DNA of 37,954 nt from a virus, in IMG/VR virus record IMGVR_UViG_3300022187_000087, positions 1 through 37,954 of that record; one strand, written 5' to 3'. The translations under genes were made by a program, and so were the position numbers. Each line of letters opens with the position of its first letter. Position 1 is the stretch's first letter. Below are positions 1 through 37,954 of the stretch, one piece after another. The notes beneath the pieces are model-generated. The model ran no database searches, was not told the DNA's origin, and was given only the letters and a program-made list of their open reading frames with translations.

Positions 1-1
1 A

Positions 2-157
2 ATTAGTGCAGTATTTTCAGATGGAAACTCTAACAGTAGCTTGCAAATAAATGTGCCAGCAGGATTTGATGTAACATTTATAGGCGTTGATAGCACAAAT
101 TATAGAGTTATGGGTTCTGTTACTTCTGCGACTGCCCCAGTGTTTGCTGACCAATAA
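2..157 (+). CDS. C-terminal end of a truncated structural protein
   Basis: An open frame enters from the left edge and ends at TAA 155-157, giving 51 residues and no start codon. The visible part ends ...YRVMGSVTSATAPVFADQ. The segment INVPAGFDVTFIGVD followed by NYRVMG resembles the beta-rich ends of phage fibre or appendage proteins, in which a 'pag..v..v' strand precedes 'yrvmg'; that comparison is from memory. The next gene follows 13 bases later on the same strand, so it belongs to the structural operon. Function beyond 'probable virion protein' cannot be read from this fragment. Confidence 0.6.
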   Translation: MSAVFSDGNSNSSLQINVPAGFDVTFIGVDSTNYRVMGSVTSATAPVFADQ

Positions 158-170
158 TTAGGGGGTATAA

Positions 171-584
171 ATGGCTGATATAACAACCACTACTACTATT
201 GAACAGAATACTAAAGAAGCTATTATTTCTTTTCAATATCAGTATGTAGATACTGGAAACGAATCAGCAGTCCTTAAAATAGATGTCTCATCCCTAACAC
301 CAAACGCCAATGGCGAAGCGTGTACTGGGGTGAGAATTTTAGAGTGCTGGTGGGTGCTACATGGCTTAACAGTAGAAGTCTTAGCAGACGCCTCTACTGA
401 TATTATTATGTTGCATCTTGCAGAAGACCAACAAGGATATCAAAACTTTGAAAAATTTGGTGGGTTACCTTCTACTAAGTCTTTTGGCACTAGCCCAACT
501 GGTGATATAAAATTTACTACTACTGGTGCTGGGGCAGTAGGAGACTCTTACCAAGTGGTTCTTAGAGTGTCTAAAGATTATTAA
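171..584 (+). CDS. Small virion-associated protein, unknown role
   Basis: A 137-residue protein preceded by a GGGGG-rich ribosome site (161-165). It has no signal peptide or membrane segment. After a Thr-rich start (MADITTTTTIEQ) it is mainly beta-prone and ends in VVLRVSKDY. Short proteins of this kind sit among capsid and tail genes of marine podovirus-like phages, which is knowledge from family resemblance rather than a search. It lies 13 bases after a truncated structural gene and 11 bases before another structural gene. Its position suggests a decoration or head-tail component; no enzymatic motif is visible. Confidence 0.6.
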   Translation: MADITTTTTIEQNTKEAIISFQYQYVDTGNESAVLKIDVSSLTPNANGEACTGVRILECWWVLHGLTVEVLADASTDIIMLHLAEDQQGYQNFEKFGGLPSTKSFGTSPTGDIKFTTTGAGAVGDSYQVVLRVSKDY

Positions 585-595
585 GGAGAATAAAT

Positions 596-1396
596 ATGGC
601 TCAAGTATCTTCAATTAGTAGGGTTGGCACTACTGAGCCATTTTATCTTCAAATAGCTCGTAATCAAATATCATTTCACAAAAATATTTTTAAATTTGGT
701 AATAATACAAGTGTTGGAAATACTTTAGAAACAGTATGGGCAGAAGGTGGTCTTTATAGTTATCTAACTTCTGCTTCTGTACTAAAAGTCTCTAGTTCTT
801 CAACTGCAGATACTTCAGCAGGAACAGGAGCAAGAACTGTACAACTTTTTGGCTTAGATACAAACTATGATGAAATAAACGAAACAGTTACTTTAAATGG
901 TCAGACTGCAGTAAATACAACTAAAGAGTATTTAAGAATCAATAGAATGGTTGTTAGGTCTGCAGGAACTGGTGGTGCAAATGCAGGTGTTATATATGCA
1001 GGCACAGGTACAGTTACAACAGGTGTTCCTGCTAATGTTTATGCTTCTGTAAATGGAGTAACAGGAGCAAATCAAAGTCTGATGGCTCTTTGGACAGTCC
1101 CAGCAGGATACACTGCTTACATTCTTCAATATGATATATCTAATGGAACTACTTCTAATACTCCTGCAGTTTGTAAAATGGTACTAGCAGTAAGACCTTA
1201 TGGAGAAGTTTTTCAATCTAAAGATGTTAAATCTTTAACAACAAGTATGCACGTTGAAGAAACATTTTCAATTCCTTTAAAGGTTGAGGAAAAATCAGAT
1301 ATTGAGGTAAGAGCATTATCTTCTTCAGGTAGTGTCAGCTTTGATATTTCAGCAGCTTTAGAAATTATATATATTAAGAATGAGACATTGACATGA
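596..1396 (+). CDS. Beta-rich virion structural protein
   Basis: A 266-residue protein with an AAGGAGAA ribosome site seven bases before the ATG. The sequence is rich in Ser, Thr, Gly and Ala, with alternating beta pattern and no catalytic motif, typical of phage structural proteins. The C-terminal part (about residues 155-266) contains a jelly-roll-like pattern (LMALWTVPAGYTAYILQYDIS, then VRPYGEVFQSKD and IPLKVEEKSDIEVRA) seen in small capsid or tail decoration proteins; I infer a virion location. Its stop overlaps the start of the next gene (ATGA at 1393-1396), pointing to translational coupling with the adaptor-like protein. Confidence 0.6.
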   Translation: MAQVSSISRVGTTEPFYLQIARNQISFHKNIFKFGNNTSVGNTLETVWAEGGLYSYLTSASVLKVSSSSTADTSAGTGARTVQLFGLDTNYDEINETVTLNGQTAVNTTKEYLRINRMVVRSAGTGGANAGVIYAGTGTVTTGVPANVYASVNGVTGANQSLMALWTVPAGYTAYILQYDISNGTTSNTPAVCKMVLAVRPYGEVFQSKDVKSLTTSMHVEETFSIPLKVEEKSDIEVRALSSSGSVSFDISAALEIIYIKNETLT

Positions 1397-2064
1397 GTAC
1401 ATCAGGCACATATGACTTTTCTATGGACATAGATGAAGTCATTCAAGAAGCAATGGAAATGATAGGTGGTGAGCCTACACTAGGACATGAACCTAAATCT
1501 GCAAGAAGGTCAATTAACTTACTACTATCTGATTGGCAAAACAGAGACATAATGTTATGGACTGCAGAAACTTCTGTGTTTACAGTTTCTGTAAGTACAA
1601 CTACATATTCACTTGCATCTTCAAGCATTGACGTATTAGAAGCAGTTGTTAATAGAGATAATACTGACATACAGTTAGAACGTATATCTATGCAAGAATA
1701 TTTAAAGATACCTAATAAGAGACAAACAGGTAGACCTACTCAGTATGCAGTAAGACATGAAAGAGATAACCCTGTAGTCTATCTCTGGCCGCTACCTGAA
1801 AATTCTACAGACCAAGTAAAGATAGAACTTATAAGATATATGCAGGATGTTAATAAGTCTGCAGTACAAACAGCAGATATTTCAAGAAAGTTTTTACCAT
1901 GTTTAAGTGCAGGTCTTGCATATTATATGTCAATGAAAAGACCTAATGTAGACATGAATAGAATTACAATGATTAAAACAGAATATGAAGAAAGACTTGC
2001 AAGAGCTTTAACTGAAGACAGAGAAAGAGCAAGTCTTTTTATAACACCAAAGATTAGTATATAA
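1393..2064 (+). CDS. Head-tail adaptor / tail-completion protein (P22 gp4- or T7 gp11-like)
   Basis: A 223-residue mostly helical protein. The N-terminus (DIDEVIQEAMEMIGGEPTLG, then SARRSINLLLSDWQNR and LWT) matches the pattern of podovirus adaptor proteins that sit under the portal: two helices containing 'A..liG.e' and 'a...ln.ll..W...g..lw'. The middle holds 'GRPTQYAV' and 'VYLWPLP', also typical of tail-tubular-A-like proteins in marine phages. The C-terminal helix contains YEERLARALTEDRERAS. It likely closes the packaged head and joins the tail, which fits its place between virion genes. P22 gp4-like versus T7 gp11-like cannot be settled by eye. Confidence 0.6.
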   Translation: MSTSGTYDFSMDIDEVIQEAMEMIGGEPTLGHEPKSARRSINLLLSDWQNRDIMLWTAETSVFTVSVSTTTYSLASSSIDVLEAVVNRDNTDIQLERISMQEYLKIPNKRQTGRPTQYAVRHERDNPVVYLWPLPENSTDQVKIELIRYMQDVNKSAVQTADISRKFLPCLSAGLAYYMSMKRPNVDMNRITMIKTEYEERLARALTEDRERASLFITPKISI

Positions 2065-2342
2065 TGGCTACAAATAAAAATGTATATGGTTTGTGTGACA
2101 CTTGTGGTTTTAGATATAAGTTAAGACAGCTTAAAAAAACCAGTTATGGAACAATGGTATGTCCTCAAGATTATGATGGAGCATATGATTTAAAGAACCA
2201 TCCACAAAATAAAAGTCCACGAATACAAGAAAACTTTTTTATTAGAGATTCACGACCTGACCCTAGAACAGATATACAATCTAATTGGGAGTCATTAGAA
2301 CAAAATTGGGAAGATACTAACAATGATTGGAATACAATATGA
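2064..2342 (+). CDS. Small Zn-ribbon-like virion-region protein
   Basis: A 92-residue protein starting at a TAATG overlap with the adaptor gene. Residues 11-14 form CDTC and a third cysteine occurs in MVCPQD about 20 residues later, a partial zinc-ribbon pattern (CxxC...C, perhaps completed by Asp or His). The C-terminus is rich in Asn, Trp and Asp (SNWESLEQNWEDTNNDWN). The position immediately after the adaptor and before an appendage gene suggests a small assembly factor or minor tail component. No function is known to me. Confidence 0.6.
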   Translation: MATNKNVYGLCDTCGFRYKLRQLKKTSYGTMVCPQDYDGAYDLKNHPQNKSPRIQENFFIRDSRPDPRTDIQSNWESLEQNWEDTNNDWNTI

Positions 2343-3784
2343 GTAATTTTACAGGGCAAAAAATTGCAAATACTTATAAACAATTACTTCAAGTTAATAC
2401 AAGTAACTCAGATTTAAGTAGCACTTTAATAACTGTAGAGACAGGAGCAGGTAATGCAACTCCACTACAACTTGCAACAGACAAAGTTAATATTAATGGA
2501 ACATTTCAATTAGGTGGAGAAACTTTAACTGCCAATGTTTCTGCATTAAATAACATTGCAGACCTTTCAGGTATTACAGGAATTGTTGTAGGAGATTCAG
2601 GAAGTCTTTCAGGAAGAACTCTTGTTGGTGGAAGTCCTATAACAATTACTAATGCTAATGGTACTGCAGGCAACCCTACTATAAGTCTTGCCACTACAGG
2701 GATAACTTCTGCAACTTATGGACCATTAGCTAGACTTAATATAGATACATATGGAAGAGTTATAGATGTAAGTATTGCAACTACAGTTTCTGCAAATTCA
2801 TTTATAGGTGGAGTTTTTAATGGTTCTTCTCTTACTGTAGAAAACGATACTTCTATTGGTGGTGATGTAGTTATTCAAGGCACTACTAATATGAAGGCAG
2901 TTAGTGCAACTGATGTAACTTTAAATAATCTTACTGTCGGAACTAAAATAACTGCAGCAACAGTTACTGCAACTACAATAGAAACAAGTGTATTAAGAGC
3001 AACTAAAGCAAGTATAACAGATTTAACTGCAGACACTTTAAGTTTTGATAGTGTGTCTGTTAGTTCTATAAACACAAATATTGTTAATGTTGTTAGTTCT
3101 ACAAACTTATCTGATAATGCCACTCTTAATTTTGGTGATGATAATGATTTAATTATTCAACATAATGGAGTTCATTCTGTAATTAAAGAAGCAGGAACTG
3201 GTGATTTATTTATTCAGAGTAACAGAATAAAATTAACTAATACTGGTTCGTTTTCAATGCTTACTCTTGCAGATGGACAAGACGCAGAGTTTCCATATGG
3301 TGTACAAGTTAGTGGTACAGTAAGTGCAACAAGTTTTGTAGGACCTACTATTACTTCTATTAATAATGTAATAGCTAATGTAAGTGCTTTAACACAAACT
3401 AATCTTGATGCAGTTACATCTATTAATACAGTTATAGATAATCTTAGTGCAACTATAGCAACAAGTATTGATAATAGAACTCAAGCAATTACAAGTATAA
3501 ATAATGTTATTACAAATCTTAGTGCCACATTTGCTACAAGTATTGATAATACAAATACAAATGTAACAACTAATATAAATGCCATTACAAGTATTAATAC
3601 TGTTATTACAAATCTTAGTGCAACAATGGCAACGAGTATTGATAATACAAATACAAATGTAACAACTAATATAAATGCTATTACAAGTATTAATACTGTT
3701 GTAGCTAATTTATCTTCTACAATGGCAACAAGTATTGATAACACTAATGGTGCAGCTCTTGCATTTGCTATTGCATTAGGATAA
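2339..3784 (+). CDS. Repeat-containing trimeric appendage / fibre-like protein
   Basis: A 481-residue protein starting at ATG 2339, which overlaps the preceding stop (ATGA); an upstream TTG (2327) in frame is less likely. The N-terminal third is low-complexity beta sequence (LQLGGETLTANVSALNN type) of the kind found in fibre shafts. Residues about 150-310 are Ser/Thr/Val-rich with a DNDLIIQHNGVHSVIKE block that recurs in fibre proteins. The C-terminal part contains degenerate 32-residue repeats (A-I-T-S-I-N-x-V-I-x-N-L-S-A-T), predicted to form a coiled or heptad-like trimeric stalk. It ends in a hydrophobic AALAFAIALG tail. Likely a virion appendage; partner unknown. Confidence 0.65.
   Translation: MSNFTGQKIANTYKQLLQVNTSNSDLSSTLITVETGAGNATPLQLATDKVNINGTFQLGGETLTANVSALNNIADLSGITGIVVGDSGSLSGRTLVGGSPITITNANGTAGNPTISLATTGITSATYGPLARLNIDTYGRVIDVSIATTVSANSFIGGVFNGSSLTVENDTSIGGDVVIQGTTNMKAVSATDVTLNNLTVGTKITAATVTATTIETSVLRATKASITDLTADTLSFDSVSVSSINTNIVNVVSSTNLSDNATLNFGDDNDLIIQHNGVHSVIKEAGTGDLFIQSNRIKLTNTGSFSMLTLADGQDAEFPYGVQVSGTVSATSFVGPTITSINNVIANVSALTQTNLDAVTSINTVIDNLSATIATSIDNRTQAITSINNVITNLSATFATSIDNTNTNVTTNINAITSINTVITNLSATMATSIDNTNTNVTTNINAITSINTVVANLSSTMATSIDNTNGAALAFAIALG
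3410..3742 (+). repeat. In-frame 96-base tandem repeats encoding a stalk
   Basis: Two full 96-base units (3485-3580 and 3581-3676) are nearly identical and encode AITSIN(N/T)VITNLSAT..ATSIDNTNTNVTTNIN-type 32-residue repeats. A shorter unit precedes them (from 3410) and a diverged partial unit follows (3677 to about 3742). All remain in frame. The high DNA identity of the two middle units suggests recent duplication and a potential for copy-number change by slippage. Confidence 0.85.
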
Positions 3785-3809
3785 AACATCAAGTATAATA
3801 TAATATAAT
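3771..3809 (+). promoter_or_regulatory. Possible sigma70 promoter with three overlapping -10 boxes
   Basis: Between the repeat-containing gene and the 115-residue gene lies TATAAT at 3794-3799, followed in five-base steps by TATAAT at 3799-3804 and 3804-3809. A weak -35 (TTGCAT, 3771-3776) sits 17 bases before the first box. An AGGA ribosome site (3811) and ATG (3822) follow. This is the only intergenic AT-rich spot of this kind in the structural arm, so it may boost the fibre genes; the weak -35 keeps confidence low. Confidence 0.4.
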
Positions 3810-3821
3810 AAGGAAAAAGAA

Positions 3822-4169
3822 ATGGCAAACTTATTTTTATCAGAAACAAATGCAGGGATTGGAACATCGTCTGCTACCATATTAACATGTGGTGCTGATA
3901 CTGAAACTACCATTATAGGTCTTAGTATTTCTAACATAGTTACAAGTCAAATCACTGTAGATGTACAGCTTGATGCTTCAGGTCGTACTAGTGGTACAGA
4001 AGACAGTGTATACATTGTTAAGGATGCACCTATACCTGTAGGTGGTTCATTGGTAGTTGTAGGTGGAGACCAAAAACTTGTATTAGAACCAGGAGATGCA
4101 GTTAAAGTTACATCTAGTCAGGCATCTTCTGCTGATGTTGTTCTGAGTCATCTAGATATTACAACATAA
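3822..4169 (+). CDS. Small beta-rich structural protein at the head of the fibre cluster
   Basis: A 115-residue protein with ribosome site AGGAAAA. The sequence is a compact beta pattern (LFLSETNAGIGTSSATILT, VDVQLDASGRT, PVGGSLVVVGGDQKLVL, EPGDAVKV) resembling small proteins that precede tail-fibre genes in marine podovirus-like and cyanophage genomes, judged from memory. 'PIPVGGSL...L.L.PGD.v.V' is a typical virion decoration or baseplate-adaptor pattern. No catalytic residues stand out. It may connect fibres to the tail; function is inferred from position. Confidence 0.6.
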   Translation: MANLFLSETNAGIGTSSATILTCGADTETTIIGLSISNIVTSQITVDVQLDASGRTSGTEDSVYIVKDAPIPVGGSLVVVGGDQKLVLEPGDAVKVTSSQASSADVVLSHLDITT

Positions 4170-4179
4170 GGGGTAACGT

Positions 4180-5739
4180 ATGACATACGTAGGGAAAAAA
4201 CCTGCCGATATAATTGCAACTGCTGTTGACACAACTACAGGTACGTTTAGTGGTGACCTGACAGTAGACACAAACACACTTTATGTAGACTCAGCTAACA
4301 ATAAGGTTGGTGTGGGTACTGTAAGTCCTCAAAGAATCTTACATTTAAATGAAGCTACTAGTGGGTCTAATTATTTACATATTACCAATAGCACTACTGG
4401 TACAACATCCACAGATGGTTTGATATTTGGTATAGATGGTTCAGAGCAAGGTTATATTTGGCATTATGAAGCAAAAAACTTTATATTAGGAACTAATAAC
4501 ACAGAACGCATGAGAATAGACTCCAGTGGCAACGTGGGTATTGGTACTAGTAGTCCTAGTGTTGAACTTTCAATCGCTGGTTCTGACCCGCAACTTGTCC
4601 TTTGGGAGGGAACTGATGGAGCAAGTAGTTCAAAGGTTCAACTTGGAACGGGAGCTGTTCAAGGTTTTGTAAATATTCATAAGGGAGATGGAACAAGAAC
4701 AGTTCAATTAAACTCTGATGGTGATACCTACCTTAATGGTGGCAATGTTGGTATTGGTACTAGTAGTCCTTCAGAAACACTTGAGATAAACAGTGGCATA
4801 GGAAACATTGGTGCAAAACTTGTAAGCACAGACAATTTAGCAGTAATTGCCTTTAAAGATAACAGCACAACAGATGTTCAGTATTTAGGTGCTAATGGTG
4901 ATAACTTAGTGTTTCATGCAGGAACTACACCATCAGAACGCATGAGAATAGACAGCAATGGAAGAGCCTTAATAAATTTAACTGGAGAAGTTCAATCTTC
5001 TAATGCAAAGTTACAGATTAGCAATACTGCTGATGATGTTGTTTTAATTAACAGAACAAATGATGGTGACCAAATAACTTTTCATGTCAATGGAAACTCT
5101 GCATCAGGAAGTATTGGTACTTTTGATGCAGGTTACTTATATATTGCATCAACTCGTACAACAGATGCAGGTATAAAAATTGGTACATCTCGTGTTGTGC
5201 CGAGTACCACAACTGGTGCAGATAGGGATGATGCTATTGACTTAGGTTATTCTAGTGGTCGTTGGAAAGACCTCTACCTATCAGGTGGTGTAGTCTTTGG
5301 TAGCACTGGTGGTGCAGTAACAAGCAAAACTTTGGATGACTATGAAGAGGGAACTTGCACATTTACTTATACTGGAAGCAGTGGTAATCCCACTGTAACC
5401 TATGGTAGTGTTAGATATGGTTTTTATACAAAAATAGGTAGAAAAGTTTTTATTGAAGGAAGGATTAGAACAGATGCTTTTAGTGGTGGTTCAGGTTTAC
5501 TTCAAGTATCTGGTTTACCATTTACTGTATCAAATATAGACCCAGACAAATACACTTCAGGTGGTGGTATAGTTTCAAATGATTTTGGTTCTAATCAGCC
5601 ACATTCAACAATGGCAATAGCAGGAACTACATCATTTTACTGTATATATGGAAACTATAATGTAAATAATATTTCTGATTGTCAAGATGGTTCTAATAAA
5701 AATCAAATACAGTTTTCATTTTTTTATATGGCAATATAA
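4180..5739 (+). CDS. Tail fibre with GIGTSSP shaft repeats and a receptor-binding head
   Basis: A 519-residue fibre. The N-terminus (MTYVGKKPADIIATAVDT) is the short anchor type used by cyanophage and pelagiphage fibres. The shaft carries repeated units pairing ERMRIDSSGN/SNG with NVGIGTSSPS (about residues 108-130, 185-200, 250-260), which in fibre families form a trimeric beta shaft. From about residue 370 comes a different head: TLDDYEEGTCTFTYTG, then GFYTKIGRKVFIEGRI and LLQVSGLPFTVS, a widespread C-terminal fibre domain expected to bind the host surface. No intramolecular chaperone is seen. Neighbours are other fibre and accessory genes on the same strand. Confidence 0.85.
   Translation: MTYVGKKPADIIATAVDTTTGTFSGDLTVDTNTLYVDSANNKVGVGTVSPQRILHLNEATSGSNYLHITNSTTGTTSTDGLIFGIDGSEQGYIWHYEAKNFILGTNNTERMRIDSSGNVGIGTSSPSVELSIAGSDPQLVLWEGTDGASSSKVQLGTGAVQGFVNIHKGDGTRTVQLNSDGDTYLNGGNVGIGTSSPSETLEINSGIGNIGAKLVSTDNLAVIAFKDNSTTDVQYLGANGDNLVFHAGTTPSERMRIDSNGRALINLTGEVQSSNAKLQISNTADDVVLINRTNDGDQITFHVNGNSASGSIGTFDAGYLYIASTRTTDAGIKIGTSRVVPSTTTGADRDDAIDLGYSSGRWKDLYLSGGVVFGSTGGAVTSKTLDDYEEGTCTFTYTGSSGNPTVTYGSVRYGFYTKIGRKVFIEGRIRTDAFSGGSGLLQVSGLPFTVSNIDPDKYTSGGGIVSNDFGSNQPHSTMAIAGTTSFYCIYGNYNVNNISDCQDGSNKNQIQFSFFYMAI
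4537..4769 (+). repeat. Exact 20-base repeats encoding the GIGTSSP shaft motif
   Basis: The 20-base sequence GGTATTGGTACTAGTAGTCC occurs exactly at 4537-4556 and 4750-4769 in this fibre and again at 9363-9382 in the third fibre. A one-mismatch copy lies at 9099-9118. All encode GIGTSSP in frame, so part of the identity reflects protein constraint, but identical synonymous codons across genes suggest recent exchange. Confidence 0.85.
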
Positions 5740-5752
5740 ATAGGAGATAAAA

Positions 5753-6028
5753 ATGGCTTTAACAGAAGAGACAATACAAGACAAAATAGAAATCGTAGGT
5801 GACTACAAAATGGTTCAGGTGAGGACAGCAGTGGTTATCAAGAGAGATGGCACAGAGATAAGCAGAAGCTTCTCAAGGCACGTTGTTGCACCTAATATAA
5901 GTGCAACTGACTTAGCCAATGAGAGTACAGAAGTACAAGCAATATGTAATGCAGTACATACAGAAGCAATCAAGACAGCATATGCTACACATTTAGCTAA
6001 CACACATTTAGCTAACCAAGAGGTTTAA
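5753..6028 (+). CDS. Small conserved fibre-region protein
   Basis: A 91-residue protein with a TAGGAGA ribosome site. It begins MALTEETIQDKIEIVGDYKMVQ and contains VVIKRDGTEISRSFSRHVV; proteins of this form accompany fibre genes in marine cyanophages and uncultured marine phages (from memory), with no assigned role. It has no membrane segment. The C-terminus contains a duplicated THLAN peptide caused by a 15-base tandem repeat. Being placed between two fibres, it may be a fibre accessory or assembly protein; this is inference. Confidence 0.65.
   Translation: MALTEETIQDKIEIVGDYKMVQVRTAVVIKRDGTEISRSFSRHVVAPNISATDLANESTEVQAICNAVHTEAIKTAYATHLANTHLANQEV
5987..6016 (+). repeat. Perfect 15-base tandem duplication
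   Basis: ACACATTTAGCTAAC is repeated exactly at 5987-6001 and 6002-6016, adding five codons (THLAN) near the end of the 91-residue protein. It stays in frame and looks like a recent slippage event. Confidence 0.9.
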
Positions 6029-6031
6029 TTA

Positions 6032-7810
6032 ATGGCATACATAGGAGTATCTCCTTCCAACGGAGTTAGACAAAAACATACCTATACTGCTACTTCAGGT
6101 CAGACCACGTTTACTGGTTCAGACAATGCAGAGAATGTTACGTTAAGCTATAGAGATAGCAACTACGTTGATGTATATAGAAATGGTGTTAAGCTAGGTG
6201 ACGCAGATTATACTGCCACTAGTGGTACATCTGTTGTACTAGGAGAAGGTGCTGCTGTTAATGATATAGTAGAGATTGTAACATATGATGTATTCTCTGT
6301 AGCTGATACAGTAAGCAAGGCAGATGGTGGTACGTTTGATGGTAATGTTGCAATGGCAGGTACTCTTGCAGTTACAGGTGAGACTACTCTAAGTACACAT
6401 CTTAACATGGGTGATAATGATATTATAAAAGTAGGTGACGGTGCTGACTTACAGATTTATCATGACCCATCTGCTCCCGGAGGAGCAACAAACTTTATAA
6501 AAGAAAATGGAGGAATCTACACTTTTATTCAAGGTAATACTTTAAGACTAAGAAATAGAGATGGAAGTAAAAATTATATTAACATGGTTAGTGGTGCTGG
6601 TGTTGATATATACTACGATAATGCACCCAAACTAGCCACCACCTCAACAGGCATACAAGTAACAGGTAACATAGCTAATGCTAGTGGTGATTTTACACTT
6701 GATGTAGCAGGAGATATTACTCTTGATGCTGATGGTGAAGATATAAGATTAAAAGATGGTGGTTATGAATGGGGTAGATTTACTCATACAGGTCATTTTG
6801 GGATACAAAATCCAGTCAGTAATGCAGACATACAGTTTTTTGGCAATGATGGTGGTGCGACTATTACTGCTCTTACACTTGATATGTCAGATGCAGGTAC
6901 TGCTACATTTAATCACGATATAAAACTATCTGATAATGCAATTATTGATTGTGGTGGAAACCTAAGATTAGATGCTGAAAATGCAAATATAATTTTTCAA
7001 GATACTGGAACAGCTTATGGAAAAATATTTAAAAGTAGTGATGACTTTGTAATAAAATCAGAAATTAATCACGGAGACATAATTTTTCAAGGATTTTATA
7101 ATGGTTCTACTATAACTGCTCTTACCCTTAATATGGGAATTGATGGTACTGCCCAGTTTAAGGATAAAATACAATGCAATTCTATAAATACTGGTTCTTC
7201 TACTGGAAGTTTAACAATGTTTGGTGGTGGTACAAACAAGGGTGGTACGATTGAGTTATCAGGTGGTAACAATACTGGCTCAACTGGAGCAGGTATTGTA
7301 TTTAAAACTGGTGCTTCTACTAGCAGTCCTTCAGAAAAAATGAGGATTGACCAATATGGTCATGTAACTATGCCAAATCAACCTGCTTTTCAAGTTTATG
7401 GTAATACAAATACAAGCATTTCCTCATTAGCAACTTACACAACAGCTATTTTAAATGTCGAAGTATTTGACCAAAATGGCGATTTTAACACAGGTAATTA
7501 TAAATTTACAGCACCTGTTACTGGCAAATATCAATTAAATGCAATTGTTAGGTTAGATGATTTACAAAATGATTCTACTTTTTATATAGCACAGATAGGA
7601 ACATCAAATAAAGAATATAAAGTGATTTTAGATACAGATGTTTTTAGTGCTGATTTACAATATCACACATTTACAATTAGTGTATTAGCAGATATGGATG
7701 CAAGTGATACTGCAGAAGTACAAGTCTATCAAAATTCTGGAACTTTAGGAAGTTCTGTAGTAATAGGAAATCCAAATTACACAATTTTTTCAGGCTACTT
7801 AGTAGCATAA
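6032..7810 (+). CDS. Tail fibre with a C1q-like C-terminal head
   Basis: A 592-residue fibre. Residues 1-100 (MAYIGVSPSNGVRQKHTYT, then TTFTGSDNAENVTLSY and VDVYRNGVKLGDADYTAT) are the N-terminal domain common in cyanophage fibres and likely attach to the tail. The shaft (about 105-440) has repeating beta units such as GDGADLQIYHDP, GDITLDADGEDI and SGGNNTGSTGAGIVF, ending in SPSEKMRIDQYGHV. Residues 450-592 show a C1q/TNF-like jelly-roll pattern: VEVFDQNGDFNTGNYKFTAP, then VTGKYQLNAIVRL and the terminal YTIFSGYLVA. C1q heads are trimeric binding modules, so this is a candidate receptor-binding tip distinct from the previous fibre. Confidence 0.85.
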   Translation: MAYIGVSPSNGVRQKHTYTATSGQTTFTGSDNAENVTLSYRDSNYVDVYRNGVKLGDADYTATSGTSVVLGEGAAVNDIVEIVTYDVFSVADTVSKADGGTFDGNVAMAGTLAVTGETTLSTHLNMGDNDIIKVGDGADLQIYHDPSAPGGATNFIKENGGIYTFIQGNTLRLRNRDGSKNYINMVSGAGVDIYYDNAPKLATTSTGIQVTGNIANASGDFTLDVAGDITLDADGEDIRLKDGGYEWGRFTHTGHFGIQNPVSNADIQFFGNDGGATITALTLDMSDAGTATFNHDIKLSDNAIIDCGGNLRLDAENANIIFQDTGTAYGKIFKSSDDFVIKSEINHGDIIFQGFYNGSTITALTLNMGIDGTAQFKDKIQCNSINTGSSTGSLTMFGGGTNKGGTIELSGGNNTGSTGAGIVFKTGASTSSPSEKMRIDQYGHVTMPNQPAFQVYGNTNTSISSLATYTTAILNVEVFDQNGDFNTGNYKFTAPVTGKYQLNAIVRLDDLQNDSTFYIAQIGTSNKEYKVILDTDVFSADLQYHTFTISVLADMDASDTAEVQVYQNSGTLGSSVVIGNPNYTIFSGYLVA

Positions 7811-7847
7811 GCCAAAGTGAAACAACGTAACATAAAGGAGTTATAAA

Positions 7848-8147
7848 ATGGCAAACCATACAAAGACAGTAACATTAACAGATTTACAACAGAAGATTTT
7901 ATCTAATGATTTGTATAACGACACAGACAATGCAGGAATAGATACTTGGATACAAGGTGCTGTAGATGGCAAGATAAACAACTGTTGGAAAAGATTTCAA
8001 CAAGAGTGGACTACAAAACTAATGAACGACAGTAGCTTCACAGACCCAATACCATCTAATCAAGCAGACTTTGTTGCACTTGTAACAGCAAGAAGCGACT
8101 ATCAAAATCGTAAACAACGTGATGATGCCAGTAATATAGGAGAATAA
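7848..8147 (+). CDS. Small helical fibre-region protein
   Basis: A 99-residue protein with a strong AAAGGAG ribosome site. It is largely helical (LTDLQQKILSNDLYND, VDGKINNCWKRFQQEW) and has no signal or membrane segment. Similar small proteins sit between fibres in marine phages (from memory), without known function. It ends one base before the next gene, so the two are translated together. It may chaperone fibre folding or be a minor virion part; both are inference from position. Confidence 0.65.
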   Translation: MANHTKTVTLTDLQQKILSNDLYNDTDNAGIDTWIQGAVDGKINNCWKRFQQEWTTKLMNDSSFTDPIPSNQADFVALVTARSDYQNRKQRDDASNIGE

Positions 8148-8159
8148 AATGGCAGTAAC
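8138..8159 (+). repeat. Left copy of a 22-base direct repeat flanking a fibre gene
   Basis: An exact 22-base match covers the ribosome site and first codons of the 109-residue gene here and of its paralog at 10277-10298. The copies are 2139 bases apart and bracket the third fibre gene, so they could support its loss, duplication or exchange by homologous recombination. Confidence 0.85.
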
Positions 8160-8478
8160 ATATACTTGGTCAATAGTTGATATGGAAAGACAAATAACAA
8201 TGGGCGATAAGTCTGATGTTATTACACAAATAACATATAAACTAGATGGCACAGAAACAGTAGATGGTACAGAATATACTGGCTCTATAAGTGAAACTGT
8301 TAGTGTTGAACTTGGCAGTCAACCATTTCAAGAATTTAGCTCTGTAACAGAAACAGATGCAATACAATGGGTAAAAGATAAGTTAGGTGCAGATGGCATA
8401 GCTAATTCTGAGTTAAATGTGTCTAATCAAATAACTGAATCACAAACACCTATAACAGCAATGGGATTATCTTGGTAA
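8149..8478 (+). CDS. Small fibre-associated protein, paralog of the gene at 10288
   Basis: A 109-residue protein starting MAVTYTWSIVDMERQ with an AGGAGAA ribosome site. It shares its pattern with the protein at 10288: MAVT start, ME-R, GD-x-D, a glycine-rich middle, ITETQAI/VTETDAI followed by W-x-KD-x-LGA, and a P-x-TA-x-G-x-SW end. Small proteins of this family occur near fibres in cyanophages and I recall them under a DUF (probably DUF7936; to be verified). No enzyme motif is present. It lies directly before the third fibre gene. Confidence 0.7.
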   Translation: MAVTYTWSIVDMERQITMGDKSDVITQITYKLDGTETVDGTEYTGSISETVSVELGSQPFQEFSSVTETDAIQWVKDKLGADGIANSELNVSNQITESQTPITAMGLSW

Positions 8479-8492
8479 TTTAGGAGTAATAC

Positions 8493-10271
8493 ATGACAAG
8501 AGCAAAAGACATATCCAAGATAGTCACTGATGCAGACCTCAGTGGTACTCTTGATGTAACAGGTACAGTGACGGCAGGTGGGCTGACTTTAGCTCCTAGT
8601 CAAGTAATTAATTTAAATTCTGGTGCAGATTCTTTTGATGATATATTTCGTAATGACTCAGAAAACGCAACAATTATTAATGCTAGAAATAATGTTAGAA
8701 TAAATTTAGATTCTAATAGTGATAGCACAAGTGCTGAATTTGTTATTGGGTATAATGGCACAAACACAACTACAGCAAAGGCTTTATCTGTAGGTGAATC
8801 AGGTGACATCAGCTTCTACGAAGACACAGGCACAACACCAAAGCTATTTTGGGATGCTAGTGAAGAGGCTTTGGGGATTGGTACAACGACTCCATCAACA
8901 TTAATACATCTAGAAAGAGGCTCAACTGGTGCTGGTGGTGGTAGTAATGCAGGTATAACTATGACCAACAAGTTTGACTCTCCTGATAATAGTTGGTCAA
9001 TCACTCCACAAAGAACTGGTGTTAGTAATACAGGATTACAAATAAGAGATGAGACTGATAGCAGAACAGATATGGTGTTTGATGGCTCAGGCAATGTTGG
9101 GATTGGTACTAGTAGTCCATCTGATAAACTACATATTAAAGATGCGTCTTCAACAAACGTAATCATAGATGCACCAACAGATAATGCTAGTTTAACTTTG
9201 CAATGTGGTTCTTCAGATGCAGGAGCAGAGGGTGCTTTTATAAATTTTATTCAAAATACAACCTCTAAATGGCAAGTGGGTATGAACACTGACAACACAT
9301 TTAGATGGTATAATTATAATACATCTTCCGAAGCAATGCGTATAGACAGCAGTGGCAATGTTGGTATTGGTACTAGTAGTCCAGATGGTCGTGCAGACAT
9401 TGCTCAAGACCAAAACACAACCAAGTTTACCGCACCTCACCTTGCCTTAACAGCTACTGGTACAACAGACACAACTGGGTTTACTGGTATATCTTATGCC
9501 ACCTCTACTTTAACAAACTATGGTTGGACTGTTGGAGCATTAAGAGCAACATCTGGAGCTAATTCTGCTTTTCTTTTTACTCAACACAATGACAGTGCAA
9601 GTGGTACAGAACGTATGCGTATCGATGCTAGTGGCAACTTGTTGGTGGGCAAGACGGCTACAGGTGACACGACAGAGGGTTTTGAAGCCCAAGCTAGTGG
9701 ACGCACGACAATCTGTAGAGATAGCGCACAGCCTTTAAATGTTAGCCGAACAGGCACTGACGGCACACTGATAGCGTTTAAGGCGCAAGGCACAGAAGAA
9801 GGTCAAATCACAGTATCTGGCACAACAGTTTCTTACAATGGTGGTCACTTAGCTAGATGGTCAAGATTACTTGATAACAGTAAAGACACAACCATAGTCA
9901 AAGGTACAGTAATGACTAACCTTAATGAAATGGTTGAGTGGGGTGACGAAGATAACGAACAGTTAAATAAAATGGCAGTATCTAGTGTTGAGGGTGATGC
10001 TAATGTTGCAGGTGTTTTTGTTAACTGGGATGATGATGATGACTGGAATGACATGAACATTGCAATGACTGGTGATATGGTTATCCGTATTGCTCAAGGA
10101 ATAACAGTCGCAAGAGGTGACTTGCTAATGAGTGCAGGAGATGGCACAGCGAAACCTCAAGGTGACGATATAGTTAGAAGTAAAACAATAGCCAAAGTTA
10201 CTTCTACAAACGTATCACATACATATGATGATGGCACATATTTAGTGCCTTGTGTGTTGATGGCTTGCTAA
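8493..10271 (+). CDS. Tail fibre with a Peptidase_G2-like C-terminal domain
   Basis: A 592-residue fibre. The N-terminus is the short anchor MTRAKDISKIVTDADLSG. The shaft carries GIGTSSPS and MRIDSSGNVGIG units (around residues 115-130, 190-215, 275-300, 370-385), with coding repeats shared at DNA level with the first fibre. Residues about 450-592 (GGHLARWSRLLDN..., EWGDEDNEQLNKMAVSSV, the acidic WDDDDDW, GDLLMSAGDGTAKPQGDD, then DGTYLVPCVLMAC) resemble the C-terminal domain annotated as Peptidase_G2 / autoproteolytic chaperone in cyanophage fibres. Such domains help trimerise the fibre and may be cleaved off afterwards; autocleavage here is not shown by sequence alone. Confidence 0.8.
   Translation: MTRAKDISKIVTDADLSGTLDVTGTVTAGGLTLAPSQVINLNSGADSFDDIFRNDSENATIINARNNVRINLDSNSDSTSAEFVIGYNGTNTTTAKALSVGESGDISFYEDTGTTPKLFWDASEEALGIGTTTPSTLIHLERGSTGAGGGSNAGITMTNKFDSPDNSWSITPQRTGVSNTGLQIRDETDSRTDMVFDGSGNVGIGTSSPSDKLHIKDASSTNVIIDAPTDNASLTLQCGSSDAGAEGAFINFIQNTTSKWQVGMNTDNTFRWYNYNTSSEAMRIDSSGNVGIGTSSPDGRADIAQDQNTTKFTAPHLALTATGTTDTTGFTGISYATSTLTNYGWTVGALRATSGANSAFLFTQHNDSASGTERMRIDASGNLLVGKTATGDTTEGFEAQASGRTTICRDSAQPLNVSRTGTDGTLIAFKAQGTEEGQITVSGTTVSYNGGHLARWSRLLDNSKDTTIVKGTVMTNLNEMVEWGDEDNEQLNKMAVSSVEGDANVAGVFVNWDDDDDWNDMNIAMTGDMVIRIAQGITVARGDLLMSAGDGTAKPQGDDIVRSKTIAKVTSTNVSHTYDDGTYLVPCVLMAC
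9363..9382 (+). repeat. Third exact copy of the 20-base GIGTSSP repeat
   Basis: Identical to 4537-4556 and 4750-4769, but in the third fibre gene, about 4.6 kb away. A one-mismatch copy lies at 9099-9118 in the same gene. Confidence 0.85.
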
Positions 10272-10276
10272 CTAAC

Positions 10277-10298
10277 AGGAGAATAAAATGGCAGTAAC
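10277..10298 (+). repeat. Right copy of the 22-base direct repeat
   Basis: Exact match to 8138-8159, overlapping the ribosome site and the first codons of the 103-residue paralog. Confidence 0.85.
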
Positions 10299-10599
10299 TT
10301 GGACAATCGCAAATATGGAAAGAGACTTAGTGCAGGGAGATAACACAGATATTGTGACTATTTTGCACTGGAGAGCATCTGATGAAGACTCAGATGGTAA
10401 CACAGGGTCAGCTTATGGCACAGTCGGTGTAACACTTGTAGGTACACCAACACCATACGCAGATATCACAGAGACACAAGCTATTGGATGGGCTAAAGAT
10501 GCACTTGGTGCAGAGCAAGTAACATCAATAGAAGATGGTATAGCTGCTCAGATAGCTGCAAAAGCAAACCCAACAACAGCAAGTGGAGTATCTTGGTAA
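10288..10599 (+). CDS. Small fibre-associated protein, paralog of the gene at 8149
   Basis: A 103-residue protein (MAVTWTIANMERDLVQGDNT start, YADITETQAIGWAKDALGAE centre, TTASGVSW end). Pattern and length match the protein at 8149, though the middle differs, so the two are diverged copies that flank the third fibre. Its stop overlaps the start of the next gene (TAATG at 10597-10601). The same family label (probably DUF7936, from memory) applies. Likely an accessory of the fibre; no function is demonstrated. Confidence 0.7.
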   Translation: MAVTWTIANMERDLVQGDNTDIVTILHWRASDEDSDGNTGSAYGTVGVTLVGTPTPYADITETQAIGWAKDALGAEQVTSIEDGIAAQIAAKANPTTASGVSW

Positions 10600-10826
10600 T
10601 GACTGAACAAAACAATGTAATCACTATTGATGGTAAAGAGTATAATCAAGAAGATTTATCTCAAGACCAGAACTATTTTATCAATCAGATAAAAGACTTA
10701 CAGGCTAAAGGTGCAAGTTTAAGATTCCAACTTGACCAAGTAACTGTAGCTCAGAATGCTTTTACAAACTCATTGATACAATCTGTTAAGGGTGAAGAAG
10801 AAACTAAAGAAGAAAAAGCTAGTTAA
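10599..10826 (+). CDS. Small DUF6447-like protein
   Basis: A 75-residue protein started at the TAATG overlap (ATG 10599) rather than at the in-frame TTG six bases upstream. The N-terminus (VITIDGKEYNQEDLSQDQNY) followed by a helical stretch (FINQIKDLQAKGASLRFQLDQ) matches the small DUF6447 type found in cyanophages, as I recall it. The C-terminus is charged (KGEEETKEEKAS). Function is unknown. It sits in a run of small genes after the fibres. Confidence 0.65.
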   Translation: MTEQNNVITIDGKEYNQEDLSQDQNYFINQIKDLQAKGASLRFQLDQVTVAQNAFTNSLIQSVKGEEETKEEKAS

Positions 10827-11060
10827 ATGGAAATAGATGCAATGTTATTCTGGAACATTATCTTAACAATGGTTGTTGTTCCTTTTGGTTGGGCATTTAA
10901 TAAAATGTTTCAAGAGGTTAAACGTATACAAATACTTCTTAATAAGACAAGAGAAGAGTATGCACGTAGGGATGATGTGAAGGATGACATGCATGAATTA
11001 ATGGATGCAATGAAAAGATTAGAAGATAAGTTAGATAAGATACTAATAGGGAGTAGATAA
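10827..11060 (+). CDS. Small membrane protein with a coiled-coil tail
   Basis: A 77-residue protein directly abutting the preceding stop. Residues 6-24 (MLFWNIILTMVVVPFGWAF) are a single membrane segment; the rest is charged and helical (RIQILLNKTREEYARRDDV, then MKRLEDKLDKIL), predicted to form a cytoplasmic coiled coil. The family is frequent near structural genes of marine phages (from memory), with no proven function. A holin-like or spanin-like role is possible, but the lysozyme and a better holin candidate lie 12 kb away, so I do not assign lysis. Confidence 0.65.
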   Translation: MEIDAMLFWNIILTMVVVPFGWAFNKMFQEVKRIQILLNKTREEYARRDDVKDDMHELMDAMKRLEDKLDKILIGSR

Positions 11061-11782
11061 TGGCATCTACATATACAAGTAGAATTAGGTTAGAAAAACA
11101 AGCAGATGGAGAAAATCCTAACTCTTGGGGTTTGATACTTAATCAAAATGTTATAGACTTAGTTGATGAAGCAGTTGCAGGTTATGAGGTTGTTTCTGTT
11201 TCAAGTGTTGCTGTTGCTTTAACAAGTCAAGATGGTTCAAGTGACCAATCAAGAAAGGCAGGTTTAAAAATAGAAGGTACACTAACTGCAGATGTAACTG
11301 TTTCTTTTCCTGCACAGGAGAAAACATACTTTGTTCATAATGGTACAACAGGTAATTATAATGTATTATTAAAAGCAGGAGCAGGTACTGCAGTTACTGC
11401 TACAAGTCAAGGTTTAAGTATGGCAGTTGCAACAGATGGTACAACTATTAATACTATGAAGTCTGAAGATAATGATTCAAAGATATATAATCCTTTTCTT
11501 GTTACCTCAACTTTAACTTCTACTGATACAGTAACACCAAGTGCAGGTAAGTCAATATATCAAAGAGTGGACACAACTGGAGGTGCAGTTACAATTACAT
11601 TAGCAGTAGGTGATTTATCTATAGGTCAGTATATTATTGTTGATAAAATTGGAGGTAGTGCAGGTATGACTTTAGCTTATCCAGGAAGTTCTCAAGGAAT
11701 AAGTTTAGGAGATTCTACTGAACTAGCTATGGCAATATATAATGGTACTGCTTTTTCTTTTGTAGAAACAGTTAAAGCATAG
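11060..11782 (+). CDS. Beta-rich virion structural protein
   Basis: A 240-residue protein starting at a TAATG overlap. It opens MASTYTSRIRLEKQADGENP followed by NSWGLILNQNVIDLVDEAV, a start seen in many marine-phage fibre or tail-associated proteins. The rest is beta sequence with two similar 'GTTGNYNVLLKAGAGT / GGAVTITLAVGDLSIGQYI' blocks and an end in TAFSFVETVKA. No catalytic motif. It probably forms part of a tail appendage; the exact location is not evident. Confidence 0.65.
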   Translation: MASTYTSRIRLEKQADGENPNSWGLILNQNVIDLVDEAVAGYEVVSVSSVAVALTSQDGSSDQSRKAGLKIEGTLTADVTVSFPAQEKTYFVHNGTTGNYNVLLKAGAGTAVTATSQGLSMAVATDGTTINTMKSEDNDSKIYNPFLVTSTLTSTDTVTPSAGKSIYQRVDTTGGAVTITLAVGDLSIGQYIIVDKIGGSAGMTLAYPGSSQGISLGDSTELAMAIYNGTAFSFVETVKA

Positions 11783-11789
11783 GTTTTAT

Positions 11790-12944
11790 ATGTCAATACC
11801 TTTAATATCTAATTTATCTTTTACTAAAGTTAGTTCAGCAGGAAATTTAAATGATAAAGTACCTGCAACTAGAATTAATTTACCTGTACAATATTTTAAA
11901 AATGTAGATAATATATCAGGCAATTTAACTTTAGATGATAATACTGCTCATAAAAAAGTAATATTAGATACACAAGATAAAACTATTATTAATACTTCAG
12001 GGTCACCTTTAACTAATGATAATCCAAATACAACTATGGATTTAAAAGGTAGTGGGAATATACAGTCTGAATTAAAGTCACATACTGTAACAGAAGCTGA
12101 TGATGGATATACAGGAACTACAACTGTTACTGCTTTAAATGATTCATTGGTTATTGTAGATGATTCACATACTTATGAAACAACAGTAGTAGATGATGAA
12201 AGGTCTGCAGGAGCAGGGGTTGCATTTGGTGATGGATTAACAACTGTAAGAGACCCTTCTACAAATAGTAATCAAGGTTGGTTAGTTAATGAAACTTATT
12301 ATACAACTGCATATACATCTCTTATAGGTGGTACATCTATGTCAGGTGCAAATCGTTCTGATTTTGCAATGTCATTTACACATGCTTTCTTAGAAGATGG
12401 TACACCTATTAGTGGAGCATTGACAGGTCCTGGAGGACCTAGTAGTTATGATGGTAGAACTGCACCTAACCCTTCAATAAATACAACACACAGTATTGGA
12501 GGAAGTACTTATAGATATATGAAATGGGATGATTGTATTGTAGGTGTTAATAATGGTAACTCAGGAGTTTTTGACTTTTATGCTTTTATAGATGTAAATA
12601 CTGGTAAGTTAGTTTTTGCAATGAACCAAGGTCGTGGAGCATTTAACCAAATTAAAAACGTAGAAATAGTAGGTACTGTTAATGGAAGAAAAATTAGATT
12701 TACAAACAACTTATTAATACCTGCATTCTTAACAGGAGATAATCCTTTTACAGATGTGTCAGTTGATTCAAGTGCAACAGTAACTGCAACTAGAGATAGT
12801 ACTGTAGGTTCATTTGAAATAACTGCATCAATTACAGGTAGTGATGGTGGTGGTCAACCTTATGCACTTGTGTCAGTTAATGATGGTGCAGGTAGCCTTA
12901 ATACTACAGATTATACAGGAACATTTTCAGTAAGAGCATTTTAA
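11790..12944 (+). CDS. Large structural or appendage protein, unknown
   Basis: A 384-residue protein beginning MSIPLISNLSFTKVSS. The first 60 residues have a beta pattern with 'NISGNLTLDDNTAHKKVIL'. Residues about 185-285 form a more compact region with aromatic residues (GGSTYRYMKWDDCIVGVNNG, FDFYAFIDVNTGKLVFAMNQ) that could be a carbohydrate-binding or lectin-like fold, but no named family is clear to me. The C-terminus is beta-rich. The context between a fibre-like protein and the gp10-like protein indicates a virion role. Confidence 0.55.
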   Translation: MSIPLISNLSFTKVSSAGNLNDKVPATRINLPVQYFKNVDNISGNLTLDDNTAHKKVILDTQDKTIINTSGSPLTNDNPNTTMDLKGSGNIQSELKSHTVTEADDGYTGTTTVTALNDSLVIVDDSHTYETTVVDDERSAGAGVAFGDGLTTVRDPSTNSNQGWLVNETYYTTAYTSLIGGTSMSGANRSDFAMSFTHAFLEDGTPISGALTGPGGPSSYDGRTAPNPSINTTHSIGGSTYRYMKWDDCIVGVNNGNSGVFDFYAFIDVNTGKLVFAMNQGRGAFNQIKNVEIVGTVNGRKIRFTNNLLIPAFLTGDNPFTDVSVDSSATVTATRDSTVGSFEITASITGSDGGGQPYALVSVNDGAGSLNTTDYTGTFSVRAF

Positions 12945-12946
12945 AT

Positions 12947-14818
12947 ATGGCTTCAACAGATTCAAAACTAACCAAACTAAATTTTCTTCCTGGATTTCAT
13001 AAGGAATCTACACAGTATGCAGAAGAAGGTAAATGGTTTGAAGGCAATAGGGTTAGGTTTAGAGAGGGTAAGCCTGAAAATATTAGAGGTTACACTAAAC
13101 ATAATACTGAAAATATAGAAGGTATTGCAAGAGACATACTTACATGGTCTGATAATGATACAAGAAAGCATATTATTGTTGGTACAAATAAAGAAGTTAT
13201 AGTAGAAAAGGATGCAGTATTATATGATGTAACTCCTATTGTAAGTGTAGTTTCTGCTTCAGATATTTTTACTACAACTAATGGTTCTATTGAAGTTGTA
13301 ACAAGTATTACAAATCATGGTAGAAGTGCAGGAGATAAATTTATTGTTGAAGGTGCAGATGCAGTGGGTGGTATAACCCTTGTAACACTTACACCTTATA
13401 CTGTTACTAGTGTAACTGATATTAATGTTTTTACTTTTAATGCTAATACAACTGCAACAGGAACTGCAACAGGTGGTGGTACTGCAGTGTCAGTAGCTTA
13501 TTTACTTAAAAATGAATTATCAGATAGTATTCAAGGTTTAGGATATGGTGCAGATATTTATAATGCAGGTACATCTACTACAGGAGTAAGAGGTTGGAAT
13601 GATGCAGCAACTGCTTCAGGTATTACATTCCAAGGCTCTCAGTGGAGTTTTGATAACTGGGGTGAAGATGTTTTAGGATTAAGAAGGGGTGGTAATATTT
13701 ATTACTATGATGCAGATGTATCTATAAGTCCTGAAAGAATGAAACCTATTACAAGTGCAACTAATGCACCACATGTAACTGCAACGTCTGCACCTACACA
13801 GTCTAACTTTATATTAGTTTCACCTAATGATAGACATGCCATATGTTTTGCAACAAATGAATTTGGTACAGGTGACTTTAATAGTATGTTAGTTAGATGG
13901 TCTGACCAAGAAGATTTTACTAATTGGACTCCTGCAATTAATACAACTTCAGGTGAAACTGCACTTGCAGATGGTACAGAAATTATAGGTGCAGTAAGAA
14001 CAAGAAGTGCCATACTTATATGGACTGATAATGCTTTATATAGTATGTCATATATAGGTGGTCGATTTGTATTTTCATTTAATCAATTAGGAACTAACTG
14101 TGGATTGATTGCACCTCATGCGGCAATAGACTATGATGGTGTGTCATATTGGATGGGAGATAATAACTTTTATGGTTATGATGGTAGAGTACAAAACTTA
14201 CCATGCACAGTAAGAAGACACTTGTTTGAAGATTTTAATAATACAAATAAAGATAAAGTTTATGCAGGTATTAATTCTGAGTTTAAAGAAATAATATGGT
14301 TGTATCCAAAAGCAAACTCTACTGAACCTAATGCATATATAATATATAATACTGAAGAAAAGACATGGGTATTTGGAGATAGTTTTTATACAACATTTAA
14401 AGACAGAACTGTGTATGAAAATACAATTACTACAGGAAAAGTTTCTGCAACTGCTGACACATTTTTATGGGATAATGAACCTGAAGATGTGTACACAGGA
14501 GATGGTACTGCATTAAGTTCTTTTCTTGAGTCTTCTTCTTTTGATGTAGGAGAAGGAGATAACTTAATGTTTTTAAATAGAATTATACCTGATTATAAAT
14601 TTGACTCAGGACAAGAGATTGAAGTATATGTAAAGGTAAAAGAATTTCCTAGTGATACTTTTAAAATTAAAGGACCTTTTACAATAAATGCTAATACTAA
14701 GAAAGTAGATTTTAGAGCAAGAGGAAGGCAGGCATCTGTAAAAGTTTCTGCTACTAATGATGGTGCATGGAAATGGGGTTCTGTAAGATTGGCACTACAA
14801 CCAGATGGTAAAAGATAA
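12947..14818 (+). CDS. P22 gp10-like packaged-DNA stabilisation / tail-hub protein
   Basis: A 623-residue protein. Residues 8-70 (LNFLPGFHKESTQYAEEGKW, then EGNRVRFREGKPENIRGYTK) are the characteristic start of the family similar to P22 gp10, followed by beta-propeller-like repeats: IIVGTNKEVIVEKD, HVTATSAPTQSNFILVSPND, ADGTEIIGAVRTRSAILIWT, NALYSMSYIGGRFVFSFNQL. About 120-185 is an inserted beta domain (SIEVVTSITNHGRSAGDKF). In P22, gp10 joins the gp4 adaptor ring to the tail needle and spike and holds the packaged DNA in. Presence of an adaptor-like gene at 1393 supports such a podovirus-type tail. Confidence 0.7.
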   Translation: MASTDSKLTKLNFLPGFHKESTQYAEEGKWFEGNRVRFREGKPENIRGYTKHNTENIEGIARDILTWSDNDTRKHIIVGTNKEVIVEKDAVLYDVTPIVSVVSASDIFTTTNGSIEVVTSITNHGRSAGDKFIVEGADAVGGITLVTLTPYTVTSVTDINVFTFNANTTATGTATGGGTAVSVAYLLKNELSDSIQGLGYGADIYNAGTSTTGVRGWNDAATASGITFQGSQWSFDNWGEDVLGLRRGGNIYYYDADVSISPERMKPITSATNAPHVTATSAPTQSNFILVSPNDRHAICFATNEFGTGDFNSMLVRWSDQEDFTNWTPAINTTSGETALADGTEIIGAVRTRSAILIWTDNALYSMSYIGGRFVFSFNQLGTNCGLIAPHAAIDYDGVSYWMGDNNFYGYDGRVQNLPCTVRRHLFEDFNNTNKDKVYAGINSEFKEIIWLYPKANSTEPNAYIIYNTEEKTWVFGDSFYTTFKDRTVYENTITTGKVSATADTFLWDNEPEDVYTGDGTALSSFLESSSFDVGEGDNLMFLNRIIPDYKFDSGQEIEVYVKVKEFPSDTFKIKGPFTINANTKKVDFRARGRQASVKVSATNDGAWKWGSVRLALQPDGKR

Positions 14819-15081
14819 TGGCTAGTTATCCACAGTTTACTGTATATAGACAGATACAAGATGTCAATGATATGTATGGAGAAATTGTTTCTTGGGGAAA
14901 TAGATTAACATCTGAGTTAGAATTAAGAGATGACGAAGTAAGAAACCAAGCAGCAATAAGAGTAGAGGTTGTAACAACTGTTACAGAAATAGGTAGACCT
15001 CAAGCAGGTGACGTAGCTTTTTCTTCAGGAGAAAGTAAGTTTAAAGGTTATACAGGTTCAACATGGGTGGATTTTCATTAA
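14818..15081 (+). CDS. Small structural-region protein
   Basis: An 87-residue protein with a TAATG overlap to the gp10-like gene. It starts MASYPQFTVYRQIQDVNDMY, has an acidic helical centre (SELELRDDEVRNQAAIRVEV) and ends with a short beta piece AGDVAFSSGESKFKGYTGSTW, which resembles the 'kG..g..W..l' ends of phage tail or fibre proteins. No membrane segment. Its position between gp10-like and internal proteins suggests a virion or assembly protein. Confidence 0.6.
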   Translation: MASYPQFTVYRQIQDVNDMYGEIVSWGNRLTSELELRDDEVRNQAAIRVEVVTTVTEIGRPQAGDVAFSSGESKFKGYTGSTWVDFH

Positions 15082-15338
15082 TGGATATACAAAGTTATTT
15101 TAATTTAATTAGTAATAGTACATTTGTAGACAATATAAATAAAGGTATTACACAAACTGATGACTACTTTGGAACAAAAACAATTCAGGGTATGGCATTA
15201 AACACAGGAATGTTGTATAATAAGAGTAATAAATTAGCTAGTAATATTAGTAACTTCCAATCTAACATGACTCAGGGTCAATCTAATTATATGACACCAA
15301 ATAAAGCAGGTAAGATAAATGGCATACTTAACCAATAG
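15081..15338 (+). CDS. Small protein before the internal virion genes
   Basis: An 85-residue protein. I choose ATG 15081 (overlapping the previous TAA, TAATG) over an in-frame ATG at 15063. The sequence (FNLISNSTFVDNINKGITQT, then QGMALNTGMLYNKSN) is polar, Asn- and Ser-rich, with no obvious domain. It overlaps the start of the next gene by 20 bases. Function is unknown; context implies an internal or tail protein. Confidence 0.55.
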   Translation: MDIQSYFNLISNSTFVDNINKGITQTDDYFGTKTIQGMALNTGMLYNKSNKLASNISNFQSNMTQGQSNYMTPNKAGKINGILNQ

Positions 15339-16011
15339 ACAAGCACCTAATAGTGGACTAGCAAACCTTCTTGCAATGAAAGGAAGAATGGGTGATACTG
15401 AATTAGTGCATATGTCTAAGCCTGAGATTGACATGATGGAAAGAATGGGCAAGATGACTATGAACCCTATGACAGGTTTACCTGAAGCATTTAGTTTAGA
15501 AGAAGAAATATCAGGACTTGCTTCTCTTATAAATATGCCAAGTGCAAAGACTGCAATGAATGACCTTATGGAATTTGGTAAAGAAAAGTTAAAGACTTTG
15601 ACTATGAAAGAAATAGAAAAGGAAATGCCTAAACAGGACATGATGATGCCACCTATGCCACCACAACAGATGCCAATGCCACCACAGAAACAACAAGGTA
15701 TTGCAATGTTGGCAGGTGGTGCAAGACCTAAAGATTATTTTGAAGGTCAGGTATATGATGACAGAGGTGATGGTATGTCTGATGATATAGATTTTAAAGT
15801 TGAGGGAGACCCTGTAATTAAGGGAGCAAGGTTAAGTGCAGATGAGTATGTATTGCCTGCAGATTTAGTTGCAATGTTAGGTAATGGGTCTTCTGATGCA
15901 GGTGCAAAAAAATTAGATAGCTTTACTAAAGAAATGAGAATGAAAGCTTTTGGTACAAGCAAACAACAAAAACCAATTAATGCAACAAAAGAACTAAAGG
16001 AAATAGTGTAA
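15319..16011 (+). CDS. Internal virion protein candidate with Met/Pro-rich linker
   Basis: A 230-residue protein. Residues about 1-100 are helical with many Met (MERMGKMTMNPMTGLPEAF). A Met/Pro/Gln-rich linker follows (MMMPPMPPQQMPMPPQKQQ, about 110-128). The C-terminal part contains ARLSADEYVLPADLVAMLGN followed by GSSDAGAKKLD, a pattern I recognise from proteins just before the large internal virion proteins in marine podovirus-like phages. It probably belongs to the ejection apparatus or its assembly. Start and end overlap its neighbours (TAATG at 16009-16013). Confidence 0.6.
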   Translation: MAYLTNRQAPNSGLANLLAMKGRMGDTELVHMSKPEIDMMERMGKMTMNPMTGLPEAFSLEEEISGLASLINMPSAKTAMNDLMEFGKEKLKTLTMKEIEKEMPKQDMMMPPMPPQQMPMPPQKQQGIAMLAGGARPKDYFEGQVYDDRGDGMSDDIDFKVEGDPVIKGARLSADEYVLPADLVAMLGNGSSDAGAKKLDSFTKEMRMKAFGTSKQQKPINATKELKEIV

Positions 16012-17678
16012 TGGGATTTTTTGATTCAGATGTAGAATATCAGGGAGCTTATGATTTACCTACTGATTATAAATCAGGCTTGGCAGATATATTAGGTGAA
16101 GCTAAAAAATTATATGAAGCAAAAAAAGAAACAGGCTATCAAACTTATGAAGGTCCTAGAATTGCAGGCTTTACTCCTGAAGAACAAGCGGCAATGACAG
16201 GCATTGCAGGTTTGGTAGGTACAGGTAGACAATACTTTGACCCTGCAACTCAGTATGCTAAAGGTTTAGGAGAACAGTTTACTGCAGATACTGCTCAGTC
16301 ATATATGAATCCTTATCAACAGTCAGTAGTAGATGTTGAAAAAAGAAAAGCAAGAGAAGACTTTGAGCAAACTATGCAGGGCATTGGAGCAAAGGCAGTA
16401 GGTGCAGGTGGTTATGGTGGTTCAAGACAGGCAGTAGTAGAGGGTGAAGCTATAGGTGACTTAGGTCAAAGGTTAGGTGATATACAGGCAATAGGTCAGA
16501 AGCAGGCATTTGACCAAGCTCGACAAGCATTTGAAGCTCAGAAGGCAAGAGAAAGACAGGCAGGTAGTGCATTGGCATCTTTAGGTCAACAAGCACCACA
16601 ACAGGCTTTAAAAGAGCTTACAGCCTTATCAGGTGTAGGTGAAGCAGGTAGAGGTATGGAACAGTCTAAAATGGATTTAGCTTATAAGGACTTCTTAGAA
16701 AGACAAGGTTTTGCAGGTGATGCATTAGAGGAATATAAAAGTAGTTTATATAAATACCCATATCAAGCTTATCAAAAACAAACTCAAGGATTTTCAAAAC
16801 CAAGTTCATTTCAAAATCTTATGGGTATTGTAAGTGCAGGTGCAAAGGTTGCTCCTTTTTTAGGATTTAAAGAAGGTGGTCATATTGCCTTTAGGTCTCA
16901 AGGTGGACTGTCAGGTTTAACTGCTAATTATGAAGATGGAACAGGTGCAAGCACTGTAGGTAGTGGAACATCTTATAAGCAGGGTCTTATGGATAGTTTA
17001 AAAAATATGATGAATTTATCTAGTATGAGCAGTGACTTAACTAGATTACAAGAGTTAAGAACTAAAATTGCAGAATCTAAAGCACAAAAAGAAATAGGTA
17101 AGAATACTCTTTTAAATGCAATCGGTGAATTTGCACAAGGAGTTGCTTCAAGTTACGACCCAACTAAACCTCAAACAATGGCAGGTTCATTAGCTGCAGG
17201 AGCAGGTGCAGTTCAAGAAAGACAAGACCCTGATATTATAAAAGCACAAACAGAAGCAGAAGCTTTAGAAAGTGGTATTAAAACTAAACAGGCAATGGCA
17301 GAATTAACTAAAGATTATATAAAAGCTGCTTCAGATTTAGGTACAGATTTTGAAGTTGCAGATTCAAATGATTTAAGAAAAGATGTTGCTTTAAAATTTG
17401 GTTATAAATTAAATGAAAATAAAGAAATTGTTAAGGAAGATGGTACACCATTAACACAACAAGCTTCTGATAAAGTTTTTAATATGTATAAGAAAGCATT
17501 AGATAAGTATTTAGCTTTTGGTGGAGGTGCTAAAGGAAAACAAAAAGCAGTTGAATTTATAGCAGGACAGTCTAGTTTGCTTACAGGATTAGATGGTGAT
17601 AATAAAGGTAGTTCTTTAGATGATAAAGAAACACAAGATTATATAAATAAAGTAGAAAAAGAAATAGATTATAAATAA
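16011..17678 (+). CDS. Internal virion / DNA-ejection protein
   Basis: A 555-residue protein. The N-terminal half (residues about 50-235) is Gln-, Ala- and Gly-rich with long helices: YMNPYQQSVVDVEKRKARED, then IGAKAVGAGGYGGSRQAVVE, RQAFEAQKARERQ and LASLGQQAPQQALKEL, typical of podovirus internal core proteins that leave the capsid with the DNA. A hydrophobic turn (LMGIVSAGAKVAPFLGFKEG) and a Gly-rich stretch follow, then a Lys/Glu-rich helical C-terminus. It overlaps the previous gene by one base and lies two bases before the next. Comparable roles are played by T7 gp14-16 and P22 gp7/16/20; direct homology is not claimed. Confidence 0.65.
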   Translation: MGFFDSDVEYQGAYDLPTDYKSGLADILGEAKKLYEAKKETGYQTYEGPRIAGFTPEEQAAMTGIAGLVGTGRQYFDPATQYAKGLGEQFTADTAQSYMNPYQQSVVDVEKRKAREDFEQTMQGIGAKAVGAGGYGGSRQAVVEGEAIGDLGQRLGDIQAIGQKQAFDQARQAFEAQKARERQAGSALASLGQQAPQQALKELTALSGVGEAGRGMEQSKMDLAYKDFLERQGFAGDALEEYKSSLYKYPYQAYQKQTQGFSKPSSFQNLMGIVSAGAKVAPFLGFKEGGHIAFRSQGGLSGLTANYEDGTGASTVGSGTSYKQGLMDSLKNMMNLSSMSSDLTRLQELRTKIAESKAQKEIGKNTLLNAIGEFAQGVASSYDPTKPQTMAGSLAAGAGAVQERQDPDIIKAQTEAEALESGIKTKQAMAELTKDYIKAASDLGTDFEVADSNDLRKDVALKFGYKLNENKEIVKEDGTPLTQQASDKVFNMYKKALDKYLAFGGGAKGKQKAVEFIAGQSSLLTGLDGDNKGSSLDDKETQDYINKVEKEIDYK

Positions 17679-17680
17679 TA

Positions 17681-20600
17681 ATGTCAACAGAAGAAAAAAA
17701 ATTACAAACATTTTTACCTGACCCCTTTTCTCCACTTGGAAGAACTGTAACTGCAGGTATAGGCGAAGCTTTGTCAGATGCTGCAGAAATGGGTAGTGAT
17801 GCTTTAGAGCTTATCTATGGTAAAAAAAGAGCAGACATTATTGAAGATAAGTTATCTAATGTTGTTAATTTTTTTGATGAAAGTTTAGATAAAACTGAAG
17901 TAGGTAAAGCAACTAAGCAAGCTTTACAAAAAAGTTTTTATCCTACAGACTTATCTCCTATGCAAGAAGTAGGAAAGGAAATAGTTTCTTATGTTACTCC
18001 ATACACAGGTGTAGTAAAAGCATTAAAACCTGTAACTAAAGTAATAAAGAAAGTATCACCTAGATTAGAAAAAGGTGTGAGGTATGGTACTGCAGGTGTT
18101 ATTGCAGATGTAATTGCTAAAGATGAAAATGAACAGCACTTAAAACCTATAATGGAATTAGTTGGTGCAAAAGGTATTAGTGAAGAAGTAGATGACCTTG
18201 TAAATAAATTAGATATAAATCCTGATGATACAGTATCAGAAAGACTACTTAAACAAACTATAGATAGTGCAGGTCTTTCAGTTGCATTAGGTATACCTCT
18301 TGCAGTTATATTTAAAGTTTTAAAATATAGTGGTGGAAAAGCATTAGGTAAAGCTAAAGCAATTAAAAATAAAGTTGACACACCTGTAGCAAATACTTCA
18401 AATAAAATTGCAAGTGATGTAAAGGTTGTAGAACAAAAGCCAGGTAAGTATTTACAGCAGGGTAAAATAAGTTCTGTTTTAGGAAAAATAAATACAGGAC
18501 TAGGTAGAATACTTACATCTAAAGGTGCAATGCCTGATGAATTGTTTAAGGCATACATTAAAAGAAAAACATATTCAGAAGCTAAAGAACTGGCAATAAA
18601 AAATAATTCTAAAAAATTAGAATCAGTTTTAAAAAACGCATCTAAAGGTTTAAATGATGCTGATAAACAAAAACTATTAGATGATACTAATGAGCTTCTT
18701 AAAACTAAACAATTTGTAAAGACAGGTGTAAAAAAATTAGATGGTAAGGTTATTGACCCAGGCACTATTAAAGAAGCTTTAAAATATAGTCAGCTTTCTT
18801 CTAGACTTCCAAATGAAATAGTAGATACTGTAACAAAGTTAAGGCAATCTATTGATAAAGAAAGTAAAAACTTAAAAGACTTAATGGGATTAAGTAAGAA
18901 TAGTAAACTTGGTGCAGTTATAGATGCAAAAACAAGTTTAACAACTACTCCTTCTATTGAACTATATCTAACAAAAACTTATGACTTTTATACTAATCCT
19001 GAGTGGGTAAAAAAATTAAATAAGGGTTTAAAAGAAGCTAAGTCTTTTAGGGAAGGTGTTACAGATAATACCCATAATACAGAGGTTATAGATGTTATTA
19101 ATAATATGAGAACACATCTTATTAAAAATAACAAATCTATTACTGAGAATAATGTTGATGGTATATTAGATAATTTTATAAATGATGTAACTAAAAAGAA
19201 TAAAAATAGTTCTGGTTTATTTGCAAATATAATGGACTTTACATATGATGGTAAACCTATTAAAGTTTTTACTAAAAGAAAAGACATAGATGAACCTGTT
19301 GCAAATTTTTTAGGAGAAGTTAAAGACCCTTATAGAAACTATGTAGAAACAATGCGTAACCTTAATAAGTCTGTTGCAAAGGCACAGTACTTACAAGATA
19401 TAAAAAAGTTTGCAGAAAAGTATGCAGGTAAAGATATTAAATTAGGTGGCTTTATTCCTAGTTGGATGGGAGTTCCTAGTCAAGTATCTAAAATAGTAAG
19501 AGATAGTGAAATAGGAACAAGTACTAAATTAGCAGACTTAGCTAAAAAAGAAATGGGTGCAATAGGAAGTGATGGCTCGTCTATTGGTCTTGGTAAATAT
19601 AGTACAGATGATACTTTATATAAAATGATTGATGAAGGTATAGATGTTTTTGATAAGTATCAATCTGGAAATCTTTTTACTAATATATTTACTAGACCTG
19701 CAGGATATATACAGGCAACTGAAACTGTGTTTGACCAGACTGCACATGCAGTTAATGCTTTAGGAATGTTGCAAACATTAATTGCAAATGGACATATACT
19801 AAGAGGAAGGGAAGCTGCAAAATCAGCTAAAACTTTATATCAAAAATATGCAAATAAAGATAAAGATGCAATGAAGTTTTTTGAAAAAGCAAAACTTGCA
19901 GCAGTAGTAGACACAAGTGTTAATGCAGAAATTGTAAGAAAGAATTTAAATGTTCTTGATGAAGATTTATTAGCAAGAGGTAGTTATAAAGGAAAAGATT
20001 TAAAAGAAGGTGCAGGATTAACATTTAGAAAAGGAAAAGAAGGATTTAGAAAGTTTACAAAAGCAACTGCAGATGCTTATGGTATAGCAGATGACTTTGG
20101 TAAATTAACTGCATTACAGGCAGAAATTGCTTCTTATAGAAAAGCTTTTCCTAATATGTCTGAGGATGAACTTTTTGATTATGCTGCGGAAGTGGTAAGA
20201 AACACAATGCATTCTTATAGCACTGCACTTCCTGTAGTAAGAGCTTTATCAAGATTTCCTTTAGGTACTTATGCAACATTTCCTGCAGAAACTTTAAGAA
20301 CAGGTAAGAATATTGTTATAAAAGGTGGACAAGATTTTTATAATGGTATATCAAATATTATTAAAGCATCAAAAACAGGAGATAAAGAGCTATTTAAAAC
20401 AGGACTTGCATTAGCTCAAATAGGTTCAAGAAGATTAAGTGGAGCAATACTTGCAGGTGTAGGTTTAGACTATATGTTTGGTAATACAGACAAAGATGAT
20501 ATATTTGGAATGGGAGTTTCTAAAGAAGACTCAGAAGGATTAGATAACTTACTTAGTGAATGGCAACAAAATACAACAAAACATTTTAATACTCCTATAT

Positions 20601-21565
20601 ATGAATCAAGAGATGGAAACATATATACAAAGTTTGTAGATGGAGGTGCATTAGATACTTATGCATTTATAAAAGATGCAGCTAAAGCTATGTATGGAGC
20701 AGTTCTTGCAGGTGTAAATCCTGAAGACACTAATATTAAAGATGATTTTGATGTTGAATTTAATAAACTTGTATCTCCTTTTATATCTGAAAAAGCTTTA
20801 ACAAAAAGAATGTTAGAAATATATCAAGGAAGAGATGAGTATGGCAGAGAAATAAACAGACTAGATTCTACTAGTGAACTATTTACAAAAGATTTAAATC
20901 CAGGTTTTGTAAAAAATATAGGAAAATTATGGGAAGATTATAATTCTGAAAAACATAAAGAAAGAAATGAGTTGCCTATAGCAGGTTCTAGCAAAGGTTA
21001 TCCTGTAGTTTTTGAAGATACTGTATTCCATAATGCTACAGGTATTAGAAAACAAACTATGAATATTACTAAAGCTATAGGTCATTTTATATATAACCAA
21101 CAACAAGAAACTAAAAAACCTTATGAAAATTATATTAAAACATTAAAAGAATTTCCAACAAAAGTATATACTAAAGAAGATGAGTTAAACATTTTAAAGG
21201 CATATGCAGATTCACAGTTTGAAAAAAGAAAGTTAACAAAAGAATTTGCAGATAGATTAAATCAAATTAAAGAAATAAACTATTATAAAAAAGTAGGCGA
21301 TAAAGTTTATAAACAAAAGTTTGGAATGAATGTTATAGCAAATGCAAATGCTAAACTAGGTAAAAGAAAGATAGATAAAAATCTTTTATTTTTATTGACT
21401 GATAAAGGGGGTGCAGGATATTTTAAACCTGACAATCCTATAGATAAAAAAGCAAGAGAAATTATAAGAGATAAAAAACTACCACCTGAAATAATGAATA
21501 AATTAATCTACATCAAAAATAAATTTGAAGGAAGTGCTTTAAGGAAGGACATTGACAATGAGTAA
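17681..21565 (+). CDS. Very large internal virion protein
   Basis: A 1294-residue protein, the longest in the window. It is Lys-rich and mainly helical. Near residues 85-120 (SYVTPYTGVVKALKPVTKV) and 195-215 (SAGLSVALGIPLAVIFKVLK) are hydrophobic helices that could interact with membrane. Another follows near 920 (RRLSGAILAGVGLDYMFG). The C-terminal quarter has FVDGGALDTYAFIKDAAKAM and many charged helices. No lytic transglycosylase signature such as that of T7 gp16 is evident to me. Size, context and composition suggest the main ejected core protein of a podovirus-like virion. Codon use matches its neighbours. Confidence 0.65.
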   Translation: MSTEEKKLQTFLPDPFSPLGRTVTAGIGEALSDAAEMGSDALELIYGKKRADIIEDKLSNVVNFFDESLDKTEVGKATKQALQKSFYPTDLSPMQEVGKEIVSYVTPYTGVVKALKPVTKVIKKVSPRLEKGVRYGTAGVIADVIAKDENEQHLKPIMELVGAKGISEEVDDLVNKLDINPDDTVSERLLKQTIDSAGLSVALGIPLAVIFKVLKYSGGKALGKAKAIKNKVDTPVANTSNKIASDVKVVEQKPGKYLQQGKISSVLGKINTGLGRILTSKGAMPDELFKAYIKRKTYSEAKELAIKNNSKKLESVLKNASKGLNDADKQKLLDDTNELLKTKQFVKTGVKKLDGKVIDPGTIKEALKYSQLSSRLPNEIVDTVTKLRQSIDKESKNLKDLMGLSKNSKLGAVIDAKTSLTTTPSIELYLTKTYDFYTNPEWVKKLNKGLKEAKSFREGVTDNTHNTEVIDVINNMRTHLIKNNKSITENNVDGILDNFINDVTKKNKNSSGLFANIMDFTYDGKPIKVFTKRKDIDEPVANFLGEVKDPYRNYVETMRNLNKSVAKAQYLQDIKKFAEKYAGKDIKLGGFIPSWMGVPSQVSKIVRDSEIGTSTKLADLAKKEMGAIGSDGSSIGLGKYSTDDTLYKMIDEGIDVFDKYQSGNLFTNIFTRPAGYIQATETVFDQTAHAVNALGMLQTLIANGHILRGREAAKSAKTLYQKYANKDKDAMKFFEKAKLAAVVDTSVNAEIVRKNLNVLDEDLLARGSYKGKDLKEGAGLTFRKGKEGFRKFTKATADAYGIADDFGKLTALQAEIASYRKAFPNMSEDELFDYAAEVVRNTMHSYSTALPVVRALSRFPLGTYATFPAETLRTGKNIVIKGGQDFYNGISNIIKASKTGDKELFKTGLALAQIGSRRLSGAILAGVGLDYMFGNTDKDDIFGMGVSKEDSEGLDNLLSEWQQNTTKHFNTPIYESRDGNIYTKFVDGGALDTYAFIKDAAKAMYGAVLAGVNPEDTNIKDDFDVEFNKLVSPFISEKALTKRMLEIYQGRDEYGREINRLDSTSELFTKDLNPGFVKNIGKLWEDYNSEKHKERNELPIAGSSKGYPVVFEDTVFHNATGIRKQTMNITKAIGHFIYNQQQETKKPYENYIKTLKEFPTKVYTKEDELNILKAYADSQFEKRKLTKEFADRLNQIKEINYYKKVGDKVYKQKFGMNVIANANAKLGKRKIDKNLLFLLTDKGGAGYFKPDNPIDKKAREIIRDKKLPPEIMNKLIYIKNKFEGSALRKDIDNE

Positions 21566-22571
21566 AGATTTAACAAAACTATCTAGAAAAGAACTAGAAA
21601 GTAAATTAGCTAAGAAGTATGGTGTAGATAAATATCTTAATCAGAGAAGCCAACTACTTGACTTATTAGGTACAAAGGGTGAGACTGATATACAAACAGG
21701 ATTTACAGGTCCTGAGACTGAAGCCTTGTCAATTATATTAGGTGATGCTAAAAAAGCAGAAGGTGGTATTATAAGTTTGGCAGTAGGGTCAGGTGGTGTA
21801 GGCTCTGAAGATGATGACGATTATAGTGGTAGTGGTCCTTCTGCAGATGAAACAGGTTCTGCTAATGAAGGTGATATGGGAGCTTCAGGTGGTGCAGGAA
21901 ATGATGGTAGTGATAATAATGATGAGTCTATTGAAGTTTCAGAAAGAGGAGATGTTTTTGGTGCAGGTCCTACACAATATGGAAAAGATTTTACTCAGCA
22001 ACAAATAGATGCATACTCAGGAGAAGTTGATAGAAACCCTCAATTAAGAGGATTTTTGGGTAAAAGTATTAAAGATAAAATTGCTGAAAAAAATTTTAAT
22101 ATAGAAAGAAATAAAGATGGTATGATTACAGGAGTATACAGTCAGGCAGGATTACCAGGAGCTTTAGGTGTACTATCAGGTTTGCTTGGTGGACCTACAA
22201 CAGGAACTGTTTATACTGGGTATGGTAAGGGTGCAGAAATTACAGGTAGTGATGATAATTCTGACGAGCCTTCAGAAATGATAAAGAAAATAGTTGAGGA
22301 ACAAAAGGAAGAAGACTTACCACTTACTCAAGAAGAGATTGACTACTATACAAGAGGTATGGGTACTGCAACTAAACCTTTAAAAAGTTTAAAGGATGTT
22401 AATGAATATATGTCAAGCTTAATAGGAAAAACTGGAAGTCCTACAGGTGCAAAGCTTTCTAAGGATAAAAAGTTTTTAATATTACCTAATGGAAAGATTA
22501 TCAATCTTAGGACAGGTAAGGTTCAGGAAAGCATGTCAGGTTTAGAATTATTCAGAGGAGGTTTAATCTAA
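21558..22571 (+). CDS. Internal/structural protein with an acidic Gly-Ser-Asp linker
   Basis: A 337-residue protein. ATG 21558 is chosen over the TTG at 21552 and overlaps the preceding stop. Residues 1-60 are helical (LTKLSRKELESKLAKKYGVD). Residues about 75-130 form a low-complexity acidic Gly/Ser/Asp/Asn stretch (SEDDDDYSGSGPSADETGS, then GASGGAGNDGSDNNDE), probably disordered. A short hydrophobic Gly-rich segment (GALGVLSGLLGGPTTGTVY) follows near 205. The end is charged with LSKDKKFLILPNGKIINLRT. Placed between the giant internal protein and the lysozyme, it is probably the last virion gene; function unknown. Confidence 0.6.
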   Translation: MSKDLTKLSRKELESKLAKKYGVDKYLNQRSQLLDLLGTKGETDIQTGFTGPETEALSIILGDAKKAEGGIISLAVGSGGVGSEDDDDYSGSGPSADETGSANEGDMGASGGAGNDGSDNNDESIEVSERGDVFGAGPTQYGKDFTQQQIDAYSGEVDRNPQLRGFLGKSIKDKIAEKNFNIERNKDGMITGVYSQAGLPGALGVLSGLLGGPTTGTVYTGYGKGAEITGSDDNSDEPSEMIKKIVEEQKEEDLPLTQEEIDYYTRGMGTATKPLKSLKDVNEYMSSLIGKTGSPTGAKLSKDKKFLILPNGKIINLRTGKVQESMSGLELFRGGLI

Positions 22572-23056
22572 TGAAATATAACATGACAGAATTACTAGAC
22601 CAATTAGTTGAGCATGAAGGTCTAGAGTTAATACCTTATGAGGACAGTCTTGGGATTGATACTATAGGTATAGGTAGGAACTTAGAGCATAGAGGATTGA
22701 CTGAAGCAGAGTTAGGTTACATAGGTAAAGATATATCAGATATATTTGAATGGGGTATTACTAAAGAACAGGCATACTACTTAGCACAAAATGATATTAA
22801 AATAGTTGAGGAAGAGATTTGTAAAGCACATCCTTGTGTGATAGAATTAGACGAAGTTAGACAAAGAGTATTAATTGATATGGCATTTAATATTGGTGTG
22901 CCAAGACTCAAAAAATTTGTTAAGATGTGGCAAGCCATACATGACAAAAACTTTGAAGAAGCAAAGGCTCAGATGCTAGATTCTCGTTGGGCGAATCAAG
23001 TAGGTAACAGGGCAGTGCGACTCTCTAATGCAATGAAATCAGGGGAGTGGGTATAA
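22571..23056 (+). CDS. T4-type lysozyme endolysin (GH24)
   Basis: A 161-residue muramidase that cleaves the MurNAc-GlcNAc bond of peptidoglycan. The T4 lysozyme catalytic triad is present with exact spacing: Glu16 (EHEG), Asp25 (YEDS) and Thr31 (DTIGIG), matching T4 Glu11, Asp20 and Thr26. The C-terminal half includes QRVLIDMAFNIGVPRLKKFV and SRWANQVGNRAVRLSNAM, the conserved 'fNlG' and 'W..q...Ra.r' parts. No signal peptide or anchor is present, so it is cytoplasmic and needs a holin. It starts at a TAATG overlap and is followed by a membrane protein, forming a lysis pair. Confidence 0.95.
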   Translation: MKYNMTELLDQLVEHEGLELIPYEDSLGIDTIGIGRNLEHRGLTEAELGYIGKDISDIFEWGITKEQAYYLAQNDIKIVEEEICKAHPCVIELDEVRQRVLIDMAFNIGVPRLKKFVKMWQAIHDKNFEEAKAQMLDSRWANQVGNRAVRLSNAMKSGEWV

Positions 23057-23058
23057 TA

Positions 23059-23445
23059 ATGTGGGGTGCAGTTATAAGTGGTGTGACGAGTCTTGCTTCT
23101 TCTTATATGGAAGATAGAAAAGTAAAGTCAGAACATAAAGCAAAAGTAGAACAGGCAAGAGTCAATGCAGAAATTAATAGAATTGAAAAAGCAGCACAGT
23201 CAGACCAAGACTATGACCTTGAAGCTTTACGACAAACAAGATACAGTTGGAAAGATGAATATGTACTTGTCATCATTACCTTACCTTTCATTGGAAGCTT
23301 CATACCTAATATACAAGACCATGTTCTCAAAGGATGGGAATATATAAACAAAGCACCTGAGTGGTATCAATGGAGTTTTATGGGAGCAGTTGCTGCTTCA
23401 CTAGGTATCAGATGGGCTTTCAAGTTCTTCAGTGGTAAGAAGTGA
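23059..23445 (+). CDS. Holin-like membrane protein of the lysis cassette
   Basis: A 128-residue protein. ATG 23059 is preferred over the in-frame GTG 23047; the gene starts two bases after the lysozyme stop. Residues 1-15 are hydrophobic, 20-60 form a charged helix, 69-83 (VLVIITLPFIGSFIP) and 103-124 (YQWSFMGAVAASLGIRWAFK) are membrane segments. The order of a charged helix, SWKDE and two late hydrophobic segments resembles the GTA_holin_3TM-type family (from memory). Placement next to the endolysin supports a holin role. Its last 45 bases overlap, tail to tail, the small terminase gene on the other strand. Confidence 0.65.
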   Translation: MWGAVISGVTSLASSYMEDRKVKSEHKAKVEQARVNAEINRIEKAAQSDQDYDLEALRQTRYSWKDEYVLVIITLPFIGSFIPNIQDHVLKGWEYINKAPEWYQWSFMGAVAASLGIRWAFKFFSGKK

Positions 23446-23877
23446 TTCGTCTTCTTCTTCCTCTTCCATATCTTCAGGAAAAGCTTTTGACATTAATTCA
23501 AGCACCTTGTCTATCCCAAGAATTTCCATACCCTTAACAATTTCTTCCTCTAAGGAATCAGAAGTTATCTCATCTGCATCTATATTATTACCTCTAATTC
23601 TAGAGAGCAACTCTAATGCTTTTAATGCAGAAGTTGTTTGTCCTTGGGTACGTGCAACATTGTATTGATTTTCTATTTCATCAACAACGTCAATGCTTGT
23701 TGTCATGTTAACAGTTAGTTCTTCTATTCTTTCTTGAATAGCAGTATCTTGTAGTAATCTTGAGCCTGTGTTGTGTGCAGAGACTTGACTATATCCTGCA
23801 TCCTTTGCGGCTCTTGTTGCATTCCTATGTAGGATATAGTTCTGACAAAACTTTTCATGCTTTTCTTTAAGCAGCAT
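23401..23877 (-). CDS. terS: Terminase small subunit
   Basis: A 158-residue protein; ATG 23877 is chosen over an in-frame TTG at 23883. Residues about 1-45 carry the Terminase_2-type DNA-binding signature: LKEKHEKFCQNYIL, NATRAAKDAGYS and HNTGSRLLQD. A helical oligomerisation region follows, and the C-terminus is strongly acidic (MEEEEEDESLL), as in many small terminases that contact the large subunit. It recognises the genome for packaging. It overlaps by 11 bases the end of the fusion gene upstream. No large-terminase gene lies beside it; that gene is presumably outside the window. Confidence 0.8.
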   Translation of the reverse strand: MLLKEKHEKFCQNYILHRNATRAAKDAGYSQVSAHNTGSRLLQDTAIQERIEELTVNMTTSIDVVDEIENQYNVARTQGQTTSALKALELLSRIRGNNIDADEITSDSLEEEIVKGMEILGIDKVLELMSKAFPEDMEEEEEDESLLTTEELESPSDT

Positions 23878-26149
23878 TGTCAATCATCTCGTAGTAGTAT
23901 TTTTCTTTTGCCTTCAAAGAGTTCTTCCAAACTTCAGAAACTAGTGTGTTAGTACCATGAACCTTGAGAGACATGTCCATATTCTTATCATCAAATAGTT
24001 TCTCACAGTCCTGTGCCATTGCAAGCAACTCTCCTGTAGTCCAAAAGTATTCTCCATTGGTTTCCACCTTAAAGTATTTAGGTTTACCTGAAGTTTTTTC
24101 TTTTTTCATTTCTTCTGTTACTTCAGGAACTGAGCAGTCAAAACCAAATAACTCAAAGTTTCTAAAGCCAAGTATGTGAGCAATGGATATTGTTCTCATG
24201 GCTGCACAAGTTCCACCTGATACCAATGTTTCTCCTTCTTCTATGCCTGTATCCTTAGCAATTTTAAGTTTATCTTTGACAGTCTTATCTCTTAGTGCTT
24301 CAGAGTAGGCAGACCAACCTTTAATATTTGCACCTTTTTTTATAAGGTATTTAGTAACTGAAGGGTCAGTCATAGAAGCTACAAGAAAGATGGTGTCCTT
24401 GTTTATCTTTTTAAATAAATCTTTTCTTACTACACCATGAGTACTTGTGCCTGTGATAGGTCTTGGGTCAAGTATAGAACATATAAAAGGACTGATGCCA
24501 TGTTCTAGTAATTTAGGATAGCTGTGCTTAACACAAAAGATTTTAGTGTTAGGTTCTCTAGCTTTCTTTTTTAGTAAGTTAAAGTCTGTGCTTGAACCAC
24601 CTGAAACAATAAGGGCAGTTTCATTATGTATTCTACCATGCTTCAACCAATTAAAATCTTTAATTAACTTTTTATTTTCTTTTATGTTTACAAATATTTC
24701 ATCCTTTGGTCTTGAGTCTTTAGGTGTAACCACAATAGGCATACGAGTAATTTCATCAGGTAGTTTTTCTACCTTCTTACTGTTAGCAACAAAAGCAATA
24801 TGTGTTCTACCACCACCTAGAACTTTATCATTAGAGGGAAGAACAACTTTACCATATGCTTTTATTTCTTTTAGTAATTTATTAACACCCATATTTTTTT
24901 CTAAAGGCTTCTGTCCAAACTCATCCTCAGAAAAGAAATCATCAAACACAAGTATAGGAACTTTCTTTAGATTATTATAGTCAGCCTTTACAGTTTCATA
25001 TGAATGACCACCATCTATAAAAGCAAAGTCAACATTACGAGCTAACTTATTTTTCTTTAGTGTAATCTTAGAGTCACCTTTGTAAAGCTTAAATATAAAT
25101 TCTTTATTCTTCTCTTTCATTTTTTCTTTGAATTGATTTAGTCTTGTTTCAATAAGCTCTATTGTATGATGCTTCTTACTATTCATTTCTATATCATCAG
25201 TAAGAGCAGTTGCTTCTTCAAACAAATCAAAACCAAAATATGTAAACCTGTCTGTGTATTCAAAGGCTGCAAGTGCCATTTCTATAGCTCTGCCACCATT
25301 CCATGTACCTACTTCAGTAAGTGTTTTAGGTTTGTAGTGTCTTATAATATCTGCAAGCTGTCTATATCTAGGTAACTTTACATCCTGTGCAAGAGTATTC
25401 TTTTTGTTTTTTAGATTACCTTTGTAGTGTATAAAATATTCTGAAAGAGGTGACTGCATGAAGGCAGTAAGACCTTTACAATTTTCTGATAGATTGTTGA
25501 CTACCATACCATGTGCCTTGTAGATATTAAGAAGTCTTTCAAATATAAAACCATCATGCCATTCTCTGTACGAAATAGTTTCACCTATTGTATAACAACC
25601 TCTTAGGTCTGCAAGTATTGAACAGGCATCATGGTACTGTAAGTTAAAACCCATGAAGCTTGTTTCGCTGTAGTCAACATCTTTTCTTCCTAGATGTACA
25701 AGACTTGCTTTGTTAGGTAACCACTTGTCAACTGCAGATTTATCTAGTCTCTTTGTAGTAACTGTATCTGCATCAAGCCATACTAACCACTGAGGTTCTT
25801 CAGGGTTCTTATTTTCTTCCATCATCTTGAAGGCTCTGTCAGTTAGGGCATACACTTTATGACACCACTTGACTGCATCTAGTCTCCAGTTGTAAGGCAT
25901 TGTTCCACCTTCAGTACCATCATGCTTCTTCATCTTCTCACGATAGTCAGTCATTTCTTTTACATCATTAAGATGTATATATACAATGCTAGAAGAAGTA
26001 GGATGGTCAACCTTTTCAATGTCAAAATCATGGTAGTAAGCATATAGTTTAAAATGTTTTGGATTCCATTTTTCTGCCACACTTTTAAGCATTTCTTTTG
26101 CATAGGTATTATATCCTTCCTCGCTGAAAGAAGTTACGAATGTATACAT
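23867..26149 (-). CDS. Three-domain glycosyltransferase / methyltransferase / DUF115 fusion
   Basis: A 760-residue protein; ATG 26149 has a GGAAAA ribosome site and overlaps the upstream stop region, while a 45-residue longer frame lacks support. Residues 1-245 look like a GT-A glycosyltransferase, with DAD at 126-128 (WLVWLDADTV) and WHDGF at 197-201. Residues 260-455 match class I methyltransferases (Methyltransf_24 type): EVGTWNGGRAIEMA at 279-292, GFDLF at 306-310, FIDGGHSYETVKADY at 377-391, FDDF at 402-405. Residues 505-735 match DUF115/MAF_flag10 (MptE-like): ALIVSGGSS at 512-520, SILDP at 558-562, SGGTCAAM then GFRNFELFGFDCS. DUF115 proteins take part in flagellin glycosylation with nonulosonic acids. 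A glycan-building role is inferred. Confidence 0.8.
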   Translation of the reverse strand: MYTFVTSFSEEGYNTYAKEMLKSVAEKWNPKHFKLYAYYHDFDIEKVDHPTSSSIVYIHLNDVKEMTDYREKMKKHDGTEGGTMPYNWRLDAVKWCHKVYALTDRAFKMMEENKNPEEPQWLVWLDADTVTTKRLDKSAVDKWLPNKASLVHLGRKDVDYSETSFMGFNLQYHDACSILADLRGCYTIGETISYREWHDGFIFERLLNIYKAHGMVVNNLSENCKGLTAFMQSPLSEYFIHYKGNLKNKKNTLAQDVKLPRYRQLADIIRHYKPKTLTEVGTWNGGRAIEMALAAFEYTDRFTYFGFDLFEEATALTDDIEMNSKKHHTIELIETRLNQFKEKMKEKNKEFIFKLYKGDSKITLKKNKLARNVDFAFIDGGHSYETVKADYNNLKKVPILVFDDFFSEDEFGQKPLEKNMGVNKLLKEIKAYGKVVLPSNDKVLGGGRTHIAFVANSKKVEKLPDEITRMPIVVTPKDSRPKDEIFVNIKENKKLIKDFNWLKHGRIHNETALIVSGGSSTDFNLLKKKAREPNTKIFCVKHSYPKLLEHGISPFICSILDPRPITGTSTHGVVRKDLFKKINKDTIFLVASMTDPSVTKYLIKKGANIKGWSAYSEALRDKTVKDKLKIAKDTGIEEGETLVSGGTCAAMRTISIAHILGFRNFELFGFDCSVPEVTEEMKKEKTSGKPKYFKVETNGEYFWTTGELLAMAQDCEKLFDDKNMDMSLKVHGTNTLVSEVWKNSLKAKEKYYYEMIDNAA

Positions 26150-26150
26150 A

Positions 26151-26915
26151 TTAATTTTCCTTTGGTAATATTCTTGAGTTGTATGAGTTGTGTAGTGTAT
26201 CCCACTCACCTGCGTAGTGAGCATCACATAGTCTCTTTGGTTTCCAACTGTCAAACCAAGGACCACCTGTAGTAAAATGTACATTACATGGGTTTATTGA
26301 TTCATCAGTCCATCCATCTAGGAAGTTCCACTTAGGATGGATAGAACCTATCTCTTCATCTTCTAGCCAACTAAAGTTATGTAGCCATCTACCTGACTGT
26401 TCATTAACATCCTTGATTGTAAGTCTTTTGTTGGCAGGGTGTTCGCAGTTCCATAGTATAAAGCTAGACCAATTCTTTCTATTATAATTAGTCTGTATTT
26501 GATTGTCCATTTTAAAAATTTCTTTAGGCTTGTACTCATGCTTAACAACAGAGACTGCATACTCATCAAACTGTCCATACTCTTCAAAGACTTCTGTTAT
26601 GTCTGCTCTTAACAACATATCACAATCCATAAAAATAGCAAGACCTTTATGAAGATTAATAAAAGGTATTAAGAATCTTGTAAATGTAAACTCACTACTG
26701 AAAGGTCTCTTGTCTGAAGAGTCTATCTTCTGATGTTGGTCATCAAGAAAGTAAGTTCTTTTGTAGAGACCTGATAAACGTAGGGATGATTGTTCAAGGG
26801 GAATGATATCATATTTATGGGTATACTTTTCTATTGAAAATTTTAATACCTCAAAAGCAATATGTTCTTTAGGGTCATACCCTACATATATAACAGGTCT
26901 TCTACTAGTAAACAT
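26151..26915 (-). CDS. GT8-like glycosyltransferase
   Basis: A 254-residue protein; ATG 26915 is used, as the in-frame GTG 26924 lies within the previous gene. The N-terminus (VIYVGYDPKEHIAFEVLKFS) and the metal-binding DCD at 97-99 (AIFMDCDMLL) fit GT-A enzymes of the GT8-like type, with NWSSFILWNC at 148-157 and HFTTGGPWF at 213-221 as probable acceptor and metal contacts. It would transfer a sugar from a nucleotide-sugar donor. The acceptor is not known. It lies between a coiled-coil protein and the three-domain fusion, ending one base before the latter's start, so the two probably act together. Confidence 0.8.
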   Translation of the reverse strand: MFTSRRPVIYVGYDPKEHIAFEVLKFSIEKYTHKYDIIPLEQSSLRLSGLYKRTYFLDDQHQKIDSSDKRPFSSEFTFTRFLIPFINLHKGLAIFMDCDMLLRADITEVFEEYGQFDEYAVSVVKHEYKPKEIFKMDNQIQTNYNRKNWSSFILWNCEHPANKRLTIKDVNEQSGRWLHNFSWLEDEEIGSIHPKWNFLDGWTDESINPCNVHFTTGGPWFDSWKPKRLCDAHYAGEWDTLHNSYNSRILPKEN

Positions 26916-26917
26916 TT

Positions 26918-27148
26918 TTACCACTTAAAAAATTGGTCAATTAAATTAAAGTGATTAGGCATGACAGTTGTTGCTCCATACTTTTCTTTTGCAATATCTC
27001 TATACTTATTATATTTTTGAGTTGCAATTTCAGAAGCAGCTTCAAACTCTTTCCATGCAGATTTTAAGTCACCATACTTTAAGTCTTCCACTTCTTTTTG
27101 TTTAGATTTTATTTCTTCTTCAAGTTTTTTAATCTTATCGTCTGACAT
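26918..27148 (-). CDS. Small coiled-coil protein, first gene of the glycosylation operon
   Basis: A 76-residue protein with an AAAGGAG ribosome site seven bases before the ATG and about 35 bases downstream of the predicted transcription start. Residues 1-55 are heptad-like (IKKLEEEIKSKQKEVEDL, then AWKEFEAASEIATQKYNKY). The C-terminus is less helical (NHFNLIDQFFKW). No enzymatic motif. It ends two bases before the GT8-like gene and may help scaffold the enzymes or play an unrelated role; unknown. Confidence 0.65.
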   Translation of the reverse strand: MSDDKIKKLEEEIKSKQKEVEDLKYGDLKSAWKEFEAASEIATQKYNKYRDIAKEKYGATTVMPNHFNLIDQFFKW

Positions 27149-27169
27149 AGTATACTCCTTTCCATTACC

Positions 27170-27183
27170 AGAAGATTTCTTCT
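27170..27183. promoter_or_regulatory. Palindrome at the transcription start, possible operator
   Basis: AGAAGATTTCTTCT has two perfect six-base arms (AGAAGA/TCTTCT) around two bases. It lies 6-7 bases downstream of the -10 box of the - strand promoter, at the expected start site, where a repressor would block transcription. No cognate repressor gene is visible. Confidence 0.4.
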
Positions 27184-27189
27184 ATAGGA

Positions 27190-27218
27190 ATTATAATATA
27201 TATTGAATAGTGAGTCAA
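27190..27218 (-). promoter_or_regulatory. Near-consensus sigma70 promoter for the glycosylation/terS operon
   Basis: On the - strand: TTGACT (27218-27213), a 17-base spacer, then TATAAT (27195-27190). Transcription should start near 27183 and read the coiled-coil, GT8-like, fusion and terS genes. It lies in a 77-base gap after the 208-residue gene. Confidence 0.8.
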
Positions 27219-27225
27219 GGACTTT

Positions 27226-27852
27226 TTAATAAAAGTACTCGTCAGTATCTCCAAGCCTTTTATTCTTTTCGTTTTCTACTTGGTAGTACTCTGTACTTAC
27301 TTTAAAATCAGGCTTCAAAGGTTCTTCAGGTGTGAGGGAATTATCATAGACTCTCATTCTGTTATTGGGATAGAGAGCATACTGTCCATTCACAAGTTCA
27401 ATTAAATTAAAAGACTTATGCTCTTCAGGCACTTCACTTGTGCTGTAGTCTATTTCATCTGCAAAGGGATGGTAGTTATCAAGGGTGCAGATATAAAATC
27501 CCTTGACAGTTCCAAAGTCATGTGTTAAAATTTCGTAGTCCATTGTGGAGATAAACTGTTTATGTATGTTGACTACACCATAGTCCATACAATTCCAAAA
27601 CTGTAAATTGTTAAGTGGCATATCAGGGTCAGGTAACTTAGGCTTGGACAGGAATGCAGAGATGGGAAGCTTGTCAAACAATGCACCATACTTAGGAAGA
27701 TATGTTTCAAAGTAGAAGGCTCTTCCAGGTATTGACTTAGCAGTCACCCAGTTACCTTCTACAAATTCTCCATGACCATCCTTGAAGTCTCTTAGATATT
27801 CTTTTCTTACCCATACTTTGTTTGAAGGTAGGTTAGCTATTAGTGTTGACAT
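27226..27852 (-). CDS. Conserved marine-phage orphan protein
   Basis: A 208-residue soluble protein starting within the last 20 bases of the 43-codon gene upstream. It contains NKVWVRKEYLRDFKDGHGEF, then KSIPGRAFYFETYLPKYGAL, FDKLPISAF, HKSFNLIELVNGQYALYPNN and PDFKVSTEYYQVE. I recognise this set of motifs as a strongly conserved protein of cyanophages and uncultured marine phages with no assigned function. Strong conservation of Trp, Arg and Asp positions suggests a defined fold, but no enzyme motif can be named. It is the last gene before the glycosylation promoter. Confidence 0.7.
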   Translation of the reverse strand: MSTLIANLPSNKVWVRKEYLRDFKDGHGEFVEGNWVTAKSIPGRAFYFETYLPKYGALFDKLPISAFLSKPKLPDPDMPLNNLQFWNCMDYGVVNIHKQFISTMDYEILTHDFGTVKGFYICTLDNYHPFADEIDYSTSEVPEEHKSFNLIELVNGQYALYPNNRMRVYDNSLTPEEPLKPDFKVSTEYYQVENEKNKRLGDTDEYFY

Positions 27853-27964
27853 TATTTTTCTTGAATACCTTTCTTCCCTTAAAGAATACTATTGAGTTTA
27901 TGCAAGTGTTAATGGTGATTGCAATTAACAACCACCACTGCCACCAATCAAGTTCATTCCCCAT
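27833..27964 (-). CDS. 43-residue single-pass membrane protein
   Basis: This small gene fills the gap between the ribonucleotide reductase and the 208-residue gene. The ATG (27964-27962) overlaps the reductase stop as TAATG, and the stop lies 20 bases inside the next gene. The product begins MGNELDWWQW, has a membrane segment at about 11-28 (WLLIAITINTCINSIVFF) and a basic tail (KGRKVFKKNN), consistent with a cytoplasmic C-terminus. There is no clear ribosome site, so translation would rely on coupling. Function is unknown. Confidence 0.65.
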   Translation of the reverse strand: MGNELDWWQWWLLIAITINTCINSIVFFKGRKVFKKNNVNTNS

Positions 27965-29901
27965 TATGTTATGTCCACTATCTCACACGAACCTGCAACA
28001 CAAGCAAACTCTTTACTGCCTGTAGTTGTATCTTCTTTTTCGTAGTCTGATAATTTAGACCAATCAATAGACTTAGGCATTATATTTTTTAACTCCAAGT
28101 ATTCTTCTCTTTCTACATCTTGGTAAGGTGCTTGCTTATATACATGGTCATAAAAAGGAAGGAAGGAAATGCCTGATACCTCATCAAAGTTTTTATAAAC
28201 CCATGCTCCTACTTCCATCCACTCATCCTTCTTAACAGATATAGTTACAGAAGGTTTGTGTTCACACCAATGTCTCTGAAAGATTAACCAATAATCTAAT
28301 TGTTCAATAGCAGTCATTTCAGTTCTAGTTATTGCACCTTCAGGAGACTTAGTAGGAAAGCTAAACACAGTTGTGGTTTCGTGTTCAATACCTACAGAAG
28401 GTTCTGAAGGAATGCCTGCATCTTTCATAAACTGTGTGAGTGGGTCTGTGTTCCCTGCTCTTACAGTTCTTATGTAGTATTCACTATGTCTTGCATGAAT
28501 ACCTGATGCACTATCAACCAACTGACTAACTGTACCACTAGGTTTGACACAAGTAATTGCAGTTGACTGAGGTATACCTAACATCTTGGCATACTTTTTA
28601 TTTGTTTCTACTGCAACATTCTTTAGATTTTCTAGTGTATCTTTTAATGTAATGTTGCGAGGTGTAAGTAAAGGACAGTCAAGTATACCTGTAAGAGAAA
28701 CTCCTAACAGTCTTTCCTCTTCTGTATTCTGTTTCCATATCTTACGTAAATATTTAAAGTTAGTAAGTGTTGATTGAAGTGTTCCTAATATTGTTGCAAC
28801 TTCTACTTTTTGTTTTAGAGATTCTATAGTGTCACCTTCTCTACAAACAACTTCAGTTAGGTTACAGAACTGATAAGGTCTTAGAATAATTTCACTACAA
28901 GGATTGCAACCAAACTCATGGTCAGCATCTCGTCTACCATTTTCTTTGACTTTGTTTTTTGCTGCCTGTCTATTGAAGATACCTCTCTCACCTGAATTAG
29001 ATTCATATAGAGACAACCATTCTTTCATAAATGTTCCTATGTTAGGTTTATCTCTATAGGCAACAGAGTTATTGGCTTGACCTCTTTGACCATTTCTTAT
29101 TATATTTTCTTCAGGTATATCCCACCACTCTCCTGACTTACAATGTCTTATTTGGTCATCATTTAAATTAGACAAAGAGATAAGGGCAGAACGTCTTACA
29201 CCACCTACAACAACTGCCTGTCCAATCTTACACATGATATCATGGCACTCAATAGGATAAAGTCTTCTGCCTTTTGCATCTTTAAACTTATCTATAGTAA
29301 ACTTACATAGATTAAGGAAAGGTTCAGGTCCTGATGCTCTACCACCCATAGTATTTAACTTAGCTCCTGCAGGTCTTACTTCAGATACGTCTATTGTAGG
29401 TATCTGACCTACATATAACATAGCAATTAACTCTCTCAAAGCTTTTGCCCAACCTGGTCTAGAGTCAGCAACCTTTATAACTGTAGTGCTGTCTTCAAAA
29501 TGCTCATTAACAATAGGTAGTTTGTCAACATTACTTCTTTCAACAGAGAAGCCTACACCTGTACCACACATAAGAATGTACATACACTCGTCAAAGGCTC
29601 TAGGTGAATCTACAGGTATGTAACTGCAGTTGTAGCTAGTTACATTACAATTCTGAAGAGCAGGTCCTGCAGTCATCAATGCCCTCATAGAAGGCATAAC
29701 TTCTAGACCTAGTATCTTTTGTTCTAGTTTCTTTCTAAGAGAATCTGTTAAAGTTTTACTATGCAATCCCTGCATGTAGTCAAAATATCTTGAGACAGTT
29801 TCTGTCCAAGTCTCTCTTCTTTGTTCGTCTTCCTTCCATCTTGCATAGCGAGATAAAGCAATAAAGTTTTGATAGTCTGTTGGTAGTAAGTTACTTTTCA
29901 T
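27964..29901 (-). CDS. nrdJ: Class II (adenosylcobalamin-dependent) ribonucleotide reductase
   Basis: A 645-residue monomeric-type reductase that converts ribonucleotides to deoxyribonucleotides for phage DNA synthesis. Residues match Lactobacillus-type class II enzymes: first redox Cys92 (YNCSYIPVD), active-site loop Asn333-Pro-Cys335-Ser-Glu337 (NPCSEIIL), second redox Cys346 exactly 11 residues after Cys335, and the C-terminal shuttle pair Cys634/Cys639 (CVAGSC). MCGTGVGFSVE (111-121), PAGAKLNTMGGRASGPEPF and KPSGTVSQL are further family motifs. No ATP-cone is visible at the N-terminus, and no NrdB-like partner is nearby, as expected for class II. It needs cobalamin from the host. Confidence 0.95.
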   Translation of the reverse strand: MKSNLLPTDYQNFIALSRYARWKEDEQRRETWTETVSRYFDYMQGLHSKTLTDSLRKKLEQKILGLEVMPSMRALMTAGPALQNCNVTSYNCSYIPVDSPRAFDECMYILMCGTGVGFSVERSNVDKLPIVNEHFEDSTTVIKVADSRPGWAKALRELIAMLYVGQIPTIDVSEVRPAGAKLNTMGGRASGPEPFLNLCKFTIDKFKDAKGRRLYPIECHDIMCKIGQAVVVGGVRRSALISLSNLNDDQIRHCKSGEWWDIPEENIIRNGQRGQANNSVAYRDKPNIGTFMKEWLSLYESNSGERGIFNRQAAKNKVKENGRRDADHEFGCNPCSEIILRPYQFCNLTEVVCREGDTIESLKQKVEVATILGTLQSTLTNFKYLRKIWKQNTEEERLLGVSLTGILDCPLLTPRNITLKDTLENLKNVAVETNKKYAKMLGIPQSTAITCVKPSGTVSQLVDSASGIHARHSEYYIRTVRAGNTDPLTQFMKDAGIPSEPSVGIEHETTTVFSFPTKSPEGAITRTEMTAIEQLDYWLIFQRHWCEHKPSVTISVKKDEWMEVGAWVYKNFDEVSGISFLPFYDHVYKQAPYQDVEREEYLELKNIMPKSIDWSKLSDYEKEDTTTGSKEFACVAGSCEIVDIT

Positions 29902-29902
29902 T

Positions 29903-30247
29903 TTAATGTCCTAACACTGCGTTGATTCGTTTTCTTGTATATTCTACTTCACCTGATTCTAAAACTTTAAATGCAAACTCTCTCATATAATTATGGTCAA
30001 TGTTTGCATAGTCACATACCATTTTAAAATCTTCTGAGGTAACACCTACAGATGCAAAGAACCATGCCTTTGCCCTGTCTCTTTCAAGTGAGGATGTCTC
30101 AGGCTCACCCTTGTAAGAAGGTTTAGTCGCATCAAGTAATGCCTGAAGGATGACACACATATATAATGTTTGTTCAGGAGTTGTTCTTTCTCTAAAGACA
30201 TCTTCCTCAACAACAAAGTTTAAATTTGTATTTACTTTGTTATCCAT
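29903..30247 (-). CDS. Small conserved protein next to RNR
   Basis: A 114-residue protein, 16 bases overlapping endonuclease I upstream and ending one base before the reductase start. Residues about 35-60 are charged (EPETSSLERDRAKAWFFASV) and the C-terminal half is helical: TSEDFKMVCDYANIDHNYMR, then EFAFKVLESG. The spacing of those helices could be a helix-turn-helix, but this is not certain. I recall related proteins near replication genes of marine phages, with no function assigned. Confidence 0.65.
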   Translation of the reverse strand: MDNKVNTNLNFVVEEDVFRERTTPEQTLYMCVILQALLDATKPSYKGEPETSSLERDRAKAWFFASVGVTSEDFKMVCDYANIDHNYMREFAFKVLESGEVEYTRKRINAVLGH

Positions 30248-30606
30248 TCTTTTGGTATCCCATCACTGAATTTGCAATACTTGAATCCATTCTTCTCACA
30301 CCAAGTAGCATAAGTCATCTTTCCATTTTTGTATAGCTTCCTATTGGGATTATCAAAGACAAATCGAATGTCGTAATGAGGACACTGCTTTCTTACAAAC
30401 AGATGTTTCTTTCTGTCCTCTAGTACGAACCTTCCCTTTACCTCTAGGATAATCCCATTACTTAATACAAAATCAGGAATATACTTTTTGGATTCTAGCC
30501 ATTCATAATTTATGATTAGCTTTTCGTATTTAAATGATACCTTATTTTCTTTTAAGAAGCAATAGGTATTGTACTCTGAATTAGAACGAAACTTATGCTT
30601 TGGCAT
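30232..30606 (-). CDS. T7 gp3-like endonuclease I (Holliday junction resolvase)
   Basis: A 124-residue nuclease that cleaves branched DNA. It matches T7 endonuclease I in order and spacing: Glu11 (NSEYNTY), Asp45 (YIPDFVL), Glu55 and Lys57 (IILEVKGRF), which correspond to T7 Glu20, Asp55, Glu65 and Lys67. The downstream part contains DRKKHLFVRKQCPHYDIRFV, RKLYKNGKMTYATWCEK and a final IPKEWITK, also as in T7. It is a little shorter than T7 gp3 (149 residues), mainly at the N-terminus. It overlaps the exonuclease gene by 14 bases, so the two recombination nucleases are coupled. Confidence 0.93.
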   Translation of the reverse strand: MPKHKFRSNSEYNTYCFLKENKVSFKYEKLIINYEWLESKKYIPDFVLSNGIILEVKGRFVLEDRKKHLFVRKQCPHYDIRFVFDNPNRKLYKNGKMTYATWCEKNGFKYCKFSDGIPKEWITK

Positions 30607-31456
30607 TAGTAATTTCTTCTACATCAGGAGTCTTGTTAACCTGTGTTAGATAACGTACTCCTGTGGAATACTTGAACTTTCTTAATCCTTTGCCTTGATT
30701 AGCATCAGACCAACAATGTTCCTTGTATCCACAGAAGACGCAACCTAGTGCAAGTTTTTTATTACCTGACTTGCCATCAGGTTCATCAGGAAAACATTTC
30801 TGAGGTGGAGAGGAAGACTTAACAACATCCTTGAGATGTTTGACCCTGTCAGAAGCATTTATCATATGTATACTTTCCACAGGCATGTAAGTAAGTTCTC
30901 CTGTAGATTTGTCTATTGCAAGAAAGCCTGCTGAGTCATCACCTGCACTCTCTGCATAGGCACTTATCTGAGATATGTAACCAAATGGGTCATTGGTAGT
31001 AAGAGAACCATCCTTAAACTTCTTGAAGCTATAAGATGAAGCACTCTTTATATCAACAAGAGTACCATCTATCCTACAATCCTTATGACCCTTGACACCT
31101 TCTATCTCTTCCATCTTCTGCATTTCAGATACGTCATGTCCTGAAGCTTCTGCAAGAAGTATAACAAGAGACTCTAGGATTTCTCCATACAAAAACTTTA
31201 TTTTAGTTTTAGCATCTAGTTTATTTGGTTTTATATCTGACTTTATATCATACCATAATTGTCTGTCAGGTCTTCCTATTTGAGAGAGCCTTAACGTAGT
31301 TACGTCATCTCTCTTCTCAAATAAGAACTTCTCAATAGAGTCCATTACATTTTTGTTAAAGGTTTCTATAAAAGTTTTATCAGTTTTTCTTTTATCTAAA
31401 CCTTCATCAATAGTCCTGTAAATATCTTGGACTAATGTGTCTACCTTTTTGCTCAT
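30593..31456 (-). CDS. PD-(D/E)XK exonuclease, Cas4-like with a cysteine cluster
   Basis: A 287-residue protein starting at ATG 31456 with an AAGGAA site; a 14-residue longer frame has no ribosome site. Glu92 (YGEILES), Asp130 (CRIDGTLVDIKSAS), Asp135-x-Lys137 and the Q163xxxY167 (SQISAYAE) form the PD-(D/E)XK/RecB-type active site. Four cysteines at 221, 239, 242 and 248 (GCVFCGYKEHC) would hold an iron-sulphur cluster, as in Cas4 and AddB. It probably serves as the replication/recombination exonuclease, replacing the unrelated T7 gp6. It follows the SSB-like gene by 59 bases and overlaps endonuclease I. Confidence 0.85.
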   Translation of the reverse strand: MSKKVDTLVQDIYRTIDEGLDKRKTDKTFIETFNKNVMDSIEKFLFEKRDDVTTLRLSQIGRPDRQLWYDIKSDIKPNKLDAKTKIKFLYGEILESLVILLAEASGHDVSEMQKMEEIEGVKGHKDCRIDGTLVDIKSASSYSFKKFKDGSLTTNDPFGYISQISAYAESAGDDSAGFLAIDKSTGELTYMPVESIHMINASDRVKHLKDVVKSSSPPQKCFPDEPDGKSGNKKLALGCVFCGYKEHCWSDANQGKGLRKFKYSTGVRYLTQVNKTPDVEEITNAKA

Positions 31457-31515
31457 AATATATTCCTTTATAAAATTTTCCCACCAACCACAACCCACTT
31501 CAGCATTAAGCTTAT

Positions 31516-31974
31516 TTAGAAAGGAATCTCATCAGAGTCTAAGTTATCTCCTGACTTATATCCATCAGGTATGACATCAAAGTCCTCACCTTCTGAATAT
31601 TCTACAAGATTAATAACTTGGACTGCCTGCAGGTCAGCACCTATACCACTCTTACCTGCATAACTCCATTCATACGTTTTATAAAGGACATTAACATCAG
31701 AACCATTTCCAACTAATGTTCCCTTGATGTCTCTCTTTTGAGAGTCTTTTAAAGATGGTGGATTGTTTTGACTACCATTCTTAGAAGTTACTTTTCTCTT
31801 CAGGGTAACAAAGTCTCCTCTATCATCATCTTTATTCTTTACTGCTAGACCTGAGTCTATAGCTTTCTTTTTATTAGCTTCATCTAAAGCTAGGTCAATA
31901 CTCCAAACAGGCTCGAATGTAGTGTTTGGATTTGAAATAGATGCCCAATAGGCTTTACCACTTAATACTGGCAT
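31516..31974 (-). CDS. Single-stranded DNA-binding protein-like
   Basis: A 152-residue protein with an AAGGAGTAAG ribosome site about 50 bases after a predicted start site. It opens MPVLSGKAYWASISNPNTTF, has a beta-rich core (GDFVTLKRKVTSKNGSQNN, then GTLVGNGSDVNVLYKTYEWS, GIGADLQAVQVINLVEYS) and ends in the acidic tail DNLDSDEIPF. This is the usual pattern of an OB-fold SSB with a C-terminal partner-binding tail, as in T7 gp2.5 (which also ends in acidic residues and Phe). Binding is inferred from length, tail and the replication context, not from a defined family match. Confidence 0.8.
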   Translation of the reverse strand: MPVLSGKAYWASISNPNTTFEPVWSIDLALDEANKKKAIDSGLAVKNKDDDRGDFVTLKRKVTSKNGSQNNPPSLKDSQKRDIKGTLVGNGSDVNVLYKTYEWSYAGKSGIGADLQAVQVINLVEYSEGEDFDVIPDGYKSGDNLDSDEIPF

Positions 31975-32030
31975 ATGTCTTACTCCTTAGTTTGTTAGTG
32001 CAATCTTAGTTGCTTGTTAAATTATAACGA

Positions 32031-32059
32031 ATTATACTACACCTCAAAAGGTATGTCAA
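32031..32059 (-). promoter_or_regulatory. Consensus sigma70 promoter for the SSB-recombination-RNR genes
   Basis: On the - strand: TTGACA (32059-32054), a 17-base spacer, TATAAT (32036-32031): exact consensus at both boxes. A second TATAAT lies 10 bases further downstream (32026-32021). The start should be near 32024, giving a leader of about 50 bases before the SSB-like gene. The -35 lies just after the polymerase stop. Confidence 0.9.
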
Positions 32060-32063
32060 CCCA

Positions 32064-33716
32064 TTAATGTGTTTCATACCAATTTTTTCCTATTTTATAT
32101 TCACTATCCAAAGGACATTGAACATTCAGTTCTTTCTCTACAAGCTTCATAGCCTTTTGAGTTAGGTCTCCAAACCTTTCAGCTTGGTCTCTACGAACCT
32201 CAAATTGGTATTCGTCATGGATAGATGCAACAAGTTTATAATCATATCCCTGTTGCACCTTTAAAGTTATTTGTCGTAACCATTCCTTACAAATGATTGC
32301 ACCTGCACCCTGTAGTAGTAGGTTCATTGATGCATGAAATTGTCTGACCTTTAGTAGTCTACCATCAATACCTCTTATGAGTCCTGTCTTGGCTACTCTG
32401 TCTACCTTATCACGCAAGGTCTTAAGAGCAGGCATATTGGACATAAACTTATTGATAATATTCTTGCCTTCAGTCTTACCACCACCAACTATCTGACCTA
32501 TCTTATCAGGTCCTGCTCCATAGATTAGAGCATAGATAAAAGTCTTTGCTTGGTCTCTTGTCTTCAGACCTGCAGCCTTCTGATTGGCAGTATGTATGTC
32601 ACCTTCAACAACTTCCTTTGTAAACTTGGAATCACCCATGTAGTGGGCAAGGCAACGAAGCTCTAGGCTAGATGCATCACAACCTAGTAACACATAATTA
32701 CTATTGGTAGGTATCCAAACTGACCTACATTCCTTTCCATAGGGAGAATAGGAAGCAGGAACTTGAGCCATATTTGGAGAGTTGTGAGCCATTCTTCCAC
32801 TAATTGCTTTTAGTGTCATCACTCTACCATGCACCTTACCATCTTCTTGGACTACTTGTATCCAAGACTTAATCTGAGAAACTCTCTTCTGTAATAGAAG
32901 ATACTGAGCAATCTGTTTTGCTTCAGGAATATCTTTAATTTTTTTCAATGTTCCTTCATCAACAATAGGATGCCCTGTTGGTGTCAGGTTCTCAGGTTTC
33001 CAACCTTTCTCTATCAACCTCTTTGATATTTGTTGTCTAGAGTTAGGGTTGAACTCTTCCACACTATCAATCAATCTGTTACCTGTCTTCTCAGAGTATC
33101 TTTCTGTAATGATAGGTGGGAATATTTCTTGTAATTCTTTTTCTATCTTGTCTGCTTCTTCTTCAAGTCTTGCACATAACTTATCTGCCTGTTCAATGTC
33201 TAGTTTAAAACCATTCTCTTCCTGTCTGTTAACTATGGCTCTGACTTGATGTTCAAGAAGCATTGACTTCTTTGAATATTTTTTTAGTGTAGGTAATAAA
33301 TGTTTATATAATTTATATGTCAACTCAACATCTTGTATACAATACTTTAACATATCTTCATTGAAGTGAGAGAAGTCATTGTAATCTATCTTACCAAATC
33401 CCAATCTCTGTCCCCATGCCTTGAGTGAGTGTCCACCTTCTAGCATAGGGTCAGATAATTGTGAAAGGATAAGTGTGTCTCTGACCTGTGCAAGTTTTAT
33501 CCTGCTACCTGTCAGCTTGTTGAGTATGGGAGCATCAAATGATATCCCATTATGCATAATAAATATATCTACAGATTCACTCCACTTAGCAAAGTCTTTT
33601 AGTGTATCTCCATACCATGATAATACATCTCCTTTATCAATGTCTTTGGCAACAATACAATGAATGACCTTTGCCTTGATGTCATCAGTTTCAATATCTA
33701 CTACAAATTTTCTCAT
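32064..33716 (-). CDS. Family A DNA polymerase with 3'-5' exonuclease (T7 gp5-like)
   Basis: A 550-residue replicative polymerase. Exonuclease motifs: Asp7/Glu9 (VVDIETD), Asn56-Asp61 (HNGISFDAP), Asp129 (YCIQDVEL). Polymerase motifs: A with Asp347 (LGCDASSLELRCLAHYM), B with Arg387, Lys391, Tyr395 and Tyr399 (RDQAKTFIYALIYGAG), C with His500-Asp501-Glu502 (SIHDEYQ). The E. coli position 762 equivalent is Tyr395, as in T7. It is shorter than T7 gp5 (704 residues), mainly in the thumb and palm inserts, so processivity partners may differ. It overlaps the helicase stop (ATGA), showing coupled translation. Confidence 0.97.
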   Translation of the reverse strand: MRKFVVDIETDDIKAKVIHCIVAKDIDKGDVLSWYGDTLKDFAKWSESVDIFIMHNGISFDAPILNKLTGSRIKLAQVRDTLILSQLSDPMLEGGHSLKAWGQRLGFGKIDYNDFSHFNEDMLKYCIQDVELTYKLYKHLLPTLKKYSKKSMLLEHQVRAIVNRQEENGFKLDIEQADKLCARLEEEADKIEKELQEIFPPIITERYSEKTGNRLIDSVEEFNPNSRQQISKRLIEKGWKPENLTPTGHPIVDEGTLKKIKDIPEAKQIAQYLLLQKRVSQIKSWIQVVQEDGKVHGRVMTLKAISGRMAHNSPNMAQVPASYSPYGKECRSVWIPTNSNYVLLGCDASSLELRCLAHYMGDSKFTKEVVEGDIHTANQKAAGLKTRDQAKTFIYALIYGAGPDKIGQIVGGGKTEGKNIINKFMSNMPALKTLRDKVDRVAKTGLIRGIDGRLLKVRQFHASMNLLLQGAGAIICKEWLRQITLKVQQGYDYKLVASIHDEYQFEVRRDQAERFGDLTQKAMKLVEKELNVQCPLDSEYKIGKNWYETH

Positions 33717-35359
33717 AAAAAGTCCTCTACATCTGATTGGTTGTCAGACTCAAGTGGATTGGAAATCTCTTTCAATCGACCTGTGTCCTTGTCATATAAC
33801 AGGTAAGCAGAGACACCTGTCTCACCTGCATATCTATTCTTTAGTACCCTGACAGTTGTTGTATTAGCCATGACAGGGTCTTCTGCTTGTTGGTCTCTCT
33901 CTAGTGCAATGACTGCATCTGATATCTGTGCAATAGAGTGTGAACCTCTTAGCATTGATAAGGATATTTCCTTACCCTGTTCCTGACCTTTATCTCCTGT
34001 TGCTCTTCTCAAGTGAGATACTAGTAGCATGGCACATCTAGTTTCTTCTACAAGAGAACGTAGCTTAGTCATAAGTTGGTCAATGTTTCTTCTCTCATCC
34101 TCACCTTCAATACCTGATACAAGTATGGATAGGTGGTCAATGAGTATGTACTTACAGTCTAGTGCCTTGACCATGTATCTTACTCTGTTAAGTATCTCAT
34201 CAGTAGTAATAGAACCAAAGTGGTCAAAGCCATAGAACCTTCTAGTACCAATAGTCTTTCTTTCAAACTCTTTTAGTTGTTCTACTGTATAGTTCTTCTG
34301 TACTTCCTTGATATACAATCTGTCACTTGCTTCTACTGACATAATATGTAACATAGTTCTTGTTATGTTTTCTTCAAGAGAGAACACACCAATGTTATGT
34401 TCAGTATTAGTTAGTAAGTGATGCATAAGTTCTCTCATAAGAGAAGACTTGCCTGCTCCTGTACCTGCAGTAAAAGTAACAAGTTCACCTGTACGCATAC
34501 CATACAACTTCTCATTGAGTCCATCATAAGGATAAAGACAAGTCTCTGTGTCATCTTCCTCATATATTCTTGATGTAATATCTGCAAGGTTATGTATGCC
34601 TGCAGGAGTGTAGGGTTTAGCATTCCAAAAGTCTTGAGTGAACTCTTGCTTCTTACCTTTCATAAGATACTCATTAGCATCCTTGTATCTCATGTCCATG
34701 ATAAGACACTTGTTAGGTTCAAATATCTGAGCAACTTTTGTGGCTGCTTTTCTTCCATGCTCATCACTATCAAAGCATAACACAACCTTATCAAACTTAT
34801 TTACATAGTCATAGTTAGCCTTGATATCTTTGAGTGCAGACTGACAACCATTCTTTATTGAAAGACATGCCCACTTAGAACCTTGTAACTCATAGGCAGA
34901 CATTGCATCAATCTCACCTTCACATATAGTAAGATACTTACCACCATGAGGAAACTTATTCTGTCCAAACAAGACTGCCTTGGGGATGTTACCTTCTGAA
35001 GAGAAACCTTTATTCTCTACAAGTCTTATCTTATTACCTATGTGACTATTATTAATGTCATAATAAGGATATATATGCTTGACCACATTGTGATTTCTAT
35101 CGTGTAAGACTTGGACATTAAAAAATTGTGTAGTCTCTCTCTTAATTGCTCTATCAGGTATACCATCTATAACTCCACTACTAAAATTTTGGTGATTACT
35201 ATTTATGGATATAGGTTTTGTTACTTGTTCCATATCGTCTCCCTTTGAATAAGTTCTACATGAAAAGCAAAACTTAGTTCCACCTTCATATAATACATTT
35301 GCATCAGATGAACCACACCTATCGCAACTACCTTTCTTAACTACTTTTGATTCACTCAT
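33713..35359 (-). CDS. Primase-helicase (T7 gp4-like)
   Basis: A 548-residue bifunctional enzyme that primes the lagging strand and unwinds the fork. A zinc-ribbon is formed by Cys12, Cys15, Cys31 and Cys34 (CDRCG...CFSC). The TOPRIM domain has Glu147 (ICEGEIDAMS) and the Asp197/Asp199 pair (LCFDSDEHGRKAA). The DnaB/RecA-like helicase has Walker A at 297-306 (TAGTGAGKSS), Walker B at 405-409 (ILIDH), SLEEN at 327-331 and SMLRGSHSIAQISDAV. The acidic C-terminal end (QSDVEDFL) fits a polymerase-contact tail as in T7. It is directly upstream of the polymerase, with which it overlaps by four bases. Confidence 0.96.
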   Translation of the reverse strand: MSESKVVKKGSCDRCGSSDANVLYEGGTKFCFSCRTYSKGDDMEQVTKPISINSNHQNFSSGVIDGIPDRAIKRETTQFFNVQVLHDRNHNVVKHIYPYYDINNSHIGNKIRLVENKGFSSEGNIPKAVLFGQNKFPHGGKYLTICEGEIDAMSAYELQGSKWACLSIKNGCQSALKDIKANYDYVNKFDKVVLCFDSDEHGRKAATKVAQIFEPNKCLIMDMRYKDANEYLMKGKKQEFTQDFWNAKPYTPAGIHNLADITSRIYEEDDTETCLYPYDGLNEKLYGMRTGELVTFTAGTGAGKSSLMRELMHHLLTNTEHNIGVFSLEENITRTMLHIMSVEASDRLYIKEVQKNYTVEQLKEFERKTIGTRRFYGFDHFGSITTDEILNRVRYMVKALDCKYILIDHLSILVSGIEGEDERRNIDQLMTKLRSLVEETRCAMLLVSHLRRATGDKGQEQGKEISLSMLRGSHSIAQISDAVIALERDQQAEDPVMANTTTVRVLKNRYAGETGVSAYLLYDKDTGRLKEISNPLESDNQSDVEDFL

Positions 35360-35360
35360 A

Positions 35361-35561
35361 TCATTCCTTACTTGTTGTTAGTATCTTTGCAATAGCTTCC
35401 ATTGCACTCTTCTTAATTGAGTAGTACTTATTATCTATCTTATTATTATAAGCAACTATACATTCATATAAGTCTTTGTCTTTATCATAAGATACTACAC
35501 ACTCAACTTGTTTACCATCTACAAAACCATAGTAGTTATCATAGCCATATTGATTAGTCAT
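35361..35561 (-). CDS. Small conserved protein upstream of the helicase
   Basis: A 66-residue protein (MTNQYGYDNYYGFVDGKQVE ...). Two ATGs are possible: 35570 has AGGAG only one base away, whereas 35561 has it about 10 bases away, so I choose 35561; it overlaps the previous stop. The sequence is Tyr- and Lys-rich with a beta/alpha pattern (GFVDGKQVECVVSYDKD, YSIKKSAMEAIAKIL). No family is recognised. It ends one base before the helicase. Confidence 0.55.
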   Translation of the reverse strand: MTNQYGYDNYYGFVDGKQVECVVSYDKDKDLYECIVAYNNKIDNKYYSIKKSAMEAIAKILTTSKE

Positions 35562-35739
35562 CTTCTCCATACTCCTGTTTTATTATTTCATTTATAAAGT
35601 CAGTATCACTTTCAATCTTGTCTGCGACCTCTTCTCTAGCATACTTCTTTGCTTCATGGTGAGTGTATCCTTCTTGGATTAACTCCTCATAGATTTCTTT
35701 GTAGAGTTTCTGCTTGTCATTATCCCAAAGATTTTTCAT
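35554..35739 (-). CDS. Small helical protein
   Basis: A 61-residue, highly charged protein (MKNLWDNDKQKLYKEIYEEL, then GYTHHEAKKYAREEVADKIE) that would be almost all helix. It overlaps both neighbours by 8-20 bases, as expected in a co-translated run of small phage genes. No function or family is known to me. Confidence 0.55.
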   Translation of the reverse strand: MKNLWDNDKQKLYKEIYEELIQEGYTHHEAKKYAREEVADKIESDTDFINEIIKQEYGEDD

Positions 35740-36031
35740 AGTTTTCTCTGTTCTTTATAAGTTTATTTAGATACCATTGAGCTTTCTTTAAATCTTCAGT
35801 ACCATTCTTGTATCTATATCTCCATAGATATTTCATAATGTTACCCTGTAGATAGTAAGCAAACCCTTCATCAGTCATTGCTTCAATAGCATCTATTGTT
35901 TCAATGCCTGCATTGTTGTAGTGAGGTGGACTGTTTACCATGTCCTCAAAGGAAGGTAATGTCATACCTTCTCCTATGTCATTAGTCTCTATAAGTTTTT
36001 TTACCATGTAATTGTCATACCTTTCTTCCAT
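35720..36031 (-). CDS. DUF3310 protein (T7 gp1.7 C-terminal-like)
   Basis: A 103-residue protein with the DUF3310 signature: NSPPHYNNAGIETIDAIEAM (about 33-52), YYLQGNIMKYLWRYRYKNG (about 59-77) and EDLKKAQWYLNKLIK. In T7 the related part of gp1.7 belongs to a nucleotide kinase; other members sit near MazG-like nucleotide pyrophosphohydrolases. The exact activity of the stand-alone domain is not established. Its location before helicase and polymerase fits a nucleotide-metabolism role. Confidence 0.85.
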   Translation of the reverse strand: MEERYDNYMVKKLIETNDIGEGMTLPSFEDMVNSPPHYNNAGIETIDAIEAMTDEGFAYYLQGNIMKYLWRYRYKNGTEDLKKAQWYLNKLIKNRENYEKSLG

Positions 36032-36039
36032 AAATACAC

Positions 36040-36243
36040 CTATGAATAATTAATTTTCTTTACTACATCAACGTAAGATTCTAACTTATCATTGAAGGTA
36101 GGCTTATCCATTAACTCCATCTTGTCAATGGCTTCCCATTCATCATTCGCACTTACTACAAAGGTGTTCTTAGTTATTTCAATTACATTAACTTCCCACC
36201 TATTGAGTAGTCTCTTTCTACCCTTTGAAACTTTACGAATCAT
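36040..36243 (-). CDS. Small basic protein of unknown function
   Basis: A 67-residue protein (MIRKVSKGRKRLLNRWEVNV, then ITKNTFVVSANDEWEAIDKM). The basic N-terminus could bind nucleic acid; the core resembles short beta-alpha proteins of phage early regions. It lies between the PD-(D/E)XK-like nuclease and the DUF3310 gene with gaps of 8-11 bases. No recognised family. Confidence 0.5.
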   Translation of the reverse strand: MIRKVSKGRKRLLNRWEVNVIEITKNTFVVSANDEWEAIDKMELMDKPTFNDKLESYVDVVKKINYS

Positions 36244-36254
36244 ACCACAGTTTC

Positions 36255-36677
36255 CTATACATTGTCAATCTCCCTAAAAGTTTTAATTACATCAGATGAA
36301 AATAATTTCTGCAAGTTTAGTAGATACATTCTACTTGCATTATGGTCACCACCTGACACACTCTTTTTATAATCTAAGTTATCAATAATTTTACGTAAGC
36401 TATTGATATCAAAGACTAATGTACAGAACACTTCCTTGCCTATACATAGATTATGAAACCAATAATCTGCTTCAGTTGTTTGGATTCCACTTGGCTTTCC
36501 ATATGACTGATACTCTATGGCAATGTTGCCTGTCTTTTGCCATATGTCTCTCTCAGATTTGACTTCAATCTTTTTATCTTGCAACATATCTGCCACAAGT
36601 TTTTCCCTTACCTTACCATACTTCAAGTCCATATCAAACTTTTTCCTGTTAGGTTTTGAGGGTTCTAAATTTTCCAT
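36255..36677 (-). CDS. PD-(D/E)XK-like nuclease, small
   Basis: A 140-residue protein with an AAAGGAAC ribosome site. The pattern KFDMDLKYGKVREKLVADML, IEVKSERDIWQKTGNIAIEY (Glu38-x-Lys40, Glu55) and GKPSGIQTTEADYWFHN is that of a small restriction-endonuclease-fold protein, common in phages. It may act on branched or foreign DNA; no substrate is shown. It is the first gene downstream of a predicted promoter at 36768-36796 and starts the replication unit. It differs in sequence from the T7-type endonuclease and the Cas4-like exonuclease also present. Confidence 0.7.
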   Translation of the reverse strand: MENLEPSKPNRKKFDMDLKYGKVREKLVADMLQDKKIEVKSERDIWQKTGNIAIEYQSYGKPSGIQTTEADYWFHNLCIGKEVFCTLVFDINSLRKIIDNLDYKKSVSGGDHNASRMYLLNLQKLFSSDVIKTFREIDNV

Positions 36678-36688
36678 TGAGTTCCTTT

Positions 36689-36769
36689 CTAGTATAAACT
36701 TGTGAATGCAAGGATGTATACCATTGCAAATAAACTTAGTAATAAATATTTAATATCTTCATTGCCCAT
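36689..36769 (-). CDS. Possible 26-residue membrane peptide
   Basis: An ATG at 36769 has an AAGGTG ribosome site seven bases upstream and opens a frame of 26 codons: MGNEDIKYLLLSLFAMVYIL and AFTSLY to a TAG. Residues 8-25 form one hydrophobic segment. It follows four bases after the 39-codon frame. Its start codon lies inside the -10 box of the promoter at 36768, so it would be read only from an upstream transcript. It may be real or chance. Confidence 0.4.
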   Translation of the reverse strand: MGNEDIKYLLLSLFAMVYILAFTSLY

Positions 36770-36796
36770 TATACTACACCTTGAGTGCAATGTAAA
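36768..36796 (-). promoter_or_regulatory. Sigma70 promoter for the nuclease-helicase-polymerase unit
   Basis: On the - strand: TTTACA (36796-36791), a 17-base spacer, TATAAT (36773-36768). The 14 bases covering the -10 box and the seven to eight bases before it (AGGTGTAGTATAAT) are identical to those of the SSB promoter. Expected start near 36761, giving a leader of about 84 bases before the PD-(D/E)XK-like nuclease. Confidence 0.8.
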
Positions 36797-36893
36797 TGCA
36801 TAGTATAATTATTAATAGTTTACCATAATCAAGGTCATACTTTGTACCTTCGCCATAGTTTACATTAAAAAAATCTATAATTCTATGTAACAT
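36774..36893 (-). CDS. Possible 39-residue membrane protein
   Basis: ATG 36893 lies one base after the stop of the 76-residue gene, with GGGA eight bases upstream. The product begins MLHRIIDFFN, has a polar middle (NYGEGTKYDLDYG) and ends with a membrane segment LLIIILCIYIALKV. The promoter -35 box falls inside its 3' end. Together with the 26-codon frame it fills an otherwise gene-free stretch of 217 bases. Function unknown. Confidence 0.5.
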   Translation of the reverse strand: MLHRIIDFFNVNYGEGTKYDLDYGKLLIIILCIYIALKV

Positions 36894-36894
36894 T

Positions 36895-37125
36895 TTACCA
36901 ATCCCTTCTATCTAAGTCAAAGGCACGTCTTAAATCCCACATGCTCTGCTCTAAGTTTCTTATGTCAGATAAATATAAGTCTTGACACTCAAACAACATC
37001 TGTAGTGCTGAACTTACATGCCTTTCAGTTTCTTTAACTGCTTTCATTTGTTCATCAGTCATACCATCAATACCTTTTTTCCTATTAATTTCAATTAATT
37101 CAGATTCACTTTTTTTATTAGTCAT
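36895..37125 (-). CDS. Small helical protein after the methyltransferase
   Basis: A 76-residue protein whose ATG overlaps the methyltransferase stop (TAATG). It is charged and helical (MTNKKSESELIEINRKKGID, MTDEQMKAVKETERHVSSAL, then EQSMWDLRRAFDLDRRDW), probably a coiled coil. No family is recognised. It is likely to be co-translated with the methyltransferase. Confidence 0.6.
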   Translation of the reverse strand: MTNKKSESELIEINRKKGIDGMTDEQMKAVKETERHVSSALQMLFECQDLYLSDIRNLEQSMWDLRRAFDLDRRDW

Positions 37126-37954
37126 TATACATACTCCTTGTTGTTATTGTTATACATTTCATTCCATCCATCTAAGTGGATACCTTTTAATATGTGTGCA
37201 ATCACATCAACTGTCCAACCATTGCCAATCATCTTGTATCTTTGTGAGTTGGATACATGATTAGTGTAGTTGTCAGGTAGTGTTTGTAATCTCTCACACT
37301 CAAGTGGTGTAAGCTTTCGCCACATGTCCTTGCTAGTTGCAACCTTTGGTTCTCTATGTCCACCTTGCATGGTGGTAAGTGTAGGTGCTTTACCTTCTTG
37401 TGCATACACTCTCTTGATTGAGTCATGCCCTTTGAGGTCAGCAGTACCTACTCTAATCAATCCATCTTTAGACATGGTAGGGTTCTCCTTGAGTACCATA
37501 GTACGTTGCTTACGTTCAATACTATTCCACCATACTGCACCATTATATCTTGCAGTAAGGCAATGAGACTTACCACCACTAGTCATCTCTTCAGTCTCAT
37601 AACCATCTTCAAGTATGTTCTGCATAGTCAAGCCTTTGCATATCATAGGTGGTATAGTTATCTGCTCATAGCTATCTCCTACACGTTTACCAAACCAATA
37701 CAATCTGTATCTGTTTTGTGCTGATACATACTTAGAGTTCAATGGTTGAGGTTGGAATCCCATGTAATCAGATATTACATCTTGAGATTTCTTAGCCATT
37801 CGTACATTCTCTAGCAGTACATACTTAGGTTTAACTATCTCAAGCATCTCCACGAAATTAAAGAACAATTTACTACGTGGGTCATCAAAGTTAAGCTGAT
37901 GTCCTGCGAATGAGAACCCTTGACAAGGTGAACCACCCATCATCAAATCAATAT
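37125..37954 (-). CDS. Cytosine-C5 DNA methyltransferase, 5' end outside the window
   Basis: The frame reaches the right edge without a start; the first visible residues are IDLMMGGSPCQGFSFAG, so motif I (SAM binding) lies outside. Motif IV with the catalytic Cys (PCQ, codon 37925-37923) is present, followed by motif VI (LLENVRMAKK), motif VIII (SAQNRYRLYW), a target-recognition region of about 100 residues and motifs IX-X (KLTPLECERLQTLPDNYT, then QRYKMIGNGWTVDVIAHIL). It transfers methyl groups to cytosine-C5. No cognate restriction gene is visible, so it is probably an orphan enzyme protecting phage DNA or marking it. The specificity cannot be read. Confidence 0.92.
   Translation of the reverse strand, partial: IDLMMGGSPCQGFSFAGHQLNFDDPRSKLFFNFVEMLEIVKPKYVLLENVRMAKKSQDVISDYMGFQPQPLNSKYVSAQNRYRLYWFGKRVGDSYEQITIPPMICKGLTMQNILEDGYETEEMTSGGKSHCLTARYNGAVWWNSIERKQRTMVLKENPTMSKDGLIRVGTADLKGHDSIKRVYAQEGKAPTLTTMQGGHREPKVATSKDMWRKLTPLECERLQTLPDNYTNHVSNSQRYKMIGNGWTVDVIAHILKGIHLDGWNEMYNNNNKEYV

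Follow-up and report, generated by a model that had tools for sequence, protein, structure and literature searches.

The window analysed here, a 37,954-nucleotide stretch of viral DNA (IMG/VR record IMGVR_UViG_3300022187_000087), carries a gene whose product fuses a GT-A-like glycosyltransferase domain, a class I SAM methyltransferase domain and a domain resembling that of the flagellin glycosyltransferase Maf, and we regard this protein as probably a cytoplasmic multi-step enzyme, predicted to make a small glycan that is often methylated and may be attached to virion proteins. Comparison of its many copies shows which of the three parts can decay and which, the Maf-like one, hardly changes.

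The original prediction of a 760-residue frame was exact at both ends and had omitted the strand, which is minus: the frame runs from 26149 to 23867, an interval with many stops on the plus strand. A longer reading from an ATG at 26284 (805 aa in the ORF listing) is available, though the ATG at 26149 is the better start because homologues align from there, directly after the stop of the upstream gene. All of the predicted motifs, namely DAD (126-128), EVGTWNGG, FIDGGHSYETV, ALIVSGGSS, SILDP and SGGTCAAM, are found in the translation (Table 1). A relative of the protein is encoded in 304 of 307 pattern-matching viral stretches, and the frame is therefore not due to chance. An AlphaFold model of the whole protein has three folded regions (mean pLDDT 75), with a pTM of only 0.40, so that the relative placement of the domains cannot be read from it. 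The maximum 19-residue Kyte-Doolittle mean is 1.24, below the hydrophobicity of a membrane helix, which fits a cytoplasmic enzyme. Pfam and fold matches, motifs and homologue annotation support the three domains, their proposed identities and the paired glycosyltransferase.

Table 1. Window coordinates of the fusion gene, its domains and motifs, and neighbouring genes; residue numbers are those of the fusion protein.
Feature	Position	Strand	Basis
Three-domain fusion gene, 760 aa	23867..26149	-	Translation; homologues readable at full length
GT-A-like glycosyltransferase domain, residues 1-250	25400..26149	-	Foldseek matches; distant relatives are stand-alone genes
DxD motif, D126-A-D128	25766..25774	-	Both D in 60/60 distinct members nearest the window protein
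HxKGxxK motif, residues 241-247	25409..25429	-	H241, K243 and G244 in 32/32 alignment rows, four distant relatives included
Class I SAM methyltransferase domain, residues 253-460	24770..25393	-	Pfam PF13578; fold matches to O-methyltransferases
SAM-binding loop EVGTWNGG, residues 279-286	25292..25315	-	Alignments
Predicted metal/base motif DGGH, residues 379-382	25004..25015	-	60/60 in the window lineage
Predicted metal ligands DD, residues 403-404	24938..24943	-	Alignment
DUF115/MptE-like (PF01973), Maf-like domain, residues 480-750	23900..24712	-	Pfam, NCBIfam, fold match
Second glycosyltransferase (GT2)	26151..26924	-	phrog_28018; homologues annotated as glycosyltransferases
Ribonucleotide reductase (RNR), conserved upstream neighbour	27964..29901	-	
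Terminase small subunit (TerS), conserved downstream neighbour	23401..23883	-	Pfam Terminase_2

Foldseek searches with the whole model matched BoGT6a (4ayl/4ayj), a human blood-group transferase (4frp) and GlyE (5gvw), and these GT6/GT8 matches, printed without an aligned range, were assigned to the N-terminal domain because the enzymes concerned are of the GT-A type. The apparent likeness to BoGT6a (4ayl) and GlyE (5gvw) takes in the fold match, the DxD and a C-terminal H-x-K-G, both motifs being common to distant relatives, and HxKGxxK presumably resembles the third metal ligand of GT8 enzymes. Unlike these enzymes, the phage domain has no Pfam match in a Pfam scan of the fusion protein, and in one phage clade N-x-N replaces DxD together with H241N. 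N-x-N occurs in metal-independent GT6 enzymes. At least two clades of the first sample have lost the GT-A metal site, so that metal-dependent transfer is not expected of this domain throughout the family. The GT-A part is a separate gene in other phages, beside methyltransferase and glycosyltransferase genes. Pelagibacter phage Mosig EXVC030M, for example, has a distant GT-A relative (23%) directly beside a GT2 relative (40%; QOI69150/QOI69149), with two annotated methyltransferase genes upstream, though there as separate genes and not as a fusion.

The middle domain matched Methyltransf_24 (PF13578) over residues 279-397 (40.2 bits, cut-off 26.3), and its fold matched O-methyltransferases at VIA Z 14.3-15.8. 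MycF (4xvz), CalS11 (3tos), NovP (2wk1) and MeT1 (6g80), all metal-dependent sugar O-methyltransferases, share the fold at Z 14.3-15.2, and the IDGGH stretch aligns with identical letters in MeT1 within a weak sequence match (E 0.44); the phage domain differs from this group in sitting in a fusion and in having lost the site in one large clade. E279, G281, D308, D379, H382, D403 and D404 are invariant in all 60 distinct members of the window lineage, and D379, D403 and D404, as predicted ligands, would by analogy bind the metal. Both Methyltransf_24 and PF01973 are matched in 38 of 38 aligned members, and Methyltransf_24 at E 0.01 in 18 of 30 rows once the metal-lost clade is included.

The C-terminal domain matched MptE-like (PF01973) at 63.3 bits (cut-off 34.6, residues 485-675) and was modelled alone at pLDDT 85. 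PF01973 also includes a pyrophosphokinase (HPPK), which counts against reading the protein as a glycan enzyme. Maf 5mu5 is the best fold match for both the whole model and this domain, which by itself aligns over 228 residues with 5mu5 240-502 only (VIA Z 19.1); in the whole model, residues 246-753 align with 5mu5 32-512 (349 residues, Z 17.7), at an rmsd of 16 A that does not represent one rigid superposition. The last two domains of the fusion thus correspond, in the same order, to those that open this solved flagellin glycosyltransferase, a methyltransferase-like Rossmann domain followed by a PF01973 domain. At the sequence level PseD was matched in part (NCBIfam, 36.7 bits, E 1.9e-9), far below its cut-off of 670.

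Passages of PMC11339370 and PMC9290775 describe the Maf N-domain as a degenerate Rossmann fold with weak methyltransferase similarity, and a passage of PMC11339370 states that its role is unclear. The phage methyltransferase domain, in contrast, is apparently catalytic in the window lineage, judging from its residues. The phage protein further differs from Maf in its extra GT-A domain in front and in having no C-terminal helical domain, a bundle resembling flagellin or its chaperone (the fusion ends 85 residues past the Pfam match, and the 5mu5 match stops at 502-512 of 632). It also has no flagellar gene context, flagellar families being absent among the window proteins scanned and in the conserved neighbourhood. 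As for the nonulosonic-acid link suggested for DUF115 proteins, which in Maf enzymes means transfer from a CMP-sugar to Ser/Thr, only the analogy with Maf speaks for it: neither NeuB (PF03102) nor CMP-Kdo/CMP-NeuAc synthetase (PF02348) was matched in any of 12 long contigs (0/12 each; the contigs may be incomplete), so such a donor would probably be supplied by the host.

The conserved motifs of the Maf-like domain persist in every lineage sampled. Across 225 rows, at least 99% are identical at 50 of 271 Maf-like positions versus 43 of 479 (98%) in the rest of the protein. Of these rows, 87 were found by a motif of the Maf-like domain, and that search fixes seven of the 50 positions in them; taken by themselves, the 87 rows reach 99% at 33 of the 50.

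The other two domains are less constant. Many lineages retain the predicted methyltransferase catalytic residues in the alignment, but one large clade has lost them and kept the SAM loop, and in 45 of 45 members of the second lineage the DGGH position reads G-G-G-N/D (one G-S-G-N). The domain is fully degenerate in loci L288 and L294 and absent from the L240 protein. The proposal that all three domains are enzymatic can apply to no more than some of the family: in the window lineage all three look intact, but in other lineages the methyltransferase site or domain or the GT-A metal site is gone; methylation and metal-dependent GT-A activity look optional in the family, and catalysis by each domain is something we infer. 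A separate methyltransferase gene lies downstream in all 94 metal-lost-clade loci with room, versus 0 of 66 with an intact domain, and among the matches listed in the pattern sample (63 new proteins) 20 of 20 metal-lost loci with room carry it. Since the large metal-lost clade is one branch on trees, this association represents one event, not many. No gene of that methyltransferase family was found downstream in L288, L294 or L240, and the eight neighbouring ORFs scanned at these loci, which included neither the terminase nor a truncated GT2, resembled a holin, thymidylate synthase, Hsp20 or a glycosyltransferase or matched nothing, and none matched a methyltransferase. That methylation is always needed and always replaced, an idea that fits the large metal-lost clade, was rejected in view of these three loci, where no replacement gene was found. 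D359 does not belong to the loss signature: nine rows (NDHDD) carry D359N while being intact in other respects, so that the change is not diagnostic of loss.

A possible, if doubtful, account of these states is that a catalytic glycan methyltransferase fused to a Maf-type transferase decays, the dead N-domain of Maf being an end point of the same path. The transferase motifs would persist throughout, whether the metal site disappears and the SAM loop stays or both disappear. The domain that the large metal-lost clade retains may still bind SAM or SAH and gate the transferase, with the neighbouring gene taking over methylation.

The original prediction had called for a search for this domain order in marine viral genomes, and the fusion could be read at full length in 130 homologues and, after more loci were added, in 170 viral loci. 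Homologue searches retained the best 80 relatives and the pattern scan covered at least 120 stretches, so that all counts describe samples; among the matches listed, 52 of the 115 pattern-sample loci carry an already-counted protein and 63 a new one. Rows were excluded for an internal stop (L100, L178) or for short length, which kept L166 from passing and gave L227 and L228 no state call; L081-L085 together with L095 and L096 were omitted deliberately, and L086-L094 fell below threshold. The lineage is likely podovirus-like and related to marine phages, "marine" being taken from the nearest named phages.

Among named phages we found no isolate with the full fusion protein and no match for its methyltransferase domain, its C-domain or the L148 protein, and the PF01973 part had no tblastn match in the phage collection. 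A first bacterial-genome scan gave no match for the fusion, and a second gave one locus, with the gene order of the phage family. A methyltransferase plus PF01973 profile matched 4 of 289 alphaproteobacterial genomes, one of these matches being the phage contig and no other spanning both domains, and PDB sequence searches with the fusion protein and three alignments returned nothing or weak matches. The suggestion that no system of this architecture had been described holds in that we found no paper describing it, but the architecture is already in UniProt, uncharacterised: A0A6J7X5Q0 (BFVD/UniProt, uncultured Caudovirales phage, 714 aa), named only "Methyltransferase domain containing protein", is 32% identical over 773 columns of the whole model, and its length and coverage point to the same architecture.

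The adjoining gene, as proposed, is likely a glycosyltransferase by homologue annotation, and it lies within 600 nt upstream of the fusion in 189 of 190 loci with room and upstream in 92 of 93 loci of a second sample, whose contigs are in part those of the first; the GT2 relative in L288 gave a weak Glyco_transf_8 match below cut-off. The cassette sits in a DNA-metabolism operon behind RNR, and a DNA methyltransferase gene is found at the end of the window. In the more distant first-sample members, identity is 66-70% for the fusion, 66-76% for RNR, 49-68% for TerS and 54-61% for GT2. Roughly on a par with RNR and mostly better conserved than TerS, GT2 or two structural genes, the fusion looks like a core gene. 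In several loci the next gene downstream is a holin, and the genome position could equally mean late expression only.

On the reading we prefer, one sugar would be transferred by the neighbouring GT2 and another by the N-terminal GT-A domain, and one of the sugars would be O-methylated by the methyltransferase domain with metal and SAM. The Maf-like domain would use a nucleotide donor to place a sugar on protein. By analogy, the donor may be a CMP-keto sugar from the host, such as CMP-Kdo, and genome position makes us guess that the acceptor is most likely a structural protein of the phage, produced in the same cell.

Phages are well known to carry glycosyltransferase cassettes that alter host receptors, and the same enzymology could act on lipopolysaccharide or a protein at the surface of the host cell, the altered receptor blocking further infection. 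GT-A and GT2 relatives in other phages adjoin annotated PLP-dependent enzyme and sulfotransferase genes, as would suit such a role, which we nevertheless think unlikely: no membrane segment appeared in the fusion or, in a Kyte-Doolittle scan, in GT2, and the fusion is a core-like gene near the small terminase and not an accessory one. Moreover, Maf, the nearest fold, is reported in the title of Parker 2014 to act before flagellin export. Phage DNA, with the cassette glycosylating and methylating a modified base, is a far less probable acceptor; the operon behind RNR and the DNA methyltransferase gene favour it, but the C-domain fold is Maf-like and no known base-hypermodification gene was identified among the window proteins scanned or in the part of a longer sister contig that was covered.

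The PF01973 domain might instead be a pyrophosphokinase like archaeal MptE/HPPK, a 6-hydroxymethylpterin diphosphokinase, and would then serve to activate a sugar or pterin and not to transfer one. The Pfam family is named after MptE, and the C-domain matches M. jannaschii HPPK at VIA Z 14.1 (198 aligned) and thiamine pyrophosphokinases at 8-9; Maf, however, is the better fold match (Z 19.1, 228 aligned), and the partial PseD match and the surrounding glycan-enzyme domains also argue against this option, which we consider very improbable, if marginally less so than DNA as acceptor. Least probable of all is that only the Maf-like domain is catalytic, the other two serving throughout mainly as scaffolds or acceptor-binding modules. 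Consistent with this, one large clade as well as L288 and L294 have lost the methyltransferase site, L240 lacks the domain, and two clades have no GT-A metal site, but all 60 distinct window-lineage members have D126, D128 and H241 as well as D379, H382, D403 and D404, and lineages 42-58% away retain them.

In this family the domain at the position of the Maf N-domain occurs naturally in four states, intact, metal-lost, fully degenerate and deleted, so that the role of the Maf N-domain can be tested by comparing them. The gene of a predicted glycan-building enzyme is also one of the better-conserved ones in this widely sampled phage lineage, suggesting that glycosylation is central to its life cycle and not an optional extra.

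The 760-residue frame put forward in the original prediction was borne out by translation, being open on the minus strand only, and Pfam recovered two of its proposed domains above cut-off: a Methyltransf_24 match at residues 279–397 (E 7e-10) and, for the DUF115/MAF_flag10-like part, MptE-like PF01973 at 485–675 (E 3e-17). The flagellin-modifying protein PseD matched partially in NCBIfam (505–615, E 1.9e-9; 36.7 bits, far under the curated 670), and no Pfam family covered residues 1–250. The AlphaFold model of the whole fusion (38-row alignment; mean pLDDT 75, pTM 0.40) has three folded regions, and its Foldseek matches were led by the flagellin glycosyltransferase Maf (PDB 5mu5), followed by COMT-like O-methyltransferases, GT6 enzymes and GT8-type GlyE; the GT6 and GT8 matches, printed with no aligned range, probably belong to the N-terminal domain.

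Modelled alone (pLDDT 85), the C-terminal domain matched Maf with Z 19.1 across 228 residues, ahead of archaeal HPPK (Z 14.1), SteA (10–11.5) and sialyltransferases (about 8), but covered Maf 240–502 only, whereas residues 246–753 of the whole model aligned with Maf 32–512 (349 residues, Z 17.7, rmsd 16 Å). One Maf domain resembles a methyltransferase, according to PMC9290775, which cites Sulzenbacher 2018 for this. Fold order in the models, rather than sequence-level proof, suggests that the two-domain phage part is equivalent to Maf. No relative spanning both the methyltransferase and PF01973 domains was found in the bacterial genomes and solved structures searched.

Features of the window and of loci carrying relatives of the fusion or its parts
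Locus	Coordinates	Feature	Position
Window	23867–26149 (−)	Fusion
Window	26151–26924 (−)	Second glycosyltransferase (GT2)	Upstream of fusion
Window		Small ORF, phrog_3704 gene, ribonucleotide reductase (RNR), endonuclease, Cas4-like exonuclease	Further upstream, fusion strand
Window		Small terminase, followed by lysozyme and structural genes in convergent orientation	Downstream of fusion
Window	37125–37952	DNA methyltransferase	Runs off window end
L082	3263–4027	Stand-alone GT-A relative	Between glycosyltransferase and methyltransferase, near large terminase
L098	3738–4166	Hsp20-type gene	Upstream of GT2
L169	3327–5008	Two ORFs (286 and 195 aa)	GT2 region
L240	755–2467	570-residue fusion relative
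L240	2477–2881	Three-helix, gene-transfer-agent-type holin (PF11351)
L288	3093–3497	PF11351 holin
L294	2022–2426	PF11351 holin

Two pattern scans found fusion relatives in 304 of 307 and 409 of 413 viral stretches, and the best 80 of the 304 and of the 409 were retained. A Sneathiella MAG contig encodes a 781-residue relative (47% identity) within the gene order common to the phage family, plus extra genes; this relative and L148, used as new queries, added further lineages. The 209 loci read include 170 of full length, 138 of them distinct. A scan with the GGTCAAMR motif returned at least 115 loci, all 115 listed being family members, some only 42–58% identical to earlier ones. For 207 of the 209 loci the alignment was readable: 189 of the 190 with room have GT2 no more than 600 nt upstream (the exception is a fragment, L221), 169 of 169 have RNR upstream, and 145 of 147 are followed by the small terminase. 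The bacterial-binned Sneathiella sp. contig PAKP01000072.1 carries RNR, GT2, fusion and small terminase in phage-lineage order, and its fusion protein is identical to that of the equally long IMG/VR contig L098.

The window, a virus record of 37,954 bases, has a DNA polymerase nearest to those of Pelagibacter phages HTVC115P, HTVC104P and HTVC103P (47%). A longer sister contig has a large terminase closest to those of HTVC027P and HTVC023P (39–40%). By tblastn the whole fusion was absent from the named phages of the collection, two records matching over the GT-A part only. In MW202713.1 (L082) an unannotated ORF is a stand-alone GT-A relative flanked by glycosyltransferase and methyltransferase genes, and similar runs recur in L086–L090 on reading of their ORFs. 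The DNA methyltransferase gene that runs off the end of the window shares 83% identity over 140 bases with a DNA methylase gene from Pelagibacter phage HTVC309P. An Hsp20-type gene lies upstream of GT2 in 82 loci, near the position of phrog_3704 in the window (HSP20 by Pfam in L288 and L294). L148, L172 and L179 have a much more distant RNR-like gene at the usual place upstream of GT2 (24% identity in L148; the other two judged by reading), which suggests replacement at one fixed position. L288 has a thymidylate synthase gene between GT2 and fusion, and the double ORF of L169 represents two genes or else one copy split by a frameshift.

Within the methyltransferase domain, residues 359/379/382/403/404 read D-D-H-D-D in 80 loci (intact) and N-G-[N/D]-D-[H/N] in 113 (metal-lost; first position missing in one), with 14 fragments unreadable; residue 359 was rejected as a loss marker because it is not diagnostic. 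The SAM-binding residues E279, G281, T282, G286 and D308 are kept in 117 of 125 metal-lost rows (6 others differ at T282 only) and in 102 of 114 intact rows, several differing at G286. On trees the metal-lost state forms one well-supported clade and intact rows fill several lineages outside it, so it is probably a derived loss. A separate methyltransferase gene, matching Methyltransf_23 in six scanned examples (four over cut-off), directly follows the fusion in all 94 metal-lost loci with room vs 0 of 66 intact ones (19 and 14 lacked room), or by distinct protein in 77/77 vs 0/55; it also follows four fusions of unreadable state. The 63 new proteins of the GGTCAAMR sample gave 20/20 vs 0/25. 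Because the metal-lost state is a single clade, this pairing counts as one event.

In L288 and L294 the domain is degenerate down to the SAM loop, with GEWDSQ replacing GTWNGG, and the L288 protein no longer gives a methyltransferase match in Pfam; the loss in L288 looks separate from that of the large clade, since L288 stands on a long branch beside the intact L247 (support 94). L240 joins GT-A straight to PF01973, and is 84% identical across shared columns to its nearest relative, L236, whose domain is intact; the deletion could be an assembly error. None of these three loci has the separate methyltransferase gene downstream, nor did eight scanned neighbour genes reveal another methyltransferase, contradicting a general rule that a lost domain brings a replacement gene. 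In all three, the small gene that separates the small terminase from the fusion, or from its methyltransferase, encodes a PF11351 holin.

At the GT-A metal site, 158 of 207 loci keep D126, D128 and H241, 18 read N-N-N and 8 are unreadable; another 23 have lost D128, 22 of them together with H241, which is unreadable in the remaining one. The N-N-N and D128-lost variants form two clades (48-row tree), the GGTCAAMR sample adds eight D-D-C and two E-L-N rows, and all such changes were seen in metal-lost rows only. The Maf-like domain showed no loss comparable to those of the other two domains among 225 rows. Fifty of its positions reach 99% identity or more, 87 of the rows having been found via a motif within this domain that forces seven of the 50; all 50 also hold in the other 138, which came from patterns scattered across the protein, and 33 hold in the 87 alone.

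In the working we propose, GT2 and the GT-A domain would each contribute sugars, the middle domain would add a methyl cap, and the Maf-like domain would pass a nucleotide-activated sugar to protein. Two Maf enzymes accept CMP-Kdo instead of their native donor, according to PMC11339370. NeuB and CMP-sugar synthetase families gave 0 matches in 12 long contigs. CMP-Kdo is generally made by Gram-negative hosts, and on these three grounds our preferred guess is a host-supplied donor of the CMP-Kdo type. As acceptor we favor a virion protein over the host surface, given that the fusion seems to be soluble and its gene looks core-like near packaging genes. BFVD contains several PF01973 proteins from uncultured phages, and one, A0A6J7X5Q0, apparently has the architecture for which the original prediction knew of no described system; our literature searches found no paper on the three-domain fusion. 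The interest of the family lies in the natural decay series of the fusion's domains.
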